The notes beneath the pieces are model-generated. The model had not been told where the DNA came from. It saw only the letters and a program-made list of their open reading frames with translations, and did no database searches. Shown piece after piece: positions 1-64,000 of a DNA stretch of 64,000 bases. The position numbers and the translations under genes are program-made. Source of the DNA: Rhodobacteraceae bacterium QY30 (GTDB lineage: Bacteria > Pseudomonadota > Alphaproteobacteria > Rhodobacterales > Rhodobacteraceae); assembly GCA_002356635.1 (NCBI GenBank), contig CP023454.1, positions 1,844,501 through 1,908,500 of the forward strand. The letters run 5' to 3'. Numbering within the stretch: the first letter of the stretch is position 1; the number at the start of each line of letters is the position of its first letter.

Positions 1-193
1 TGCCGCTGGCGCAGAAGACCCCCAGCGGCGCTTCCCGCGCGACGTCCCGATCCAGGTGAATGGGCAGCGGATCGTAGCGGCGGGCGAAATCGATGATCTC
101 GGCTTCGGTGACGGGATAGTCGCCAAACAGCCAGACCTGCCCCGGCGCGAAGTCATCCCAGGTCAGGGGGGCGGCGGTGCTCAGGTCTTTCAT
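1..193 (-). CDS. MaoC-like (R)-specific enoyl-CoA hydratase family protein, C-terminal part outside the window
   Basis: The first 64 residues are visible, starting at the ATG at 193. They read as the opening of a MaoC/hot-dog dehydratase: WDDFAPGQ, then FARRYDPLPIHLD, the segment that in this family holds the catalytic Asp and His, then a CASG segment. Such proteins hydrate or dehydrate enoyl-CoA thioesters. PhaJ, which feeds (R)-3-hydroxyacyl-CoA to PHA synthase, belongs to the same fold. The gene lies just downstream of phaC on the same strand, so a PHA precursor role is tempting but cannot be told from other MaoC proteins on this fragment. It runs off the left edge. Confidence 0.8.
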   Translation of the reverse strand, partial: MKDLSTAAPLTWDDFAPGQVWLFGDYPVTEAEIIDFARRYDPLPIHLDRDVAREAPLGVFCASG

Positions 194-330
194 CTCGGAT
201 CCTCGAGGCGGTGATGGTCCGGGCGCACGGCCCGGTCAAACGGGTTCGGTAGCGTATCATGATGAAACTTTCGATCCGAGGGCAAGCACCATTGCGCCCA
301 CGAAACGGGAAAACCGGCCGTTCCCGGCGC

Positions 331-2196
331 TCAGCGCAGCAGCACGTATTCTCCCGGCGCGGCACGACGGGCAGCATAGCCAAGTTCGGCCCGGCCCATC
401 GGGGGTGGGGCTATCCGCTCGTCCGAGCGTTGCAGCAGCCAGTTCCGCAGCGCCTCCCACCAGGATCCTGGCGTCGGCACGACCGATTGCGCCCAGACTT
501 CGGGGTCGCGGTGGTTCGAGGTTTCGTCATGCTGAAGGATGCGGTAGGCCGCCCGGTCACTGCCCGGCGGCGCAACGATGCCGGTGTTGTGCCCGCCCGA
601 GACCAGCGCGAAGGTCAACGCCCCGTGGACCATGTAGGAAAGCTTGTAGACCGATTTCCACGGCGCAATGTGGTCGCGCTCGGTCGCGACGGCGAAGATC
701 GGGGCCCGGATGTCGGCGGGATAGACTGCGGCGCCTCCGGCCACAAACCGCCCCTCTGACAAGTCGTTGTTCAGGAATAGCCAACGCAGATACTCGGAAT
801 GCATCCGGAACGGCATTCGCGTTGCATCCGCGCTCCAACTGGCCAGATCGTTCGGTCGATTGACCTCACCCTCCAGGTATGCCTTGGTCGCCTGCGACCA
901 GATCAGGTCCTGCGACCGGAGCATGTTGAAGGCCCCCGCCATGCGCTGCTGGTCCAGGTAGCCGTCGCGCCACATGATGTCTTCCAGAAGCGCGATCTGC
1001 GGCTCGCTGGTGAACATCGACAATTCGCCCGCCTGCGAAAAGTCGACCTGCGCGGCCAGAAGCGACAACGACGCGAACCGGTCGTCCCCTTCCCGGGCCA
1101 TGACCGCCGCCGCGACCGTCAGCAGGGTGCCGCCCAGGCAGTAACCTATGCCATGCACCGCAGGCGCCCCGGTGATCGCGCAGACCGCATCCAGCGCCGC
1201 CATCACCCCCAGGGTGCGGTAATCATCGAAGCCCAGGTCGCGGTCCCCGGCATCGGGGTTCTTCCAGGACAGGCAGAACACCGTGAACCCCTGACCCACA
1301 AGCCAGCGAATCAGCGAGTTTTCCGGCGACAGATCAAGGATGTAGAATTTCATGATCCAGGCCGGCACGATCAGGATCGGCACCGCCTGCACCTTGTCGG
1401 TGGTCGGCGCGTACTGGATCAGCTCGACCAGGCGATTCTGGTAGACCACCTGCCCGGGCGTCACGGCCACATCCTGTCCCGGCTGGAAAGCCAGCGGTCG
1501 GGGCGCGGTGTTGCCCGCCGCCATCCGCGCCATGTCCTCGGCCAGCGCCTGCGCGCCCCGGACCAGGTTCTGCCCGCCCTCCTTCCAGGTGCGGTCCATC
1601 AGCTCGGGGTTGGTGGCCAGAAAGTTCGAGGGCGACAGCATGTCCAGATACTGGCGGCTGTAGAATTCGACCAGCCGCTCGTTCTCTCGGCTGACACCCG
1701 GAATGTCGGTCGTGGCATTGTGCCACCATTGCTGGGTCAGCAGGAAGGACTGGTAGATGGCGCTGTAGGGCATCTTCTGCCAGGCCGGGCTGGCAAAGCG
1801 CCGGTCGTTCGGCAAAGGCTCGATCGACGCTTCGGGATCCTCGCCGCCGACACCCGACCACAGGGATTGCGTCAGCCGGTTCCACTTGCGCCAGCCCTTC
1901 CAGACCAGCTCCATCTGCTTGCCGGGCGACAGCGCCAGATGCGTGGCCCAGTCACCCCAGGCCTGCGCCAGCCCCACGACCGAAAGCCCGCCCACGGCCG
2001 AACCCAGGATCGCGTGGACATTCCGGTCCAGGCTGCGGAACGCCGCCTCGGCCGCCGCCTTCCGGGCAACGGCCTCGTCCACGGGGGGGCCGGCGTTGGG
2101 GACCGGAACGGGAAGCAGGCCCGCGGAAGGATCCGCAGGCTGCGCGGTCATGTTCGGCAGCGCCGGGGCCGATCGGGTCGCGGGCTTTCGGGCCAT
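331..2196 (-). CDS. phaC: class I poly(R)-hydroxyalkanoate synthase
   Basis: The 621-residue protein has the length of class I PHA synthases, which polymerise (R)-3-hydroxyacyl-CoA into storage granules. The lipase-box-like GYCLGG places the catalytic cysteine at about residue 353. Downstream the family's Asp lies in ERDHIAPW and its His in SGGHNTG. The N-terminal 40 residues are proline- and alanine-rich and look disordered. The start ATG overlaps the stop of the upstream phasin gene (TGATG), so the two are translationally coupled. An FNR-like box upstream of the phasin gene suggests oxygen-responsive expression of the pair. Confidence 0.96.
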   Translation of the reverse strand: MARKPATRSAPALPNMTAQPADPSAGLLPVPVPNAGPPVDEAVARKAAAEAAFRSLDRNVHAILGSAVGGLSVVGLAQAWGDWATHLALSPGKQMELVWKGWRKWNRLTQSLWSGVGGEDPEASIEPLPNDRRFASPAWQKMPYSAIYQSFLLTQQWWHNATTDIPGVSRENERLVEFYSRQYLDMLSPSNFLATNPELMDRTWKEGGQNLVRGAQALAEDMARMAAGNTAPRPLAFQPGQDVAVTPGQVVYQNRLVELIQYAPTTDKVQAVPILIVPAWIMKFYILDLSPENSLIRWLVGQGFTVFCLSWKNPDAGDRDLGFDDYRTLGVMAALDAVCAITGAPAVHGIGYCLGGTLLTVAAAVMAREGDDRFASLSLLAAQVDFSQAGELSMFTSEPQIALLEDIMWRDGYLDQQRMAGAFNMLRSQDLIWSQATKAYLEGEVNRPNDLASWSADATRMPFRMHSEYLRWLFLNNDLSEGRFVAGGAAVYPADIRAPIFAVATERDHIAPWKSVYKLSYMVHGALTFALVSGGHNTGIVAPPGSDRAAYRILQHDETSNHRDPEVWAQSVVPTPGSWWEALRNWLLQRSDERIAPPPMGRAELGYAARRAAPGEYVLLR

Positions 2197-2558
2197 CAGG
2201 GTTTCGGGCGCGTCGTCCCGCCCGTGACGGCCTTCGCCTCGTCCTGAAGACCCTCGATGAACTGCTCGGTGGTGGCTGCGGCGAAGGCGCTGAGCGTCCC
2301 TGCCTCGTTCGTGTAGTCGGACATCGCGCGCGACCAGAAGGACGACAGGACCGTCATCATCGAGGCCGGATCGGTGGCTTTCGCAAGGTCCGCCAGCATC
2401 TGGCGGTCCTTTTCGTAGCGGGTCTTGAGGAAGTCGAGCGTCTCGATGTTCTGGCGCAGCACGGCATCCATCATCCGGGCCTGCGCCCGAACGACACCGG
2501 CCAGCATGTCACCGGCCTGGGCGGGGTTGAAGGGGCGGTTTTCAGCGTCGTTGCTCAT
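2196..2558 (-). CDS. phasin family protein (PHA granule associated)
   Basis: This 120-residue, helix-rich, charged protein has no signal peptide. The middle (residues about 20-105) looks like the amphipathic helical core of phasins, which coat PHA granules and modulate the synthase. The ATG at 2558 was chosen because AAAGGAAG lies just upstream and the more distal in-frame starts give an unlikely arginine/proline extension. It overlaps phaC by one base and precedes it in the same transcript, a common phasin-synthase arrangement. The assignment rests on size, composition and context rather than a sharp motif. Confidence 0.8.
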   Translation of the reverse strand: MSNDAENRPFNPAQAGDMLAGVVRAQARMMDAVLRQNIETLDFLKTRYEKDRQMLADLAKATDPASMMTVLSSFWSRAMSDYTNEAGTLSAFAAATTEQFIEGLQDEAKAVTGGTTRPKP

Positions 2559-2637
2559 CGGAACTTCCTTTCGCATGCGTCCAGGTGGCGGACTGTTGAA
2601 AACAGGGGGACAATAGACGGGTCCCGCAGTGCGGACC

Positions 2638-2651
2638 TTGACCATGATCAA
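2638..2651 (-). promoter_or_regulatory. FNR/FnrL-like box upstream of phasin-phaC
   Basis: On the minus strand the sequence is TTGATCATGGTCAA, which matches the TTGAT-N4-ATCAA consensus at nine of ten defined positions. It lies about 80 bases upstream of the phasin start in a non-coding gap, so it could act as an activating site near -41 of a promoter. NnrR/DnrD-type regulators recognise similar sites, so the regulator is not certain. Confidence 0.5.
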
Positions 2652-2719
2652 GGCCCGAAGGTTCGGCCCGATGGTAGCAACTCCGCCGCACAGTTTCACG
2701 ACGACCGCGCACCGGATGC

Positions 2720-3568
2720 TCAGGCGTCAAGCCCCAGGTCGAGCGTGCGGGCAGAGTGCGTGAGCGCCCCCGCCGAGATGTAATCGACCCCCGTCGCGGC
2801 GACTTCCGCGATCCGACGCAGCGCCATGTTGCCCGAAGCTTCGGTCACCATCCGGCCCGCGACCATCGCCACCGCCTCGCGCAAGGTGGCGCTGTCCATG
2901 TTGTCCAGAAGCACCACATCAGCCCCGCCGATCGCCAGCACCTCGGCCAGCTGATCCAGCCGGTCGACCTCGATCTCGACCCGCATCATGTGCGACCGCG
3001 CGGCGCTGGCCGCACGCAAGACCGGACCCACCCCCCCGGCGGCAGCGATGTGGTTGTCCTTGATCAGGATTGCATCCGACAGGCCGTAACGGTGGTTCGA
3101 CCCGCCGCCGTGCAGGACGGCCAGCTTTTCCACCACCCTCAGCCCCGGCGTGGTTTTACGGGTGCAGGTGATCCGCGCCTTCGTGCCACGGGTTTCGGCC
3201 ACGAAGGCCGCCGTCTGCGTGGCGATCCCGGACAGCCGGCCGGCAAAGTTCAGCGCCACGCGCTCCGCCATCAGGATCGACGCGGCAGCCCCCGTGATCC
3301 GCATCAGGGCCTGCCCCGGCGCGCAAGCATCGCCATCGCGGGCCAGTGGCTCGACCTTCAGCGTCGGGTCCACCAACCGGAATGCCATCGCCGCAACCGA
3401 CAGGCCCGAGACGACGCCGGTTTCGCGGGCATTCATCACGGCTGTCCATTCAAGCCCCGCCGGGATCACCGCGCGGCAGGTCACATCGCCCATCGGGGCC
3501 AGATCCTCGGTCAGTGCGGCGCGGACCAGGGGTTCCAGAAGCAGATCGGGAAGCGTGGCGTTTTGCAT
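2720..3568 (-). CDS. nadC: nicotinate-nucleotide pyrophosphorylase (quinolinate phosphoribosyltransferase)
   Basis: NadC converts quinolinate and PRPP to nicotinate mononucleotide, CO2 and pyrophosphate in de novo NAD synthesis. The 282-residue protein has the family's usual length. Visible landmarks are the Arg/Lys-rich TRKTTPGLR loop, the HGGGSNHRYGL segment, the Lys-containing LIKDNHI motif and the barrel motifs EIEVD and VVLLDNM. It is the last gene of nadA-nadB-nadC; its start ATG overlaps the nadB stop in a TGATG. Confidence 0.97.
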   Translation of the reverse strand: MQNATLPDLLLEPLVRAALTEDLAPMGDVTCRAVIPAGLEWTAVMNARETGVVSGLSVAAMAFRLVDPTLKVEPLARDGDACAPGQALMRITGAAASILMAERVALNFAGRLSGIATQTAAFVAETRGTKARITCTRKTTPGLRVVEKLAVLHGGGSNHRYGLSDAILIKDNHIAAAGGVGPVLRAASAARSHMMRVEIEVDRLDQLAEVLAIGGADVVLLDNMDSATLREAVAMVAGRMVTEASGNMALRRIAEVAATGVDYISAGALTHSARTLDLGLDA

Positions 3569-5151
3569 CAGGGCTCTTCCGTTTCACAAAGGCTGCGGAT
3601 GCGCAGGGCCTCGGTCAGGGTCATGTGGCTGCGCCTGGCCTGCGCCGGATCGGGTGCGGGGAAATCGGTGCGGAAATGCCCGCCCCGGCTTTCCTGACGC
3701 ACCAAAGCCGCCGCAGCAATCAGCGTCGCGGTCGCGGTCATGTTGCGCAGGTTTTCGCTCTCTCCGCCCTGCGCCTCGATCCGGGCGATCCCGGCCAGCG
3801 CATGGCGAAGACCCGCAGCATCGCGGACGACGCCAACGTGGTCGGTCATCAGGCGGCGCAACTCCGCGATCAGCGCAGGGTCAGGGGCGTCGCCGTCTGT
3901 GGGGAACTGCAAGGCCACGGGCGGGGCATCCTTCACCTCCCCCAGGCTTTCGGCAATCCCGCGCGCGCAGATCCGCGCAAAGACCAGCGCCTCGAGCAGC
4001 CCGTTCGACGCCAGCCGGTTCGCGCCATGAAGCCCGGTCGATGAGGCTTCGCCGCAGACCCAAAGTCCGCCAAGGCTGGCCCGGCCATCGGACCGGGTGT
4101 CGACGCCGCCCATGTGGTAATGCGCGGCGGCAGCCACCGGGATCGGCTCTGTCACCGGGTCGATCCCGGCGCGAAGGCAGGCGGCCGTCACGGCCGGAAA
4201 GCGGCTGGCGATCTCGGCCCCCAGAACGGCACGGGTATCCAGCATCGGGCGCCGCCCCGCTTGCGTTTCGGCAAAGATCGCACGGGCGACGATATCGCGG
4301 GGCGCCAGTTCGGCGTCGGGATGCACCGCCAGCATGAAGCGTTCGCCCGCCGCATTGACCAGCACCGCGCCTTCGCCCCGCAGCGCCTCGGTCGCCAGCG
4401 GCGCCGGGTCTTCGCCCGAGGCGATGGCCGTCGGGTGGAACTGCACGAATTCCGCATCGGCAATCATCGCGCCCGCCCGCGCCGCCATGCCGATCACTTG
4501 GCCGCGGATGCGTGGCGGGTTCGTTGTCACCGCATACAGCCCGCCAGAACCACCACCGGCCAGCAGCACCGCCGCACCCCGCACCAGCACACGGCCCGAA
4601 GGCGCATCGGCCCGTTCCAGCCAGACGCCGGTGACAAACCCGTCCCGCACCTCAAGCCCCGAGGCCATGACCCCTTCGGCCACCTGAACCGACGGCGTCG
4701 CCCGGACGGCGGCAATCAGCGCCTGCATGATTTCGCGCCCGGCCTGGTCACCCTTGACGCGCACGACACGCGCCCGCGCATGGGCCGCTTCGCGCGACAG
4801 GACATAGCCGCCCATCGCGTCGCGGTCGAAGGGTGTGCCCAGTTCGGTCAGCTCAAGGATCTGCGCCCGTGCATCCGCCGTCACCATCCGCGCCACGGCG
4901 GGATCGACCGTGCCCGCGCCGGCGCGCATCGTGTCCTGCGCGTGATCTTCTGCGGTGTCGTTCGCGGCCATCGCCGCCGCAACCCCGCCTTGCGCCCAGG
5001 CCGAAGACGCCCCGCCGCCCAGCACCTCGGGCGAGATCACCAGCACCGGGCGCGGCGCCAGTTCCAGCGCCGCATGAAGCGCACCGATTCCAGCGCCGAC
5101 GATGATGATGCGCCCGGTCGTGACCGGAGCTTCGCCCCCCGCCACGTTCAC
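3568..5151 (-). CDS. nadB: L-aspartate oxidase
   Basis: NadB is the FAD enzyme that oxidises L-aspartate to iminoaspartate, the substrate of NadA. The predicted 527 residues match the family. The dinucleotide fold IIVGAGIGALHAALEL is near the N-terminus. The succinate-dehydrogenase-like signatures are visible as GGGSGGLY, QFHPTA and GEASSTGLHGANRLASNGLLE. I chose the GTG at 5151 because it sits in a GTGA overlap with the nadA stop and puts the FAD motif about 15 residues from the start. The frame stays open further upstream, but only inside nadA. Confidence 0.95.
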   Translation of the reverse strand: MNVAGGEAPVTTGRIIIVGAGIGALHAALELAPRPVLVISPEVLGGGASSAWAQGGVAAAMAANDTAEDHAQDTMRAGAGTVDPAVARMVTADARAQILELTELGTPFDRDAMGGYVLSREAAHARARVVRVKGDQAGREIMQALIAAVRATPSVQVAEGVMASGLEVRDGFVTGVWLERADAPSGRVLVRGAAVLLAGGGSGGLYAVTTNPPRIRGQVIGMAARAGAMIADAEFVQFHPTAIASGEDPAPLATEALRGEGAVLVNAAGERFMLAVHPDAELAPRDIVARAIFAETQAGRRPMLDTRAVLGAEIASRFPAVTAACLRAGIDPVTEPIPVAAAAHYHMGGVDTRSDGRASLGGLWVCGEASSTGLHGANRLASNGLLEALVFARICARGIAESLGEVKDAPPVALQFPTDGDAPDPALIAELRRLMTDHVGVVRDAAGLRHALAGIARIEAQGGESENLRNMTATATLIAAAALVRQESRGGHFRTDFPAPDPAQARRSHMTLTEALRIRSLCETEEP

Positions 5152-6197
5152 TTTGCCGCCTTGCGCGACAGATCGATCATCCGCTGCACCGCCCGGCGCG
5201 CGCCTTCGGCAACGCTCGGGTCCACCTCGACCGCCGTTGTCATGGTGTGCAGCGACCAGAGGATCTTCTCCAGCGTGATCATCTTCATGTAGGGACACAT
5301 GTTGCAGGGCCCGACGAATTCCACCTCGGGCAGCGCATCCGCGATGTTCGATGCCATCGAGCATTCGGTCACCAGCATCGCCTTCTGCGGACGGTGCTTG
5401 CTGACATAGTCGATGATGCCCGAGGTCGAGCCCGAGAAATCGGCCTCGTTCACGACATCGGGCGGACATTCGGGATGGGCGATGATCACCGTCTCGGGTT
5501 GATACTGGCGGAATTCGCGCAGATCGCCCGCGGTGAAGCGTTCGTGGACGATACAGGCCCCCGCCCACCACACGACGCGCTTTTGCGGCACCTGCCGCGC
5601 GACGTTCTGGGCCAGATACTGGTCGGGCGTCATGATGACGGTGTCGCTCTCCATCGCCGCGACGATCTGCGCGGCATTGGAGGAAGTGCAGCACACATCC
5701 GACGCCGCCTTCACCGCTGCGGTGGTATTGACATAGCTGACGACCGGCGCGCCGGGATAGCGGGCGCGCATTTCGGCGATGCCCTCGGGCGTGATCGATT
5801 CCGCCAGGCTGCACCCGGCTTCCATGTCGGGCATCAGCACGGTTTTCGACGGATTGAGGATCTTCGATGTCTCGGCCATGAAATGGACGCCGCCCTGCAC
5901 AATCACATCGGCCTCGACCTCGCTGGCCTTGATCGCCAGTTGCAGGCTGTCGCCCACCACATCGGCCACGCCGTGGAAGATGTCGGGCGTCATGTAGTTA
6001 TGCGCCAGGATCACGGCATTGCGGTCGCGTTTCAGCTTGTTGATCGCCAGAACATAGGGCGCATGGCGCGCCCAGTCGGCGAAGGGCATCACCCGCGCCA
6101 GCCGGGCATGGATTTCCGATGTCGCCTCCGCCGCCTTGAGCGAGGGTTCAAGGTCGTAATGCCTTGCAAGCTCCGCCCGCATGTTGCCTGCCACCAT
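5148..6197 (-). CDS. nadA: quinolinate synthase
   Basis: NadA condenses iminoaspartate with dihydroxyacetone phosphate to quinolinate using a [4Fe-4S] cluster. The 349-residue protein carries the expected cysteine sites in DVCCTSSNA, EAGCSLAE and GPCNMCPYM, as well as the LAHNYM and HPECPP motifs. The ATG at 6197 has GGGGAGG a few bases upstream. It is the first gene of nadA-nadB-nadC and overlaps nadB by four bases. I could not recognise a regulator gene or a clear operator upstream. Confidence 0.97.
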   Translation of the reverse strand: MVAGNMRAELARHYDLEPSLKAAEATSEIHARLARVMPFADWARHAPYVLAINKLKRDRNAVILAHNYMTPDIFHGVADVVGDSLQLAIKASEVEADVIVQGGVHFMAETSKILNPSKTVLMPDMEAGCSLAESITPEGIAEMRARYPGAPVVSYVNTTAAVKAASDVCCTSSNAAQIVAAMESDTVIMTPDQYLAQNVARQVPQKRVVWWAGACIVHERFTAGDLREFRQYQPETVIIAHPECPPDVVNEADFSGSTSGIIDYVSKHRPQKAMLVTECSMASNIADALPEVEFVGPCNMCPYMKMITLEKILWSLHTMTTAVEVDPSVAEGARRAVQRMIDLSRKAAK

Positions 6198-6677
6198 GAA
6201 AGCCTCCCCTTCCCCCTTGCGCCCGAGCGCCGCCGGGCCGGCGCATCGCCTCGGCGGCCGGACCCGATAGGCCGCGCTAGCACGATTGTCGGGGAACGAA
6301 AAGACCACGCCTTGCCCCTCGGGCCCAGGGGACCATGCAGAAGGCATCTGTCGGGTCCACCGGATGCGACACCGCGCCCGGAGTCGGCACGTCGGGCCTG
6401 CGGGGCGCCCCGAACGGCCCCCTCGACGCGCCTTCCGTTGACTTGCGGGAACCGGGTGCCTACCTTCGCCAGATGATTACGTTCGCCCCTCTGTGCAGGT
6501 TCCGCATCCATGCGGGTTCGCTGCTGACGCGCTTTCTGCCCCGGGCAGGGGCTTAGGTAATCTGCATCCGGGGTTCGGGGCGCGCGCGCGCGCGCCTTCC
6601 TTACATCCTCCTTTTCGCTGCGACCGAACGCACCAGACGGGGCGCCCGTCGCCTCCAATCCACCCGAAGGATCAATC
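6198..6677. other. non-coding gap between nadA and rnk (divergent promoter region)
   Basis: About 480 bases separate the divergent nadA and rnk starts. Short open frames exist here but they are arginine/proline-rich and have no ribosome site, so I reject them. The only structure I see is an uninterrupted alternating (GC)8 run at 6580-6595, roughly 85 bases before rnk, the kind of sequence that can adopt Z-DNA. Promoters for both genes must lie here but I cannot place them. Confidence 0.5.
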
Positions 6678-7130
6678 ATGGCCAGAAAACCCGCCCCTCC
6701 CCGCATCTTCATCGATGAAAGCCACGTCGAACATCTGGAACGGATCGCCGAAGGCGCGCTGCGCCGCAGCCCCGAACTGGCGGACCGGCTGCTGGCCGAG
6801 CTGGCCCGCGCACAACGCGTCCCGGCGTCGAAGCTGCCGGGCGACGTCGTGACCATCGGCAACAGCGCCACGTTCCGCGACGAAACGACCGGCAAGGAAC
6901 GCACCGTCACGCTGGTCTTTCCGGAGGATGCCGATATTTCGGCGGGGCGCATCTCGGTCATGACGCCGATCGGCGTGGCGCTGCTGGGCCTGCGGGCGGG
7001 CGCGCATTTCGACTGGGAAACGACGACGGGGGAAACCCGGCAACTGACGGTGGTCACGGTCTCGCCCGCCCCGGTCCCGGAGATGGGCACCGCCGCCACG
7101 CCGACACCACCCCACGCCGCCTCGGCCTGA
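6678..7130 (+). CDS. rnk: Rnk-like regulator of nucleoside diphosphate kinase (GreA/GreB C-terminal family)
   Basis: This 150-residue protein combines a short helical N-terminal part (about 15-50) with a GreA/B C-terminal-like domain (about 55-128). Within that domain, FRDETTGKERTVTLVFPEDAD, ISVMTPIGVALLGLRAG and the DW segment are typical of Rnk. These proteins bind RNA polymerase near the secondary channel but lack the acidic coiled-coil tip of Gre factors. A GAAGGA site precedes the ATG. The C-terminal 20 residues are proline/alanine-rich. Confidence 0.85.
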   Translation: MARKPAPPRIFIDESHVEHLERIAEGALRRSPELADRLLAELARAQRVPASKLPGDVVTIGNSATFRDETTGKERTVTLVFPEDADISAGRISVMTPIGVALLGLRAGAHFDWETTTGETRQLTVVTVSPAPVPEMGTAATPTPPHAASA

Positions 7131-7217
7131 CCGGGATTGTCCCGGCCCCCCGTCTGTTGCACACCGATGTCAGGCACGACAGGGGATCCGACTGTGCCGT
7201 CAGGACAGGAGGGGCCG

Positions 7218-8945
7218 TTGGACGGGAAAGGCGACATCAGGCCGGGCGGCAATCCCCGGCATCGGCTGTTTTTTCCCAGCCTGACCGGACTGTCGGCCGC
7301 CGACCTCCCGCGGGAGGCGCTGGCGGCGCTGACGCTGGCGGCCATCGCCATTCCCGAACAGCTGGCCACCGCGCGGCTGATGGGCCTGCCCGCGGGGACG
7401 GGACTTCTGACCTTTGCAGCCGGAACGCTGGCCTATGCGCTGTTCGGACGACGGCGGTCGCTGTCCATCGGTGCGGATTCGACCATCGTCACCATCATGA
7501 CGACCGCCCTGGCCGGCATCGCAATCGGGGGCGGCGCCGATTATCTGGCGCTGTCAGCCTGGTTGTCGGTGATGGTCGGCACGATTCTGGTGCTGACGCG
7601 GCCGCTGAATCTGGGCTGGATCGCCGATCTGATCTCGAAGCCGATGGCAACCGGGTTTCTGGCGGGGATCGCGGTGCACATCTTTCTGGGCGCTGCGCCT
7701 TACGTCCTGGGTTTCACGCCCGGGGCCACCTCGCTTCCCGGGCGGGCGGTCGAGATGGCGCGCCGCATCGGTGAGGCGAACCTGACGGGACTGGCGCTGG
7801 GGACCGCCGTCGTCGTCCTGTCCCTGCTGTCCGAACGCATCGACCGGCGTATTCCCGGCCCGCTGGTGGCGCTGGCGCTGGCCGCGCTGGCGGTGGCGCT
7901 TCTTCCACCGGGATCGGTGGCCATGGTCGGCTCCCTGCCGCTGGAACTGCCGAAGATCGCGCTTGGCCCCGCGCCGACGGCGGATCAGATGGCGGCACTG
8001 TTTCCGATTGCGCTGATCGTCGGGCTGGTCGTCATCATGCAGACCTCGGCCATCACCCAGACCTACCCGGGCGGCGTTCCCGCCACGGCCGATCCGGCCC
8101 GGGACTTCGCCGCCATTGGTCTGGGCGCGATCTTCTCACCGCTGGTCGGTGGCTTTGCCGTGAACGCAAGTCCCGCCCGCACGGCCGTGACCGAGGCGGC
8201 CGGCGGACGGACGCAGCTGACGGGCGTTCTGGCCGTGGCGCTGGCGGCGGTGGCCGCGCTGGCGGGCCGGCACGCGCTGGCCCATGTCCCTGAGGCGGCA
8301 CTGGGCGGCATCCTGTGGCTGATCGCGCTACGCCTGATCCGGCCGATGGAAATGGCACGCATCTGGCGGCAAAGCCCGGACGAATCCGCGCTGTCGCTGG
8401 TGACGCTGGCCCTGGTGGTGCTGTTCCCGATCAACGAGGGCGTGGGGCTGGCCGTCTTGCTGTCGCTCCTGCACTCGATCTACGTCATCGCCCGACCCCG
8501 CACTCCGGTGATGGAGCGGGTGCCCGGAACGACGATCTGGTGGGCGCTGCCCCCTGGCGAAACGGGCGAGACGGAGCCCGGCGTCATGGTCTTTTCCTTG
8601 GGCGCACCGCTCAGTTTTCTCAACGCGCGCTTCATTCTGCGCCGCTTGCACGCGGCCCTAGCCGACCGCGCCCCCGTTCGCCTGCTGGTGATCGAGGCCA
8701 GCGGCGTCATCGATCTGGACTACACCGGATCGACCCAGTTGCAGGACGCGATCACGGACCTGCGTAGCCAGGGGGTCGAGGTGGCGCTGGCCCGGCTGGA
8801 AAGCGAACGCGCGGCCCACGCCGCCCGCCACACCGGGCTTCTGGCGGTTCTGGGGACGGACCGCGTCTTCCACTCGGTCGAGGAAGCGGTGCGCGCCTTG
8901 CCGCGACCGGCGCCCGGAGTTGCTGCGCCCCGCACGGTCGGGTGA
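7218..8945 (+). CDS. SulP family inorganic anion transporter with STAS domain
   Basis: An SLC26/SulP transporter with 10 or more hydrophobic segments (about residues 20-430) followed by a STAS domain (about 455-565, with VIEASGVIDLDYTGS as the conserved core). SulP proteins carry sulfate, bicarbonate or other anions; the substrate is not readable here. The TTG at 7218 is preferred because a perfect AGGAGG lies five bases upstream. In-frame alternatives are GTG 7194, ATG 7167 and TTG 7137, all with weaker sites. The transport core shows IGADSTIVTIM and FAVNASPARTAV. Confidence 0.88.
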   Translation: MDGKGDIRPGGNPRHRLFFPSLTGLSAADLPREALAALTLAAIAIPEQLATARLMGLPAGTGLLTFAAGTLAYALFGRRRSLSIGADSTIVTIMTTALAGIAIGGGADYLALSAWLSVMVGTILVLTRPLNLGWIADLISKPMATGFLAGIAVHIFLGAAPYVLGFTPGATSLPGRAVEMARRIGEANLTGLALGTAVVVLSLLSERIDRRIPGPLVALALAALAVALLPPGSVAMVGSLPLELPKIALGPAPTADQMAALFPIALIVGLVVIMQTSAITQTYPGGVPATADPARDFAAIGLGAIFSPLVGGFAVNASPARTAVTEAAGGRTQLTGVLAVALAAVAALAGRHALAHVPEAALGGILWLIALRLIRPMEMARIWRQSPDESALSLVTLALVVLFPINEGVGLAVLLSLLHSIYVIARPRTPVMERVPGTTIWWALPPGETGETEPGVMVFSLGAPLSFLNARFILRRLHAALADRAPVRLLVIEASGVIDLDYTGSTQLQDAITDLRSQGVEVALARLESERAAHAARHTGLLAVLGTDRVFHSVEEAVRALPRPAPGVAAPRTVG

Positions 8946-9277
8946 CGGATCATCCCACCGATGTCCACCCGGCGCCGGGACAATTGCCCTGCTGCGGAAA
9001 GGCGACACGATCCCGCCGTTCCGCCCGATCACCCGAGGAGGGCCATCCCCGGAAATCGTCCGGCCGTCTCGGCCCATCGGACCTGTCCCGCGCGCCACAG
9101 GCTCCGGCGTGTCGGACATCCGATGCACTCCCACCGCCCCGGCAGATGATCCGCCGCAAACGCAGAAACCCCCAAATGACCTGGATCCGGGCAAAACGTC
9201 GGCTTGTCCGGGCCGGACAGCGGTTGGCCGCAAAGGACCGACCGGTTGGAACCGCAAAGATGCGGCCGGACCCGGAT
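8946..9277. other. convergent intergenic gap after the SulP gene
   Basis: These 332 bases separate two genes whose stops face each other. There is no credible gene. Several short inverted repeats occur, for example a TGTCCGG-G-CCGGACA hairpin around 9207-9221, and GATCCGGG near 9185 facing CCCGGATC near 9273. None has a T-run, so I cannot call a terminator with confidence. Confidence 0.4.
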
Positions 9278-10675
9278 CTACCGCCCGACCAGGCGGTTTG
9301 CGATCCTGGCCAGCACCGAGGTCCGCTTCCCCCCCGAACGGGCCTCATGCGCGTCGGCGCGGGAATACAGCTGATACATGCCGTGCACCCCCAGCCAGCG
9401 CAGCGGTTCGGCCTCCCACTCCCGGACCTGTCGGTTGACCCACGGCAGGCGCACAAGGTCCGTATCGCGGCCAAGGATCAGGTCAGCCAGCGTCCTCCCG
9501 GCCAGGTTCGAGGTCGAGACGCCCGTTCCCACATATCCCCCCGCCCAGGCGAAACCTGCGGCGCGGTCGTACCCGAGGCTGGCGCACCAATCCCGGGGAA
9601 CCCCCAGGACGCCGCACCAGGCATGGGCCAGCGGCAGGTCCGCTGCCGGGGGCAGGAGGCGGCGCAGGATGGCGTGCAGCTTCTGCACCGTCGCGGCTTG
9701 CGTCTGGCCGCGCGTGTCCGTCCGGCTGCCAAAGCGATAAGGCACCCCGCGCCCGCCCATGGCGATGCGGTCGTCGGCGGTGCGCTGCGCATAGCTGTAG
9801 GTATGGGACGCATCGCTCAAGAGCTCGAACCCGCCCCAGCCGATCTGCTGCCAGACCCGCTCCGGCACCGGCTCTGTCACCACGATGGCACTGTTCAGGG
9901 GCAAAAGCGTGCGGCCCTGCCCCGGCAGACCGGCCGTGAAGCCTTCGGTGGCGCGCACGATGACGGGCGCCGAAATGCGGCCACGGTCCGTTTGGACACG
10001 ACCCTTCCCCAGTTCGGTGACGGTGGTCCCTTCCCAGATCCGCACGCCCAGCCGTTCGACAGCCGCCGCCAGCCCGCGCACCAGCTTGGCAGGTTGCACC
10101 CGCGCCACCCCATGCGTGACCAGCGCGCCCATCGCATCGCGGACATCGATCCGCGCCCGCATCTCGCGGCCCCCGATCAGCTCGACCCGCCCGGAGGGCG
10201 CGCCCCAGGCGATTTCCGTGTCATGCGTTGCGCGGATCCGTTCCATCTGGGCGGGCGTGCAGGCGACCATCAGCCCATTCGTGCGGCGGATGTCAGCCGC
10301 GATCCGTTCCGCGCCCGCGATGCCGATCACCTCCTCAACCGTGTCGCGCAACGCCTGCCCCATCGCGATGACGCCATCGCGATCGCCCGTCGCCTTCAGG
10401 TATTTCTCGCGGCTCCAGGCGAAGGCGCCGGTCAGCCAGCCGCCGTTGCGCCCCGATGCCCCGAAACCCGCAAAGTCCCGCTCGACCAGGGCTACCGCAA
10501 GGTCCGGCTGCTGTGTCTTCAGATACCAGGCGGTCCAAAGGCCGGTGAACCCCGCCCCGATGATGCAGACATCGACGTTCCGGTCCCCGGCAAGCGGGAG
10601 GCGCGGGGGCGGCGGGCCGCCGATCTGGGAATACCAGAACGAGACATCGCCGTTGCGGGCCACCGGTAGGGTCAT
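9278..10675 (-). CDS. FAD-dependent amine/amino-acid oxidoreductase (DAO family)
   Basis: The 465-residue protein has the FAD fold near residue 35 (VDVCIIGAGFTGLWTA), then ALVERDFAGFGASGRNGGW, the second conserved block of the DAO/glycine oxidase superfamily. GYVGTGVSTSNLAGRTLADLI near the C-terminus is the closing FAD-contact region. The pattern resembles gamma-glutamylputrescine oxidase-like enzymes, which oxidise amines with O2 as acceptor. The substrate is unknown. AGGAG precedes the ATG at 10675. The gene follows the glutaminase gene by 20 bases and is probably cotranscribed, which hints at glutamate- or gamma-glutamyl-linked metabolism. Confidence 0.85.
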   Translation of the reverse strand: MTLPVARNGDVSFWYSQIGGPPPPRLPLAGDRNVDVCIIGAGFTGLWTAWYLKTQQPDLAVALVERDFAGFGASGRNGGWLTGAFAWSREKYLKATGDRDGVIAMGQALRDTVEEVIGIAGAERIAADIRRTNGLMVACTPAQMERIRATHDTEIAWGAPSGRVELIGGREMRARIDVRDAMGALVTHGVARVQPAKLVRGLAAAVERLGVRIWEGTTVTELGKGRVQTDRGRISAPVIVRATEGFTAGLPGQGRTLLPLNSAIVVTEPVPERVWQQIGWGGFELLSDASHTYSYAQRTADDRIAMGGRGVPYRFGSRTDTRGQTQAATVQKLHAILRRLLPPAADLPLAHAWCGVLGVPRDWCASLGYDRAAGFAWAGGYVGTGVSTSNLAGRTLADLILGRDTDLVRLPWVNRQVREWEAEPLRWLGVHGMYQLYSRADAHEARSGGKRTSVLARIANRLVGR

Positions 10676-10695
10676 GCATCAACTCCTGAAACACG

Positions 10696-11568
10696 TCATC
10701 CGAAGATCGACCATCCGGTCTGGCGGACAAGCTGCTCGATCGCTTCGGTTCCCAGAAGCGAATTGCCCTGCGCCGACAGCCCCGGCGACCAGACCGCGAT
10801 CGAGGCGCGGCCCGGCGCGATGGCCAGGATCCCGCCGCCCACGCCGCTTTTGCCCGGCAGTCCCACCCGATAGGCGAAATCGCCCGAGGCGTCGTAGTGC
10901 CCGCAGGTCAGCATCAGCGCGTTGATCCGCCGGACCCGGACCGGCGACACCAGCCGCGGCGCGCCGGGAGCATTCATCAGGAACCGCCCCGACCGCGCCA
11001 GCTGCCGGCAGGTCATCTCGACCGCGCACTGGTGGAAATAGGTGCCCAGCGTCAGGTCCGGGTCGTGACGCAGGTTGCCGTGGGCGTGCATGAAATGCGC
11101 CAGCGCATAGTTCAGGTGCCCGGTTTCGCGCTCTGATCGCGCGACATCCTCGTTGATGTGAATTTCGTCATCCTCGGCCGCCTCGCGCACGAACCGCAGC
11201 AGCGATCCCAGCGCCTCGCGCGGGGTCGAGCCGTCCAGGACCGCGTCGGTGGTGGCGATGGCGCCGGCATTGATGAAAGGATTGCGGGGCCGGCCCCGTT
11301 CATGTTCAAGTTGCAGAATCGAGTTGAAGGCCTGCCCCGAAGGTTCGCGCCCCACCCGGTTCCAGAGCGTGTCGCCCAGCTTTCCCAGCGCCAGCGCCAG
11401 CATGAAGACCTTCGAGATCGACTGGATCGAAAACCCCAGATCCGCGTCCCCGGTCGTGAACTCGCGCCCGTCGGCCAGCACCACCGCCATGCCGAAGTGA
11501 CCTGGATCGACACGGGCCAGTTCGGGGATGTAGCGGGCGACCTCGCCGCGCTGGGCGCGGGCCGCCAT
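10696..11568 (-). CDS. glsA: glutaminase
   Basis: A serine-type glutaminase (glutamine to glutamate and ammonia) of the beta-lactamase-like fold. The catalytic SxxK is in SIQSISKVF, followed by NPFINAGAI, and KSGVGGGI lies near the C-terminus. The first ATG, at 11568, gives 290 residues beginning [15 protein letters not shown]. Known family members start about 15-20 residues earlier, and the in-frame upstream codons ([11 protein letters not shown]) fit that missing helix. No ATG, GTG or TTG is available there, only ATT at 11622 or CTG at 11640, so the true start may be non-canonical. The DAO-type oxidase follows in the same orientation. Confidence 0.92.
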
Positions 11569-11645
11569 CTCCTGCCCGATCCGGTCAAGGATGTCCGCCA
11601 GCGGCGGCTCGGTCTCAGGAATGGCCCATCCCCCCCTCAGCCTGC

Positions 11646-11669
11646 GGAACCGGCCCTCCCGCCGGTTCC
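11646..11669 (-). other. strong hairpin between nnrS and glsA
   Basis: GGAACCGGC and GCCGGTTCC form a perfect nine-base stem with a six-base loop in the 120-base gap after nnrS. In the direction of transcription it is not followed by a T-run, so it may be an mRNA-stabilising or weak termination structure rather than a classic terminator. It lies immediately upstream of the glsA translation start region. Confidence 0.55.
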
Positions 11670-11742
11670 CTTGCGTCAGCCTAGCAGAGAGGCGGCGGCT
11701 GGCAACGGCGGATCAGCCGGTGCATCGGCAGCCGGGACAACG

Positions 11743-12951
11743 TCAGGACCGTTGCCCGGAAACCGTCTTCTTGGCCAGGCGCGGCCGCACCAGCACCGGC
11801 CAGTAGACAACGGCGAATCCGGCGTAGGCCACGATCCACAGTCCGCCTGCCAGGTGCAGAAGCCCCATCGCCTCGGGGCGGAGGCCATAGGCCAGCCGCG
11901 CCAGGACCGAGCCGATCAACGCCAGGTATATGCCCGTGGTCGCGGTCGAGGCGGTGAGCGGTCGGCCCGTGTGGCCCAGACTGGCCCGCGTCATGATCGC
12001 CAGCGTCATCAGGCCGATGGCGCCGGCCATCCAGATGTGCTGGCCCGCCGCCGCCGGAATCCAGCCTGCCGCCGCCGCGGCCATCGCCAGAAAGCCCAAG
12101 GGCACGAAGGCGTAGCCCACATGCAGCACCCAGACCAGGGCCTCGCCCCGGGCCCGTCGGCCCGACCAGCGCAACAGACGCCAGAAATGGGCCAGCCCCG
12201 CCAGAAGCAGCGCCGCCCCCACGACCGGCTGCGCGGGCGCGAAGATCCACAGGACCAGGGCGGCGATCCCCAGCGCCATCACCGCCTTGTCGGCCTTGCC
12301 GAACGGCGTGGGCAGGATGGGACTGCGCTGCTGGACCAGCCAGTTGCGGGTGAAACTGGGCACCACGCGCCCTCCGATCAGCGAGACCAGCGTGATCGCC
12401 GCGGCCAGCGCGATCCGCAGGCCGACGCCCGCGTAGGGCGCGCCGCCCTGCATCGCCTCAAGGTGGAACAACAGGTTGGCCAGCGTGAACAGCGCGACCA
12501 GCCCGACCACCGGCAGGTTCCGCCAGTTCTTGCCCGCCGCGATCTCGCGCCCCATGGCGGCGACCAGCGCCACCGGGAAGGCCAGGTCGATGACCGCCGC
12601 CAGCCACGCTCCTCCCGCCGAGAACGCCACCGCGACCCGGCCCGCCAGCCACAGCCCCACAAGCACGGCCAGCGGCCAGCCGACAATGGGCATCCGCCCC
12701 GTCCAGTTGGGGATTGCCGTCATCAGAAAACCTGCGATAACCGCGCCCAGGTAGCCGAACATCATCTCATGCGCGTGCCACGAGATCGGGTCGAAGGCGG
12801 TGGGCAGCGACAGGCCGCCCGCCCACATCCCGATCCACAGCACCATCGCCAGCGCCGCCCAGATGCCCGCGAGCAGGAAAAAGGGCCTGAACCCGAAGCT
12901 GAGGATCGCCGGCCCGGTCCAGGCCCGGATCCGTTCACTGCTTGTCGCCAT
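11743..12951 (-). CDS. nnrS: NnrS family haem-copper membrane protein
   Basis: NnrS proteins are polytopic membrane proteins of nitric-oxide responsive and denitrification regulons; they protect against nitrosative stress. The 402-residue protein opens with the family signature region (FGFRPFFLLAG), has WHAHEMMFGY with histidines that may bind metal, and has about 12 hydrophobic segments. ATG 12951 was chosen because the homologous region starts right after it and AGGTG precedes it. It overlaps the end of the upstream cyclo-ligase gene by 17 bases. It is the last gene of a run that begins at the truncated haemoglobin gene. Confidence 0.92.
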   Translation of the reverse strand: MATSSERIRAWTGPAILSFGFRPFFLLAGIWAALAMVLWIGMWAGGLSLPTAFDPISWHAHEMMFGYLGAVIAGFLMTAIPNWTGRMPIVGWPLAVLVGLWLAGRVAVAFSAGGAWLAAVIDLAFPVALVAAMGREIAAGKNWRNLPVVGLVALFTLANLLFHLEAMQGGAPYAGVGLRIALAAAITLVSLIGGRVVPSFTRNWLVQQRSPILPTPFGKADKAVMALGIAALVLWIFAPAQPVVGAALLLAGLAHFWRLLRWSGRRARGEALVWVLHVGYAFVPLGFLAMAAAAAGWIPAAAGQHIWMAGAIGLMTLAIMTRASLGHTGRPLTASTATTGIYLALIGSVLARLAYGLRPEAMGLLHLAGGLWIVAYAGFAVVYWPVLVRPRLAKKTVSGQRS

Positions 12952-13636
12952 CGCGCACCTGCTGAAGTCCGTTCTCGGTGATGATCGCCGCCATGGGAAT
13001 GTCATGCGGCTGCGGATAGATCGTCGCGATCCGCGCGATCTGAAGGCCGATGCCGATGGCCAGCGGCCGGGGGTCGGCCGCGGCCAGCGTCCGGTCGAAG
13101 TAGCCGCCGCCATAGCCCAGGCGGAAGCAGCCGCCATCCCAGCCGACCACCGGCGACAGGGTGATGTCGGGCCGGATCATCGGGCCCTCGGCCGGAACCG
13201 GGATGTTCCAGAAGCCGCGCTCCATCTTCGTGCCCGGCGTCCAGGCCCGGAAACCCAGGGGCCGGCCCTTTTCCACCACCAGCGGCAGCGCCGCCCGGGC
13301 CCCGCGTGCCTCCAGCCCCGCGAGCCAGAAACGCAGGTCCAATTCGGCCTTGATTGGCCACCATGCGGAAACGGTCAACCCCTCAAGGCTGTCGAACCGC
13401 CGCGAAAGGAAACTGTCCAATGCCGAGGCGATGGCCTGCGCCGCGGCCTGGCGGGTCGCCACCGGCAGCGCCGCGCGTTCGTCCAGCAGGCGCACCCGTT
13501 CGGCCTTGCGCCACCGCGCCACATCTTCGGCCTGCCGGGGGTCGACCGCCAGCGGATCGAAATAAGCGGGGTCGATCTCATGCGCCAGGCAGGGTGGCGA
13601 GGCATAGCCCCGCGTCGGGCGTTCGTCGTCGTTCAT
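12935..13636 (-). CDS. 5-formyltetrahydrofolate cyclo-ligase family protein
   Basis: The family converts 5-formyl-THF to 5,10-methenyl-THF with ATP. The signature LGYGGGYFDRTL lies near residue 175, preceded by VVGWDGGCFRLG. The N-terminal part has the basic WRKAERVRLL helix typical of the family. At 233 residues it is longer than the usual 180-200 because of a 40-residue N-terminal extension. It overlaps both neighbours: its ATG shares ATGA with the nitronate monooxygenase stop, and its end overlaps nnrS. Its presence in a nitric-oxide operon is unusual. Confidence 0.88.
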   Translation of the reverse strand: MNDDERPTRGYASPPCLAHEIDPAYFDPLAVDPRQAEDVARWRKAERVRLLDERAALPVATRQAAAQAIASALDSFLSRRFDSLEGLTVSAWWPIKAELDLRFWLAGLEARGARAALPLVVEKGRPLGFRAWTPGTKMERGFWNIPVPAEGPMIRPDITLSPVVGWDGGCFRLGYGGGYFDRTLAAADPRPLAIGIGLQIARIATIYPQPHDIPMAAIITENGLQQVRDGDKQ

Positions 13637-14661
13637 GCCTTCGCCTCCCAGTTGCCATCGACGCGCGCCAGCGCGGCGCGCGCCCCGGCCATGATCCCGG
13701 CAATCCGCTCGGCTGCGGTGGGAATGTCGTCGATCAGGCCCGTCCCCTGGCCAGCATAAAGGGCCATCGCTTCCAGATCGCCGGTCGTCGTGCGCAGCGG
13801 GGAGTCGGTGCTGAACTTCAGAAGCTTCCGCCCCGCATCCTCGGCCAGATGTTCGCGCGGCAGGCGGTCGGGATGATGGCCGGTCAGGTTGTGGCCCAAG
13901 GCCCGGGTGACGGAATTCCCGATCACCCGCACCGGGGAATCGGGCGGCCAGTTCAGCGCATAGACATCCGTGTAGACGGTATCCGCGCCCGTGGCGGCGA
14001 CGACACGGTCCTTGTGGTAATCATGCGCGAAGGATTCCTTCGTCGCAAGGAAGGCCGTGCCGCAATGGATCCCCTGCGCGCCCAAGGCCAGCGCGGCGAC
14101 AAGGCTTGCACCCGTCCCGAAGCCGCCCGAGGCGACCAGCGGCAGGTCGGTCACGCGCGCCACCTCTTCGATCAGGACCAGCGCGGCGGTCTTGCCATGG
14201 ACATGCCCCCCCGCCTCGACCCCCTGCACGATGATGACATCCGCCCCCGCCCCGGCCGCGGCGCGCGCCGCCTCGATCGTGCCGACCTGGTGCAGCACCA
14301 GACAGCCCGCCGCTTTCGCCCGGGCGATGGCCGCTGGCACGACCTCCCAGAAAAAGCACATCGCGGGCACCTTGCGATCCAGACAGACCCCCAGTTCCCG
14401 GTCAAACAGCGTGGCTTCGGTTCCCGCCGGGATCAGGTTGACCGCGAAAGGCCGGTCGGTCGCCGCACGCAGGGCGTCGATCTCGGCCCCGATGAAGGCC
14501 GGATCCTCACGCACCATGCCCAGCATCGCATAGCCGCCCGCGTTGGCCACTGCCGCGGCAAGGCCCGAGCGCGAGACGCCCCCCATCCCGGCCAGAAGGA
14601 TCGGCACCTCGCACCCAAGCGTCCTGCACAACGGAGTCTGCAATCGGGGATCAATCGACAT
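13633..14661 (-). CDS. nitronate monooxygenase (2-nitropropane dioxygenase-like)
   Basis: An FMN TIM-barrel enzyme of 342 residues. PILLAGMGGVSRSGLAAAVANAGG near the N-terminus and the phosphate-binding SGGFGTGASLVAALALGAQG near residue 200 are typical. It probably oxidises alkyl nitronates such as propionate 3-nitronate. The catalytic His region is probably VQGVEAGGHVHG. The ATG at 14661 is used because homology starts there and GAAGGAG lies upstream; it overlaps the DUF488 gene by 11 bases. The cluster context suggests a role with nitrosative or nitro-compound stress. Confidence 0.88.
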   Translation of the reverse strand: MSIDPRLQTPLCRTLGCEVPILLAGMGGVSRSGLAAAVANAGGYAMLGMVREDPAFIGAEIDALRAATDRPFAVNLIPAGTEATLFDRELGVCLDRKVPAMCFFWEVVPAAIARAKAAGCLVLHQVGTIEAARAAAGAGADVIIVQGVEAGGHVHGKTAALVLIEEVARVTDLPLVASGGFGTGASLVAALALGAQGIHCGTAFLATKESFAHDYHKDRVVAATGADTVYTDVYALNWPPDSPVRVIGNSVTRALGHNLTGHHPDRLPREHLAEDAGRKLLKFSTDSPLRTTTGDLEAMALYAGQGTGLIDDIPTAAERIAGIMAGARAALARVDGNWEAKA

Positions 14662-15043
14662 GGTGGCGTCGCTCCTTCTCATGATGGGCAATAAGATAGT
14701 CCCGCAGGACCAGGGCATTGTTCCGCCGGGGCTCCTTCGCGGCATATAGGAAGGTCACGGGGCCCCGGGCGCACCAGTCCAGACAGCGTGCCACGGCGTC
14801 GGGCGCGTGGTCCAGTTCGTCGGCGTAGCGGGCGGGGAAGTCCGCCCAATGCGCCGGATCGGCATGGACCCAGTGGCGCAAGGCATCGCTGGGGGCAGCG
14901 TCGCGGATCCAGTCGTCCAGGGCCAGCCGGGCCTTCGCAACGCCGCGGGGCCACAGCCGGTCGACCAGGATCCGGGCGCCGATCGTCGGAGCGGTGTCGT
15001 AGACGCGGTGCAGGTGGATTTCCGGCCGGATCATCGCTGTCAT
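14651..15043 (-). CDS. DUF488 family protein
   Basis: A 130-residue cytosolic protein with the DUF488 signatures: RVYD near the start, LVDRLWPRGVAK, and a C-terminal VTFLYAAKEPRRNNALVLRDYL. The biochemical role of the family is unknown. It lies between the truncated haemoglobin and nitronate monooxygenase genes on the same strand (23-base gap upstream, 11-base overlap downstream) and is therefore likely part of the NsrR-linked transcript. ATG 15043 is followed by a second possible start (MIRPE) three codons later. Confidence 0.85.
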   Translation of the reverse strand: MTAMIRPEIHLHRVYDTAPTIGARILVDRLWPRGVAKARLALDDWIRDAAPSDALRHWVHADPAHWADFPARYADELDHAPDAVARCLDWCARGPVTFLYAAKEPRRNNALVLRDYLIAHHEKERRHHVD

Positions 15044-15066
15044 CCCCTTCCCTTCCCCGCGTCCAC

Positions 15067-15528
15067 TTACAGCTTCGGCGGCAGTCCCCCGCGTCCATAA
15101 TTGTTACGGGCATCCTCGACATTGGCGTGGATCGAGAAGGCGATCCGTTCAGCCCGCTCGATCACCCAGGCAGCGCCTTCTGGGGTGCAGACCTCTGCGG
15201 CGGTCTGGCGGAAGAGCGTCAGCCAGCGGTCGAAATGCGTCCGGTCCACCGGCAACGTCAGGTGCTTGGGCATCGGCGCGCCGTGATAGCGCCCCGTCAT
15301 CAAGGCGACCGAGGACCAGAACTCCACCATCCGCGCCAGATGCGGCGTCCAGTCCGCGATGCGGTCGGCGAAGATCGGACCCAGCACCGGGTCCGCCCGG
15401 ACACGGTCGTAGAAGCGATGGACAAGCCGCGTCAGGACGGCATCGGAAAGCCCCGTCCGCGCCATCAGATCGGCCGTCATCTGCGGCCGGGCCGAAGTCA
15501 TCACTTCGGAAGGGGTTTCAGTGGTCAT
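15067..15528 (-). CDS. group III truncated haemoglobin
   Basis: A 153-residue protein with the 2-over-2 globin pattern of group III truncated haemoglobins: FYDRVRADPVLGPIF in the A/B helices, a Trp-containing E helix region (MVEFWSSVALMTG), the proximal His in PKHLTLP (residue about 89), then HFDRWLTLF. These haemoglobins bind oxygen and nitric oxide. ATG 15528 is used; upstream in-frame codons run through the operator and are not coding. It is the first gene downstream of the palindrome shared with nsrR, so it should be the first induced when NsrR is inactivated. Confidence 0.9.
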   Translation of the reverse strand: MTTETPSEVMTSARPQMTADLMARTGLSDAVLTRLVHRFYDRVRADPVLGPIFADRIADWTPHLARMVEFWSSVALMTGRYHGAPMPKHLTLPVDRTHFDRWLTLFRQTAAEVCTPEGAAWVIERAERIAFSIHANVEDARNNYGRGGLPPKL

Positions 15529-15536
15529 GACGCGCC

Positions 15537-15559
15537 AATCGGTATTTGCAATACCAATT
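15537..15559. promoter_or_regulatory. candidate NsrR operator (inverted repeat)
   Basis: Arms AATCGGTATT (15537-15546) and AATACCAATT (15550-15559) with a three-base spacer TGC; nine of ten arm positions pair. The core GGTATT/AATACC is perfect. It lies in the 79-base divergent gap between the truncated haemoglobin start (15528) and nsrR (15608), where one site could repress both promoters. The AT-rich dyad is of the kind used by Rrf2 regulators, but it is not an exact match to the enterobacterial NsrR consensus. Confidence 0.65.
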
Positions 15560-15607
15560 AGGACATCGTAAGAGGCTTTGTAAATAGCCCTTCGACACGG
15601 AACCCGG

Positions 15608-16045
15608 ATGCGCCTGACCTCCTTCACCGACTTCGGCCTTCGCGCGTTGATGCGCATGGCCTCGGACCCCGGCCGGGCCTTCTCGACGGCGGAACTGGCC
15701 GAAGAGTTTTCCCTGTCGCGCAATCACCTGACCAAGATCATCGCGGCCCTGGCGCAAGGCGGGATCGTCACCACGCGGCGTGGCGGCGGCGGTGGCGCAA
15801 CACTCGCCTGCCCACCCGCCGAAATCCGGCTGGGCCAGGTCGTCCGGCTTCTGGAAACCGGTCAGCCGCTGGTCGAATGCCTGGGCAGCGATGTCGTCAC
15901 CTGCACTGTCGCCGGTTGCTGCCGCCTGAAGGCCCGGCTGCGCTTCGCCGAAGAGGCATTCCTGGCTGATCTGGACCGATCGACCCTTGCGGACGTGGCC
16001 CTGCCAGCGGTGCCCCGTCCCGTGCCTCTGAACGTCGGCGGCTGA
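15608..16045 (+). CDS. nsrR: Rrf2 family nitric-oxide sensing repressor, NsrR type
   Basis: A 145-residue winged-helix protein. Residues 1-60 (MRLTSFTDFGLRALMRMA, then LAEEFSLSRNHLTKII) match NsrR rather than IscR. The Fe-S ligand region is VECLGSDVVTCTVAGCCRLK, with Cys91, Cys99 and Cys104/105, comparable to the three cysteines of NsrR that hold a nitric-oxide-labile cluster. It is transcribed divergently from the haemoglobin-to-nnrS run, with a palindrome between them. The ribosome site is weak. Confidence 0.9.
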   Translation: MRLTSFTDFGLRALMRMASDPGRAFSTAELAEEFSLSRNHLTKIIAALAQGGIVTTRRGGGGGATLACPPAEIRLGQVVRLLETGQPLVECLGSDVVTCTVAGCCRLKARLRFAEEAFLADLDRSTLADVALPAVPRPVPLNVGG

Positions 16046-16193
16046 GGGGGCGACACAGCGTCGCGTTCCGGACTTCGTTGCGCGAGGTACCCCAGGCATA
16101 TGTATCGCCAGCGCAAGCCGCGCTCACGGTCAGACAGCAACGGGCATGGGCACAAGGCCGCCGCGCCCCTCTATCCCCGTATTTGCCCCAAGG

Positions 16194-16430
16194 TCAGAGC
16201 GGTTGCAGGAGTGCCCGGATTTCTTCGGCCGTCAGAACCTTGCCCGTCGACACAAGCCGTTCGTCGATGACCAGGCCAGGCGTCGACATCACGCCATAGC
16301 CCGCGATCTGGGCCATGTCGGTTACCTTCACCAGCTCCACCTCTTTCCCCGCGGCACGCGCGGCGGCCAGGGCATTCTCACCCAGAGCCACGCAGCGGCG
16401 GCACCCCGAACCCAGAACCTTGGTGATCAT
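16194..16430 (-). CDS. small thioredoxin-like protein (redox-active disulfide protein 2 family)
   Basis: A 78-residue protein with a CxxC redox centre in LGSGCRRCVAL and the thioredoxin-fold cis-proline in GVMSTPGLVID. These mini-thioredoxins are typically encoded next to ArsP/DUF318 permeases, as here (23 bases downstream of one). Inference: it reduces or delivers substrate for the permease, or recycles the arsenate reductase. ATG 16430 has AAAGGA upstream. Confidence 0.88.
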   Translation of the reverse strand: MITKVLGSGCRRCVALGENALAAARAAGKEVELVKVTDMAQIAGYGVMSTPGLVIDERLVSTGKVLTAEEIRALLQPL

Positions 16431-16453
16431 GCCATGTCCTTTCCATCGGCGTT

Positions 16454-17515
16454 TCAGACAAACCACGGTGTCAGCGCATTGAAGACCAAACCCATCACGA
16501 CGATACCGGCCGTCAGCACGCCGACGAACATCGTCAGAAGGCGCATCTTCACCACGCGCTTGAGAAGGATGAGCGAGGGAAGCGACAGCGCGGTGACCGC
16601 CATCATGAACGACAGCACCGTGCCCAGCCCGACCCCCTTGGCCAGCAGCGCCTCGGCAATGGGCAGTGTGCCGAAGATGTCGGGGTACATCGGAATCCCG
16701 ATCACCGTGGCCAAGGGGACCGACCACCACTTGTCCTGACCAAGAAGGCCAGTGACCACGGCCTCGGGCACCCAGTTGTGGATCGCTGCGCCGATGCCGA
16801 CGCCGATCAGCACATAAGGCCAGACCCGCCGCAGGATCGCCGCGACCTCACCCTTCGCAAAGGCGCCCCGCGCGCTCCGCGTCATCGACTGTTCGTTGTC
16901 GTGCACGGGAACGGTCCGGACGAAATCGGCCACCTGATCCTCCATCCCGGCGCGGCCGATCAGGGTGCCCGCAACAACGGCAATCACCAGCCCGACCGCC
17001 ACATAGGCCAGCGCCACCGGCCAGTTGAACACCGAGGCCAGCAGGATCAGCGACGCCAGATCGACCAGCGGCGAGGAAATAAGGAAAGAAAATGTGACCG
17101 CCCGCGGCAGCCCCGCAGCAGTGAAGCCGATGAAGATCGGGATCGACGAGCAGGAACAGAAAGGCGTGATCGTCCCCAGAAGCGCGGCCAGCACGCTGGC
17201 CCCCAGCCCCGTCCGACCGCCCAGTATCCGCCGCGTCCGCTCAGGCGGGAAATAGCTCTGCACCCACGAGATTCCGAAGATCAGGACCGACAGCAGCAGG
17301 AAGATCTTGATCACGTCATAGATGAAGAACTGCACCGACCCGCCCAGCCGAGAGGCCGGATCCAGGCCCGCCGCGGCGATCCCGGCACCGACCAGGTCAT
17401 TCAGCCAGGTCATGCGCAGAACCTGATCGTTGAACCATGACAGGATGTTCATCCCGATCGTCCCCGCTTGTTCGTCGCTGCCCGGCGGCTGCCCCCCTCC
17501 GTCCTGTCCTGCCAT
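16454..17515 (-). CDS. ArsP-like permease (DUF318/UPF0718)
   Basis: A 353-residue polytopic membrane protein with about eight hydrophobic segments in two homologous halves. The signature TPFCSCSSIPIFIGF with paired cysteines marks the DUF318 family, which includes the organoarsenical (methyl-As(III)) efflux permease ArsP. A hydrophilic loop around residues 195-235 separates the halves. The start at 17515 lacks a good ribosome site; the internal MNILSW at 17449 is possible. It is divergent from the arsR-arsC fusion and cotranscribed with the small thioredoxin. An FNR-like box sits in the divergent promoter. The substrate is inferred from context. Confidence 0.82.
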   Translation of the reverse strand: MAGQDGGGQPPGSDEQAGTIGMNILSWFNDQVLRMTWLNDLVGAGIAAAGLDPASRLGGSVQFFIYDVIKIFLLLSVLIFGISWVQSYFPPERTRRILGGRTGLGASVLAALLGTITPFCSCSSIPIFIGFTAAGLPRAVTFSFLISSPLVDLASLILLASVFNWPVALAYVAVGLVIAVVAGTLIGRAGMEDQVADFVRTVPVHDNEQSMTRSARGAFAKGEVAAILRRVWPYVLIGVGIGAAIHNWVPEAVVTGLLGQDKWWSVPLATVIGIPMYPDIFGTLPIAEALLAKGVGLGTVLSFMMAVTALSLPSLILLKRVVKMRLLTMFVGVLTAGIVVMGLVFNALTPWFV

Positions 17516-17596
17516 GAGCGGCGCTGACTTGCCAACCCCGCTTTCAAGGCGACATCACTGCGTCACAGAAACCTGCATTTCTGACCCCGGATCGCC

Positions 17597-17610
17597 TTGA
17601 GATGGATCAA
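17597..17610. promoter_or_regulatory. FNR/FnrL-like box between permease and arsR-arsC
   Basis: TTGAGATGGATCAA matches TTGAT-N4-ATCAA at nine of ten defined positions. It is 81 bases upstream of the permease start and about 70 bases upstream of the fusion gene start, so either promoter, or both, could be oxygen-controlled. It lies outside any gene. Confidence 0.5.
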
Positions 17611-17662
17611 GCACCCGGGACGTACCGTCATGAAACCTTCACTGGACCCGGTCAGAAACTTC

Positions 17663-17681
17663 CCATATTCAGGAAATATGG
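17663..17681 (+). promoter_or_regulatory. candidate ArsR operator overlapping the start codon
   Basis: CCATATT and AATATGG form a perfect seven-base inverted repeat around CAGGA. The right arm contains the ATG of the arsR-arsC fusion, and the spacer contains its likely ribosome site (AGGA). A repressor bound here would block transcription of its own gene, and the hairpin could also affect initiation of translation. Confidence 0.65.
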
Positions 17682-18520
17682 AACAGATTACCGCCAGCCT
17701 TGCCTTCGCCACCCTCGGCCACCCGGGCCGGCTTGCGGTGTTTCGCCTGCTGATGCGCTTCGCCCCCCAGGGCGTCCGTCCCACCGAAATCGCTCAGGCG
17801 CTGGGGCTGAAGCAGAACACGCTGTCCCATCACCTCTCCGACCTTGTCGCCGCAGGCCTGGCCCAGGCCGAACGGCGGGGCCGGTCACTCTACTACGCGG
17901 CCAACCTCGACACGACCGAAGGTCTGATCGGGTATCTCGCCCTCGACGTGGGCCGCGGCCGCCCCGATCTGCTTGTTCCGTTTCTTCACAAGGAAGGGTC
18001 CGCCATGCGTGACACCGGTTTCAACGTGCTGTTCATCTGCTCGGGCAATTCCGCCCGCTCGATCTTTGCCGAGGCGCTGCTGCGCGACCTGGGCAACGGC
18101 CGCTTCCAGGCCTACTCCGCCGGAACGCGTCCCAATACCGAACTCAACCCCTTTGCGCTCGACATCCTCGCGCGGAACGGACATGACGTCTCGGGCCTGC
18201 GCTCCAAGCACATCGCCGAGTTCCAGGGTCCCGGCGCGCCGGTCATGGACTTCGTCTTCACCGTCTGCGACACGGCGGCCGCCGAGGAATGCCCACCCTG
18301 GCCCGGCCAGCCCATCACCGGCCACTGGGGCCTGCCCGATCCGGTCAAGGCCACCGGAACAGACGCCGAAAAGGCGCTGGTCTTCGCGCAGACCTATGCC
18401 GCCCTCCGCCGCCGCATCTCGGCCTTCGTCGAACTGCCCTTCGCCTCGCTCAGCGCGCTCTCGCTGCAAGCCAGCGTCGACCAGATCGGCACCGATGCGC
18501 TCAGCCAGGAAAAGGCCTGA
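17678..18520 (+). CDS. arsC: ArsR repressor fused to thioredoxin-type arsenate reductase
   Basis: Two domains in 280 residues. Residues about 1-95 form an ArsR winged helix ([14 protein letters not shown], then [16 protein letters not shown]). Residues about 113-260 form a low-molecular-weight phosphatase-like arsenate reductase. The P-loop CSGNSAR (Cys121-Arg127) is the CX5R nucleophile site, and Cys197 and Cys205 ([10 protein letters not shown]) match the resolving pair of the Bacillus-type, thioredoxin-dependent enzyme. It reduces arsenate to arsenite. I start at MEQIT because ArsR homology begins there; an upstream ATG at 17630 is possible. The gene leads the operon with GAPDH and arsJ. 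Confidence 0.92.
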
Positions 18521-18524
18521 TCCC

Positions 18525-19535
18525 ATGCCCCGCATTGCCCTGAACGGCCTTGGCCGCATCGGTAAACTCGTGCTGCGCGACCTGATCGACACCGGGATCG
18601 ACGCCGAGATCGCCCTTCTGAACGATCCGGCGGGCGACGCCGAACAGCACGCCCTGCTGATGGAATTCGACAGCGTCCACGGCCGCTGGAAAACCCCCGT
18701 CGCCCATGCCGACGGAGCGCTGGTCCTGAACGGCCAGAAGATCCGGCTGACCCACGAACGGACCATCGAGGCGCTGCCGCTTGCAGAACTGGGCATCGAC
18801 TTCGTCGTCGACTGCACCGGCGTCTTCAAGACCGCCGCGAAGATCGCGCCCTACCACGCTGCCGGCGCGAAGAAGGTCGTGGTCAGCGCTCCGGTCAAGG
18901 ATGGGGGCGCGCTGAACCTCGTCTACGGCATCAACCATCACCTTTATGACCCGCGCGAACACCACCTGATCACCGCCGCGTCCTGCACCACGAACTGCCT
19001 CGCGCCGGTGGTCAAGGTCATCCACGAAGCCCTGGGCATCCGCCACGGCGCGATCACCACGATCCATGACGTGACCAACACCCAGACGATCGTCGACCGC
19101 CCGGCCAGGGACATGCGCCGCGCCCGCTCGGCGCTTCTGAACCTGATCCCCACCACCACCGGCTCGGCCACGGCGATCACGCTCATCTACCCCGAACTCA
19201 AGGGCCGCCTCGACGGCCACGCCGTGCGCGTGCCGCTTCTGAACGCCTCGATCACCGATTGCGTCTTCGAAGTCGGACCCCCCACCACCGCCTCCGAAGT
19301 CAACGCCCTCTTCCAGGCCGCCGCCGAAGGTCCGCTGAAGGGCATCCTTGGCTATGAAACCCGCGCCCTCGTCTCAACCGACTTCACCAACGATCCGCGC
19401 TCGTCCATCATCGACGCGCAGTCGACCCTTGTGGTGAACGGCACCCAGGTCAAGGTCTTTGCCTGGTATGACAACGAATGGGGCTATGCCTGCCGCCTGG
19501 CCGACATCGCCCGAATGGTGGCCCGAACCCTCTGA
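18525..19535 (+). CDS. ArsJ-associated glyceraldehyde-3-phosphate dehydrogenase
   Basis: A 336-residue GAPDH with the NAD fold at the N-terminus ([15 protein letters not shown]), catalytic Cys154 in SCTTNCLA and the C-terminal [11 protein letters not shown]. It starts five bases after the arsR-arsC stop and is followed by arsJ. In such arsenic operons the enzyme uses arsenate in place of phosphate to make unstable 1-arseno-3-phosphoglycerate, which ArsJ exports. Its placement marks it as this dedicated paralogue rather than the glycolytic one. Confidence 0.93.
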
Positions 19536-19540
19536 TCCCC

Positions 19541-19594
19541 CTTCATCTTGGCCGAAATATCCTCGGGGGGACCGGGGGGCAGACAGCCCCCCGG
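19541..19594 (+). repeat. dispersed intergenic hairpin element, copy A
   Basis: The element begins CTTCATCTTGGCCGAAATAT, then a short G-rich link, then CCGGGGGGC-AGACA-GCCCCCCGG, a nine-base perfect stem. It lies between the GAPDH and arsJ genes and reads in their direction. Closely similar elements occur at 42701-42748 and 45113-45157. The hairpin could stabilise the upstream message or reduce readthrough into arsJ. Confidence 0.75.
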
Positions 19595-19619
19595 AACCGC
19601 CCCGGGAAGGAGAACGCAC

Positions 19620-20879
19620 GTGACCGCCACATCGCCCGTCAATCCGCTGCGCGCCTATGCGGCGGTGACGGCCGCCTACTGGGCCTTCATGCTTTCGGAC
19701 GGCGCGCTGCGGATGCTGGTGCTTTTGCACTTCAACGGCCTGGGCTTCTCGCCCATCCAGCTGGCCTGGCTCTTTCTGCTCTATGAGGTGGCGGGGATCG
19801 TCACGAACCTGGGCGCGGGCTGGCTTGCCGCACGCTTCGGCCTTGCCTCGACGCTTCATGGCGGGCTTGCGCTGCAGATCGCGGCCCTTGTCGCATTGGC
19901 CCAGCTTGACCCGGCCTGGGGGGGCACCGCCTCGGTCGTTTTCGTGATGGCGGTCCAGGGCGTCTCGGGCGTGGCCAAGGATTTGGCAAAGATGTCGTCG
20001 AAATCCGCCGTCAAGCTCCTTGCACCCGCGGGGGATGGCGGGCTGTTCCGTTGGGTCGCTTACCTGACTGGATCCAAGAATGCCGTGAAGGGCACGGGTT
20101 TCTTTCTCGGCGCGGCACTCCTCGGTCTTGCAGGATTCAAGGTGGCCGTCTGGGGCATGGCGGCCGTGCTTGCGCTGATCCTCGCCGCGGTCGTCCTGTT
20201 CCTGCCCGCCGGACTTCCCGGCCGGATGACGTCCGAGGACAGCTGGAGCGGCTGGCGATCGAAGGATGTCCGCGTCAACCGGCTGTCCCTTGCCCGCCTG
20301 TTCCTGTTCGGCGCGCGCGACGTCTGGTTCGTGGTCGGAATCCCGGTCTATTTTCAGGCCGTGCTGTCCGACGGCAGCCCCGCCGGCCGACGCGAGGCCT
20401 TCTTCCTGGTCGGCGGCTTCATGGCGCTCTGGATCATCGCCTATGGCGCGGTGCAGGCCCTCGCGCCACGGATCCTTGGCGCCAGGGGCCAGCCGGAAGA
20501 CGCCATCACCAATCGCGCCATTCTCTGGGCGGGGCTCCTGGTGCCCATCCCCTTCACGCTGGCGCTGGCCGCCTGGACCGTCGACGGCCCGGCGCCCTGG
20601 CTGACGGTCACCCTCATCGCGGGGCTTCTGGTCTTCGGCTTCGTCTTCGCGGTCAATTCCTCGGTCCATTCCTACCTGATCCTGGCCTTCGGCGACGCGG
20701 CGCGGATCACGCGGGACGTGGGGTTCTACTACATGGCCAACGCGGCCGGGCGGCTTCTGGGAACGCTCCTGTCCGGCCTCAGCTTCCAGCTGGGCGGCCT
20801 GCCGCTCTGCCTGGCCACCGCGGGGGCGATGGCGGGCTTGTCCTGGCTGGCCGCGCTCAGGCTGCGCCTGTTGGCCTGA
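19620..20879 (+). CDS. arsJ: ArsJ, MFS exporter of arsenylated 3-phosphoglycerate
   Basis: A 419-residue, 12-segment major facilitator protein. It opens RAYAAVTAAYWAFMLSDGALRMLVLLHF and has MAVQGVSGVAKDLAKMSSKSAVK in the cytoplasmic region, both characteristic of ArsJ. It is paired with the GAPDH gene upstream, which supports the name. The GTG at 19620 has AAGGAG seven bases upstream. Its last 23 bases overlap, tail to tail, with the convergent MFS gene. Confidence 0.9.
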   Translation: MTATSPVNPLRAYAAVTAAYWAFMLSDGALRMLVLLHFNGLGFSPIQLAWLFLLYEVAGIVTNLGAGWLAARFGLASTLHGGLALQIAALVALAQLDPAWGGTASVVFVMAVQGVSGVAKDLAKMSSKSAVKLLAPAGDGGLFRWVAYLTGSKNAVKGTGFFLGAALLGLAGFKVAVWGMAAVLALILAAVVLFLPAGLPGRMTSEDSWSGWRSKDVRVNRLSLARLFLFGARDVWFVVGIPVYFQAVLSDGSPAGRREAFFLVGGFMALWIIAYGAVQALAPRILGARGQPEDAITNRAILWAGLLVPIPFTLALAAWTVDGPAPWLTVTLIAGLLVFGFVFAVNSSVHSYLILAFGDAARITRDVGFYYMANAAGRLLGTLLSGLSFQLGGLPLCLATAGAMAGLSWLAALRLRLLA

Positions 20880-22062
20880 GCAGGAACAGCGCCCCCAGCG
20901 CCGCCGCCCCGATCCCCGCCGTCACCCAGACCGCGTCTACCCCCCAGGCGGACAGCGCCGCGCCGAAGATCAGCGGCGCCCCCGCCTGAAGGATCCGCGC
21001 CGGCGCACCCAGCCAGCCCAGGCGCTGGCCGTAACCCGCAGGCCCGAACAGCGCCAGCGGCAGCGTGCCCTTCGCGATCGTCAGGATGCCGTTCCCCGCC
21101 CCGTGCAGCAGGGTGAAGGCCGAAGCGGCCGGTCCACCGACCACCAGCAGCACGACGGCCGCCAGCGGATGCGCCGCCGCCGCCAGCCGCGCCGAAGCCA
21201 GCGGGTGGAAACGCCGGAGGAACCCGAACTCCAGCATCCGCGCGGCCACCTGCGCGGGGCCGATCAAGGCGCCCGCTGCCAGCGCCGCCGCGCTGCTGGC
21301 CCCGGCGGCCTGCAAAAGACCTGGCAGATGCGCCGCCATGGCGGTCGAGGTGAACCAGGTCGCCGCAAACACAAAGGCCAGCAGCGCCATCGCGAAGGGC
21401 GGCGGGGACGGTCCTTCCGCGACCGGCAGCACCGGCGCGGCCGTCGCGGATGCCGCAGCCCGCGGCAGGATCAGGTTCAGAGGCAGCGCCAGGAACAGAT
21501 GGATCGCCGCCCAGCCCAGACAGGCTTCGCGCCAACCCCAGACCGAGAGCATCATTCCCGACAGCGGCCAGCCCACGGTGCTGGCAAATCCCGCAATCAA
21601 CGTGATCCCGGTGATCGGGCCGCGGGCCTGGGCACCATAGATCCGGGCCAGCGTGGCAAAGGCCGCCTCGTAAAGCCCGAGCCCCATGCCGATGCCCACC
21701 ACGCCCCACCCCAGGAACAGCACCGGACCCGACGGCGCCAGCGCCAGCCCCACGAGCCCGGCCGCGAATACCAGGTTCGAAACCGCCAGCACACCGCGCC
21801 CGCCCAGACGGTCGATCCGCGCCCCCGCCGACGGCCCGACCGCCGCCGAGATGACCATCGCCATCGAAAAGGCCGCAAAGATCCAGACCGGCGACAGGCC
21901 CAGGCTGCTGGCCATCGGTCCGGCCAGTACCGCAGGCAGGTAATAGCTGGATGCCCAGCCGATGGTCTGTGCCGTCCCCAGCGCCGCGACCACCCGCCCC
22001 GACCGCGCTGGCGGCAGGGTCAGACGCGCCGCGGCCCGGGGCAGGATCGTCCCGCCGCTCAT
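20857..22062 (-). CDS. MFS efflux transporter, ArsK-like candidate
   Basis: A 401-residue protein with about 12 hydrophobic segments in the MFS layout; the loop after TM2 is GPSAGARIDRLGGRGVLAVSN. Its ATG overlaps the stop of an arsR-family gene (ATGA), so the pair forms a regulator-pump operon facing arsJ. This layout matches the ArsR2-ArsK pair of Agrobacterium, where ArsK exports trivalent arsenicals and antimonite. The substrate here is an inference from position. It could be a generic drug or metabolite pump. Confidence 0.72.
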   Translation of the reverse strand: MSGGTILPRAAARLTLPPARSGRVVAALGTAQTIGWASSYYLPAVLAGPMASSLGLSPVWIFAAFSMAMVISAAVGPSAGARIDRLGGRGVLAVSNLVFAAGLVGLALAPSGPVLFLGWGVVGIGMGLGLYEAAFATLARIYGAQARGPITGITLIAGFASTVGWPLSGMMLSVWGWREACLGWAAIHLFLALPLNLILPRAAASATAAPVLPVAEGPSPPPFAMALLAFVFAATWFTSTAMAAHLPGLLQAAGASSAAALAAGALIGPAQVAARMLEFGFLRRFHPLASARLAAAAHPLAAVVLLVVGGPAASAFTLLHGAGNGILTIAKGTLPLALFGPAGYGQRLGWLGAPARILQAGAPLIFGAALSAWGVDAVWVTAGIGAAALGALFLLRPTGAA

Positions 22063-22382
22063 GCCGGGCCACCCTCGCCCGCGTCCGGCGCGGGTCCGCT
22101 CTCCACGCAGCATTCCGCCGCCAGATCGTCCAGAAGCGCCCGCATCTCGGCATAGTTCGTGCGGCAGATCAGCGACGTTCCGGCCCGGTCCTGCAAGATC
22201 AAGCCCACCGAAAGCAGCGTCCGGCAATGGTGTGACAGGGTCGAGGCCGGGATGGCCAGCCGTTCCTGGATCTGACCCATGGCCAGCCCGCCATCGCCCG
22301 CCCGGACGAGAAGCCGGTAGATCCGCAGCCGGGTCGGATTTCCCAGGGCCTCAAGCCGCGCGGCGGTCTGTTCGATGTCCAT
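22059..22382 (-). CDS. ArsR family metalloregulatory repressor
   Basis: A 107-residue winged-helix repressor: LEALGNPTRLRIYRLL, then IPASTLSHHCRTLLSVGLI as the recognition region. Near the C-terminus Cys91 and Cys92 are adjacent (LAAECCVE). That pair resembles the trivalent-metalloid site reported for ArsR2-type proteins; Cys53 and Cys73 are other thiols. It overlaps the MFS pump gene by four bases and is preceded by a palindrome at 22401-22420. Confidence 0.88.
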   Translation of the reverse strand: MDIEQTAARLEALGNPTRLRIYRLLVRAGDGGLAMGQIQERLAIPASTLSHHCRTLLSVGLILQDRAGTSLICRTNYAEMRALLDDLAAECCVESGPAPDAGEGGPA

Positions 22383-22400
22383 GCTTCCCCCCGAGTCTCA

Positions 22401-22420
22401 CCATTCTTCTAGAAGCTTGG
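22401..22420. promoter_or_regulatory. candidate operator for the second ArsR
   Basis: A perfect ten-base palindrome CTTCTAGAAG flanked by CCA and TGG gives a 20-base imperfect dyad (16 of 20 positions symmetric). It starts 19 bases upstream of the arsR start codon, the expected place for autorepression. Confidence 0.6.
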
Positions 22421-22471
22421 AAATAGCGGATCAACTCCGCAGGACACCGACGCCGCCCGGCAGCGGCCGCG

Positions 22472-23443
22472 TCAGCGACCGTGGGGCTCGTCGTAGTCGA
22501 GGATCGGGTTGATCGGCAGGATCCGGTAGGGATTTATCGTGTCGTGGCTGTAGTGATAGTGGCGCACGATATGGTCCATCCGCACCGTCTCGCGCACGCC
22601 CGGCCACTGGTACAGCGCGCGGGTATAGGCCCAGAGGTTCGGATAATCGATCAGCCTGCGGCGGTTGCACTTGAAATGCAGGTGGTAGACGGGATCGAAC
22701 CGGATCAGCGTCGTGAACAGCCGCCAGTCGCATTCCGTCAGCCGGTCCCCCAGCAGAAAGCGGTGCCGGGCAAGATGGCCTTCCAGCCCGTCCAGGCAGT
22801 CGAACACGTCGTGCACGGCCTCGTCATAGGCGGCCTGCGTGGTGGCGAAACCGGCGCGGTAGACCCCGTTGTTCAGCGCAGGGTAGATGCGGGCGTTCAT
22901 CTCCTCGATCGCGTCATGCAGGGCGGCGGGACAATAATCGTACCGGTTGCCGGTGATGCCGTCGAAGGCCGAGTTGAACATCCTCAGGATCTCGGAGGAT
23001 TCGTTGCTGACGATGGTGTCGCGCACCCGGTCCCACAGCACCGGCACCGTCACCCGCCCCGTGGCGTCGGGCTTGGCGCGCAGGTAGACATCGCGCAGGA
23101 ACGCGGCCCCGTGAAGGGTGTCACCGGTTGCGCCAGGGAAATCGGTCGCAAAGGTCCAGCCATCGGCCAGCATGTCGGGATGCACGACCGAGATGCCGAT
23201 ATGCGGCACCAGGCCCTTGAGGCTGCGCAGGATCAGCGTCCGGTGCGCCCAGGGGCACGCGTAGGAGACGTAAAGGTGGTAGCGCCCCGAAGCGGCGGGA
23301 AAGCCGCCCTCGCCCGATGGGCCGGGCGCGCCGTCGGGCGTCACCCAGTTGCGAAACCGCGACGTGTCGCGCTGGAACCGGCCGCCCGTCGCGCCGGTGT
23401 CATACCAGCTTGCGTCCCACTTGCCATCGACCAGCTTGCCCAT
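22472..23443 (-). CDS. glutathionyl-hydroquinone reductase (Xi-class GST)
   Basis: A 323-residue GST-fold protein. The catalytic cysteine is in YVSYACPWAHRTLI, the hallmark of the Xi class, which removes glutathione from glutathionyl-hydroquinones. It also has the N-terminal RFQRDTSRFRNWV stretch and the C-terminal RFDPVYHLHFKCNRRRL block of the YqjG/PcpF family. It is transcribed alone. Its placement beside the arsenic locus may be chance. Confidence 0.93.
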   Translation of the reverse strand: MGKLVDGKWDASWYDTGATGGRFQRDTSRFRNWVTPDGAPGPSGEGGFPAASGRYHLYVSYACPWAHRTLILRSLKGLVPHIGISVVHPDMLADGWTFATDFPGATGDTLHGAAFLRDVYLRAKPDATGRVTVPVLWDRVRDTIVSNESSEILRMFNSAFDGITGNRYDYCPAALHDAIEEMNARIYPALNNGVYRAGFATTQAAYDEAVHDVFDCLDGLEGHLARHRFLLGDRLTECDWRLFTTLIRFDPVYHLHFKCNRRRLIDYPNLWAYTRALYQWPGVRETVRMDHIVRHYHYSHDTINPYRILPINPILDYDEPHGR

Positions 23444-23584
23444 GCCCCGTATCCCTTCCTGATCCGGGGGTCAGGGTCGCCGATCGGGGCGGCGGGATCA
23501 ACCGGGGACGGCGACGCGTTCGGTTCGCAGGTGCGGACCCCCTTGTGCGGGACCGAAGCCGCAGGGCGCGGGAAGATGCAAAGA

Positions 23585-23608
23585 CGCCGCCGGGCAAAGC
23601 CGGCGGCG
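23585..23608 (-). terminator. probable terminator of the proXWV operon
   Basis: CGCCGCCGG and CCGGCGGCG form a perfect nine-base stem around a six-base loop, about 27 bases after the proV stop. The downstream T-run on the transcribed strand is short (TCTTT), so termination may be moderate. Confidence 0.65.
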
Positions 23609-23634
23609 CCTGTGGCCCTTTCGGAAGAGGTGGC

Positions 23635-24666
23635 TCAGACGCCGCCGACCAGCGCCGCGACGATGGTCGCGCTGTCGATCACGCCCAGCGGACGGTTCTG
23701 GCCGTCCGTGACCGTCAGGCGGTCGGCACCCCGGGCAACCAGGTGCTTCATCGCATCGTCCAGCGAGGTTCCGGCCGCCACCGAAGCGGCAGGCAGCGCC
23801 GTGTCGGCCCGCAGCGGCGACATCGCCTTCTCGACGTGGATGACACGGCCCCGGTTCACCTCGCGCACGAAGTTCGCGATGTAGTCGTTGGCCGGTTTCA
23901 GCACGATGTCCTGGCTGCTGCCCATCTGGATGATCTCGCCGTCGCGCAGGATGGCGATGGAATCGCCCAGCCGCAACGCCTCGTCCAGATCGTGGGTGAT
24001 GAAGACGATGGTCTTGCGGATTTCCTTCTGCAGGTCCAGCAGCACCGACTGCATGTCGACCCGGATCAGCGGATCAAGCGCCGAGAAGGCTTCGTCCATC
24101 AGAAGGATGGGCGCGTCGTTCGACAACGCCCGCGCCAGGCCCACGCGCTGCTGCATCCCGCCCGACAGCTGGTTGGGGTACTTTTTCTCGAACCCCTTCA
24201 GGCCCACCCGTTCGATCCAGCGCATCGAGGTCTCGATCCGCTTTTCCCGAGGGACGCCCTGCACCTCGAGCCCGTAGCCGGTGTTTTCCAGCACGGTGCG
24301 GTTCGGCAGCAGCGCGAATTTCTGGAACACCATCGCCGTTTTGTGGCGGCGGAATTCCCGCAGGGCCTCGGGCGACATCTTCACGACATCGTCGCCGCCC
24401 ACCAGCACTTCGCCCGCCGTCGGGTCGATCAGCCGGTTGATGTGGCGGATCAGCGTCGACTTGCCCGACCCCGACAGGCCCATGATCACCTGGATCTGGC
24501 CCGCTGCCATGTCCATGTTGATGTTGTTCAGGCCCAGCACCGCGCCATATTTCTCGTTCAGCTCGGTCTTGGTGGTTCCCGTGCGGACCTTCTCGATCAG
24601 CGCGGCCGCGTCGGGCCCGAAGATCTTGTAAAGGTTGCGGATCTGGATTCCGATCGGCTCAGCCAT
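23635..24666 (-). CDS. proV: glycine betaine/proline betaine ABC transporter ATP-binding protein
   Basis: A 343-residue ATPase of the ProV/OpuAA type. Walker A is GLSGSGKST, the signature is LSGGMQQRVGLARAL and Walker B is ILLMDEAFSALDP. The C-terminal region (about 275-343) is a CBS-like regulatory segment, shorter than the tandem CBS of E. coli ProV. The long N-terminal part (FGPDAAALIEKVRTGTTKTEL) is characteristic of the family. It overlaps proW by eight bases. The system takes up compatible solutes in osmotic stress. Confidence 0.94.
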   Translation of the reverse strand: MAEPIGIQIRNLYKIFGPDAAALIEKVRTGTTKTELNEKYGAVLGLNNINMDMAAGQIQVIMGLSGSGKSTLIRHINRLIDPTAGEVLVGGDDVVKMSPEALREFRRHKTAMVFQKFALLPNRTVLENTGYGLEVQGVPREKRIETSMRWIERVGLKGFEKKYPNQLSGGMQQRVGLARALSNDAPILLMDEAFSALDPLIRVDMQSVLLDLQKEIRKTIVFITHDLDEALRLGDSIAILRDGEIIQMGSSQDIVLKPANDYIANFVREVNRGRVIHVEKAMSPLRADTALPAASVAAGTSLDDAMKHLVARGADRLTVTDGQNRPLGVIDSATIVAALVGGV

Positions 24667-25546
24667 GGACGACCTCGGTGTGCTTTTGCAGGCGCTTGCC
24701 GAAAGCCTGGCTCACGCGGTCGAAGATGATGGCGATGCCGACGATGGCGAAGCCGTTGAAGACACCCAGCGTGAAATACTGGTTCGAAATGGCGCGCAGC
24801 ACCGGCTGGCCCAGGCCCTGCACCCCGATCATCGACGCGATGACCACCATGGCCAGCGCCATCATGATCGTCTGGTTGATGCCGGCCATGATCGTGGGCA
24901 GCGCCAACGGCAGTTGCACCTTCGTCAGCTTCTGCCAGCCGTTCGAGCCGAAGGCATCGGCCGCTTCCAGCATGTCGGCATCGACCAGGCGGATGCCAAG
25001 GTTCGTCAGGCGGATGATCGGCGGCATGGCGTAGATCACCACGGCGATCAGGCCCGGCACCTTGCCGATGCCCAAGAGCATGACGACCGGGATCAGGTAG
25101 ACGAAGCTGGGCATCGTCTGCATGACGTCAAGGACCGGATTGATGATCGCCTGCATCCGGTTCCACCGCGCCATGGCGATGCCCAGGGGAATGCCGATGG
25201 CAATCGAGATCACGGTGCAGACGAAGATCATCGAGATCGTCTTCATCGTGTCTTCCCACATGCCGAAATAGCCGATCAGCAGAAGGGTCACGGCGGCGCC
25301 GACGACGATTTTCCAGTTGCGGCTGCCGAACCAGGCGATGGCCATGATCAGCAGGAAGATGACGATCCATGGGGTATTCGTCACAAATCGCTCGGCATAG
25401 ACCAGAAACAGCCGGAGCGGCTCGAAAAAGGCCTCCAGCGCATCGCCGTAGGCGCGCGTGAAGCCGCGGAAGGATTCGTCGATGGCCTTTTTCAGGTCGC
25501 GCAGCAGCGCGTCATCCATCTGGGGGAACTTGGACAGGAATTCCAT
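24659..25546 (-). CDS. proW: glycine betaine/proline betaine ABC transporter permease
   Basis: A 295-residue permease with the inner-membrane transport fold. MDRHL-type frame alternatives were ignored; the correct frame has six or more hydrophobic segments and the EAA loop ADAFGSNGWQKLTKVQLPLALPTI. It also has IPLGIAMARWNRMQ, shared with ProW/OpuAB. The N-terminal 50 residues form a hydrophilic extension before the first segment, as in ProW. It is separated from proX by about 98 bases containing a strong hairpin. Confidence 0.93.
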   Translation of the reverse strand: MEFLSKFPQMDDALLRDLKKAIDESFRGFTRAYGDALEAFFEPLRLFLVYAERFVTNTPWIVIFLLIMAIAWFGSRNWKIVVGAAVTLLLIGYFGMWEDTMKTISMIFVCTVISIAIGIPLGIAMARWNRMQAIINPVLDVMQTMPSFVYLIPVVMLLGIGKVPGLIAVVIYAMPPIIRLTNLGIRLVDADMLEAADAFGSNGWQKLTKVQLPLALPTIMAGINQTIMMALAMVVIASMIGVQGLGQPVLRAISNQYFTLGVFNGFAIVGIAIIFDRVSQAFGKRLQKHTEVVHG

Positions 25547-25592
25547 GTGCGGAAGGGTCTCCGAAGGGCGCCAATCCAGGCGCCGGAAATGA

Positions 25593-25628
25593 GCCGGGGG
25601 GCGATGCGGTGGCGCACCGCCCCCCGGC
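25593..25628 (-). other. hairpin between proX and proW
   Basis: GCCGGGGGGCG and CGCCCCCCGGC make an 11-base perfect stem with a 14-base loop, just after the proX stop. There is no T-run. In ABC operons such a structure after the binding-protein gene often protects its mRNA and raises binding-protein output relative to the membrane genes; that role is inferred here. Confidence 0.65.
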
Positions 25629-25644
25629 CGATGGAGGGCTCAGA

Positions 25645-26634
25645 TCACAGAGCCGCCTTGATCTTTTCGGCTGCTTCCGGCGAGACCCAGGCCTTCCACA
25701 GGTCCTCGTTCTCTTTCAGGAAATGCTTGGCGCCATCTTCGCCCGTCGCCTGGTTGTCGGTCATCCAGGCCATGACACCGTTGACGGTGGCGTTGGTCCA
25801 GGACCGCTTGCCCAGGTAGTCCATCACCTCGGCCGGCGCGGCATCGGCGAAGGTCTTCGCAACGACGGTCTGCACCTTGTCCTTCGGCCAGTCGTTCTTC
25901 TTCGGATCGGCGCATTCGGCGTTCGAAGTGCAGCGTTTCCACTCGTCCATGTCGAGCGGCACGCCATGGTCAAGCTTCACCATCTCGTACTTGCCCAGAA
26001 GCGCGGTCGGCGCCCAGTAGTAGCCGACCCAGCCTTCCTTGCGTTCGTAGGCGCGGGCAATCGAGCCATCAAGACCCGCGGCCGAACCGGTGTCCACCAG
26101 CGTAAAGCCCGCCGCTTCGGCGCCATAGGCCTTGTACAGCTGCGTGGTCACGACCGTGCCGCCCCAGCCCTGCGGCCCGTTGAACACGGCGCCCTTCTTG
26201 GAATCCTCGGGGTCCGGGAACAGTTCCGGGTGCTTCAGGACGTCGTCGATCGTCTTGATCTCGGGATGGGCGTCGGCCACGTATTTCGGCATCCACCAGC
26301 CCTGCACCGCGCCATCCGACAGGATGTCGCCGGTGACGACGATCTTGCCTTCGGACAGACCCTTCTGGATCACTTCCGGCACCAGGTCGACCCAGCCTTC
26401 CGGCGCGATCTCGGGCTGGCCCTTTTCCACCATCGAGGTGATGGTCGGCACAGTATCGCCCTGAATGATTTCGGCCTGGCAACCATAGCCGTTGTTCAGG
26501 ATGAAGGCGTCAAGGGCCGCGGCCAGCTCGGCGCTTTGCCAGTTCATGCTGGCGATGGTCAGGCTGCCGCATTCAGCCTGGGCCATGCCGGCCATCGCGG
26601 TTGTCATGGCCAGAGTGGCGATAAGTCTTTTCAT
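25645..26634 (-). CDS. proX: glycine betaine ABC transporter substrate-binding protein
   Basis: A 329-residue periplasmic protein with a clear signal peptide (MKRLIATLAMTTAMAGMAQA). It follows the OpuAC fold of the ProX type, with several tryptophans likely to form the aromatic betaine cage (EGWVD, GWWMPKY, GWVGYYWAPTALL). It has cysteines at CTSNAEC, probably a disulfide. It is the first gene of proXWV and has a good ribosome site (AGAACAC before the ATG is weak, but it is the only start before the signal peptide). Confidence 0.93.
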   Translation of the reverse strand: MKRLIATLAMTTAMAGMAQAECGSLTIASMNWQSAELAAALDAFILNNGYGCQAEIIQGDTVPTITSMVEKGQPEIAPEGWVDLVPEVIQKGLSEGKIVVTGDILSDGAVQGWWMPKYVADAHPEIKTIDDVLKHPELFPDPEDSKKGAVFNGPQGWGGTVVTTQLYKAYGAEAAGFTLVDTGSAAGLDGSIARAYERKEGWVGYYWAPTALLGKYEMVKLDHGVPLDMDEWKRCTSNAECADPKKNDWPKDKVQTVVAKTFADAAPAEVMDYLGKRSWTNATVNGVMAWMTDNQATGEDGAKHFLKENEDLWKAWVSPEAAEKIKAAL

Positions 26635-26944
26635 GTGTTCTCCCCATTGGTCAGCTTCGGGACAGCTGCCGCAATCGCCCCGACGGGACGCATTGCCAGG
26701 TTGGCCGGAAGGTTTCCGTGCGGAAGCAGACCAGACAAATCCCCTGCCGAAGCGCCAGAAAACGTCATCTTTTGCGCTGAATGCGACAGATGTGTGACAG
26801 GGAAAATGGCATGTCCGAAATGCATGAAAACCGGTGGGCGACCCGCCGCGTCCGGCCCGGAAACGGCGTTGCGGCCGTGCTTCCCGGCCATGACCCTACA
26901 CGCCTTGCAACATTTCGCACAAGTTGCTAAATCGGCCCGGCGTA
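26635..26944. other. intergenic region between proX and tRNA-Thr
   Basis: This 310-base divergent gap must hold the proX promoter and the tRNA promoter. The part next to proX is A/T-richer than its surroundings, but I found no convincing -35/-10 pair on the minus strand. No gene is credible. Confidence 0.4.
26905..26933 (+). promoter_or_regulatory. possible sigma-70 promoter of tRNA-Thr
   Basis: TTGCAA (26905-26910), a 17-base spacer and TAAATC (26928-26933) lie 11 bases before the tRNA. Spacing and position fit a housekeeping promoter; the -10 match is only partial. Confidence 0.4.
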
Positions 26945-27017
26945 GCCCTTATAGCTCAGCTGGTAGAGCGCCAGTTTTGTAAACTGGATGTCGGCGGTTC
27001 GAACCCGTCTGGGGGCA
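26945..27017 (+). tRNA. tRNA-Thr (anticodon UGU)
   Basis: A complete 73-base cloverleaf. The acceptor stem is GCCCTTA/TGGGGGC with two G-U pairs, the D arm is GCTC/GAGC and the anticodon stem is CCAGT/ACTGG with loop TTTGTAA, giving anticodon TGT. The T arm is GGCGG/CCGTC around TTCGAAC, and the discriminator base is A. CCA is not encoded. It reads ACA codons, which are rare in such a G+C-rich genome. Confidence 0.95.
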
Positions 27018-27093
27018 CGCGGGATCCCTTCCCTGCGCCGACGGCTTCTCCCCGATTCTCCTGTTCCGGACGCCGCGGGCCGCATTGCCCGAC

Positions 27094-28791
27094 CTATCTT
27101 TCGCGCGCGCGGCTGGCCCGCGCCAGAAGCGCCACGGCCACAAGACCCACCGCCATCACGATCAGCGCGGGCGGCGCGGCCTCGCCCAGCTTTTCAAGGC
27201 TTGCCTTTTCCTGCACCCGGGTGGCCAGCGTTTCGTAGTTGAAGGGACGCAGCAGCAGCGTGGCGGGCAGTTCCTTGACGCATTCCACAAAGACCAGAAG
27301 CAGCGCCGTTCCGACCGAGCCCCGCAGGATCGGCAGGTAGACGGAGGTCAGAACCCCTCGCGCCGTGCGCCCCAGCGAACGGGCCGCCATCGGAAGCGAG
27401 GGCGAGATCCGCCCGAAGGCGCTGTCCACCGCGCCCTCGGCAATGCCGAAGAACCGCACCACGAAGGCCAGCACGATGGCCGCCGCCGAGCCGGTCAGCA
27501 GAAGGCCCGGATCATGGCCGGTCAGCGCAAGAATCGCATCCGCCACCCGATGATCCAGCGCTGCCAGCGGGAACAGGATGCCCACCGCCAGAACCGCTCC
27601 GGGCGTGCCATAGCCAAGCGCCGTCAGCGGCATAACCAGCCGTGCCGTCCGCGACAGCGCCAGCCGGACTGCGTAAACCAGAAACAGCGCCGCAAAGACC
27701 GTCAGGACCGAGGCCAGCGCGCCGACGACCAGCGTGTGGACCAGCGCCTGCCCCAGACCGGGGCTCAGCCATTCCGAGGGCCGTTCCAGCGCGTGGCCAA
27801 GGATCACCGCCGTGGGCAGCAAAAATCCCATGGCCAGCGGCACAAGACACAGCGCCGTCGCACCCAGCGCCGGCAGCCCGCGCAGGGTCTGGCGCGTCAC
27901 CGGACGCGGCTGGCGGGCCGACTGGAAGAAGCGCGACCGCCGGCGGCCATAGCGTTCCAGCACCATCAGGCACAGGATCACCGCCAGGATCACGCAGGCG
28001 ATCTGCGCCGCCCCGCCCGCATTGCCGGTCTCCAGCCAGACCGAGAAGATGCCCGTGGTCAGGGTCTGGATGCCGAAGTAGAAGGACACGCCATAATCGC
28101 TGACCACTTCCATCATCACGATGGCCGCCCCTGCCGCGATGGCAGGCCGCGCCAGCGGCAGGCCGATCCGCCAGAACAGCCGCCAGGGACCGGCCCCCAG
28201 CGCCCGCGCAACCTCATAGCTCCCCGAGGGTTGTTCGCGGAACGCGGCGCGCGACAGCAGGTAGACGTAAGGATACAGCGCCGAGGCCAGCACCACGACC
28301 GCAAAGCCCCGCGAGCGCGGCGAGAAGAACCAGTAATCCCGCGCCGAGGACCAGCCGAAGGTCTGGCGCAGCGCCGATTGCAGCGGACCCGCGTAATCCA
28401 GGAGGTCGACCAGCCCATAGGCCGAGACATAGGCGGGAATCGCCATCGGCAAGAGCAGCCACCATTCCAGCCAGCGCGACAGCGGAAAGCGGTACATCGT
28501 CACCAGCCAGGCCGCCCCCGCGCCCACGGCCGAGGCCAGCACGGCGGAACCCGCGGCCAGGATGACGCTGTTGGTCAGGTAGCGCGGCAGGGTCGTGGCC
28601 AGCAGATGGGGCCAGATGTTCTCGGTCGGGTTGAAGGCAATGACCACCACCGCGACCAGCGGAATCAGCACCACCGCTGCGATGACCAGGGCGCCCAGCG
28701 TCCATCCCGGCCCGCCGCCGACGCGCCGCTGCCGCCCCTGCGGAACCGGGCCGGTGCCCGCCGTAAATGCCTGAGTGTTTTGCCCTGCCAT
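27094..28791 (-). CDS. FbpB-like ferric iron ABC transporter permease (double permease)
   Basis: A 565-residue membrane protein with about 12 segments, made of two permease domains fused head to tail. Each half has an EAA loop (EVARALGAGPWRLFWRIGLPLARPAI in the first, AARSLGRTARGVLTSVYLPILRG in the second). This is the layout of FbpB/SfuB/HitB iron permeases and of ThiP. The ATP-binding and substrate-binding genes are not adjacent, so the partners must be elsewhere. The gene is divergent from a conserved unknown protein. Confidence 0.85.
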   Translation of the reverse strand: MAGQNTQAFTAGTGPVPQGRQRRVGGGPGWTLGALVIAAVVLIPLVAVVVIAFNPTENIWPHLLATTLPRYLTNSVILAAGSAVLASAVGAGAAWLVTMYRFPLSRWLEWWLLLPMAIPAYVSAYGLVDLLDYAGPLQSALRQTFGWSSARDYWFFSPRSRGFAVVVLASALYPYVYLLSRAAFREQPSGSYEVARALGAGPWRLFWRIGLPLARPAIAAGAAIVMMEVVSDYGVSFYFGIQTLTTGIFSVWLETGNAGGAAQIACVILAVILCLMVLERYGRRRSRFFQSARQPRPVTRQTLRGLPALGATALCLVPLAMGFLLPTAVILGHALERPSEWLSPGLGQALVHTLVVGALASVLTVFAALFLVYAVRLALSRTARLVMPLTALGYGTPGAVLAVGILFPLAALDHRVADAILALTGHDPGLLLTGSAAAIVLAFVVRFFGIAEGAVDSAFGRISPSLPMAARSLGRTARGVLTSVYLPILRGSVGTALLLVFVECVKELPATLLLRPFNYETLATRVQEKASLEKLGEAAPPALIVMAVGLVAVALLARASRARER

Positions 28792-28877
28792 TGCGGCTGC
28801 TTATCGGAAAGCGGTTTTGCTGTCCAGAAATCGCCGTATAACGCGGGCACGGGCCAGGCCAGAAGGAAGGAGCCGCG

Positions 28878-29753
28878 ATGCAGGTCGTCTTTCATCTGGG
28901 GGTACATGCCACGGACGAGGATCGGCTGCTCCGGTCGCTGCTGAGGAATCGCGAAACCCTGTCGCGTCTGGGCGTGGCGATCCCGGCGCCGGGGCGCTAC
29001 CGGACGGCGCTGCGCGAAACGCTCCAGTCGTTGCAGGGGGGCGCGGCCAGCTCCGCGGCACAGAAGGCGCTGCTGTCGCGGATTGCGGACAGCGATGCGC
29101 CGCGCCGGATCGTGTTCAGTCACGACAGTTTCCTTTGCATGGCCAGCCGCGCGCTGTCACCCGAAGGCTTCTACGCCAGGGCGGGCCGACAGGTGGCGGC
29201 GATGTCGAGGCTGTTTGACGGCGCGGACTGCGAATTCCACCTGGCCTTGCGCAATCCGGCCACGCTGGTTCCGGCGCTGATGGCGCGGACCGAAGGCGCA
29301 GACTATTCCGCCTTCATGCACGACCTGGACCCTCTGCGCCTGTCCTGGGTTCCGGTGGTTCAGGCACTCCGGCATGCCGTGCCGGACGCGCGTCTGGTGG
29401 TCTGGTGCAACGAGGACAGTCCCGTCCTGTGGCCCGATCTCGTGCGGTGCCTGGCCGGGACGGGGGCAGAGACCGCACTGTGCGGCGGAACCGATCTGGT
29501 GGACCAGTTGATCACACCGGCGGGCCGCAACGGGCTGGAGGCGGCGCTGGCCGCGAACCCGCCGTCATCGCCCGCAGGCCTTCGCGCCGTGCTGGCGTCG
29601 CACCTGGAGCAGCATGCCCGGCCAGGCGCGCTGGATGCCCAGATCGCGCTGCCCGGCTGGGATGATGCGCTGGTGGCCGACATGACCGCCAGTTATGACG
29701 CGGACATCGCAGAAATCGGCGCGATGAAGGGGGTCGATCTGGTCCTGCCATGA
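28878..29753 (+). CDS. conserved protein of unknown function, sulfotransferase-like N-terminus
   Basis: A 291-residue soluble protein that I do not recognise by name. The start MQVVFHLGVHATDEDRLLRSLL resembles the 5'-phosphosulfate loop of sulfotransferase-like proteins (usually HxGxxKTGTT), but the Lys-Thr pair is missing. The later segment RRIVFSHDSFLC and the FHLALRNPATLVPALM stretch also fit that fold. It may be a non-catalytic relative. AAGGAAGGAG precedes the ATG. It is divergent from the FbpB-like permease and convergent with gapR. Confidence 0.6.
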   Translation: MQVVFHLGVHATDEDRLLRSLLRNRETLSRLGVAIPAPGRYRTALRETLQSLQGGAASSAAQKALLSRIADSDAPRRIVFSHDSFLCMASRALSPEGFYARAGRQVAAMSRLFDGADCEFHLALRNPATLVPALMARTEGADYSAFMHDLDPLRLSWVPVVQALRHAVPDARLVVWCNEDSPVLWPDLVRCLAGTGAETALCGGTDLVDQLITPAGRNGLEAALAANPPSSPAGLRAVLASHLEQHARPGALDAQIALPGWDDALVADMTASYDADIAEIGAMKGVDLVLP

Positions 29754-29774
29754 CCCCCTGCCCGCGCCGGGGCA

Positions 29775-30059
29775 TCAGCTCATCCCAAGGGCGGCCTTGT
29801 ACATTTCAAGGATCGCCTCTTCTTCGGCCAAGTCGTCCTTGTCGCGCTTGCGCATCGCCATGATCTTGCGCATGACCTTGGTGTCGTAACCCCGGCCCTT
29901 CGCCTCGGACATCAGCTCCTTCTGCTGCTCGGCAATGTCCTTCTTCTCGGCCTCCAGATGCTCGTACTGCTCGATGAACTGCCGCAGTTCATCGGCGGTG
30001 ACGCTGTAGGCGGCGTCGCTGGCGGGGGTGCTCGCGGGGGTGCTGGTGGGGATGTTCAT
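29775..30059 (-). CDS. gapR: DUF2312 chromosome-structuring protein (GapR family)
   Basis: A 94-residue charged, coiled-coil protein that matches GapR of Caulobacter over residues about 22-94. The shared blocks are ERLE/EHLEAEKKDI, EAKGRGYDTKVMRKI, RKRDKDDLAEEEAILEMYKAALG. GapR binds overtwisted, AT-rich DNA ahead of replication and transcription. The N-terminus carries a short TSTPASTPAS repeat encoded by near-identical triplets. ATG 30059 follows a GGAGAGG site; an in-frame start eight codons earlier is less likely. Confidence 0.9.
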   Translation of the reverse strand: MNIPTSTPASTPASDAAYSVTADELRQFIEQYEHLEAEKKDIAEQQKELMSEAKGRGYDTKVMRKIMAMRKRDKDDLAEEEAILEMYKAALGMS

Positions 30060-30247
30060 CCTGCCTCTCCTCTGGGCGGTCATGCTCGTGCCTTGGCCCC
30101 GTGACTAGCCGCGCGCCCCGGTTGCCGCAACCCCGATCCGCACCGATCGGCAGGGCGGCGCCCGCCGCCACGCCGGGGGACACGGGTGTCTTGTGGCGCG
30201 CGCCGCTTCAGGCTAGGCGGACGCGCAATCAGGAAGGGGCGTTCACG

Positions 30248-30460
30248 ATGGAAATGCTGATCTGGCCGGGTGCGGCGCTGACGGTGGTGGGACTGGCCGG
30301 ACTGGTCTGGGCCATCGTCCGGGTGGCGCGGGCCAAGCGGGCGGGACTGGACGAGGCGGCCCTGCGCGCCGTCCTTCAGAGGGCGGTGGCGCTCAACCTC
30401 GGGGCGCTGGCCCTGTCCGCGATCGGGCTGATGATGATCGTCGTCGGCGTCATGCTGTAG
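30248..30460 (+). CDS. small two-segment membrane protein
   Basis: Seventy residues with two hydrophobic segments (about 5-25 and 48-68) joined by a basic loop (VARAKRAGLDEAALRAVLQRA). Function unknown. AGGAAGG lies upstream of the ATG. Its last 11 bases overlap the end of the convergent FadB-like gene. The longer frame further upstream lacks a ribosome site and looks non-coding. Confidence 0.65.
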   Translation: MEMLIWPGAALTVVGLAGLVWAIVRVARAKRAGLDEAALRAVLQRAVALNLGALALSAIGLMMIVVGVML

Positions 30461-32474
30461 CGCCCCCGGCGACCAGCACCTGAAGGTCCGACCCGGTGAA
30501 GTGGCGGGCGTTGCGGATGTAATGGGTCCAAAGCGCGCGCGGCGCCGCGGCGGCATCGCCGGCATCGGCCTGCTGGCGCAGCAGCGCGCGCAGCCGCACC
30601 AGCCCGATCGCATCCGCCATGTGCATCGGCCCGCCCGTATCGCGCGCCATTCCCGCACCTTCGCACAGCACCAGATCCACTTCGGCCGGGCTGGACAGCA
30701 CGCCCTCCTCGATTAGGGCCGCGCCCAGATTGGCCAACCGCGCCACCAGCCACGCCTGCCACCGCGTCCGATCCGGGTCGGACGGCTGCAGATGCCGGGG
30801 CGCCGGATGAGGATCCGGCATCACCTGCGCCAGCGGCAGGGACCACCCCAGATCCGACAGCGCACCGTGCAGCGCGGCCCCCGGCAGACCTGCCGCCAGA
30901 CCGGAACGGACGGCGGCCAGTCCTTCCTGCCGGAACCGGTCGGCAAGACCGGCCGCCCCGCGCCGGACCCGGATCCCGATCCGGCCCAGCCGCAGTGACA
31001 GCGCCGAAAGCATCGCCAGCGCCTCCGACAGGGCTGCGGGCGCCCCGCCTTCGGTCCCCGGCAGCACGATCTCGGCCAGATGTCCGCTGGCCAGCGGGTC
31101 GCAGACATGAAAGCCGCAAGCCAGCCCGTGCCGCCCGGTCCGATCGTCCAGAAGCGCCAGGTCACGGCACCGGGCCGTCACCCGCAACGCTCCGCGCCGC
31201 GCGACCGCAGCCGCCCGCGACAGGGCGTGCGCCGCCTCGGAATCCGTCAGATCGGACGCGTCCAGAATCAGGTCGGCCCCGGCCGCCCGCGTCGGATCAA
31301 GCCCTGCCTGAAGCCGCGCCCAATCCTGCTCGCGCCGCTCTGCACTGATCTGGCCTTGTCGCACCGCCCCGTCCTGCGCCACGGCGATCTGGCGCAGGCA
31401 CTCGGCCAGCGCCGGGCCTTCGGGCGTGACCAGCGTGACCGACAGCCCCGCCGTGATCAGCGCATGGGCCAGATCCGCGGCCAGGGTCGTTCCCCCCAGT
31501 ACCGCAACGGACTGAAGCCGCGTCGATGGCACGGGCTGCGGCAGCCCCTGCGCCGCCTCGCGCGCAGCCCAGGCCAGATGGCCAAGGGCAGCCGCGGCGG
31601 GATCGGCGCGCTGCGCGGCCCAGGCATCCGCTTCGAAGGCGGCGGCGACCGGGGCCGACAGCAGAAGCTGCGCCTCGACGACCTCGGCCGCGCGGGCCAC
31701 AAGACGCGCGCGCGCCGGACGCATCGCGGACAGGTGGGCACGCGCGGCGGCAACCGCGTCCAGATAGGCGTCCGGGTCCGACAGCACCCGCGACGGGCTG
31801 CGCGGCGGCAGGCCTTGGCGGCCGCTGGCGATCAGCCGCGCCATACCCTTCGCCGCCCCTTCGGGATCGGGAACGCTGACCGAATCCACGACCCCCAGCG
31901 CCAGCGCCCGGCGCGCCCCGATGCTGCGGCGGCCAAGGACAAGATCAAGGGCGCGCGCCGCGCCCACCCGGACGGCAAGTGCCCCCAGTGCCCCGCCAGC
32001 AGGCAGCCGGCCCAGACCGGACTGCGGCAGCGAAAGCCGTGCCTCGGCCTGTGCGATGACGTAGTGCGCCGCAAGGACCGGGGCCAGCCCGTCGCCAGCC
32101 ACTGCCCCCGACATCGTGGCGATCACCGGCACCCGCGATTGCGCCAGACGGGCGCAGATCCCGGCCCAGCCATCGTCCCCGGCCCCCACGGCATCGCCCG
32201 TCCGGTCCTCGTCCAGCGTCCAGTCCCATCCCTCGACCGACAGGACAATCGCCCGCGCCTCGGGGACATCGGACAGCGCCCGGGCCAGGTCCCGGCGCAG
32301 GTTGCCACCCAGCGCCAGGGCCGCCCCCCGGCCAAGCCCCTGCGCACTGCCGAACAGTGCCAGATGCAACACACCCTCGGACAGCTCGACCCGAACTCCC
32401 GAAGCCCCGGCCGCCGGCGATCGCGTCGGAACGCGCGCAGAGGCTGGAACGGGATGGGGAAGCGGGCTGGTCAT
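30450..32474 (-). CDS. FadB/FadJ-like fatty-acid oxidation protein, catalytic residues lost
   Basis: A 674-residue protein with the domain order of the multifunctional beta-oxidation alpha subunit: enoyl-CoA hydratase (about 25-200), a linker, then 3-hydroxyacyl-CoA dehydrogenase domains (about 325-670). The hydratase glutamates are gone: the GGGCE motif is GDGLA, and LPET is LPQS. The Rossmann glycine motif is degraded (VLGGTTLAADLA). One dehydrogenase His region remains (GFHVCDP). It is long and uninterrupted, so it is probably a conserved inactive or repurposed paralogue, not a decaying pseudogene. Confidence is high in the family and lower on function. Confidence 0.75.
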   Translation of the reverse strand: MTSPLPHPVPASARVPTRSPAAGASGVRVELSEGVLHLALFGSAQGLGRGAALALGGNLRRDLARALSDVPEARAIVLSVEGWDWTLDEDRTGDAVGAGDDGWAGICARLAQSRVPVIATMSGAVAGDGLAPVLAAHYVIAQAEARLSLPQSGLGRLPAGGALGALAVRVGAARALDLVLGRRSIGARRALALGVVDSVSVPDPEGAAKGMARLIASGRQGLPPRSPSRVLSDPDAYLDAVAAARAHLSAMRPARARLVARAAEVVEAQLLLSAPVAAAFEADAWAAQRADPAAAALGHLAWAAREAAQGLPQPVPSTRLQSVAVLGGTTLAADLAHALITAGLSVTLVTPEGPALAECLRQIAVAQDGAVRQGQISAERREQDWARLQAGLDPTRAAGADLILDASDLTDSEAAHALSRAAAVARRGALRVTARCRDLALLDDRTGRHGLACGFHVCDPLASGHLAEIVLPGTEGGAPAALSEALAMLSALSLRLGRIGIRVRRGAAGLADRFRQEGLAAVRSGLAAGLPGAALHGALSDLGWSLPLAQVMPDPHPAPRHLQPSDPDRTRWQAWLVARLANLGAALIEEGVLSSPAEVDLVLCEGAGMARDTGGPMHMADAIGLVRLRALLRQQADAGDAAAAPRALWTHYIRNARHFTGSDLQVLVAGGATA

Positions 32475-32523
32475 GGTGCGGCAATTCTAATCGCCGCGGG
32501 GCCGCCGAATCCAGAGCGAAGGA

Positions 32524-32847
32524 TCAGTGCTTGGCCGCGCAGGTGGCGCAAAACGGCGTCGCGGGCACCGCGTCCAGCCGCCCCTCCGCAATCTGGGCGC
32601 CGCAAAGGGTGCAGAAGCCGTATTCGTCCGCAGCGATCCGGCCCAGCGCGGCCTCGATCATCCTGAGTTCGGTGACAGCCGCCGCGCCCAGGTCTTCCAG
32701 AACCTCGTCATCCTCGCGTTCGACGGCCAGTTCTTCCCAATCCTTCTCGCCGTGCGAGTCGAGCCCGTCCTCCACCGTCTCGATGCGCCCCAGCAGTTCG
32801 GCGCGGCGGGCTTCCAGGGCGCGTTTGCGCTCGGCGATCGTGGTCAT
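32524..32847 (-). CDS. TraR/DksA family zinc-finger protein
   Basis: A 107-residue protein: an N-terminal coiled coil (RKRALEARRAELLGRIETVE), an acidic stretch (EKDWEELAVEREDDEVLED), then a four-cysteine finger (FCTLCGAQIAEGRL ... PFCATCA). It resembles the small DksA/TraR-like proteins that bind RNA polymerase or act in stress. The ATG at 32847 follows GAAGGAG. An FNR-like box lies 56 bases upstream. Unlike the DksA encoded near 52 kb, it keeps all four zinc ligands. Confidence 0.87.
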   Translation of the reverse strand: MTTIAERKRALEARRAELLGRIETVEDGLDSHGEKDWEELAVEREDDEVLEDLGAAAVTELRMIEAALGRIAADEYGFCTLCGAQIAEGRLDAVPATPFCATCAAKH

Positions 32848-32902
32848 GGGCGTCTCCTTCTTTGCATCCGGCCGGATATGGCGGCGGCCGCTCCGCCTTG
32901 CC

Positions 32903-32916
32903 TTGACCCATATCAA
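32903..32916 (-). promoter_or_regulatory. FNR/FnrL-like box upstream of the TraR/DksA gene
   Basis: On the minus strand TTGATATGGGTCAA fits TTGAT-N4-ATCAA at nine of ten defined positions. It sits 56 bases before the start codon, in a non-coding region, a typical place for an FnrL activation site. The plus-strand gene at 33100 is about 185 bases away and could also respond. Confidence 0.55.
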
Positions 32917-33099
32917 TCTGAAAACCGTTCCCTGTCGATGGGGGATCGGCACGGCCAGCCACGCACTGCGGCCTTTCCCCACGGTTTTCCCCGCGCTATG
33001 GTCGAAACGGTCCGGCGATCGGGCGGCACGGCACCCCAAGCCTGAGCTATGCCCCCTGTCCTGCTGCCGGTTTCAACACATGCCCTTCTGGAGAATGCC

Positions 33100-33519
33100 A
33101 TGGACATCCGCCCCCTGACCTCCGACTACGCGGTCAGTCCCCAGATCGCACCGGCCGACCTGCCGCAGATCCGTGCCGCGGGCTATACCTGCGTGATCTG
33201 CAACCGGCCGGACAGCGAAAACCCCTTGCCCCTGCAAAGCGCCGCAATGGCGCAGGCCGCCCGGGACGCCGGGCTGGACTATGTCTACAACCCGGTCACG
33301 CCGGGCGCCCTTTCGGACGAAAACGTGCGGATCCAGCGCGAAACGCTGCCCCGGGGCAAGGTGTTGGCCTATTGCGCCTCGGGCAACCGCTCCTCGGTGG
33401 TCTGGTCTCTGGCCCAGGCCGGTCGGCAGTCGACCGATTCCCTGATCGAGACGGCCCGCCGCTACGGCTATGACCTCGAACCCTTCCGCGCCCGCATCGA
33501 CGGTCTGGCGCAAGGCTGA
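33100..33519 (+). CDS. DUF442/TIGR01244 family phosphatase or sulfurtransferase-like protein
   Basis: A 139-residue protein with a rhodanese/dual-specificity phosphatase-like fold. It starts MDIRPLTSDYAVSPQIAPADL and has the thiolate motif VLAYCASGNRSSVVWSLAQA, that is C-x4-R as in the family often encoded with sulfide:quinone oxidoreductase or Blh. GGAGA lies upstream of the ATG. No sulfur gene is adjacent. The following 284 bases up to the FliM-like gene contain nothing I can support. Confidence 0.8.
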   Translation: MDIRPLTSDYAVSPQIAPADLPQIRAAGYTCVICNRPDSENPLPLQSAAMAQAARDAGLDYVYNPVTPGALSDENVRIQRETLPRGKVLAYCASGNRSSVVWSLAQAGRQSTDSLIETARRYGYDLEPFRARIDGLAQG

Positions 33520-33803
33520 CGCTGGCCCCGGCGGGGCGTCCGAAGCCGGGGGCATTGCGCGAGCCGCTTCGTAAGAGCGTCGCCGGAAAAGCAGGCAAAC
33601 CGCTCTCCCGCACCCTCCTTTTGGCGGAAACCTTGAATCGCCGGAGCGGCGCGCCGCCCGTGGCAATGCCTCATCCGTCAGGTCTGCGGTGCGGCCTTCT
33701 TTCCCGGACGCCTCGACATGGCGTCGGTCCGGGACGCGTCAGGGCGATGACCCCGCCCGACAAGCCATCCGTTCCCTTCCGGACGGGCTGCGAAGCCGCC
33801 GGA

Positions 33804-34811
33804 TCAGAAGCCCACGGCAAGTGCCTCTGGCGCGATCGGACCCGCGCCGTGGGTGCCGCCTACGCCGATGGGAGCGTCGGGGACCATCTCGGCTGTGGCC
33901 GCTGCGGGCGCAGGGGCTGCGGCCGCTTCGGGGGTTGTCAGGCACAGCGCGCGGTTTCCCTCGGCCTGACCCAGGCGACCGCGGGCCAGCAGGCGACCGG
34001 TTTCGTCGGTCAGATCGACACTCTCGAGTACACTGCGGGGCAGGCGCAGCTCGGTGCCGGGCGCCAGCGTCACGGCCTGGCCAAGCGGCAGGACCATCCG
34101 GTGCAGGATGGTTCCAAGGCTGGCGGGCGCCTCAAGAACGGTCTGGGCCAGCGCCTGTTCCCAGCGGGCTTCTTCGGCGGGGTCGGCGACCGCTTCGGGG
34201 CGATCCAGCCCTTCGTCTCCCGGAAGCGCCAGGAACAGGCTGCCGGATCGGGTCGTGCCTGCGCCGATCTCGATCGTCAGGCGAAAACAGCGATAGGCCT
34301 GGTCTTCGAGGATCAGCCCCAGCGGGCGCGCATCTTCCTGGAAGGAGGCGTAGCGATACCCGGCCGCCCAATTGTCCTGCGGATCGCCCACAGACAATTC
34401 CGCAGCCAGAAGGGCCAGGAACCGATCCATGAAAGGCGAACACATCGCTGCATCGGTCCGCGTGGGGCGTCGCGGCTGCACCGGGGCGGTGCCCAACCGG
34501 CCCAGCGTCTGCATTTCCAGCAGACCCGTCAGCAGCCCCGGATCCAGCGAGATCAGCCCCAGCGCATCCTTCGGACCGTTGAGCAGCGCCAGAAGCGCCC
34601 GTTCGGGCAGGTGTTCGGGCAGTTCCGCCAGCGACAGGACGGCGGCCGCGTTTTCCTCGACCCGAAGCGGCAGGTTCATCAGGTCCTGCGCTGCCTTGGA
34701 CAGCGCCTGCACCATCGCCTTTTCGGGGGTGAGCGTGGCGCTGCGCAATCGCGCCCGCCCCGCACCGGCTTTCCGCCTGAGGACCGAATGAAAAGTGTCG
34801 TCTGTCATCAC
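33804..34811 (-). CDS. FliM/FliN-like flagellar motor switch family protein
   Basis: A 335-residue protein whose body (about 40-250) looks like the FliM middle domain and whose C-terminal part (about 245-295, PLGQAVTLAPGTELRLP) looks like the SpoA fold shared by FliM and FliN. The N-terminal CheY-binding peptide of FliM is missing. The C-terminal 35 residues are Ala/Pro-rich. No other flagellar or secretion gene is in the window, so it may be a second, stand-alone switch protein. Two adjacent ATGs (34811 and 34808) could both serve. Confidence 0.72.
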   Translation of the reverse strand: MMTDDTFHSVLRRKAGAGRARLRSATLTPEKAMVQALSKAAQDLMNLPLRVEENAAAVLSLAELPEHLPERALLALLNGPKDALGLISLDPGLLTGLLEMQTLGRLGTAPVQPRRPTRTDAAMCSPFMDRFLALLAAELSVGDPQDNWAAGYRYASFQEDARPLGLILEDQAYRCFRLTIEIGAGTTRSGSLFLALPGDEGLDRPEAVADPAEEARWEQALAQTVLEAPASLGTILHRMVLPLGQAVTLAPGTELRLPRSVLESVDLTDETGRLLARGRLGQAEGNRALCLTTPEAAAAPAPAAATAEMVPDAPIGVGGTHGAGPIAPEALAVGF

Positions 34812-34904
34812 GTTTCCCCGGGAATCGTCCCGCCGTTCTGGCGCTTCCGGAACATAGCCGGAACAGACTTACCAAAGGATTGATGCGTGCCCCGGACAGC
34901 CCAT

Positions 34905-37625
34905 TCAGGCGGCGACGGTCAGCGACCGCCGCAGCGGCAGGCTCAGCCGGAAGGCAGCGCCGCCCTGGCCCGGCAGGTAGACGATGGTGCCGCCCAGGTT
35001 TTCCATGATCTCGCGGCAGATGGCGAGGCCAAGCCCCGCTCCCCCCGCCCGCGCGGTATCGGTCAGGCGCACGAACTTCTCGAAGACGATGGCCTGCGCC
35101 TTCCTCGGAATGCCGGACCCGTTGTCGATGATGTCGATCGTCACGCGCTGGCCGCGGGGCCGGACCTGGATGCGCAACTCGGGCCGGTCGGCGTCGCAAT
35201 ACTTGCGCGCGTTCGACATCAGGTTGATCAGCACCTGCACCAGGCGGTCGGCATCGGTGAAGATCGCCACATGTTCGGCCGCCTCGTCGCGGCGGATCAG
35301 GAACCGGCGGTCGGGCCGCGTCGTCCCGGCCACCTGGACCGCGCGCTCGATCAGGTCATGCAGGTTCGCCGGGGCAATGCGCAGCTGGGCCGTGCGATTC
35401 TCCAGCACCGACAGGTCCAGAAGATCATCCAGCAGCCGCGTCAGGCGGGCGGTTTCCTCATGGATGATTCCGGCGTAGCGGGCCTGGTCGGCGGCCGCGT
35501 GCCCCCCTTCCATCAGGATTTCGGAGAAGGCCCGGATCGAGGTCATGGGCGTGCGCAGTTCATGGCTGATCTGCGACAGGAAGGCATCCTTCTGGATCGA
35601 CAGCTGCGTCAGCTTCTCGTTCGCCTCTCCCAGCGCGCGGGCGGTGCGGGCCAGTTCTTCGGACTGCGCTTCCAGCCGGCTGGAATATTCCAGGATCTGC
35701 TGCGCCTCGCTGGCGACCGCCATCAGATCCTGGACCGATACCCCCGCCCCTTCCGCGACCTGCATCAGCATCGCATGGGCCGTCGCCGCGCCGACCGCGC
35801 CCGCCAGGCGCCGCTCCAGCGCCTCAAGGAAGCGCGGCGTGGTATCGGGCAGGAAACCGGCCTTGCCTTGCGCTGCCGCTTCGGCGTGAAAGAAGGTCTG
35901 CGCCGCGTCGGCGCCCAGGATCCCCTGCGAAAGCGCCAGCAGATCCTCGGCCTCGGGCCCGCCGCGCGCCCAGTCGGCCGACGGATTGTTCTGTTCGAAG
36001 ACGTTGACGAAGGCCAGGCCCTGCATCCGCTCGACCGGGCTTGGAAAGCTGAGAAGCGACCCCAGAAGGAAGGCCGTGGTGTTCAGAAGCAACGACCAGA
36101 CCACGCAATGCAGCAGCGGATCAAGACCCGAAACCCCGAAAAGCGCCCCCGGCCGCAGCCAGCCGATGCCCCAGGGCCCATCTGTGATCACGCTGGCCGA
36201 CAAAAGCCCCGCGGCCCCGTAGGAGGGCAGGTAAAGCGTGTAAAGCCAGACCGCAAAGCCGGAGACCAGGCCCAGCGCCGCCCCGCGCGCCGTGGCCCCG
36301 CGCCAGAACAACCCGCCCAGCATCGCCGGCAGGATCTGCACCACGCCGACGAACGAGATCAGGCCGATGGCAGACAGCGCCACGCCGCCGCCGGCCAGGT
36401 GATAATAGGCGTAGCCCATCGCCAGGATGCCCAAAACCGAAAGCCGCCGCGCCATCAGCACCACGCCGCGCACATCCGCCGCGTCCGCGCCGATCCGGCC
36501 TGCCTGGCCGCGGCTTTTCAGCTTCGGCGCGCCAAGGCCCAGCCACAAGGGCGCGACGATGTGGTTCGACACCATCGTCGCCAGCGCGATCGAGGCGACG
36601 ATGACCATCGACGTGGCCGAGGAAAAGCCCCCCAGGAACGCCAGCATCGCCAGCCCTCCGGCACCCTGCGACAGCGGAAGCGTCAGAACGAAAAGATCCG
36701 GGTTGGCGCCCTTCGGCATCATGTCCAGCCCGACGACGGCAATGGGCAGCACGAACAGGCTCATCGCGAAAAGATAGGCCGGAAAGGCCCAGGCGGCCGT
36801 CGCCAGGTGGGTTTCGTCCGAATTCTCGACCACCAGCACCTGGAACATACGCGGCAGCGTCAGCACCGCCGCACCGGCGACGAAGGTCAGCCCCGCCCAG
36901 CGCGCCGGGACCAGCGGCCAGTCGGCCATGGTCGACTGGCCCAGCCGGTCGAACACGCCGCCCCAGCCCCCCGCCAGGCCCCAGACCACGAAGACCCCGA
37001 CCGAGATCAGCGCCACCAGCTTCACCACCGCCTCGACGGCGATGGCCATGACGATGCCGTGGTGCCGTTCGTCGGCGGCCAGGTTGCGGGTGCCGAACAG
37101 CACGGTAAACACCGCCAGCCCCATCGCCACCCAAAGCGCGGTGATGTGGCTGTCCCCCCGGGCCCCCGGCAGGCCGCCCAGCGCAAAGACCTGCACCGAC
37201 AGCGCCACCGACTGGAGTTGCAGCGCGATGTAGGGCGTGGCCGCGACGACCGCGATGATCGTCACCAGCACGCCCAGCAGGTTCGACTTGCCATAGCGCG
37301 ACGAGATGAGGTCGGCGATCGAGGTGATGCGGTGGACACGGCCGATCCGCACCAGCTTGCGCAAAAGCCCCCACCAGCCGACCAGAACCAGCGTCGGGCC
37401 CAGGTAGATCGTCACGAACTCCAGCCCTGAGCGGGCCGCGTAGCCGACCGCGCCATAAAAGGTCCAGGCGGTGCAGTAGATCGACAGCGACAGCGTATAG
37501 ACCAGCGGCCCGCGCAGCCAGCGCACCTTGCCGCGCCGCGCCCCGCGTTCCGCCGCGAAGGCCACCAGGAACAGCAGGCACACATAGGCAAGGCAGACCG
37601 CCACCAGAAGGTTGAAGGGCACCAT
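34905..37625 (-). CDS. sodium/solute symporter fused to a sensor histidine kinase
   Basis: A 906-residue fusion in the CbrA/CrbS manner. Residues about 1-500 form a 13-segment sodium:solute symporter domain. A cytoplasmic link follows, then a predicted coiled coil. Next is a histidine kinase core with H688 in SQISHELRTPM, the N box NLMSNARKY, the G boxes DNGSGIP and GAGLGLAICREIMENLGG. It presumably couples solute sensing or transport to phosphorylation of the receiver encoded just upstream. ATG 37625 overlaps the stop of the small membrane protein gene (TGATG). CrbS proteins respond to acetate; the ligand here is unknown. Confidence 0.92.
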   Translation of the reverse strand: MVPFNLLVAVCLAYVCLLFLVAFAAERGARRGKVRWLRGPLVYTLSLSIYCTAWTFYGAVGYAARSGLEFVTIYLGPTLVLVGWWGLLRKLVRIGRVHRITSIADLISSRYGKSNLLGVLVTIIAVVAATPYIALQLQSVALSVQVFALGGLPGARGDSHITALWVAMGLAVFTVLFGTRNLAADERHHGIVMAIAVEAVVKLVALISVGVFVVWGLAGGWGGVFDRLGQSTMADWPLVPARWAGLTFVAGAAVLTLPRMFQVLVVENSDETHLATAAWAFPAYLFAMSLFVLPIAVVGLDMMPKGANPDLFVLTLPLSQGAGGLAMLAFLGGFSSATSMVIVASIALATMVSNHIVAPLWLGLGAPKLKSRGQAGRIGADAADVRGVVLMARRLSVLGILAMGYAYYHLAGGGVALSAIGLISFVGVVQILPAMLGGLFWRGATARGAALGLVSGFAVWLYTLYLPSYGAAGLLSASVITDGPWGIGWLRPGALFGVSGLDPLLHCVVWSLLLNTTAFLLGSLLSFPSPVERMQGLAFVNVFEQNNPSADWARGGPEAEDLLALSQGILGADAAQTFFHAEAAAQGKAGFLPDTTPRFLEALERRLAGAVGAATAHAMLMQVAEGAGVSVQDLMAVASEAQQILEYSSRLEAQSEELARTARALGEANEKLTQLSIQKDAFLSQISHELRTPMTSIRAFSEILMEGGHAAADQARYAGIIHEETARLTRLLDDLLDLSVLENRTAQLRIAPANLHDLIERAVQVAGTTRPDRRFLIRRDEAAEHVAIFTDADRLVQVLINLMSNARKYCDADRPELRIQVRPRGQRVTIDIIDNGSGIPRKAQAIVFEKFVRLTDTARAGGAGLGLAICREIMENLGGTIVYLPGQGGAAFRLSLPLRRSLTVAA

Positions 37626-37960
37626 CAGCGGTCCCCCCCGGGGGGCGTCGGCGCGGCCTCCGATGCCGGATCCGGCGCGGACTGCGGACCGCCGCTCATC
37701 GCGGCGCGGTCCGGGGGCATCGGCTCTCCGCCCAGGATGCGGCGCGAAACAAGGAAGGCGGCCGCGATCAGCAGTGCCCAGACCAGGAACAGGTAAATCG
37801 CCCCGCGCCCGGTGTCGGGCTCCGCCGTGGCCGCCGGTTGCCACAGGATCGGCAGCAGGAACAGCACCAGCCCCGCGAAAGGCAAAAGCCGCGCCGCGTC
37901 TTGCAAGCGACGGTAGCGGTAGGCCCGCCGCGCCAGAAAGACCGGCGCCGGCCGCCGCAT
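37625..37960 (-). CDS. small two-segment membrane protein of the symporter-kinase operon
   Basis: About 111 residues with two hydrophobic stretches (about 25-42 and 55-73) and a hydrophilic Pro/Ala-rich C-terminal tail. It overlaps the response regulator stop upstream (TGATG) and the symporter-kinase start downstream by one base each, so the three genes are coupled. A GTG one codon earlier is also possible. It may be an accessory subunit of the symporter; the function is unknown. Confidence 0.75.
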   Translation of the reverse strand: MRRPAPVFLARRAYRYRRLQDAARLLPFAGLVLFLLPILWQPAATAEPDTGRGAIYLFLVWALLIAAAFLVSRRILGGEPMPPDRAAMSGGPQSAPDPASEAAPTPPGGDR

Positions 37961-38349
37961 CACGCCCGCTCCGGGTCGGCAGCGCCGGGATCCAGCGACC
38001 GGACCGTTGCCACAAGATCCGCATTGCCGAAAGGCTTGGGCAGGAACCGCGTGGCCCCGGCCGCCAGCGCCGCGTCGCGTTCGCGGTCCTGCCCGCGGGC
38101 AGTCAGCACCAGGACCGGCAGCGCGGCCAGGTCCGGGTCGGCGCGCAGGTCAGTCAGGATCTCGAAACCCGACCGCCCCGGCAGCATCACATCCAGGACC
38201 AGCACATCGGGCCGCAGCACCCGGATCCGGTCCAGTGCGTCGGCGCCATCGGCATGGGTGGTTACGGACCAGCCGTCGCGGGTCAGCACGAAGCGGATCG
38301 CCTCGGCGATGTTCGCCTCATCCTCGATCAGCAGAACCTGCCTCGTCAT
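37960..38349 (-). CDS. receiver-only response regulator
   Basis: A 129-residue CheY-type receiver with no output domain. Its phosphorylation site is Asp53 (VLVLDVMLPG), the acidic pair is in IEDE, the switch Thr is 83 and the Lys is 105 (LPKPFG). AAAGGA precedes the ATG at 38349. It lies directly upstream of the membrane protein and symporter-kinase genes and is the likely phosphate acceptor. Because it has no DNA-binding part, the signal must pass to another protein, or the receiver acts by protein contact. Confidence 0.93.
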   Translation of the reverse strand: MTRQVLLIEDEANIAEAIRFVLTRDGWSVTTHADGADALDRIRVLRPDVLVLDVMLPGRSGFEILTDLRADPDLAALPVLVLTARGQDRERDAALAAGATRFLPKPFGNADLVATVRSLDPGAADPERA

Positions 38350-38463
38350 CCGCTTCCTTTCCCGATGGGCCGGCACGCGCCGTGGCTGTCCCCGCTGCCC
38401 CGGAAAACCTGCCGTCCGGCCGTCGGCCAACTATGGCCGGGCGATGCCGCCGGTGTCAAAAAC

Positions 38464-39804
38464 TTAACCTGCCGCAGCGCCGTTCCGGGCAGTGGTGGCC
38501 CCCAGCACCGAAGGCTCGCGCCGGGCGGGACAGGCATCGCGCGGGCAGATGCGGCAGGCCAGTCCGGCAGCGATCACCGGGCCCGGTCCGGCCGGGCTGG
38601 CGCGGAACAGCATGTAGGCGTGGGCCAGTTGCGGCCCGCTTGCCCCCATCGGGTGACGCAGGGCGCAATAAGCGTCGGCCAGATAGCGGCGCGGTTCGCG
38701 GGCGGCGATCTCGACGCTGCGGCGGATCGGGCGGCCCGGATCGGTCAGCGCCTCGTACAGCGGCCAGAGCGGACAGGTGCCCCCCAGGCGCGGCAGGGGA
38801 AAGCCGGGAAGCGGCTTGCGAAAGACCAGAACCCCGGCGCCATCGCAGACCGCAAGGCCCAGGGGAACAAGGCCCGCCCCCTCCGGCAGCGTTGCCAGCC
38901 GCCGCATGACCGCCGCGACCGGCAGGTCCATCCGCGCGGCAATCCGTCCGGGATCCTGCGCCTCCTCGCGGGCAAGCGCCACGAAGGCCTCGAGCGGCAT
39001 CAGCGCCGCATCGCTCGCGGCCTGGCGGGCATACCCCAGCGCCAGATCGCGGGCCGGTCCGCGCAGCCCCGACGCCGCGACCAGGTCTTCGGGCCGAACC
39101 GCGCCCGGCCCCTCCAGCGCCGCCAGGTGCCATCCCTGCCGCGCCATCCAGGCCGTTGCCTCGTCCATCGGCAGGACCGGCAGCGGCGCGTCCTCCTCGG
39201 CCCGGTCCAGGTACCGGGCCAGATCCCCCGCCACCGCCGACAGCCGCAGGCTGTCGTCATGGACGTTCTGATGGAACCGGGCCTGCATCGGGGCCGGAAT
39301 GTCGCCGCCTTCGGCCAGGATGGCGGCGGTCGAGCGGATCGAGGTGACGACGCTCAGCACCTCATGCAGCGCGGACGACAGGAATGGATCATGGGTCAAC
39401 CGCTCGCTCAGTGCCTCGACACGGCGTTCCAGTGCGCCAATGCGGGACTGGCGGTCGGCCAGCCGCGCCGCCCAGCCGGGAAAGCGGTTGACGAATTCCT
39501 CGATCCGGTCGGCTTCGGGGGCGATGTCGCCCTCGGCCGGCGCAACCGGAGGCAGCGCCGCCGCCGCCTCGCGCAGGGCGATGACGATGCCGCTTTCGCT
39601 GTCCTCGTCCAGCGCGCGCGCGGATACCCCCAGCGCCTGCGCGATGCGCGCCAGCAGGTCGGCGCCCACGCGGCGGCGGTTATGTTCGATCAGGTTCAGA
39701 TAGGCGGCCGAGATGCCCGCCGCCCGCGCCACATCGGCCTGCGGCCGCCGGATCGCAAGGCGTCGTTCCCGGATGCGGGTGCCGGTCAGGGCAGAGCGGG
39801 CCAT
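38464..39804 (-). CDS. XRE family regulator with DUF2083/ScfR-type C-terminus
   Basis: A 446-residue regulator. The HTH is at residues about 8-65 (IRERRLAIRRPQADVARAAGISAAYLNLIEHNRR). A long helical middle domain follows, and the C-terminal DUF2083-like part ends with the cysteine cluster GLACRICPRDACPARR, probably a metal site. ScfR/RamB-type proteins control acyl-CoA, propionate or glyoxylate genes in actinobacteria and alphaproteobacteria. It lies 114 bases upstream of the response regulator gene on the same strand, so it may belong to the same sensory unit. Confidence 0.85.
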   Translation of the reverse strand: MARSALTGTRIRERRLAIRRPQADVARAAGISAAYLNLIEHNRRRVGADLLARIAQALGVSARALDEDSESGIVIALREAAAALPPVAPAEGDIAPEADRIEEFVNRFPGWAARLADRQSRIGALERRVEALSERLTHDPFLSSALHEVLSVVTSIRSTAAILAEGGDIPAPMQARFHQNVHDDSLRLSAVAGDLARYLDRAEEDAPLPVLPMDEATAWMARQGWHLAALEGPGAVRPEDLVAASGLRGPARDLALGYARQAASDAALMPLEAFVALAREEAQDPGRIAARMDLPVAAVMRRLATLPEGAGLVPLGLAVCDGAGVLVFRKPLPGFPLPRLGGTCPLWPLYEALTDPGRPIRRSVEIAAREPRRYLADAYCALRHPMGASGPQLAHAYMLFRASPAGPGPVIAAGLACRICPRDACPARREPSVLGATTARNGAAAG

Positions 39805-39849
39805 GGGTCATCCAGCAAAGGTCCGATGGAAGAATTAACAGAAGAAACC

Positions 39850-39860
39850 TTGCGCCGCAA
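39850..39860 (-). promoter_or_regulatory. possible XRE operator
   Basis: TTGCG-C-CGCAA is a perfect dyad 46 bases upstream of the XRE gene start. Regulators of this class often bind TTTGC/GCAAA-like palindromes near their own promoter. This is a short repeat and could be chance. Confidence 0.35.
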
Positions 39861-39984
39861 AGCTTTCGACAAGACCTTCGCCCACGAAGAAAAGCCGGCG
39901 CCGATGCCGGATGCCGGAACCGAGCTCGTCCCAAGCAGGAAACGATGGTTCAGATCCGCACCCGGCTCGGACGGCGGCCCCCTG

Positions 39985-40965
39985 TCAGTTCAGCGCCTTG
40001 TCGGATATCGCATGGGTCCAGGCACCCGTAGGTTCCTTGGTGATGACCGGATCGGACCCGCCACCCAACAGCGTCTTCACCGTGCGCTGGTAGTCGGCCT
40101 CGTCCAGCGCGCCGTTCGATCCTGCGGTCAGCTTGGCGACCTCGCTCATCATGAACTTCTGGTGGGCTTCGGTCTGGGCGCCGGTTTCGTCGTTTTCCAG
40201 CACGATGCCCGCAGCCTCGTCCGGGTTGGCCTCGGCGTATTTCCAGCCCTTCATCGAGGCGCGGACGAACTTCACCATCTTCTCCTCGAAGGCGGGGTCC
40301 TTCAGTTTATCCTCAAGAACGTAAAGCCCATCCTCCAGCGTGGCGACGCCCTGGTCTTCATATTTGAAGGTCACCAGATCCTCGGGCTTGATCCCGGCGT
40401 CCAGCACCTGGCCGTATTCGTTATAGGTCATGGTTGAAATGCAGGCCGCCTGCTTTTGCAGCAACGGATCGACGTTGAAACCCTGTTTCAGGACGGTGAC
40501 GCCATCGGGGCCACCATCGGTTTTCAGGCCAAGGGTGCTCATCCACGACAGGAAGGGATATTCGTTCCCGAAGAACCAGACGCCCAGGGTCTTGCCCTTG
40601 AAATCTGCGGGCGTGGTGATGCCGCTTTCCTTCAGGCAGGTCAGCATCAGGCCCGAATGTTTGAAGGGCTGGGCGATGTTGACCAGCGGCAGGCCCTTTT
40701 CGCGCGCGGCCAGGGCGGCGGGCATCCAGTCGACGATCACATCGGCGCCGCCGCCCGCGATCACCTGTTCCGGCGCGATGTCCGGGCCGCCGGGCTTGAT
40801 CGTGACGTTCAGGCCCTCTTCTTCGTAATAGCCTTTTTCCTGCGCGACGTAGTAACCCGCGAACTGGGCCTGCGTGACCCATTTGAGCTGCAGCGTCACG
40901 TCATCGGCGGCGAAGGCGCCCCCCGCGACAAGGGCGAAGGCGGAGGTCAGCAGTGTCTTCTTCAT
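39985..40965 (-). CDS. ABC transporter substrate-binding protein, NMT1/THI5-like (pyrimidine-type uptake)
   Basis: A 326-residue periplasmic protein with a signal peptide (MKKTLLTSAFALVAGGAFAA). The LQLKWVTQAQFAGYYVAQEKGYY start and the following PGGPDIAPEQVIAGG are typical of NMT1-like binding proteins for pyrimidine and related heterocycles. It is the last gene of a run that includes two permeases, an ATPase, dihydropyrimidinase and an amidase. The ligand is inferred from that context as a pyrimidine or hydantoin-like compound. Confidence 0.85.
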   Translation of the reverse strand: MKKTLLTSAFALVAGGAFAADDVTLQLKWVTQAQFAGYYVAQEKGYYEEEGLNVTIKPGGPDIAPEQVIAGGGADVIVDWMPAALAAREKGLPLVNIAQPFKHSGLMLTCLKESGITTPADFKGKTLGVWFFGNEYPFLSWMSTLGLKTDGGPDGVTVLKQGFNVDPLLQKQAACISTMTYNEYGQVLDAGIKPEDLVTFKYEDQGVATLEDGLYVLEDKLKDPAFEEKMVKFVRASMKGWKYAEANPDEAAGIVLENDETGAQTEAHQKFMMSEVAKLTAGSNGALDEADYQRTVKTLLGGGSDPVITKEPTGAWTHAISDKALN

Positions 40966-40981
40966 GTCGTGCTCCCTGTTG

Positions 40982-41830
40982 TCACCCCCGCCCGCGTTGG
41001 GACGGGTGCCAGAACGTGACGCTTTTCTCGATCAGCGCCACAAGACCGTAGAATGCCGAACCGGCCAGAGCCGCCACGGCAATTTCCGCCCAGACCATGT
41101 CAAGGGCAAGCTGGCCCACCGAGGTCGAGATCCGAAAGCCCATTCCCCGGATGGGGGAGCCGAAGAATTCGGCCACGATGGCCCCGATCAGCGCCAGGGT
41201 CGTGGCGATCTTCAGGCCGTTGAAGATGAATGGCATCGCCGCAGGCAGCCGCAGCTTCAGAAGGCTTTGGCCGTAGCTGGCCGACCAGGTCGCCATCTGG
41301 TCACGCTGCATTCGATCGGTGGCGGCAAGCCCGGCGACGGTGTTCACCAGCACCGGGAAGAACACCATCACCACCACGACAGCGGCCTTCGATTGCCAGT
41401 CAAAGCCGAACCACATGACCAGGATCGGCGCGATCCCGACGATGGGCAAGGCGGCGACGAAGTTTCCCACCGGCAGCAACCCGCGTTGCAGGAAGGGAAA
41501 GCGGTCCACGAGGATGGCGGTCAGGATCGCCGCGCCGCAGCCGATCACGTAACCTGACAGCGCGCCTTTCAGGATCGTCTGGCGGAAATCCTCCCATAGC
41601 GTTGGAAGGGACAGGGTGATCCGGTCCCAGATGGCCGAAGGCGCAGGCAGGATCACTGAAGGCACGTCAAGGCCCCGCACCATGCCTTCCCAAAGGACAA
41701 GGACGGTCACGCCAAACAGCGCCGGGATCAGCATCTGCGCCCAGCGTTCCCCGCCGTGCCGTCGCGCGGTGCGGATGTTGAAGGCGAGCGCCGCCAACCA
41801 GAACAGGATCGCGCCCCAGAACCAGGTCAT
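40982..41830 (-). CDS. ABC transporter permease (TauC/SsuC-like) for the pyrimidine-type uptake system
   Basis: A 282-residue permease with about six membrane segments and an EAA-type loop (ATWSASYGQSLLKLRLPAAMPFIFNGLK). The start ATG overlaps the stop of the second permease gene in ATGA (4 bases), and the binding protein gene begins 16 bases after its stop. It forms a heterodimeric channel with the neighbouring permease. Confidence 0.88.
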   Translation of the reverse strand: MTWFWGAILFWLAALAFNIRTARRHGGERWAQMLIPALFGVTVLVLWEGMVRGLDVPSVILPAPSAIWDRITLSLPTLWEDFRQTILKGALSGYVIGCGAAILTAILVDRFPFLQRGLLPVGNFVAALPIVGIAPILVMWFGFDWQSKAAVVVVMVFFPVLVNTVAGLAATDRMQRDQMATWSASYGQSLLKLRLPAAMPFIFNGLKIATTLALIGAIVAEFFGSPIRGMGFRISTSVGQLALDMVWAEIAVAALAGSAFYGLVALIEKSVTFWHPSQRGRG

Positions 41831-42690
41831 CGCGCCACCCCCATGCGCCGCAGCACCAGGCGTTCGACCAATGTCACAATGACGACAAGCGCCGCGGCCA
41901 GTCCGGCGGCCGCGAAGAGCGCCGACCAGATCTGCACGGTTTGCCCGTAGTAGCTGCCCGACAGGAGCCGCGCGCCAAGACCGGCGGTCGCACCGGCCGG
42001 AAGCTCGCCCACGATCGTCCCCACAAGGCTGGCCGCGATGGCCACCTTCAATGAGGCAAAGAGATAGGGCATCGACGACGGCAGACGCAGTTTCCACAGC
42101 GTCGCGGCCGTGCTGGCATTGTAGGTCCGCAGAAGGTCAAGTTGCATCCCGTCCGGGCTGCGCAGGCCCTTCACCATGCCGACAAGAACCGGGAAGAACG
42201 ACAGATAGGCCGAGATGATCGCCTTGGGCACGATCCCCGTGATCCCCAACGAGGCGAGCACCACGATCACCATCGGCGCGATGGCGAGGATCGGCACCGT
42301 CTGGCTGGCGATGGCCCAGGGCATGACGGAAAGATCCATTGCGCGGTTGTGGACGATGCCGATGGCAAGGGCCGTCCCCAGCCCCGCCCCTACCGCAAAG
42401 CCCAGAAGCGTGGCCGACAGCGTCACCCAGCCGTGCCAGACCAGACTGCGCTTCGAGGTGATGGCCTGCGCCGTCAGCCCCTCCCAAAGCCCCTTGGCCA
42501 CCTGGTGCGGCGGCGGCAGGACAGGGCGTTCCTGCGCCATGGTGTCGTTGATCACATCAACGAAGGTCGGATCGGTTCCGGCCCGCGCCGCCTGGTCATA
42601 GGTCCAGGCCGCATTGAGCTTCATCGCGGCGCCGTACCAGATGACGAGGATCGCACAAAGCACGGTGAGGATCGGCAGGATCGACCTCAT
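41827..42690 (-). CDS. ABC transporter permease, partner subunit
   Basis: A 287-residue permease with an N-terminal membrane anchor, an approximately 60-residue periplasmic segment and then the core segments. The EAA loop is YNASTAATLWKLRLPSSMPYLFASLK. It pairs with the downstream permease. The gap to the ATPase gene upstream holds a copy of the dispersed hairpin repeat. Confidence 0.88.
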   Translation of the reverse strand: MRSILPILTVLCAILVIWYGAAMKLNAAWTYDQAARAGTDPTFVDVINDTMAQERPVLPPPHQVAKGLWEGLTAQAITSKRSLVWHGWVTLSATLLGFAVGAGLGTALAIGIVHNRAMDLSVMPWAIASQTVPILAIAPMVIVVLASLGITGIVPKAIISAYLSFFPVLVGMVKGLRSPDGMQLDLLRTYNASTAATLWKLRLPSSMPYLFASLKVAIAASLVGTIVGELPAGATAGLGARLLSGSYYGQTVQIWSALFAAAGLAAALVVIVTLVERLVLRRMGVAR

Positions 42691-42700
42691 GCGGCACGAC

Positions 42701-42748
42701 GCGGGGGCTCTGCCCCCGCACCCCCGGGATATTTGGAAAAGAAGAAGG
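42701..42748 (-). repeat. dispersed intergenic hairpin element, copy C
   Basis: On the minus strand it begins CTTCTTCTTTTCCAAATATC, followed by CCGGGGGT and a hairpin GCGGGGGC-AGA-GCCCCCGC (eight-base perfect stem). It lies between the ATPase and permease genes and reads in their direction. The AAATATCC core and C-rich hairpin are shared with the copies at 19541 and 45113, though the left part has drifted. Confidence 0.7.
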
Positions 42749-42756
42749 GGCGGGCG

Positions 42757-43557
42757 TCAGATCTCGTCATGATGTCCTGCCCTGAGTCCTTCTCGCACGC
42801 GGTGCGCAATCGCGATGAACTCCGGCGTGTCGCGGATGTCGAGCGGCCGGTTGCGCGGCAGGGTGCTTTCGATGACATCGGTGATCCGGCCGGGGCGCGG
42901 GCTCATCACCACGATCTTCGTCGACAGGTAAACCGCTTCGGGGATCGAATGGGTGACGAAGCCGATGGTCTTGTCGGTGGCGGCCCAAAGGCGCAAAAGC
43001 TCCTCGTTCAGGCGGTCGCGGACGATCTCATCCAGCGCGCCGAAAGGTTCGTCCATCAAAAGGATGTCGGCATCGAAGGCCAGCGCCCGGGCGATCGAGG
43101 CGCGCTGCTGCATGCCGCCCGAAAGCTGCCAGGGGAATTTTTTGCCGAACCCCTCCAAGTCGACCAGCTTCAACACCCGTTCGACCCGCGCGTCCTGGTC
43201 GGCGCGGGAAAAGCCCATGATTTCCAGCGGCAGCTTGATGTTGCCCGCAATGGTGCGCCAGGGATAAAGCCCCGCTGCCTGAAAGACATAGCCGTAGGCC
43301 CGCGCCTGCCGTGCCGCGTCGGGCGAAAGACCATTCACCGAAAGCTGCCCCCCCGTCGGGGTTTCCAGCCCCGCGATGGCGCGCAGGAAGGTGGTCTTGC
43401 CGCAGCCCGAAGGGCCGATGAAGCTGACAAAATCGCCGCGGTTGATGGTCAGCGTTACATCCTTCAGCGCATGGACGGGGCCATCGCCGGTCTGGAAGAC
43501 CAGATCGACGCCCTTCGCCTCTATCACCGGCTCGGCGATATGGAGGGTGTCCTTCAT
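42757..43557 (-). CDS. ABC transporter ATP-binding protein (SsuB/TauB type)
   Basis: A 266-residue ATPase with Walker A GPSGCGKTTFLR, signature LSGGMQQRASIARAL and Walker B ILLMDEPFGALDE, the pattern of nitrate/sulfonate/pyrimidine-type importers. I use the ATG at 43557; a GTG three codons earlier is possible and neither has a strong ribosome site. It sits between dihydropyrimidinase and the two permease genes on the same strand. Confidence 0.9.
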   Translation of the reverse strand: MKDTLHIAEPVIEAKGVDLVFQTGDGPVHALKDVTLTINRGDFVSFIGPSGCGKTTFLRAIAGLETPTGGQLSVNGLSPDAARQARAYGYVFQAAGLYPWRTIAGNIKLPLEIMGFSRADQDARVERVLKLVDLEGFGKKFPWQLSGGMQQRASIARALAFDADILLMDEPFGALDEIVRDRLNEELLRLWAATDKTIGFVTHSIPEAVYLSTKIVVMSPRPGRITDVIESTLPRNRPLDIRDTPEFIAIAHRVREGLRAGHHDEI

Positions 43558-43606
43558 CGGTGACACCGTTTTCGGGAGCAGCTAACGGTCTGGAAGGGGG
43601 CGGCCA

Positions 43607-45061
43607 TCACACCCCCGTCGCCGGAATGCCCGCCCGCACGACGGGCCGCGGCGCGGTCACGGCCTTCCAGGCGGACAGCGCGCGGTTGACGCTGCCGTTC
43701 GGATCGCGGGCGACGAATTCGCCGTGGCCTTCCTGCGTCTCGATCCGGTCGTCGTTCACCGCGACCTGGCCGCGCGTCAACGTGTAGCGCGGCAGACCCT
43801 TCACGACCTTGCCTTCGAACACATTGTAATCGATCGCCGATTGCTGGCTCGAGGCCGAGATGGTCTTTTCCTTGTCCGGGTCCCAGACCACCAGATCGGC
43901 GTCCGACCCGACCAGCACCGCCCCTTTCCGGGGATAGATGTTCAGGATCTTGGCGATGTTGGTCGATGTCACCGCGACGAATTCGTTCATCGTGATCCGG
44001 CCCGTGGCCACCCCATGCGTCCAGAGCATCGGCAGCCGGTCCTCCAGCCCCCCGGTGCCATTCGGGATCTTGGTGAAATCGCCGATGCCACTGCGCTTCT
44101 GATCGGTGGTGAAGCTGCAATGATCGGTCGCCACGCAAGACAGCGTCCCCGCCGCCAGACCGGCCCACAGGCTGTCCTGATGGCGCTTGTCGCGGAAAGG
44201 GGGTGACATGACGCGACGGGCGGCGTGGTCCCAGTCGGAGTTGAAATATTCGCTTTCATCCAGCGTCAGGTGCTGGATCAGCGGCTCGCCCCAGACCCGC
44301 TTGCCGGCCTGCCGCGCCCGCCGGATCGCCTCATGCGCCTCTTCGCAGGAGGTGTGGACGACGTAAAGCGGCACGCCCGCCATGTCGGCGATGGTGATGG
44401 CGCGGTTCGTGGCCTCGCCCTCCACCTGCGGGGGGCGGGAATAGGCGTGGCCTTCGGGGCCGGTGTTGCCTTCGGCCAGCAGCTTGGCGGAAAGCTCGGC
44501 CACCAGATCCCCGTTTTCGGCGTGGACAAGTGCGACAGCCCCCAGATCGGCACAGCGCCGGAAGCTCGAATACATCTCGTCGTCATTGACCATCAGGCTG
44601 CCCTTGTAGGCCATGAAGTGCTTGAAGGTGTTGATGCCGCGATCCACCACCTCGGCCATCTCGTCAAAGACCTGCTCGCCCCACCAGGTTACGGCCATGT
44701 GGAAGGAATAGTCGCAGTTTGCCCGACCCGACTTGTTGTCCCACATCTTGAGCGCGTCCATCAGCCCCTGACCGGGCGAGGGCAGCGCGAAATCGACGAC
44801 CATCGTCGTCCCCCCCGCCAGCGCCGCGCGGGTGCCGCTTTCGAAGTCATCGGCGGAATAGGTGCCCATGAAGGGCATCTCCAGATGCGTATGCGGGTCA
44901 ATGCCGCCGGGCATGACATAACACCCCGTCGCGTCCAGAATCCGGTCGCCCAGAAGGTTCTGGCCGATATGGATGATCCGCCCGCCCTCGATCAGCACAT
45001 CTGCCTTGTAGGTCAGGTCGGCGGTAACGATGGTGCCGTTGCGGATGACTGTGGTGGTCAT
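43607..45061 (-). CDS. hydA: dihydropyrimidinase (D-hydantoinase)
   Basis: A 484-residue cyclic amidohydrolase. It opens dihydrouracil or dihydrothymine to the N-carbamoyl-beta-amino acid, the second step of reductive pyrimidine degradation. The metal site starts at PGGIDPHTHLEMPF, the carboxylated Lys is in TFKHFMAYKGSLM, and further metal His residues are in VHTSCEEA and the ATDHCSF segment. It is cotranscribed with the amidohydrolase and the ABC importer. Hydantoins are possible alternative substrates. Confidence 0.94.
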   Translation of the reverse strand: MTTTVIRNGTIVTADLTYKADVLIEGGRIIHIGQNLLGDRILDATGCYVMPGGIDPHTHLEMPFMGTYSADDFESGTRAALAGGTTMVVDFALPSPGQGLMDALKMWDNKSGRANCDYSFHMAVTWWGEQVFDEMAEVVDRGINTFKHFMAYKGSLMVNDDEMYSSFRRCADLGAVALVHAENGDLVAELSAKLLAEGNTGPEGHAYSRPPQVEGEATNRAITIADMAGVPLYVVHTSCEEAHEAIRRARQAGKRVWGEPLIQHLTLDESEYFNSDWDHAARRVMSPPFRDKRHQDSLWAGLAAGTLSCVATDHCSFTTDQKRSGIGDFTKIPNGTGGLEDRLPMLWTHGVATGRITMNEFVAVTSTNIAKILNIYPRKGAVLVGSDADLVVWDPDKEKTISASSQQSAIDYNVFEGKVVKGLPRYTLTRGQVAVNDDRIETQEGHGEFVARDPNGSVNRALSAWKAVTAPRPVVRAGIPATGV

Positions 45062-45112
45062 GGGGACTCCTTCCGTCCGTCATCAATCTCGATCTCTGGG
45101 GCCTAGACCCTA

Positions 45113-45157
45113 CATCTTGGCCGAAATATCCTGGGGGTCCGGGGGCAAAGCCCCCGG
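45113..45157 (+). repeat. dispersed intergenic hairpin element, copy B
   Basis: The element begins CATCTTGGCCGAAATATCC, nearly identical to copy A at 19541, then a G-rich link and CCGGGGGC-AAA-GCCCCCGG (eight-base perfect stem). It lies between the amidohydrolase and dihydropyrimidinase genes but reads opposite to their transcription, so orientation is not fixed relative to the host operon. Confidence 0.75.
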
Positions 45158-45164
45158 CCTTGCC

Positions 45165-46421
45165 TCACTCCACGACCTCCGCCACCTCCAGAACCGCGTG
45201 CAGCAGCACGTCAGTTCCGGCGGCGGCCCAGTCGGGGGAAATTTCCTCGGCCTCGTTATGGCTCAATCCGTCAACGCAGGGGCACATGATCATCGTCGTC
45301 GGCGCCACGCGGTTGATCCAGCAGGCGTCGTGGCCGGCGCCGGACACGATGTCCATGTGGCTGTAGCCCAGACGGTTCGCCGTGCGGCGGACGGTATCCA
45401 CAAGGCCCGGATCGAAGGTTACGGGATCAAAATGCCCGACCGGCTCGATCTGGCAGCCAAGGCCAAGCTCGGCGGCCACGGCCTGAGCGGCGCGTTCGAC
45501 CTCGGCGCGCATGGCGTCCAGCTTGCCCTGTTCGGGGCTGCGGATGTCGACGGTGAAGACCACCTTGCCGGGGATGACGTTGCGCGAATTGGGGAAAACG
45601 GTCACCTGCCCCACCGCCCCCACCGCATTCGGCTGGTGGCTCATGGCGATCTGGTGGACCCGTTCGGTGATCCGCGCCATGCCAAGGCCTGCGTTCACAC
45701 GCATGGCCATCGGCGTTGACCCGGTATGGGCGGGCTTGCCTGTCAGCGTGATTTCCAGCCACCAAAGACCCTGCCCGTGCGTCACGACACCGATGGTCTT
45801 GTCTTCGGCCTCGAGGATCGGGCCCTGTTCGATGTGCAGCTCGAACATCGCATGCATCTTCCGCGCGCCCACCGGCTCGGTCCCGACCCAGCCGATGCGG
45901 GCAAGCTCGTCTCCGAAGGTCTTGCCCTCCAGATCGGTGCGGCCATAGGCATAGTCCTGGCTGTGGATGCCCGCGAACACCCCCGAGGCAAGCATGGCGG
46001 GCGCGAACCGCGCGCCTTCCTCGTTTGTCCAGTTGGTCAGCACGATCGGGCGGCGGGTCTTGATGTTCATGTCCTGAAGCGTCCGCAGCACCTCAAGCCC
46101 GCCCAGAACGCCCAGGACGCCATCGTATTTGCCGCCCGTGGGCTGGGTATCCAGATGGCTGCCGATATAGACCGGCAGGGCTTCGGGGTCGGTGCCGGGG
46201 CGGGTCGCGAACATGCTGCCCATCGTGTCGACGCCCATCGAACACCCCGCCGCCTCGCACCAGCGCTGGAACAGCGCGCGGGCTTCGGCATCGGCGTCGG
46301 TCAGCGTCTGGCGGTTGTTGCCGCCTGCGATGCCCGGCCCGATGCGCGACATCTCCATCAGGCTGTCCCAAAGGCGCGCGGAATTGATCCGCAGGTTTTC
46401 ACCCGCTGCCGGCATCGTCAT
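45165..46421 (-). CDS. M20 family N-carbamoyl amidohydrolase (beta-ureidopropionase-like)
   Basis: A 418-residue Zn/Mn amidohydrolase of the allantoate/N-carbamoyl amino acid family. The metal-binding YIGSHLDTQPTGGKYDGVLGVLGG and the catalytic Glu in NWTNEEGARFAPAM are clear, and a dimerisation domain (about 215-330) follows. In this operon it most likely cleaves N-carbamoyl-beta-alanine to beta-alanine, CO2 and ammonia. It is the promoter-proximal gene of a six-gene unit that continues through hydA and the ABC importer. Confidence 0.9.
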   Translation of the reverse strand: MTMPAAGENLRINSARLWDSLMEMSRIGPGIAGGNNRQTLTDADAEARALFQRWCEAAGCSMGVDTMGSMFATRPGTDPEALPVYIGSHLDTQPTGGKYDGVLGVLGGLEVLRTLQDMNIKTRRPIVLTNWTNEEGARFAPAMLASGVFAGIHSQDYAYGRTDLEGKTFGDELARIGWVGTEPVGARKMHAMFELHIEQGPILEAEDKTIGVVTHGQGLWWLEITLTGKPAHTGSTPMAMRVNAGLGMARITERVHQIAMSHQPNAVGAVGQVTVFPNSRNVIPGKVVFTVDIRSPEQGKLDAMRAEVERAAQAVAAELGLGCQIEPVGHFDPVTFDPGLVDTVRRTANRLGYSHMDIVSGAGHDACWINRVAPTTMIMCPCVDGLSHNEAEEISPDWAAAGTDVLLHAVLEVAEVVE

Positions 46422-46493
46422 CTCCCTGATCCGGGTGCTGCCACCCGTGGGCCCGGATCCGTCATTCCCGCGAATCCTTGTCGGCCCCTCTTC

Positions 46494-46509
46494 CTGACCA
46501 TATGGTCAG
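46494..46509. promoter_or_regulatory. RutR-box-like palindrome, divergent promoter of the pyrimidine operon
   Basis: CTGACCATATGGTCAG is a perfect 16-base palindrome with a TGACCA-N2-TGGTCA core, matching the E. coli RutR consensus TTGACCA-N2-TGGTCAA except at the outermost bases. A second pair of GACCAC/GTGGTC arms follows at 46519-46541 with an 11-base spacer. It lies between the amidohydrolase and the first TetR gene. Confidence 0.7.
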
Positions 46510-46560
46510 ATTTGAGGCGACCACAGCCGGCCCAAGTGGTCAACAGGAATTGTGAGCCCC

Positions 46561-47262
46561 ATGCGCGAAACATCCGTCTCTGGCCCCCACCCCCCCGCTT
46601 CCGCGACTGGCGCGCCTGGTCGCCGGGCAGAAACGCGGCGTGAAATGGAAGCAACGATCCTGCGCGCTGCCGAAGGGATCTTTGCGGAAGCAGGCTTTGG
46701 CGGCGCGACGATGCAGCAGATCGCCGACAGCGCGGGCTTGCCCAAGGCAAACCTGCATTACTACTTCCCGACGAAAGAGGCGCTGTACCGGCAGGTGGTG
46801 CAGCAGATCTTCGACATCTGGCTTCATGCCGCCGACAGCTTCGACGATGCCCCCGGCCCGGCCGAGGCGATCGGTGCCTATATCGACGCCAAGATGGAAA
46901 TCTCGCGCCGCCATCCGCAGGGATCGAAGGTCTGGGCCACCGAAGTCATGCACGGCGCGCCCGTGATCCAGGACTATCTGGAAACCACCCTTCGGGAATG
47001 GACAGCGGACCGCGCGAGCGTGATCCAGACCTGGATCGACGAAGGGCGAATGGCGCCGGTCGATCCCTACCAGCTTCTTTACATGCTCTGGGCCACGACC
47101 CAGCATTACGCCGATTTCGGCCACCAGATCGAGACACTGAACGGCGGCCGCCCCCTGTCGGAGGATGACTGGGATCGCGCCAAGGCCACGGTCCGGCAGA
47201 TCATCCTTCGCGGCATCGGCCTTGGCCCCGCCCCCCTTCCCGCCCAAGGCCAGCCCGGGTAG
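46561..47262 (+). CDS. TetR family regulator, RutR-like (first copy)
   Basis: A 233-residue regulator with an HTH (FAEAGFGGATMQQIADSAGLPKANLHYYFPTKEALY) and a RutR-type ligand domain: LLYMLWATTQHYADFGHQIE matches the uracil-binding end of RutR. It is encoded back to back with the pyrimidine operon, with a RutR-box-like palindrome in the gap. I use the ATG at 46561; GTG 46552 with an AGGA just upstream is an alternative. Residues about 1-22 before the HTH are disordered. Confidence 0.88.
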   Translation: MRETSVSGPHPPASATGAPGRRAETRREMEATILRAAEGIFAEAGFGGATMQQIADSAGLPKANLHYYFPTKEALYRQVVQQIFDIWLHAADSFDDAPGPAEAIGAYIDAKMEISRRHPQGSKVWATEVMHGAPVIQDYLETTLREWTADRASVIQTWIDEGRMAPVDPYQLLYMLWATTQHYADFGHQIETLNGGRPLSEDDWDRAKATVRQIILRGIGLGPAPLPAQGQPG

Positions 47263-47296
47263 AGTCCGGTTGAAAAAGAAAAACAGGAGACACGCC

Positions 47297-48100
47297 TTGC
47301 GCGCCCCAGCCCTTTCCCTGGCTCTTTCGTTTGCCCTTACCCTTGCCGCATCCCCGCTGGTCGCAGCAGAATGTTCCAGCACCGGCGCGGCCTATGAAGC
47401 CTGGAAACCCCAGATGGCGGCCGAGGCCCGCGCGGCGGGTGTGGGCGAACGCGGAGTCGCGGCACTGATGGGCACCAGCTATTCCAAGGCGACAATTTCC
47501 GCCGACAGGGGCCAGAAAAGCTACAAGTACACGCTCTCGAAGTTCATGCAGGTCCGCGGCTCCGATACGATCATCGCGCAAGGCCGCAAGCGCAAGGCGA
47601 AGAACCCCGGCTTCTACGACGGGCTTGAACAGCGCTTCGGCGTTCCGGCCGGGGTGCTGCTGGCGATCCACGGGATGGAGACGGGGTTCGGCCACGACAC
47701 CGGCAGCACCAATGTGATTTCCGCCATCGCGACGCTGGCCTACGACTGCCGCCGCACCGAATACTTCACCGGCCACCTGCTGGCGGCCCTGATGCTGGTC
47801 GACCGGGGCGTGATCACCACCGCCTCGACCGGCGCCAAACATGGCGAGATCGGCCATACCCAGTTCCTGCCCGGTAACGTGCTGGCCTACGGGGTTGACG
47901 GCAACGGCGACGGGCGGATCGATCTGAACAACCAATCCGATGCCCTGGCATCGACGGCGAATTTCCTGCGAGGCAAGGGCTGGACTCCCGGCGCCGGTTA
48001 TCAGGAGGGCGAGCCGAACTTCGCCGTCCTGAAGGAATGGAACGCGGCCCCGGTCTATCAGCAGTCGCTGGCGATCATGGGTCGCAAGATCGACGGCTAA
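47297..48100 (+). CDS. lytic murein transglycosylase, MltB-like
   Basis: A 267-residue exported enzyme with a TTG start preceded by AGGAG seven bases away. The leader (LRAPALSLALSFALTLAASPLVAA) is a signal peptide. The catalytic Glu is in IHGMETGFGHDTGSTNVISA, and GHTQFLPGNVLAYGVDGNGDGRIDL is the second family block, so it cleaves peptidoglycan glycan strands. It follows the TetR gene by about 35 bases. An in-frame extension upstream lacks a ribosome site and is not used. Confidence 0.88.
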   Translation: MRAPALSLALSFALTLAASPLVAAECSSTGAAYEAWKPQMAAEARAAGVGERGVAALMGTSYSKATISADRGQKSYKYTLSKFMQVRGSDTIIAQGRKRKAKNPGFYDGLEQRFGVPAGVLLAIHGMETGFGHDTGSTNVISAIATLAYDCRRTEYFTGHLLAALMLVDRGVITTASTGAKHGEIGHTQFLPGNVLAYGVDGNGDGRIDLNNQSDALASTANFLRGKGWTPGAGYQEGEPNFAVLKEWNAAPVYQQSLAIMGRKIDG

Positions 48101-48108
48101 CCAATTGA

Positions 48109-48136
48109 AAAGGGCCGGGGTTTTCCCCGGCCCTTT
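48109..48136. terminator. bidirectional terminator between transglycosylase and aminotransferase
   Basis: AAAGGGCCGGGG, loop TTTT and CCCCGGCCCTTT form a 12-base perfect stem with A and T runs at both ends, so it serves both convergent genes. Confidence 0.9.
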
Positions 48137-48139
48137 GTC

Positions 48140-49468
48140 TTACTTCAGGTTCTTCAACACGTCGCCCAGTTTTCCGATCAGCGTGTCGATTTCCGCCTTC
48201 GAGATGATCAGCGGCGGCGACATGGCGATGATGTCGCCGGTGGTGCGGATCAGGATGCCGGCCTCGTAAGCGTCAAGGAACGCCTGGAAGGCGCGCTTCG
48301 TCGGCTCGCCGGGGATCGGTTGCAGTTCGACCGCGCCGATCAGGCCCATGTTGCGGATGTCGATGACATGCGGCAGCCCGCGCAAGGAATGGATGGCCTC
48401 TTGCCAGTAGCCTTCCAGTTCATGCGCCCGTTCGAACAGCCCTTCCTCGCGGTAGGTGTCCAGCGTTGCGATGCCAGCGGCGCAGGCGATCGGGTTGCCG
48501 GAATAGGTGTAGCCGTGGAACAGCTCGATCATGTGTTCGGGGCCGTTCATGAAGGCGTCATGCACCTCGGGGGTGGTCAGGACGGCGCCCATCGGGATCA
48601 CGCCGTTGGTCAGGCCCTTGGCGGTGGTCATCATGTCGGGCAGCACGTCGAAATGCTGCGCGGCAAAGGCCGATCCCAGACGTCCGAAGCCGGTGATGAC
48701 TTCATCGAAGATCAGAAGGATGCCGTGCTTCTTCGTGATTGCACGCAGTTTTTCCAGATAGCCCTTCGGCGGCATCAGCACGCCCGTCGAGCCAGCCATA
48801 GGCTCGACGATGACAGCGGCGATGGTTTCCGCGCCATGCAGCGCCACGATCCGTTCCAGATCGTCGGCCAGATTGGCGCCATGTTCGGGCTGACCCTTGG
48901 TGAAGGCGTTCAGGTCCGGCAGGTGCGTGTGCGGCAGGTGGTCGACGCCCGCCAGCAGCGTGCCGAACATCTTGCGGTTGTTGACGATGCCGCCCACCGA
49001 AATGCCGCCGAAGTTCACGCCGTGGTAGCCGCGCTCGCGCCCGATCAGCCGGGTGCGGGCGCCCTCGCCCCGCGCGCGGTGGTAGGCAATGGCGATTTTT
49101 AGCGCAGTTTCAACGCTTTCCGAACCGGAGTTCGTGTAGAACACATGCTCGATGCCCTTGGGGGCGATGTCGATAATGCGATTGGCCAGTTCAAACGCGA
49201 TCGGATGGCCCATCTGGAACGCCGGGGCGTAATCCAGTTCCGCCGCCTGGCGCTGGATCGCCTCGGTGATCAGGGGGCGGCAATGGCCGGCGTTGCAGCA
49301 CCACAGACCCGCGGTGCCGTCCAGCACCTGCCGCCCGTCCGAGGTGGTGTAGTGCATGTCCTTCGCGCCCACGAACATGCGCGGCGCCTTCTTGAACTGG
49401 CGGTTTGCCGTGAACGGCATCCAGAATGCGTTCAGGTCGTTCGGGGCCGTCTTGCGGTCCAGAGCCAT
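48140..49468 (-). CDS. beta-alanine:pyruvate aminotransferase (class III)
   Basis: A 442-residue class III PLP aminotransferase. The start NDLNAFWMPFTANRQFKKAPRMF is diagnostic for the omega-amino acid:pyruvate group. The PLP lysine is in MMTTAKGLTNG, and FDEVITGFGRLG holds the conserved Asp. With the dihydropyrimidinase and amidase it would turn the resulting beta-alanine into malonate semialdehyde. A RutR-box-like palindrome lies upstream in the divergent promoter shared with the second TetR gene. Confidence 0.92.
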   Translation of the reverse strand: MALDRKTAPNDLNAFWMPFTANRQFKKAPRMFVGAKDMHYTTSDGRQVLDGTAGLWCCNAGHCRPLITEAIQRQAAELDYAPAFQMGHPIAFELANRIIDIAPKGIEHVFYTNSGSESVETALKIAIAYHRARGEGARTRLIGRERGYHGVNFGGISVGGIVNNRKMFGTLLAGVDHLPHTHLPDLNAFTKGQPEHGANLADDLERIVALHGAETIAAVIVEPMAGSTGVLMPPKGYLEKLRAITKKHGILLIFDEVITGFGRLGSAFAAQHFDVLPDMMTTAKGLTNGVIPMGAVLTTPEVHDAFMNGPEHMIELFHGYTYSGNPIACAAGIATLDTYREEGLFERAHELEGYWQEAIHSLRGLPHVIDIRNMGLIGAVELQPIPGEPTKRAFQAFLDAYEAGILIRTTGDIIAMSPPLIISKAEIDTLIGKLGDVLKNLK

Positions 49469-49539
49469 GAGCTAGCCTCCCAAGATCCGCGCCTTGTTTT
49501 CGGGGCAGCCCCTCGTGGCGGCGGTATGTAAATGTTTGT

Positions 49540-49555
49540 TTGACCACGCGGTCAG
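49540..49555. promoter_or_regulatory. RutR-box-like palindrome, second site
   Basis: TTGACCA-CG-CGGTCAG fits the RutR consensus TTGACCA-N2-TGGTCAA at 12 of 14 defined positions. It lies between the aminotransferase start (49468) and the second RutR-like gene (49693), so both could be controlled from it. Confidence 0.65.
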
Positions 49556-49692
49556 GATGAGGCTAGCAGAGGGTTCAGGGAAGGAAAAGCACGGCCCGGA
49601 CAAAAACCGGTCGTTTCCGACATATTGCGCCGCAGGCGGATCGTCCATACGAGGACGGCCGGGTTGGCTCATGGCGGAATAGTGGAGGCAGG

Positions 49693-50337
49693 ATGGACCA
49701 GACGGGCGAGGAAGACGGGACCGGCGCGGGAAGCGCGCCCCGTCGGACGCGGATCCAGCAGAAGAACCGCGAGGCGATCCTGGAAGCCGCGCTGGAGGTC
49801 TTTTCGCAGCATGGGTTCCGCGGCGCCACGGTCGACCAGATCGCGCAGGCGGCGGGCCTGTCGAAGCCGAACCTGCTGTATTACTTTCCGTCGAAGGAAG
49901 CGATCCACATCGAACTTCTTTCGACCCTGCTGGACACTTGGCTGGCCCCGCTGCGTCGGCTGGACCCCGAGGGCGACCCGAAGGCCGAGATCCTGGCCTA
50001 CATGCACCGCAAGCTGGAGATGAGCCGGACCCTGCCGCGCGAAAGCCGCCTGTTTGCAAACGAGATGTTGCAGGGCGCACCTCGGATGAAGGACATGCTG
50101 GAGGGCGACCTGAAGGCCCTGGCCCAGGACAAGGCCGCCGTCATCGCCCGCTGGTCGGACGAGGGCAAGATAGCGGCCGTAGATCCCTATCACCTGATCT
50201 TCGCGATCTGGGCGCTGACCCAGCACTATGCCGATTTCGAAGTCCAGGTCCGGGCCATCCTCGGCCCCGACCACGACCCCTTCTCCGAGGCCGACACCTT
50301 CCTGACGACACTGTTCAACCGGCTGCTGGCGCGGTAG
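49693..50337 (+). CDS. rutR: TetR family regulator, RutR-like (second copy)
   Basis: A 214-residue regulator closer to E. coli RutR than its neighbour at 46.5 kb. The HTH and following residues (FSQHGFRGATVDQIAQAAGLSKPNLLYYFPSKEAIH), LPRESRLFANEMLQGAPRM and LIFAIWALTQHYADFEVQV parallel the RutR uracil-binding domain. GGAGG precedes the ATG. Its last 23 bases overlap the convergent FAD monooxygenase gene. Confidence 0.88.
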   Translation: MDQTGEEDGTGAGSAPRRTRIQQKNREAILEAALEVFSQHGFRGATVDQIAQAAGLSKPNLLYYFPSKEAIHIELLSTLLDTWLAPLRRLDPEGDPKAEILAYMHRKLEMSRTLPRESRLFANEMLQGAPRMKDMLEGDLKALAQDKAAVIARWSDEGKIAAVDPYHLIFAIWALTQHYADFEVQVRAILGPDHDPFSEADTFLTTLFNRLLAR

Positions 50338-51505
50338 CCAGGGCCCGGGTCGCGGCCGTCACGTCATGGCCGTACAGCCAGTCGAAGCGGCGGAGCGGCG
50401 CGGTGGGCATCAGCGATCCGCCAAGACGCAGCGCGAGATGCGCCGCGCCGCGCGCCACGCCCTTCAGGTGGTAGTTGCGCGCATTGGTATTGGCGGCCTC
50501 GACGATGCGGCGGGCGCGGGTTTCGCGCAGCGACTGGTAGGCCGGCAGCGCCTCCTCGACCGGCAGCCGTCCCAGACAATCGGCCAGCACCCAGGCATCC
50601 TCCAGCGCCATGTTGGCGCCCTGGGCAAGGAACGGCAGCGTCGGATGGGCCGCATCACCCAGGATCGCCGCGCCCTGCCCCTGCCAGCGCCCGGCGACAG
50701 GATGGCGAAACAGGCCCCAGAGGTTCGGCGCCTCGACCCGATCCAGCCACCCGCGCACCTCGGGCACGAAATCCTCGAAAGCGATGCGCAAGGTGATCGG
50801 ATCATCGGTCAGCGACCAGCTTTCATCAGCCCAGATCCGGCGTTCCTCGACGGCGACGATGTTGCGCAGACGGCCCCCGCGCAGCGGATAGGTGACGATA
50901 TGCCGCCCCGCGCCCATCCAGATCTGCGCGATGGGCTCGATGGCGGCGGTTTCGGGCAAGGTGGCGCGCCAGGCGACCTGATGCGTGAAGAAGGGCGCCA
51001 CCGTCCCGTTCAGCGCGGCGCGGACTTTCGAATGCAGCCCGTCCGCACCGATCAGCACACCGGTCTCGAAGGTGTCGCCATCGGCCAGCGTCAGGCGCGG
51101 CGGATGATCGCCCAGCTTCACCTTCTCGACCTTGGCGTTGGTACGGATGGTCACGCCCGCCTGCGCCGCCCCCAGAAGCAGCATCTCGATCAGGTCGGCG
51201 CGATGGAAGAAGCGGAAGTCGCCAGCCCCGTCCAGCGCCATCCGCAGGACGCGCTGCCCGGTTTCGCCGTTGCGCAATTCGACCGCCTGCGAGGCATCGC
51301 CCATCTCGGCCGCCTGTTCGCCCAGCCCCAGGGCGGCAAGGACACGCGCACCGTTCGGGGTCAGTTGAAGACCTGCGCCAACCTCGGAAATCTCGGGGGC
51401 CTGTTCCAGCACCGTGACGTCGGCATCCAGATGCGCCAGCGCCCGCGCCAGGGCAAGGCCGGCGATCCCGGCCCCTACGATCGTCACCTTGCGGTGCTGC
51501 AACAT
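50315..51505 (-). CDS. FAD-dependent aromatic monooxygenase (salicylate hydroxylase-like)
   Basis: A 396-residue group A flavoprotein hydroxylase with the three family signatures: GxGxxG (IVGAGIAGLALARAL), the DG motif (VLIGADGLHSKVRAAL) and the GD motif (ILGDAAHPTLPFLAQGANMALEDA). Such enzymes hydroxylate aromatic or N-heterocyclic compounds with NAD(P)H. The position beside the pyrimidine region may mean a heterocycle substrate, but that is speculation. Confidence 0.88.
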   Translation of the reverse strand: MLQHRKVTIVGAGIAGLALARALAHLDADVTVLEQAPEISEVGAGLQLTPNGARVLAALGLGEQAAEMGDASQAVELRNGETGQRVLRMALDGAGDFRFFHRADLIEMLLLGAAQAGVTIRTNAKVEKVKLGDHPPRLTLADGDTFETGVLIGADGLHSKVRAALNGTVAPFFTHQVAWRATLPETAAIEPIAQIWMGAGRHIVTYPLRGGRLRNIVAVEERRIWADESWSLTDDPITLRIAFEDFVPEVRGWLDRVEAPNLWGLFRHPVAGRWQGQGAAILGDAAHPTLPFLAQGANMALEDAWVLADCLGRLPVEEALPAYQSLRETRARRIVEAANTNARNYHLKGVARGAAHLALRLGGSLMPTAPLRRFDWLYGHDVTAATRALATAPAAG

Positions 51506-51537
51506 CTGCTAACCCGTCAGAATCGGCATTGGCCCAG

Positions 51538-51570
51538 AAAAAGGGCACCGGAACAATGGCTCCGATGCCC
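51538..51570 (-). terminator. rho-independent terminator after dksA
   Basis: In the minus-strand RNA GGGCAUCGGA and UCCGGUGCCC pair (one G-U) around an eight-base loop, followed at once by a UUUUU run. Confidence 0.85.
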
Positions 51571-51605
51571 AAGCTTTGCCAAGCCCTGCCCGTGGGGCAA
51601 GAGGC

Positions 51606-52028
51606 TCAATCGTCGCGGTGGACGCGTTCGCGGCGTTCGTGGCGTTCCTGCGCTTCAAGCGTCATGGTCGCGATCGGCCGCGCATCCAGGCGCTTCAGGC
51701 TGATGGGTTCGCCGGTCATTTCGCAATAGCCGTATTCGCCATTCTCGATCCGGCGCAGGGCCGCGTCGATCTTGCTGACCAGCTTGCGCTGACGGTCCCG
51801 CGTGCGCAGTTCCAGCGCACGGTCGGTTTCTTCCGAGGCGCGGTCGGCGATATCGGGAACATTGCGGCCCGAATCCTGAAGACCTTCCAGGGTCTCGGCG
51901 GATTGTTCCTGAAGTTCTGCCTTCCATGCCAAGAGCTTGCGGCGGAAATATTCCAGCTGCCGTTCATTCATGAACGGTTCGCTTTCGGCCGGCCGGTAAT
52001 CATCCGGAAGAAAGCTTTCGGGCTTCAT
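51606..52028 (-). CDS. dksA: RNA polymerase-binding transcription factor DksA
   Basis: A 140-residue DksA with the coiled coil (MNERQLEYFRRKLLAWKAELQEQ), the acidic-tip region (NVPDIADRASEETDRALELRTRDRQRKL) and the terminal globular part. It acts with ppGpp in stringent control. Only one of the four zinc-ligand cysteines remains (GYCEMTGEPISLKRL then ARPIATMTLEAQERHE), as in the cysteine-poor DksA of other Rhodobacterales. ATG 52028 is preceded by GGAGG. It is followed by a clear terminator. Confidence 0.93.
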   Translation of the reverse strand: MKPESFLPDDYRPAESEPFMNERQLEYFRRKLLAWKAELQEQSAETLEGLQDSGRNVPDIADRASEETDRALELRTRDRQRKLVSKIDAALRRIENGEYGYCEMTGEPISLKRLDARPIATMTLEAQERHERRERVHRDD

Positions 52029-52259
52029 CACTGCGACCTCCTGCAGTCCGGACGTCCGACTGGTCAATTACACGCATCCGGCACTTCTTGGGCGCGGTCA
52101 TTATCCGAAGCCGGAAGGGATGTCCACACGCCCAATACCTTGATGCAGTTTCCAACCCCCGGTAAGACATCCCGGTTCCCCGGCGGTCCCGCCGGACCCG
52201 AGAAATTTCCCCGGATTCCCCGCCCCGCGGCGCCGATCCGGGACAGGCGGAGAGACGAC

Positions 52260-53099
52260 ATGAAATTCACCGGAACCGACGCCTACATCGCCACCGATGA
52301 CCTGACGGTCGCCGTCAACGCCGCCGTGGCGCTGGAACGCCCGCTGCTGGTGAAGGGCGAGCCGGGCACCGGCAAGACCGAACTTGCCCGTCAGGTGGCC
52401 AGCGCGCTGGGCCTGCCCATGATCGAATGGAACATCAAGTCCACGACGAAGGCGCAGCAGGGCCTTTACGAATACGATGCCGTCAGCCGCCTGCGCGACA
52501 GCCAGCTGGGCGACGAACGCGTTCATGACGTGAAGAACTACATCCGCAAGGGCAAGCTTTGGCAGGCGTTCGAGGCCGAGGGAAAGGTTGTCCTGCTGAT
52601 CGACGAGATCGACAAGGCCGACATCGAATTTCCGAACGACCTTCTGCAAGAACTCGACCGGATGGAATTCCACGTCTACGAGACCGGCGAGACGATCCGC
52701 GCGAAACACCGCCCCGTGGTCATCATCACCTCGAACAACGAAAAGGAATTGCCCGACGCCTTCCTGCGCCGCTGCTTCTTCCACTACATCCGCTTCCCGG
52801 ACGAAGCGACGATGCGCCGGATCGTCGAGGTGCATTTCCCCAACGTGAAGGAAAGCCTGCTGACCACGGCGCTCACGCAATTCTATGAACTGCGCGAAAC
52901 ACCGGGGCTGAAGAAGAAACCTTCGACGTCGGAAGTGCTCGATTGGCTGAAGCTGCTTCTTGCCGAGGATCTGGGCCACGAAGACCTGAAGCGCGACGCC
53001 CGCACGATGCTGCCGAAGCTGCACGGGGCGCTTTTGAAGAACGAACAGGACGTGGCGCTGTTCGAACGGCTGGCCTTCATGGATCGCGCCCGGCGCTGA
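52260..53099 (+). CDS. MoxR family AAA+ ATPase
   Basis: A 279-residue AAA+ ATPase of the MoxR type: Walker A GEPGTGKTELARQVA, a MoxR insert (STTKAQQGLYEYDAVSRLRD) and Walker B VVLLIDEIDKAD, then sensor-1 ITSNNEKELPDAFLRRC. MoxR proteins are chaperone-like and work with VWA-domain partners; the likely partner is encoded at 55197. ATG 52260 follows GGAGA. A GNAT, a DUF2927 lipoprotein and a small membrane protein gene sit between the two. The upstream gap (52029-52259) is the divergent promoter region with dksA. Confidence 0.93.
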   Translation: MKFTGTDAYIATDDLTVAVNAAVALERPLLVKGEPGTGKTELARQVASALGLPMIEWNIKSTTKAQQGLYEYDAVSRLRDSQLGDERVHDVKNYIRKGKLWQAFEAEGKVVLLIDEIDKADIEFPNDLLQELDRMEFHVYETGETIRAKHRPVVIITSNNEKELPDAFLRRCFFHYIRFPDEATMRRIVEVHFPNVKESLLTTALTQFYELRETPGLKKKPSTSEVLDWLKLLLAEDLGHEDLKRDARTMLPKLHGALLKNEQDVALFERLAFMDRARR

Positions 53100-53188
53100 T
53101 CGCAATTCAGGCGAAAAATTGACTGGCAAATCTGGTCCGATCCGCCAAGTCTGGTTGCCGAGCAGGTCAACGACAAGAAGGGCCAGAC

Positions 53189-53641
53189 ATGCCTGATGCG
53201 ATCATCCGCCCGATCCGGGCCGAGGACGAAGCCGACTGGCGCCGGCTTTGGACAGGATATCTGGACTATTACGAAACCAGACTGCCCGAGGCGGTCTATC
53301 AATCGACCTTCGCGCGGCTGCTTGGCGGGGATGACCACGACTTCCACGGGCTGATCGCCGAGGCAGATGGCACACCTGTCGGCCTTGTGCATTACCTGTT
53401 TCACCGGACCTGCTGGAAGGTCGAAAACGTCTGCTACCTGCAGGACCTGTACACCGACCCCGCCTGTCGCGGACGTGGCATCGCCCGGGCGTTGATCGAA
53501 GCGGTCTACCGCGCCGCCGATGCGGCGGGCGCGCCGCAGGTCTGGTGGCTGACACAGGAATTCAACTACCGGGGCCGGATGCTGTACGACAAGATCGGGG
53601 TGAAGACGCCCTTCATCCGCTACAACCGCGTGTTGTCCTGA
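53189..53641 (+). CDS. GNAT family N-acetyltransferase
   Basis: A 150-residue GNAT acyltransferase. The acetyl-CoA-binding motif A is DLYTDPACRGRGIARALIEAVY; the fold starts with an IRPIRAEDEADWRRLW motif. It acetylates an amine substrate that cannot be told from sequence. It overlaps the start of the DUF2927 gene in TGATG. It sits in the MoxR-VWA cluster, about 90 bases after the ATPase gene. Confidence 0.9.
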   Translation: MPDAIIRPIRAEDEADWRRLWTGYLDYYETRLPEAVYQSTFARLLGGDDHDFHGLIAEADGTPVGLVHYLFHRTCWKVENVCYLQDLYTDPACRGRGIARALIEAVYRAADAAGAPQVWWLTQEFNYRGRMLYDKIGVKTPFIRYNRVLS

Positions 53642-55005
53642 TGGGCTTGCGTGGAGTGATCGCGGCGGCGCTGGTCGCGGCGCTGGCGTCTTGCGGTGCG
53701 CCCGGCCCTGCCCCCCGCGCCGGCAACACCGCCGCGATGCCTGATGTGGCGATGCGCCTTCCCACCAGCGTGCCGACCCCGCCGCGTCGGTCTAACGCGG
53801 AAATGGGGCGGGACTACCTCGATCTGGTCTTCATGCTGGAAAGCGGGCGCGAAGTGCCGGTCCTGACCCGCTACGAAGGCCGCGTGACGGTCAGCCTTGA
53901 AGGGACGGTCCCGCAGACCACCCGCCGCGACCTTGCCGATCTTCTGGCGCGGCTCCGGTCCGAGGCCGGCATCGATATCCGCGAGGTGCCCGAAGCCGGC
54001 ACGATCCGCGTGATCTCCCTTCCCCGGAAGACCATGCAGAATTATGTGCCCACCGCGGCCTGCTTCGTCGCCCCGAACGTCAGCGGCTGGCGCGATTACC
54101 TTTCGGCCCGCCGTTCTGAACGGGTCGATTGGGCGAGCCTCCGCGCCCGCGGTCCGGCGGCGATCTTCATCCCTTCGGACACCGCACCGCAAGAGGTCCG
54201 CGACTGCCTGCACGAAGAACTGGCCCAGGCGCTCGGGCCGCTGAATGACCTTTATCGGCTGTCGGACACGATCTTCAACGACGACAATTTCCACGGCACG
54301 CTCACGGGCTTCGACATGCTGATGCTGCGGCTTCACTATGCGCCGGAACTTCGGAACGGCATGACCCGCCCCGAAGCCGCATTGTCCGTGCCGCGCGCGA
54401 TCCAGAGGCTCAATCCCCGTGGCGGACCGGCGGGCGCGCTGCCGATGCAATACAGCGACACCACCCCCCGGCGTTTTACCGACGACATCGTGGCGGCGCT
54501 TGGCGGACGGCGCGATACGGGCCGACGCTCGGCGGCAGCGGATGCGACCGGGCTGGCCGTGGCGATGGGCTGGCAGGACAACCGCACCGCCTTCGCACTT
54601 TATTCTCTGGGGCGTCTCAGCCTGTCCGACAACCCGCCCGAGGCGGTCGGCGCGCTGGCCGAGGCGGCGGGCATCTGGGATTCGCTTGGCGCGCGGATCC
54701 AGGTTGCGCATGTGGACCTTTATATCGCGGGCCTCGCGCTTCAGACCGATGCGCTGGCCGAAGCGGTGGCGCTTGCAGATCGGTCGCTGCCGGTGGCGAA
54801 GGCCCATGGCAACGCGGCGCTCGTCTCCTCGCTTCTGGCGATGAAAGCGGCGGCGCTGGCGCGGATGGGCGATGCCGACGGCGCGGGGCGCCTGCGGCTC
54901 GACAGTGCCGGCTGGGCACGCTATGGCTTCGGATCGCAGGCGGCCCAGCGCATGGCCGATATCGCCGAGCTTCTGCCCGAGGCGACACCCCAAACGCGCC
55001 GCTGA
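53641..55005 (+). CDS. DUF2927 domain lipoprotein
   Basis: A 454-residue protein with a lipoprotein signal (ALVAALASCGAP, lipobox Cys at about 18), so probably anchored in the envelope. The DUF2927 region spans about 50-280. It contains HEELAQALG (His191-Glu192), which resembles a zinc-protease helix lacking the second His (Ala/Gln), then FNDDNFHGTLTGFDMLMLRL. The C-terminal half (about 300-440) reads as helical TPR-like repeats. Its role is unknown. It is translationally coupled to the GNAT gene. Confidence 0.78.
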   Translation: MGLRGVIAAALVAALASCGAPGPAPRAGNTAAMPDVAMRLPTSVPTPPRRSNAEMGRDYLDLVFMLESGREVPVLTRYEGRVTVSLEGTVPQTTRRDLADLLARLRSEAGIDIREVPEAGTIRVISLPRKTMQNYVPTAACFVAPNVSGWRDYLSARRSERVDWASLRARGPAAIFIPSDTAPQEVRDCLHEELAQALGPLNDLYRLSDTIFNDDNFHGTLTGFDMLMLRLHYAPELRNGMTRPEAALSVPRAIQRLNPRGGPAGALPMQYSDTTPRRFTDDIVAALGGRRDTGRRSAAADATGLAVAMGWQDNRTAFALYSLGRLSLSDNPPEAVGALAEAAGIWDSLGARIQVAHVDLYIAGLALQTDALAEAVALADRSLPVAKAHGNAALVSSLLAMKAAALARMGDADGAGRLRLDSAGWARYGFGSQAAQRMADIAELLPEATPQTRR

Positions 55006-55028
55006 CAGACCAAAGGAAGAAGACCTAG

Positions 55029-55193
55029 ATGATCGCGATTGCTGGCATGATCCTTGGCGCCCTGATCGGATGGGTGCGGGCCGCGCGGAAGGGCGGCACG
55101 ACGTTCGACAAGCTGCAATGGGCCGGTGCGCATCTGCTGATCGGCGCGATCCTCGGGCTGTTCGTGACGATCTTCGTAGAACGGATGCTCTAG
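55029..55193 (+). CDS. 54-residue small membrane protein
   Basis: An uninterrupted frame of 54 codons from ATG 55029 to TAG 55193. The translation (MIAIAGMILGALIGWVRAAR, then GGTTFDKLQWAG, then HLLIGAILGLFVTIFVERML) gives two hydrophobic segments joined by a short polar turn. GGAAGA lies upstream. It sits 23 bases after the DUF2927 gene and three bases before the VWA gene, which supports real coding. The function is unknown; it may anchor the MoxR-VWA machinery. Confidence 0.75.
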   Translation: MIAIAGMILGALIGWVRAARKGGTTFDKLQWAGAHLLIGAILGLFVTIFVERML

Positions 55194-55196
55194 CCG

Positions 55197-56378
55197 ATGT
55201 TCCTTGGCTTCTTTTCCACCCTTCGCAAGGCGGGCATCCCGGTCTCGCTGCGGGAATACCTGGCCTTCCTGGAAGGGCTGGCGGCGGGCCTTGTGACCTA
55301 TGACATCGACGGGTTCTACTACCTCGCCCGCGTGGCGATGGTGAAGGACGAACGCCACCTTGACCGCTTCGACCGCGCCTTCGCCGAAAGCTTCAAGGGG
55401 CTTGAGACGATCAGCCTGGACCAGGTGCTGGAAGCGGTGGACTTGCCGCGCGAATGGCTGGAAAAGCTGGCCGAACGCGTGCTGACGCCTGGAGAAATGG
55501 CCGAAATCCAAAGCCTTGGCGGCTTCGACAAGCTGATGGAGACGCTGAAGAAGCGGCTTGAGGAACAGAAGGGCCGCCATCAGGGCGGCAACAAATGGGT
55601 GGGAACGGCCGGCACCTCGCCCTTTGGGGCCTATGGCTACAACCCGGAAGGCGTCCGCATCGGCCAGGACAAAAGCCGCCACCAGCGCGCCGTCAAGGTC
55701 TGGGACAAACGCGAATTCCGCAACCTGGATGACACCGTCGAACTGGGCACCCGCAACATCAAGGTGGCGCTGAAACGCCTGCGCCGCTGGGCGCGCACCG
55801 GCGCTGCCGAAGAACTGGACCTGCAAGGCACGATCCGCGCCACCGCCGAACACGGCTACCTGGACGTGCAGACCCGCCCCGAACGGCACAATGCGGTGAA
55901 TGTCCTGTTGTTTCTGGACATCGGCGGCAGCATGGACGGCCACATTCGGCTGGTCGAAGAGCTTTTTTCGGCGGCGCGGTCCGAATTCAAGCACCTCGAA
56001 CATTACTACTTCCACAACTGCCTGTATGAAGGCGTCTGGCGCGACAACGCCCGCCGCTGGGACCGCCAGATCCCCACGGCCGAGGTGCTGCGCACCTATG
56101 GGTCCGACTACAAATGCCTGTTTGTGGGTGATGCCAGCATGTCGCCCTATGAAATCCTGTCGCCCGGTGGCGCCAACGAACACTGGAACCCCGAAGCGGG
56201 CCAGGTCTGGCTGGACCGCGCCCGCGCGCAGTGGCCGTCCCATGTCTGGCTGAACCCGACGCCCGAACGGAACTGGGGCTATACACAGTCCATCGGCATC
56301 ATCCGCGAGATCTTCGAGAACCGGATGTTCCCGCTGACGCTGGACGGGATCGGCCGCGCGATCAAGGCGCTGGGCTGA
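55197..56378 (+). CDS. VWA domain protein, CoxE-like partner of MoxR
   Basis: A 393-residue protein with a helical N-terminal part (FFSTLRKAGIPVSLREYLAFLEGL) and a VWA domain at about 230-390. The MIDAS metal motif is LFLDIGGSMDGH, where the first Ser of DxSxS is Gly, as is usual in CoxE-like members. The middle has GTSPFGAYGYNPEGVRIGQ. Such proteins act with MoxR ATPases to insert metals or remodel partners. It is encoded three bases after the small membrane protein gene, in the MoxR cluster. Confidence 0.9.
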   Translation: MFLGFFSTLRKAGIPVSLREYLAFLEGLAAGLVTYDIDGFYYLARVAMVKDERHLDRFDRAFAESFKGLETISLDQVLEAVDLPREWLEKLAERVLTPGEMAEIQSLGGFDKLMETLKKRLEEQKGRHQGGNKWVGTAGTSPFGAYGYNPEGVRIGQDKSRHQRAVKVWDKREFRNLDDTVELGTRNIKVALKRLRRWARTGAAEELDLQGTIRATAEHGYLDVQTRPERHNAVNVLLFLDIGGSMDGHIRLVEELFSAARSEFKHLEHYYFHNCLYEGVWRDNARRWDRQIPTAEVLRTYGSDYKCLFVGDASMSPYEILSPGGANEHWNPEAGQVWLDRARAQWPSHVWLNPTPERNWGYTQSIGIIREIFENRMFPLTLDGIGRAIKALG

Positions 56379-56425
56379 CGCGCGCGGGCATTGCGCGCGC
56401 GGGTCCGCTGCCCCATATCCGGGCC

Positions 56426-57118
56426 ATGCTGAAGCTGCTTCCTCTGATCCTGTTCCTGGCCTACGGGCTGGCGCTGTGGCATTTCTCGGCCTGGCGGACG
56501 CGGCGGATGCTGGACGGCGCCTCGTTTCCCCTGCGTGAACCGGCGCTTGTCGCCATGGCCGAACGCCTGGCCCGCGCGCTCGAGGTGCCGAAGGTTCCGG
56601 TCCATGTCTTCGACGTGCCGGGCGTGAACGGCCTCGCTGCTCCGGACGGGCGCATCTTCCTGACACGCGGCTTTGTCGACCGCTTCCGCGCCGGCGATGT
56701 CAGCGCTGAGGAGATGGCGAGCGTCATCGCGCATGAGATGGGCCATGTGGCCCTGGGGCATGGCAAGCGGCGCATGATCGACTTTACCGGCCGGAACGCC
56801 ATGCAGATGCTGCTCGCCACGCTGCTGGGGCGATTTGTCCCGGTCGTGGGCGTCTGGCTGGCTTCCGTCCTGACGACGGCCCTGGCCGCGGGTCTCAGCC
56901 GCCGCGACGAGTTCGAGGCCGACCGCTGGGCCTCGGCCCTGCTGATCCGCGCGGGCATTGGCTGCGGGCCGCAGAAATCGCTGTTCCTGAAGCTCGACCG
57001 ATTGACCGGGATGCAGGGCGGCGGGGCACCGGACTGGCTGCGGAGCCACCCCAAGGCCGCGGAGCGCATCGCCGCGATCGAGGCCAACGAGCGCAAGTGG
57101 CAGGATCACCGCGCCTGA
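56426..57118 (+). CDS. M48 family metallopeptidase
   Basis: A 230-residue membrane-anchored peptidase. An N-terminal hydrophobic segment (LLPLILFLAYGLALWHF) precedes the M48 domain. The zinc motif is VIAHEMGHVALGH and the third ligand region is RRDEFEADRWASALL. It is smaller than HtpX (one anchor plus one weak hydrophobic region). ATG 56426 is used. It follows the VWA gene by 48 bases and may be part of the same transcription unit, suggesting envelope quality control. Confidence 0.87.
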   Translation: MLKLLPLILFLAYGLALWHFSAWRTRRMLDGASFPLREPALVAMAERLARALEVPKVPVHVFDVPGVNGLAAPDGRIFLTRGFVDRFRAGDVSAEEMASVIAHEMGHVALGHGKRRMIDFTGRNAMQMLLATLLGRFVPVVGVWLASVLTTALAAGLSRRDEFEADRWASALLIRAGIGCGPQKSLFLKLDRLTGMQGGGAPDWLRSHPKAAERIAAIEANERKWQDHRA

Positions 57119-57185
57119 CCCGCGCCGGCCGCCTTTTTCGTGCGGGATTTGAGACCTGCCCGTCCTTCTTCGTTCAAAACCCCGT

Positions 57186-58313
57186 TCACCCGTGCCGCAA
57201 GGACAAGGCCTCGGTCAGAAGCGCCTTGACCAGATCTGGCGGAACGTCGTCGGTGACGAAGGCCTCGCCGATGTCTCGGGCCAGGATGAAGCGCAGGCGG
57301 CCGTCCTGGACCTTCTTGTCCTGGGCCATCAGCGACATCAGCGCGTCGGCATCGGGCAGATCGCCCGGAATGTCGGACAGGTCGGTCTTCATGCCCATCG
57401 CCCGCAGATGCGCCCGCACCCGGCCGGGAGTTTCCTGCGACAGAAGGCCAAGGCGGGCCGAAAGTTCGAAGGCCAGCGCGCAGCCGATGGCGACTCCTTC
57501 CCCATGCAGAAGCCGGTCGGAATAACCTGTGGCGGATTCAAGGGCGTGGCAGAAGGTGTGACCCAGGTTCAGAAGCGCGCGGTCGCCTTCCTCGGTTTCG
57601 TCGCGTTCGACGATGCGGGCCTTCATGCTGACGGAATGGCTGACCGCCTGCTGGCGCAGCGCCTTGTCGCCGCGGGCCAGCGTGGGTCCGTTCACCTCAA
57701 GCCAGTCGAAGAAGGTGGCATCGCCCAGAAGGCCGTATTTCACCACCTCGCCATAGCCCGCCAGAAAGTCGCGCGCCGGAAGGGTGTCCATCACGTCGAT
57801 GTCGGCCAGCACCAGCGAAGGCTGGTGAAAGGCGCCGATCAGGTTCTTGCCGTGGGTCGAATTGATGCCGGTCTTGCCACCGACGGAACTGTCGACCTGC
57901 GCCAGAAGCGTCGTCGGGATCTGCACGAAGCGCACGCCGCGGCGCAGGACGGCCGCGGCAAAGCCCACCAGATCGCCGATCACGCCGCCGCCGAAGGCAA
58001 TGACGATGTCCTTGCGTTCGACCTTTTCGGCCAGCAGCCATTCGACGGTGCGGGTGAATTCGGGCCAGCCCTTCGTCGCCTCGCCGGCCGGAAGGGTCAG
58101 CGCCGTCATCTCGATGCCGCCAAGGCCCTGCCGCAACGCGTCAAGGTGAAGCGGGCCCACCGTCGCATCCGTCACGACGGTGACACGCCGGCGGCGCAGG
58201 AGGGGCGCGATCTTGTCACCCGCGCGGGCGATCAGGCCGCGGCCGATCCGCACGTCATAGGCGCGGGATCCCAGGTCGACATGGACCGTATCAACTGCTG
58301 CCGTTCCGGTCAT
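57186..58313 (-). CDS. aroB: 3-dehydroquinate synthase
   Basis: The 375-residue enzyme converts DAHP to 3-dehydroquinate in the shikimate pathway, using NAD and a divalent metal. The signature GGGVIGDLVGFAAAVLRRGVRFVQIPTTLLAQVDSSVGGKTGIN region and the HG-containing LHGEGVAIG motif are present. It overlaps the upstream aroK stop by four bases (ATGA). The order aroK-aroB is common in alphaproteobacteria. Confidence 0.96.
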   Translation of the reverse strand: MTGTAAVDTVHVDLGSRAYDVRIGRGLIARAGDKIAPLLRRRRVTVVTDATVGPLHLDALRQGLGGIEMTALTLPAGEATKGWPEFTRTVEWLLAEKVERKDIVIAFGGGVIGDLVGFAAAVLRRGVRFVQIPTTLLAQVDSSVGGKTGINSTHGKNLIGAFHQPSLVLADIDVMDTLPARDFLAGYGEVVKYGLLGDATFFDWLEVNGPTLARGDKALRQQAVSHSVSMKARIVERDETEEGDRALLNLGHTFCHALESATGYSDRLLHGEGVAIGCALAFELSARLGLLSQETPGRVRAHLRAMGMKTDLSDIPGDLPDADALMSLMAQDKKVQDGRLRFILARDIGEAFVTDDVPPDLVKALLTEALSLRHG

Positions 58314-58846
58314 TCCTGAAGCACTCCGCCATGTTCCGACAGCGCCGTCATAACCCGGCGCGCCATGTCGTCGATGGAATAGTCCGGGCGGGACTGAACC
58401 TCAATATCGGCCAGCGCGTAGGTCGGCGCGCGGGCCGCCAGCAGGTCCTTCAGCGTTTCGCGCGGGTTCGGGGTGCGCAGAAGCGGCCGCGTGGTCTTGT
58501 GGCGCACCCGCTGCCACAACAGGTCAAGGTCCGCCTTCAGCCAGACCGAAACGCCGTGGCGGGCGATCTCGTCCCGGTTCTGCGGCGACAGGAAAGCGCC
58601 GCCCCCGGTCGACAGGACGCAAGGCGGCCCGGCCAGAAGCCGCGACAGGACCTGGGTTTCCTTGGCGCGAAAGAACGCCTCGCCGTCGCGGGCGAAGATT
58701 TCGGCGATGGAGCGGTTGGCAGCGGCCTCGATCGCGTCGTCGCAGTCAACGAAGGGCACGGCCAGCAGGCGGGCCAGATGGGTGCCGACCGCGGTCTTGC
58801 CCGCGCCCATCATGCCCACCAGAACCACCGTCTTCGAAAGCCGCAT
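58310..58846 (-). CDS. aroK: shikimate kinase
   Basis: A 178-residue kinase that phosphorylates shikimate. The P-loop is VGMMGAGKTAVGTHLA, the shikimate-binding DCD is in FVDCDDAIE, and the conserved glycine segment is LSTGGGAF. I use the ATG at 58846, where AGGAG lies about ten bases upstream; the longer frame upstream is not credible. It is the first gene of the aroK-aroB pair and is divergent from the 45-residue membrane protein gene. Confidence 0.95.
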   Translation of the reverse strand: MRLSKTVVLVGMMGAGKTAVGTHLARLLAVPFVDCDDAIEAAANRSIAEIFARDGEAFFRAKETQVLSRLLAGPPCVLSTGGGAFLSPQNRDEIARHGVSVWLKADLDLLWQRVRHKTTRPLLRTPNPRETLKDLLAARAPTYALADIEVQSRPDYSIDDMARRVMTALSEHGGVLQE

Positions 58847-59047
58847 CACCCAAATCTCCTGGCCGCCCGGGGGTGTCGTCGCGCAATCTTGCGGCGATCT
58901 CCCGCCAAGGCGGAAACTTTTCCTTCTCAATGGCGTGAACTTGCCGGGAAAGCCAGTTATATTCGGCGCGCACCCGCCCGTGGAAGGCTCTTCCGGCCCC
59001 CGCGGAGAAGAGGTGAGGAAAAATGAGATCGAGGACTGGCAGGACCG

Positions 59048-59185
59048 ATGGCACGTCTTTTCAAGACACTTCTGTTTGTGATGTTCGTCGGATTTCTGGG
59101 GCTTGTCGGCTATGCCTATCTGGGTGATCTTGCACCCGAACCAGCCGAAGTGCGCCAGCCGGTCGAATTGAATGCGGGCAACTAG
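59048..59185 (+). CDS. 45-residue single-pass membrane protein
   Basis: The frame runs from ATG 59048 to TAG 59185. It encodes a basic start (MARLFK), one membrane segment (TLLFVMFVGFLGLVGYAYL) and a short acidic/proline tail (GDLAPEPAEV). AGGA precedes the ATG. It overlaps the next gene by 14 bases, a coupling that argues for real translation. The function is unknown; it may be a partner of the exported protein encoded next. Confidence 0.7.
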   Translation: MARLFKTLLFVMFVGFLGLVGYAYLGDLAPEPAEVRQPVELNAGN

Positions 59186-60731
59186 CCGCCAACTGAGTGT
59201 CGTCGCCTGTCTTTTCCTGTCCGGCACCGCCGCGGCGGAAGAGCCGATGTCGGCCATCGACTGGCTGTCGAAATCGGTCACCACGCCGTCGGCCCTGCCG
59301 CGCGGGTCGGCGGCGGTCGGCCGTCCGGCCCCAAACGAGCCGCCGGTGACGAAGGGCGCCGCCGCCCGGCCGATCACCACGACGACGCTGGACCGGATCA
59401 ATTTGGACGGGCTGGGCCTGGTCCCGGCCGGAAAGTCGGGTCTGCCTTCGGACCTTTGGGGGCCTGCGCCGCCGGCCGAGATCGTCACAGCCATCCGCGG
59501 CGCGGCGACCGATACCGTCCCGGCGATCCAGGCCCTGCTGACCACGCTGATGATGACCGAAGCCGATCCGCCCCAGGGGCCCGATGCGCAAGGCACGGTT
59601 TTCCTGGCACGCGTCGACAAGCTTCTGGACATGGGCGCGCTGGATCCCGCGCTTGAGATGCTGAGCCTGCCCGCCACGCCGCAGCCCGAGGTGTTCCGCC
59701 GCTGGTTCGACGTGGCGCTGCTTCTGGGCGAGGAGGATCATGCCTGCGCGCAGATGCGCAAGACCCCGCAGATCGCGCCCACCTTTCCCGCCCGCATCTT
59801 CTGCGTGGCGCGTGGCGGCGACTGGAACGCGGCGGCCCTGTCGCTGCGCACGGGCGAGGCGCTGGGTCAGATCGATCCGGAGATGGCGGCGCTGCTGTCG
59901 CGCTTCCTCGACCCGGACCTTTACGAGGACGAGCCGCCCCTGCCCCCGCCTGCCCGCATGTCGCCGCTGATCCTGCGGCTGCTGGAAGCGATCGGAGAGC
60001 CGCAGCCGACCGTGACGCTGCCGGTGGCCTTTGCCAATGCGGACCTGCGCCCCAGCACCGGCTGGAAATCCCGGATCGAGGCGGCCGAACGGCTGGCGCG
60101 GACCGGCGCTCTGGATCCGAACGCGCTTCTGGGGCTTTACACCGAACAGGAGCCAGCCGCCTCGGGCGGGGTCTGGGACCGGGTGCGCGCCTGGCAGGAA
60201 TTCGACACCGCGCTGAACGGCGGCCATGTGAACGAGGTGGCATTGGCGCTGCCGCTGGTCTGGGATCAGCTGGCGGGCGTGGAACTGGAAGTGCCCTTCG
60301 CAACGCTTTACGGAGAACGGCTGGCGGCGCTGGACCTGTCGGGCGATGCGGGCGAGATCGCGTTCCGCGTGGGGCTTCTGTCCCCGGCCTATGAGGCGAT
60401 CGCGAAGGCCCGCACGCAGGCCGGGCCGGAGGAAGCCTTCCTGGCCGGACTGGCCCAGGGCCGGCCCGTCCCGCCCGCGCCCGGGCAGTTGGGCACCGCC
60501 ATCGTGCAGGGATTCGCGCCCAATCCTGAGATGCCCGAAGACCTGTTGCGGTTGTTGCAGGACAAGCGGACCGGCGAGGCCATCCTGCGCGCTGCGGACG
60601 ACGTGACGAACGGGGCGCGCGGCGATCTGCGCGCCGTCACCTCGGGGCTGGCGCTGTTGCGCAAGGTCGGGCTGGAAGCGACGGCGCGGCGCGCGGCGCT
60701 GGAACTGATGCTGCTGGAACGGCGCGGTTGA
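59172..60731 (+). CDS. exported protein of unknown function
   Basis: A 519-residue protein with a signal peptide (QLSVVACLFLSGTAAA), a Pro/Thr-rich linker (about 35-95) and a long helical-repeat body (about 100-519) with no motif that I recognise. Three cysteines in the body (CAQM, FCVA) could form a disulfide. The gene overlaps the small membrane protein gene upstream and shares TGATG with xerD. It is thus in a fixed small-membrane, exported protein, xerD order that may be shared across Rhodobacteraceae. Confidence 0.6.
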   Translation: MRATSRQLSVVACLFLSGTAAAEEPMSAIDWLSKSVTTPSALPRGSAAVGRPAPNEPPVTKGAAARPITTTTLDRINLDGLGLVPAGKSGLPSDLWGPAPPAEIVTAIRGAATDTVPAIQALLTTLMMTEADPPQGPDAQGTVFLARVDKLLDMGALDPALEMLSLPATPQPEVFRRWFDVALLLGEEDHACAQMRKTPQIAPTFPARIFCVARGGDWNAAALSLRTGEALGQIDPEMAALLSRFLDPDLYEDEPPLPPPARMSPLILRLLEAIGEPQPTVTLPVAFANADLRPSTGWKSRIEAAERLARTGALDPNALLGLYTEQEPAASGGVWDRVRAWQEFDTALNGGHVNEVALALPLVWDQLAGVELEVPFATLYGERLAALDLSGDAGEIAFRVGLLSPAYEAIAKARTQAGPEEAFLAGLAQGRPVPPAPGQLGTAIVQGFAPNPEMPEDLLRLLQDKRTGEAILRAADDVTNGARGDLRAVTSGLALLRKVGLEATARRAALELMLLERRG

Positions 60732-61666
60732 TGTCGGCCGACCGCTGGATCTCGGCCTTTCTTGAAGCGCAGGCCGCCGACCTGGGCGCGGCGCAGAACA
60801 CCCGCCTGGCCTATGGCCGTGACCTGAAGGACTTTGCGGCCTACCTGGCGCATCGGGGATCGACGTTCCAGACCGCCCTGCGCCCCGAGATCGAAGACTA
60901 TCTGATCCGGTGCGAGGCCGAGGGCCTGTCGAAATCCACCCGCGCTCGGAGGCTGTCGGCGATCCGGCAGCTTTACCGCTTCGCCTATGAGGAAGGCTGG
61001 CGCAGCGACAATCCCGCGATCCGCATCTCCGGACCCGGCAAGGATCGCCGCCTGCCCAAGACGCTGACCGAGGCCGAGGTGACGCGGCTGCTGGCGGCAG
61101 CCCGGGACTTCGGCCGGACCGAAAGCGACCGCCTGCGGATGACCTGCCTGATGGAACTGATCTATGCCACCGGCATGCGGGTCAGCGAACTGGTCAGCCT
61201 GCCCGTCGCGGCAGCCCGGGGCGATCCGCGCATGCTTCTGGTGCGGGGCAAGGGCGGCAAGGAACGGATGGTGCCCCTGACCGGCCCCGCCCGCAGCGCC
61301 TTGGCCGACTGGCTGGCGCATCGCGACGCCGCCGAGGAAGAAGCGCGGATCGCGCGGCGGGCGGTGCCGTCGCGGTTCCTGTTCCCAGCCCGCAGCGCCG
61401 AGGGCCATGTCACGCGGCAGGGCTTCCATGGTTATCTGAAGGACTTGTGCGTCATGGCCGGCATCTCGCCCGCAGCGGTCACGCCGCATGTCCTGCGCCA
61501 TGCCTTCGCCACCCATCTGCTGGCGGGCGGCGCCGATCTGCGGGCCATCCAGACGATGCTCGGCCATGCCGATGTCTCGACTACCGAAATCTACACCCAT
61601 GTCCTGGATGAGCGGCTGAAGTCGCTGGTCCTGGACCATCACCCCCTGGCGCGGGACAGGGCCTGA
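60731..61666 (+). CDS. xerD: site-specific tyrosine recombinase XerD
   Basis: A 311-residue tyrosine recombinase that resolves chromosome dimers at dif with XerC. The N-terminal SAM-like DNA-binding domain (about 1-90) is followed by the catalytic domain. Active-site residues are Arg in ATGMRVSEL, Lys in RGKGGKERMVPL, HxLR in HVLRHAFATHLL, and Tyr in TEIYTHV. It fits a housekeeping XerD rather than a phage integrase: no prophage genes are nearby and it sits in a normal operon. Confidence 0.94.
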   Translation: MSADRWISAFLEAQAADLGAAQNTRLAYGRDLKDFAAYLAHRGSTFQTALRPEIEDYLIRCEAEGLSKSTRARRLSAIRQLYRFAYEEGWRSDNPAIRISGPGKDRRLPKTLTEAEVTRLLAAARDFGRTESDRLRMTCLMELIYATGMRVSELVSLPVAAARGDPRMLLVRGKGGKERMVPLTGPARSALADWLAHRDAAEEEARIARRAVPSRFLFPARSAEGHVTRQGFHGYLKDLCVMAGISPAAVTPHVLRHAFATHLLAGGADLRAIQTMLGHADVSTTEIYTHVLDERLKSLVLDHHPLARDRA

Positions 61667-61703
61667 CCGGCCCGCCCCCCTCCCGCCTGCACGGACGACA
61701 GCG

Positions 61704-63008
61704 ATGAACCCATCGACGCCTTTCGACGCGACCACCTGGATCACCGGCGGGGCGATTTTCTGCCTGCTCATCCTGTCGGCCTTCTTCTCGGGCTCGGAAA
61801 CGGCGCTGACTGCGGCCTCGCGCGGGAAACTGCGGGCCCGGGCCGACCGGGGCGATACCGGCGCGGACAAGGCCCTGACCCTGACCGAGGACAACGAACG
61901 CCTGATCGGTGGACTGCTTCTGGGCAACAACATCGCCAACATCCTGGCCGCGTCGCTGGCGACGGCGCTGTTCACCCGGCACCTGGGCGATCATGGCGTG
62001 GCGGTGGCGACGCTGGTGATGACATCGATGGTCCTGATCTTTGCCGAGGTGCTTCCCAAGACCTACGCCATCACCCTTCCCGAAGCGGTGGCCGCACGGC
62101 TGGCGGCGCCGGTGGGGCTGGTGCTGGCCATCCTGTCGCCCATCGTCGCGCTGGTCCGGGGCATCGTGCGGCAGATCCTCTTGGTGTTCGGGGTCCGGAC
62201 CGACCCGGACACGCAGATGTATTCGGTCCGCGAAGAGATTGCCGGAGCGCTGGCGCTGGGCGAATCCGAAGGCACCCTCGAGAAGGAGGACCGCCACCGC
62301 CTTCTGGGCGCTCTTGACCTGTCGGACCGCACGGTCGAGGAGGTGATGCGCCACCGCAGCCAGATCGAGATGATCGACGCCGACGCCGACCCGAACGACC
62401 TGATCGCGCAAGTGCTGGCATCGTCCCACACGCGGTTACCGCTGTTCAAGGATGTGCGCGACAACGTGGTGGGCATCGTCCACACCAAGGATCTGCTGCG
62501 CGCGGTGCAGAAGTTCCTGCGCGAAGGCGATGGCAACCTGGATTCGGTGTCGGATCTGGACATCCAGTCGGTGGCGATGAAGCCCTATTTCGTCCCGGAA
62601 ACGACCCCGCTGGACGAACAGATGCGCGCCTTCCTGAAGCGGCGGGCGCATGTGGCGCTGGTGGTCGACGAATATGGCGAGTTGCGCGGCCTCATCACGC
62701 TGGAGGACATCCTTGAGGAAATCGTCGGCCAGATCACCGACGAATTCGACGTGGCGACGGAATATGTCCTGCAACGGACCGACGGCGGCGGGGTCGTTGT
62801 CGATGGCGCCATGTCGATCCGCGACCTCAATCGCGCGATGGACTGGTCGCTGCCGGACGATTCCGCCAACACCGTTGCCGGGCTGGTGATCCACGAGGCG
62901 CAGGTGATCCCCACGGCCGGGCAGGTCTTCAGCTTCCACGGCTTCCTGTTCGAGGTGGCCGCGCGGAAGGAGAACCGGATCACGCGGCTGCGGATCCGGC
63001 CGCTTTGA
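61704..63008 (+). CDS. CorC/HlyC-type CNNM transporter with CBS domains
   Basis: A 434-residue membrane protein. The N-terminal DUF21/CNNM domain (about 10-190) has four hydrophobic segments and LSAFFSGSETALTAASRGKLR. A CBS pair (about 205-335) and the C-terminal CorC_HlyC domain (about 345-430) follow. The family includes magnesium/cobalt efflux proteins. It is convergent with the L,D-transpeptidase gene, with six bases between stops. Confidence 0.92.
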   Translation: MNPSTPFDATTWITGGAIFCLLILSAFFSGSETALTAASRGKLRARADRGDTGADKALTLTEDNERLIGGLLLGNNIANILAASLATALFTRHLGDHGVAVATLVMTSMVLIFAEVLPKTYAITLPEAVAARLAAPVGLVLAILSPIVALVRGIVRQILLVFGVRTDPDTQMYSVREEIAGALALGESEGTLEKEDRHRLLGALDLSDRTVEEVMRHRSQIEMIDADADPNDLIAQVLASSHTRLPLFKDVRDNVVGIVHTKDLLRAVQKFLREGDGNLDSVSDLDIQSVAMKPYFVPETTPLDEQMRAFLKRRAHVALVVDEYGELRGLITLEDILEEIVGQITDEFDVATEYVLQRTDGGGVVVDGAMSIRDLNRAMDWSLPDDSANTVAGLVIHEAQVIPTAGQVFSFHGFLFEVAARKENRITRLRIRPL

Positions 63009-63014
63009 TCCCGG

Positions 63015-63608
63015 TCACAGGATCAGGACCTGCGCCCCGACGGGGGTGATGGCGAAAAGTTCCTCGATCATATGGTTGTAAAGCCCGATGCAACCGTCCG
63101 AGGACGGCCGCCCGATCTTGCGCGTGTCGTGGGTGCCGTGGATCAGGTAGGCCGGCCAGGACAGATACATGGCATGGGTGCCCAGCGGATTGGCCGGACC
63201 GGGCGGCATGTACCGCAGGTCCGGGTTGCGCGCCACCATCGAGGCGGTGGGCGTCCAGTCCGGCCCGATGCGCTTGCGCACCACCTGGGTGTGGCCGCGC
63301 TTCGTCAGTTCCTCGGAGATCGGGACCGAAGTCGGATAGATGCGGTAGTCCGATCCGCTGGCGTCCCAGAAGTGCAGCGCGCGCGAGGCGGTGTCGGCGA
63401 TGATCGTGGCCTTGCCCAGGGTCTTGAAATGGTCGCGCCAGTCCTGCGCCCGAAAGCTTGAGGCGTTGCGGCGGGCGAAGCGATCGCTGCGTTCTGAGGC
63501 AAGGACCCCTGCGGGGCGCAGCACCACCGGCGCCGCCAAGGCCGCCCCGAGTGCGGCCATCAGGGCGCCACGGCGATTGAACCTGTCGTCAAATGCTTTT
63601 TTCTTCAT
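63015..63608 (-). CDS. L,D-transpeptidase (YkuD domain)
   Basis: A 197-residue exported enzyme. The leader (RRGALMAALGAALAAPVVL) has a twin-arginine-like RR. The YkuD motif is IHGTHDTRKIGRPSSDGCIGL: the catalytic Cys is in SDGC, and the His that acts with it is in HGTH. The usual second His of SHGC is Asp here. These enzymes cross-link peptidoglycan (3-3) or attach lipoproteins. The gene is alone on this strand. Confidence 0.88.
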   Translation of the reverse strand: MKKKAFDDRFNRRGALMAALGAALAAPVVLRPAGVLASERSDRFARRNASSFRAQDWRDHFKTLGKATIIADTASRALHFWDASGSDYRIYPTSVPISEELTKRGHTQVVRKRIGPDWTPTASMVARNPDLRYMPPGPANPLGTHAMYLSWPAYLIHGTHDTRKIGRPSSDGCIGLYNHMIEELFAITPVGAQVLIL

Positions 63609-63729
63609 GGGTCTGCCCCTGGATGGCTACCCCCCGAGCAAAAGGGGTAGGCCAGACACCAAGGGGCGGCAACCCCGCGGGGCGGCCTGATCACCACCTT
63701 GTCAGCAGATGTGACCCTTGCAGACCGGC

Positions 63730-64000
63730 TCAGCGCGACTTGAAGAGAGAGCCGAGGATCCCGCGCACGATGGCCTGTCCTGTCCGGGTGCCCAACTGGC
63801 GCACGACGCTTTTCCCGAATGTCTCGACCAGGCTGTCCGAGCGGCTGGCGCGGCCGGCGGGCCGGCGCGGCAGGCCGTCGTCGTAGCGGCGGGCATTTCG
63901 GTATTCTCGCCCCTCAGCCTTCTGGGCCTCGGCCTCGGCTTCCGCCTTGCTGGCAGCGGCGGCGGCTTCCTGTGCGCGGGCACGCAGCCGTTCGAAGGCC
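63730..64000 (-). CDS. HerA-like DUF853 ATPase, C-terminal part only
   Basis: The last 89 codons are visible, ending at the stop 63732-63730. They read as the C-terminal tail of DUF853/HerA-like hexameric ATPases: a helical AFERLRARAQEAAAA region, a charged linker and a final VRQLGTRTGQAIVRGILGSLF. The ATPase core lies beyond the right edge of the window, so the assignment depends on this tail alone. Confidence 0.72.
   Translation of the reverse strand, partial: AFERLRARAQEAAAAASKAEAEAEAQKAEGREYRNARRYDDGLPRRPAGRASRSDSLVETFGKSVVRQLGTRTGQAIVRGILGSLFKSR

Follow-up and report, generated by a model that had tools for sequence, protein, structure and literature searches.

Do the six genes at positions 52260–57118 of this stretch encode one envelope machine, or separate activities that share a locus? 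The preliminary description of the window, the 64,000-nucleotide stretch of Rhodobacteraceae bacterium QY30 DNA analysed here, proposed a single inner-membrane/periplasm maturation or quality-control machine. ORF and translation checks place all six genes on the plus strand at their predicted coordinates, encoding in order a MoxR-type AAA+ ATPase, a GNAT acetyltransferase, a DUF2927 lipoprotein, a 54-residue predicted membrane protein, a CoxE-like von Willebrand factor A (VWA) protein and an M48 peptidase. Spacing is tight, as had been described, with successive gaps of 89 nt (the largest), a 1-nt TGA/ATG overlap between the GNAT and DUF2927 genes, and then 23, 3 and 47 nt. We find that the cluster is real and largely uncharacterised, and that it is probably not one single machine. 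The parts of the original proposal that stand are the cluster itself, the ATPase-VWA pair, the lipoprotein and the peptidase; the part that does not is their union in one assembly.

Gene order at the locus is conserved far beyond chance. Of the 36 Rhodobacteraceae regions read, 30 have the DUF2927 gene near coxE, 31 the 54-aa gene (HMM matches), 25 M48, 24 MoxR and 19 GNAT; the genes co-occur in most regions and the expected order is kept. The usual family arrangement places coxE between the 54-aa gene and M48, the latter lying within 350 nt of coxE in just 6 of the 36 regions and being absent within 4.5 kb in 10. The CoxE-like protein itself occurs in 274 of the 296 family genomes sampled, QY30 included, and in 104 of 299 sampled Pseudomonadota genomes. 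DUF2927, 54-aa and M48 genes of these kinds were seen beside coxE at none of 20 non-alphaproteobacterial loci, 29 loci from other alphaproteobacterial families and 8 Rhizobiales loci, where some stretches ended early; a GNAT gene does lie near coxE at 5 of the 8 Rhizobiales loci.

Patterns of gene loss divide the cluster in two. A MoxR ortholog is present in 4 of 20 CoxE-lacking Rhodobacteraceae genomes (absent in 16) versus 20 of 20 CoxE-positive controls (Fisher P 1.5e-7). Of the four exceptions, two sit on contigs that end at the expected start of coxE (G683, G695), and two hold MoxR with coxE not found within ~5 kb, which a contig edge does not explain (G800, G572). The CoxE-lacking genomes nevertheless keep DUF2927 in 12 of 20 (one copy cut by a contig edge; absent in 8, versus 2 of 20 controls) and M48 in 15 of 20, as a rule with the 54-aa gene lying between the two or ahead of them. 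Because MoxR is lost with CoxE while DUF2927 and M48 are often kept, two separable modules emerge, and we consider it about an even call that the cluster comprises two functional modules at one locus: MoxR/CoxE (module A) and DUF2927/54-aa/M48 (module B). The GNAT acetyltransferase (53189..53641, plus strand, 150 aa, Acetyltransf_1 at 59 bits) is seen with both modules and frequently missing, an optional passenger. In a tree of 56 M48 rows, drawn from own-family regions, every second named locus and 11 CoxE-lacking genomes, the 11 CoxE-lacking rows require 11 changes and are thus scattered, with few branches supported; a single origin of these rows may be compatible with the data.

The 54-aa gene bears directly on where the boundary between modules falls. 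It ends three bases before the VWA gene, as first noted, and this spacing suggested that its product might be a VWA partner. The loci that have lost CoxE count against that pairing: of 14 read in genomes lacking both MoxR and CoxE, 13 retain the 54-aa gene, and M48 follows it in 11, at 37–169 nt in 8 of them. Since the small protein remains alongside M48 at CoxE-less loci, M48 is the better candidate partner for it than the VWA protein. The same loci count against a trans-envelope machine in which cytosolic MoxR/CoxE would act through the 54-aa hairpin to drive the delivery of substrates to M48 and a DUF2927 adaptor, with CoxE-less genomes using a simplified form. Such a machine would account for the interleaved order kept in most family members, for the gaps of less than 60 nt between DUF2927 and the 54-aa gene (89 of 91 regions) and between the 54-aa gene and coxE (84 of 98, with one region double-counted in the gap survey), and for the 54-aa gene lying directly before coxE even at loci that lack DUF2927 (for example L142, L150, L152, L161). 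However, module B is often kept where MoxR and CoxE are missing, and module A is widespread without B, leaving the single machine an unlikely reading. The interleaving of the two modules in most family members hints at a shared function or regulation.

Module A is a recognisable MoxR-VWA pair. The ATPase (52260..53099, plus strand, 279 aa) matches Pfam AAA_5 (54 bits) and AAA and carries Walker A GEPGTGKT and Walker B LLIDEIDKAD. Its partner (55197..56378, plus strand, 393 aa) matches VWA_CoxE (PF05762) at 30.6 bits against a cut-off of 26.4, the model covering only residues 188–274. A sequence search returned no solved-structure relatives of the CoxE-like protein; its predicted model aligns to the NorD VWA domain over 163–177 residues in five entries (Z 7.6–8.4), in a fold list where unrelated small GTPases reach Z 7.9, close to NorD. 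In place of the canonical MIDAS sequence DxSxS it has D241-x-G243-G244-S245, invariant in 21 rows. The domain matches, the structural matches and the co-loss of both genes bear out the pair, which is found across Pseudomonadota: in all 20 non-alphaproteobacterial loci read, MoxR and coxE lie no more than 1.2 kb apart.

Similar pairs mature metal sites. The available text of PMC9976466 describes NorQ/NorD as a MoxR AAA+ ATPase and a VWA protein that together serve nitric oxide reductase, and that of PMC4240915, taken with it, places CoxD/CoxE, which acts in CO dehydrogenase maturation, alongside NorQ/NorD as known metal-site maturation pairs. The pair described here resembles NorQ/NorD in encoding ATPase and VWA protein together and in its NorD-like VWA model, and resembles CoxD/CoxE in its above-threshold VWA_CoxE match and AAA+ partner. 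It differs from the former in having Gly as the first MIDAS serine and no nor genes recognised nearby by eye, and from the latter in its partial Pfam match and in the lack of recognised CO dehydrogenase genes. These likenesses would favour a cofactor-insertion chaperone for a metalloenzyme, with the other genes as mere neighbours. Recurring neighbours argue against this: among the clusters found in at least 8 of 165 regions, with metalloenzymes recognised by eye and without family scans, neither nitric oxide reductase nor CO dehydrogenase genes were recognised, and the only likely metalloenzyme listed besides M48 is a cytochrome-P450-like gene (14 regions). We therefore regard a cofactor chaperone as improbable. 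The cluster MoxR scores 129 bits against the MadB ATPase model (NCBIfam NF047784, cut-off 475), and a regular-expression scan for a cysteine synthase motif, the marker for the locus of PA2707 (a MoxR subfamily in the list given in the available part of PMC3893208), found none in the 20 non-alphaproteobacterial loci. The literature searched, as far as its text was available, names no client of the MoxR/CoxE-like pair.

Within module B, the DUF2927 lipoprotein (53641..55005, plus strand, 454 aa) carries a lipobox at Cys18 and matches PF11150 at 152 bits. On its AF2 model (mean pLDDT 90.4) we read it as a putatively metzincin-like N-domain without zinc ligands and a C-terminal TPR domain, the latter borne out by TPR matches. 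The preliminary description had read HEELAQ (residues 191–196) as a degenerate zincin motif. The zincin-like, degenerate character of the lipoprotein is tentatively upheld, and HEELAQ as a zinc motif is not: it lies one residue out of register with the conserved EExxQxxGxxND, and several members have Val, Leu, Ile, Tyr or Asn at the position of His191, although most Rhodobacteraceae copies and some paralogues retain the His. Across 26 aligned rows the invariant set is C189, E192, E193, Q196, G199 and D203, with N202 nearly so, giving the family motif C189-x-x-E192-E193-x-x-Q196-x-x-G199-x-x-N202-D203 (54205..54249, plus strand). The strict pattern fits 31 of 32 members; in the remaining one (L149) Ser replaces Asn. 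Where the metzincin signature reads HExxHxxGxxH, the family has EExxQxxGxx(N/S)D, so that E, Q and N occupy the positions of the three zinc-binding histidines.

Comparison with M10-type metzincins rests on an active-site helix of like register and spacing and on weak Foldseek matches to M10 proteases, with seven metalloprotease entries among the 50 BFVD matches listed (E 0.012–0.21, mostly at high rmsd), with no metzincin at E ≤0.001. A later segment, LT..D...L..LY, presumably resembles matrixin C-termini. DUF2927 is unlike these enzymes in having none of the three zinc histidines. PDB fold searches placed no metzincin among the matches listed, which were filled by the TPR half, and a PDB sequence search with the N-domain drew chiefly designed proteins (best E 1.6e-4), with proteases absent. 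The cox-linked form shares C..EE..Q..G...D with the 26 aligned members of its Pfam family and differs from that family in its extra C-terminal TPR domain. The best reading of the alignment and the model is that DUF2927 may be an inactive metzincin-like domain carried on a TPR lipoprotein. No paper found by literature search names DUF2927, and the idea of a metzincin-like fold without zinc ligands is testable for the family as a whole.

The other members of module B are a predicted membrane hairpin of 54 aa (55029..55193, plus strand) and the M48 membrane peptidase (56426..57118, plus strand, 230 aa). The former has no Pfam match over cut-off and a pN/pS of 0.32 against the copy at L031. In a class-wide search of 230 genomes its good matches came only from 3 genomes of its own family, with two further partial matches (E ~5e-4) that we take as chance. 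The peptidase assignment made at the outset is secure: PF01435 at 87 bits, HEMGH, EFEAD supplying the third Glu ligand, and two hydrophobic segments by hydropathy. The M48 profile match and the two motifs are shared with LoiP, BepA and HtpX. LoiP is the best NCBIfam match at 60 bits (cut-off 365), and the scores for BepA and HtpX are 33 (versus 570) and 26 (versus 245 or 341); the protein differs from all three in missing these curated cut-offs, in its length and in the 54-aa gene upstream.

We propose, with a confidence that we would put near the midpoint, that module A is a remodeller and module B a membrane quality-control unit. A MoxR hexamer with its CoxE-like VWA adaptor would remodel a folded client at the expense of ATP, in the manner of NorQ/NorD. 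The M48 membrane protease may have the 54-aa hairpin as partner or regulator, and the periplasmic DUF2927 lipoprotein, with its putative inactive metzincin-like domain and TPR, could act as substrate or stress adaptor, so that module B as a whole would serve membrane-protein quality control. In this two-module scheme all physical contacts between the proteins, their topology in the membrane, the role of protease adaptor and the existence of a client are ones that we infer. More speculatively, and with considerable doubt, the cluster could encode a family-specific trans-envelope protease control unit, in which the metzincin-TPR lipoprotein recognises damaged envelope proteins and licenses M48 via the 54-aa hairpin, with a MoxR/VWA motor for substrate unfolding or extraction coupled to it as well in most members. 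If true, DUF2927 would be an inactive-protease family unrecognised as such in its Pfam name. For pull-downs, the module split suggests two sets of partners: MoxR and CoxE in one, and the 54-aa protein, M48 and DUF2927 in the other.

A stress regulon block, with shared expression only and no partnership beyond MoxR-CoxE, would explain why GNAT, DUF2927 and M48 are each absent from some loci where the others remain, but is very unlikely given that the 54-aa gene and M48 are retained together in four genomes (G622, G714, G681, G721) despite loss of DUF2927, MoxR and coxE. An anti-phage defence system was also considered and set aside: PADLOC gave weak AAA+ matches for MoxR (best 33 bits), one weak match for M48 and none for the other four proteins.

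A link was sought to RSP_1024 of R. sphaeroides, a MoxR described as induced by singlet oxygen in the available text of PMC3688512 and as bound by CenR in that of PMC9275681. None of 237 loci has the published CenR site, whereas 19 of the 394 family genomes scanned contain it. Among 10 of these site-bearing loci that were fetched, only L239 has the site upstream of a MoxR gene, whose product is 30% identical to the cluster MoxR; the other nine hold no match to cluster proteins. RSP_1024 is more likely a paralogue than an ortholog of the cluster MoxR, and the RSP_1024 data were left unused. Consensus scans of positions 49500–60500, which carry no functional weight, returned no sigma-70-like promoter and a single plus-strand terminator-like site (55192–55209), overlapping the start of coxE. 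A TTGTCAC box lies upstream of MoxR.

Six plus-strand genes lie tightly spaced in the window: MoxR (52260-53099), GNAT (53189-53641), DUF2927 (53641-55005), a gene for a 54-residue protein (55029-55193), the CoxE-like VWA gene coxE (55197-56378), and M48 peptidase (56426-57118). Their coordinates agree exactly with the preliminary description, and the successive gaps are 89, -1, 23, 3, and 47 nt. Pfam confirms the MoxR, GNAT, DUF2927, CoxE-like, and M48 families and places no family over cut-off on the 54-residue protein; NCBIfam gives none of the six a cut-off match among the matches listed (the best 25 for two proteins). Two minus-strand genes, named by reading their translations, flank the cluster, one dksA-like and divergent (51606-52067), the other aroB-like and convergent (57186-58313). 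Many family members carry an FAD-monooxygenase-like gene, also named by reading, upstream of the dksA-like gene (window 50315-51505, minus strand; neighbour cluster 8, 65 regions). In Rhodobacteraceae, the box TTGTCAC is enriched ahead of MoxR (39 regions versus 1.1 expected from single-base shuffles, counted in a subset of the 126 upstream stretches read in all). It may be an element of the divergent dksA-like gene, and the window's 200 upstream bases (intergenic region 52068-52259) hold no exact copy.

The grouping of these genes into module A (MoxR and CoxE) and module B (DUF2927, the 54-residue protein, and M48) rests on loss patterns. CoxE is lacking from 22 of 296 own-family genomes; 20 were tested, 2 unlisted ones being dropped, with 20 CoxE-positive genomes as controls. 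A MoxR ortholog (E <1e-140; next matches 1e-38 or worse) was present in 4/20 CoxE-lacking versus 20/20 CoxE-positive genomes (Fisher P 1.5e-7). The TPR form of DUF2927 (E <1e-130) was found in 12/20, one cut by a contig edge, versus 18/20 (P 0.065), and M48 (E <1e-60) in 15/20 versus 20/20 (P 0.047). Two of the MoxR-positive genomes, G683 and G695, meet a contig edge just after the 54-residue gene or inside DUF2927, and their CoxE may thus be unassembled; in G800 and G572, MoxR stands alone in the stretch read (with the dksA-like gene in G800) and no contig edge intervenes. We read 18 CoxE-lacking regions, chosen for a module gene found there, with none for G576 and G758. The 14 from genomes without MoxR and CoxE hold the 54-residue gene in 13 cases, DUF2927 in 10, and GNAT in 5. 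M48 follows the 54-residue gene in 11 of them, at 37, 42, 47, 69, 82, 121, 144, 169, 361, 420, and 1110 nt, and four genomes (G622, G714, G681, and G721) keep this pair without DUF2927. Together, the loss counts and these 14 regions indicate that MoxR and coxE are mostly lost or kept together and that the remaining cluster closes up around the gap. CoxE-lacking rows are scattered in the M48 tree, where support is weak.

CoxE is a single-copy protein in the window's genome, to which the Pfam family adds one below-cut-off match. Whole-genome searches with this protein, which counted the own genome too, place it in 274/296 own-family genomes at least 95% complete, 45/61 relatives, and 104/299 genomes sampled from the phylum. 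Gene order was read in 165 regions: 45 first, then 120 comprising 80 named loci (a selection from 593 candidates) plus 20/44 hits from Pseudomonadota outside Alphaproteobacteria and 20/46 from other Alphaproteobacteria, both picked by hand for spread over families. Gene presence near coxE was counted by HMM, fragments included. The preliminary description had proposed one envelope remodelling machine, and a check of gene-order conservation bore out the recurrence of cluster genes near coxE in most of the 36 own-family regions with CoxE (from 37 genomes). DUF2927 is present in 30 and missing from 5, with 1 region ending at a contig edge; the 54-residue gene is present in 31 (at most 25 nt from coxE in 25). 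MoxR lies within 5.5 kb in 24, is missing from 8, and meets an edge in 4; GNAT occurs in 19, and M48 at most 4.5 kb downstream in 25 (10 without, 1 edge), lying within 350 nt in 6. Sorting by record title placed 72 named loci outside Rhizobiales; with one duplicate included (L090 of L058), the counts there are DUF2927 63, 54-residue gene 67, MoxR 57, GNAT 25, and M48 48.

Further afield, the eight Rhizobiales loci hold MoxR in 6, GNAT in 5, and no module B gene, 1-3 of these stretches being too short to tell. MoxR precedes coxE by 3-1177 nt in all 20 non-alphaproteobacterial loci, with no other cluster gene seen beside the two. Other alphaproteobacterial loci have MoxR in 8/9 and 13/20 (plus one on the opposite strand; stretches reach 5 kb) and no module B gene in either set; in two uncultured alphaproteobacterial loci of unstated family (L162 and L166), M48 directly follows coxE. 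GNAT of the same family lies between MoxR and coxE, with no module B gene seen, in seven Rhizobiales and other alphaproteobacterial loci (L154, L156, L164, L165, L167, L218, and L219); its association with module A may therefore be the older one. Other genes, named by reading, recur after coxE: a DedA-like membrane protein gene (e.g., L131:9544-10143), which separates coxE from M48 in many of 26 regions (neighbour cluster 20), and a PIN-like gene downstream in 49 regions (cluster 11), which in L037 is on the minus strand beyond M48. In L040 (genome G010), coxE appears to be split over two overlapping frames, through a frameshift or an assembly error.

We propose that the MoxR ring and a CoxE adaptor would use ATP to remodel a client, in an arrangement like that of NorQ/NorD, where the VWA domain is reported to plug the AAA+ ring and its MIDAS to contact the client (PMC9976466). 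Confidence in the CoxE model is moderate (pLDDT 66.9, pTM 0.50); residues 184-393 match VWA domains, namely that of ANTXR2 (Z 9.3) and those of five NorD entries (Z 7.6-8.4, 163-177 residues aligned). The same list has small GTPases up to Z 7.9, so the NorD rank alone proves little. Glycine replaces the first MIDAS serine of CoxE in 21 rows. Conservation is among the highest, and model confidence lowest, at residues 127-170 (GTxGTSPFGxxGYNPEGVRIG), as would suit a segment that orders upon partner binding. A cytochrome-P450-like gene, named by reading, lies downstream of coxE in 14/165 regions (e.g., L122:9958-11103; cluster 31); its product is a conceivable but unproven client.

The 54-residue ORF is a real gene, judging from its presence in 98/165 regions, its invariant G14, A18, G23, and D27 (70 full-length copies), and its low in-frame pN/pS: 0.32 in the comparison with L031, its nearest relative, and 0.64 for random pairs, versus 1.05 and 1.27 for the two out-of-frame readings, distant pairs being near site saturation. 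Searching 230 genomes of the class gave good matches only in the 3 from its own family. Two hydrophobic stretches enclose a basic R-x-x-(R/K)-x-G loop, and the protein could form an inner-membrane hairpin adjoining M48. The second hydrophobic stretch of M48 lies between HEMGH and EFEAD, as in HtpX. DUF2927 would serve as a periplasmic adaptor that is inactive as a protease, and both modules would maintain membrane or envelope; we infer these contacts, membrane sides, and clients. MoxR/VWA pairs and M48 proteases are already known kinds; the interleaved layout, a 54-residue partner of M48, and an inactive-metzincin DUF2927 were absent from the matches listed by literature searches, two of which gave 20 of 41 and 10 of 1,035 matches.

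The DUF2927 lipobox Cys18 is invariant in 51 rows, as are C141 and C189, making a disulphide possible. An AlphaFold2 model from 51 sequences (mean pLDDT 90.4, pTM 0.87) combines a C-terminal TPR half, recognized by sequence, structure (Z 14-18), and Foldseek, with an N-domain of strands 82-87, 122-127, 142-145, and 173-178, helix 93-109, and a motif-bearing helix at 183-198. Invariant residues across 26 family members include C189, E192, E193, Q196, G199, D203, and D225. Metzincins bind zinc through HExxHxxGxxH; DUF2927 has EExxQxxGxxN, keeping the catalytic glutamate and glycine but none of the three zinc histidines. Among the 50 rows listed by Foldseek against viral models, seven are metalloprotease entries, several of them M10 or matrix metalloproteases, all with E >0.001; A0A6J5P205 superposes best (probability 1.00, target TM 0.55, rmsd 4.6), the other six having rmsd 10-27. 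TPR and glycosyltransferase entries rank among these matches, for which aligned ranges are not given, and no metzincin is among the PDB matches listed from fold and sequence searches. We read the N-domain as a putative inactivated metzincin, the motif register being direct and the fold match weak. A second DUF2927 gene with the same motif, CLHEEIAQGLGLPND, lies away from the cluster in the window's genome (G000:C1:1551550-1552206; L075, L088), and another genome of the class, G196, carries an unusual expansion of seven DUF2927 matches in ~20 kb (C1:46652-66787).
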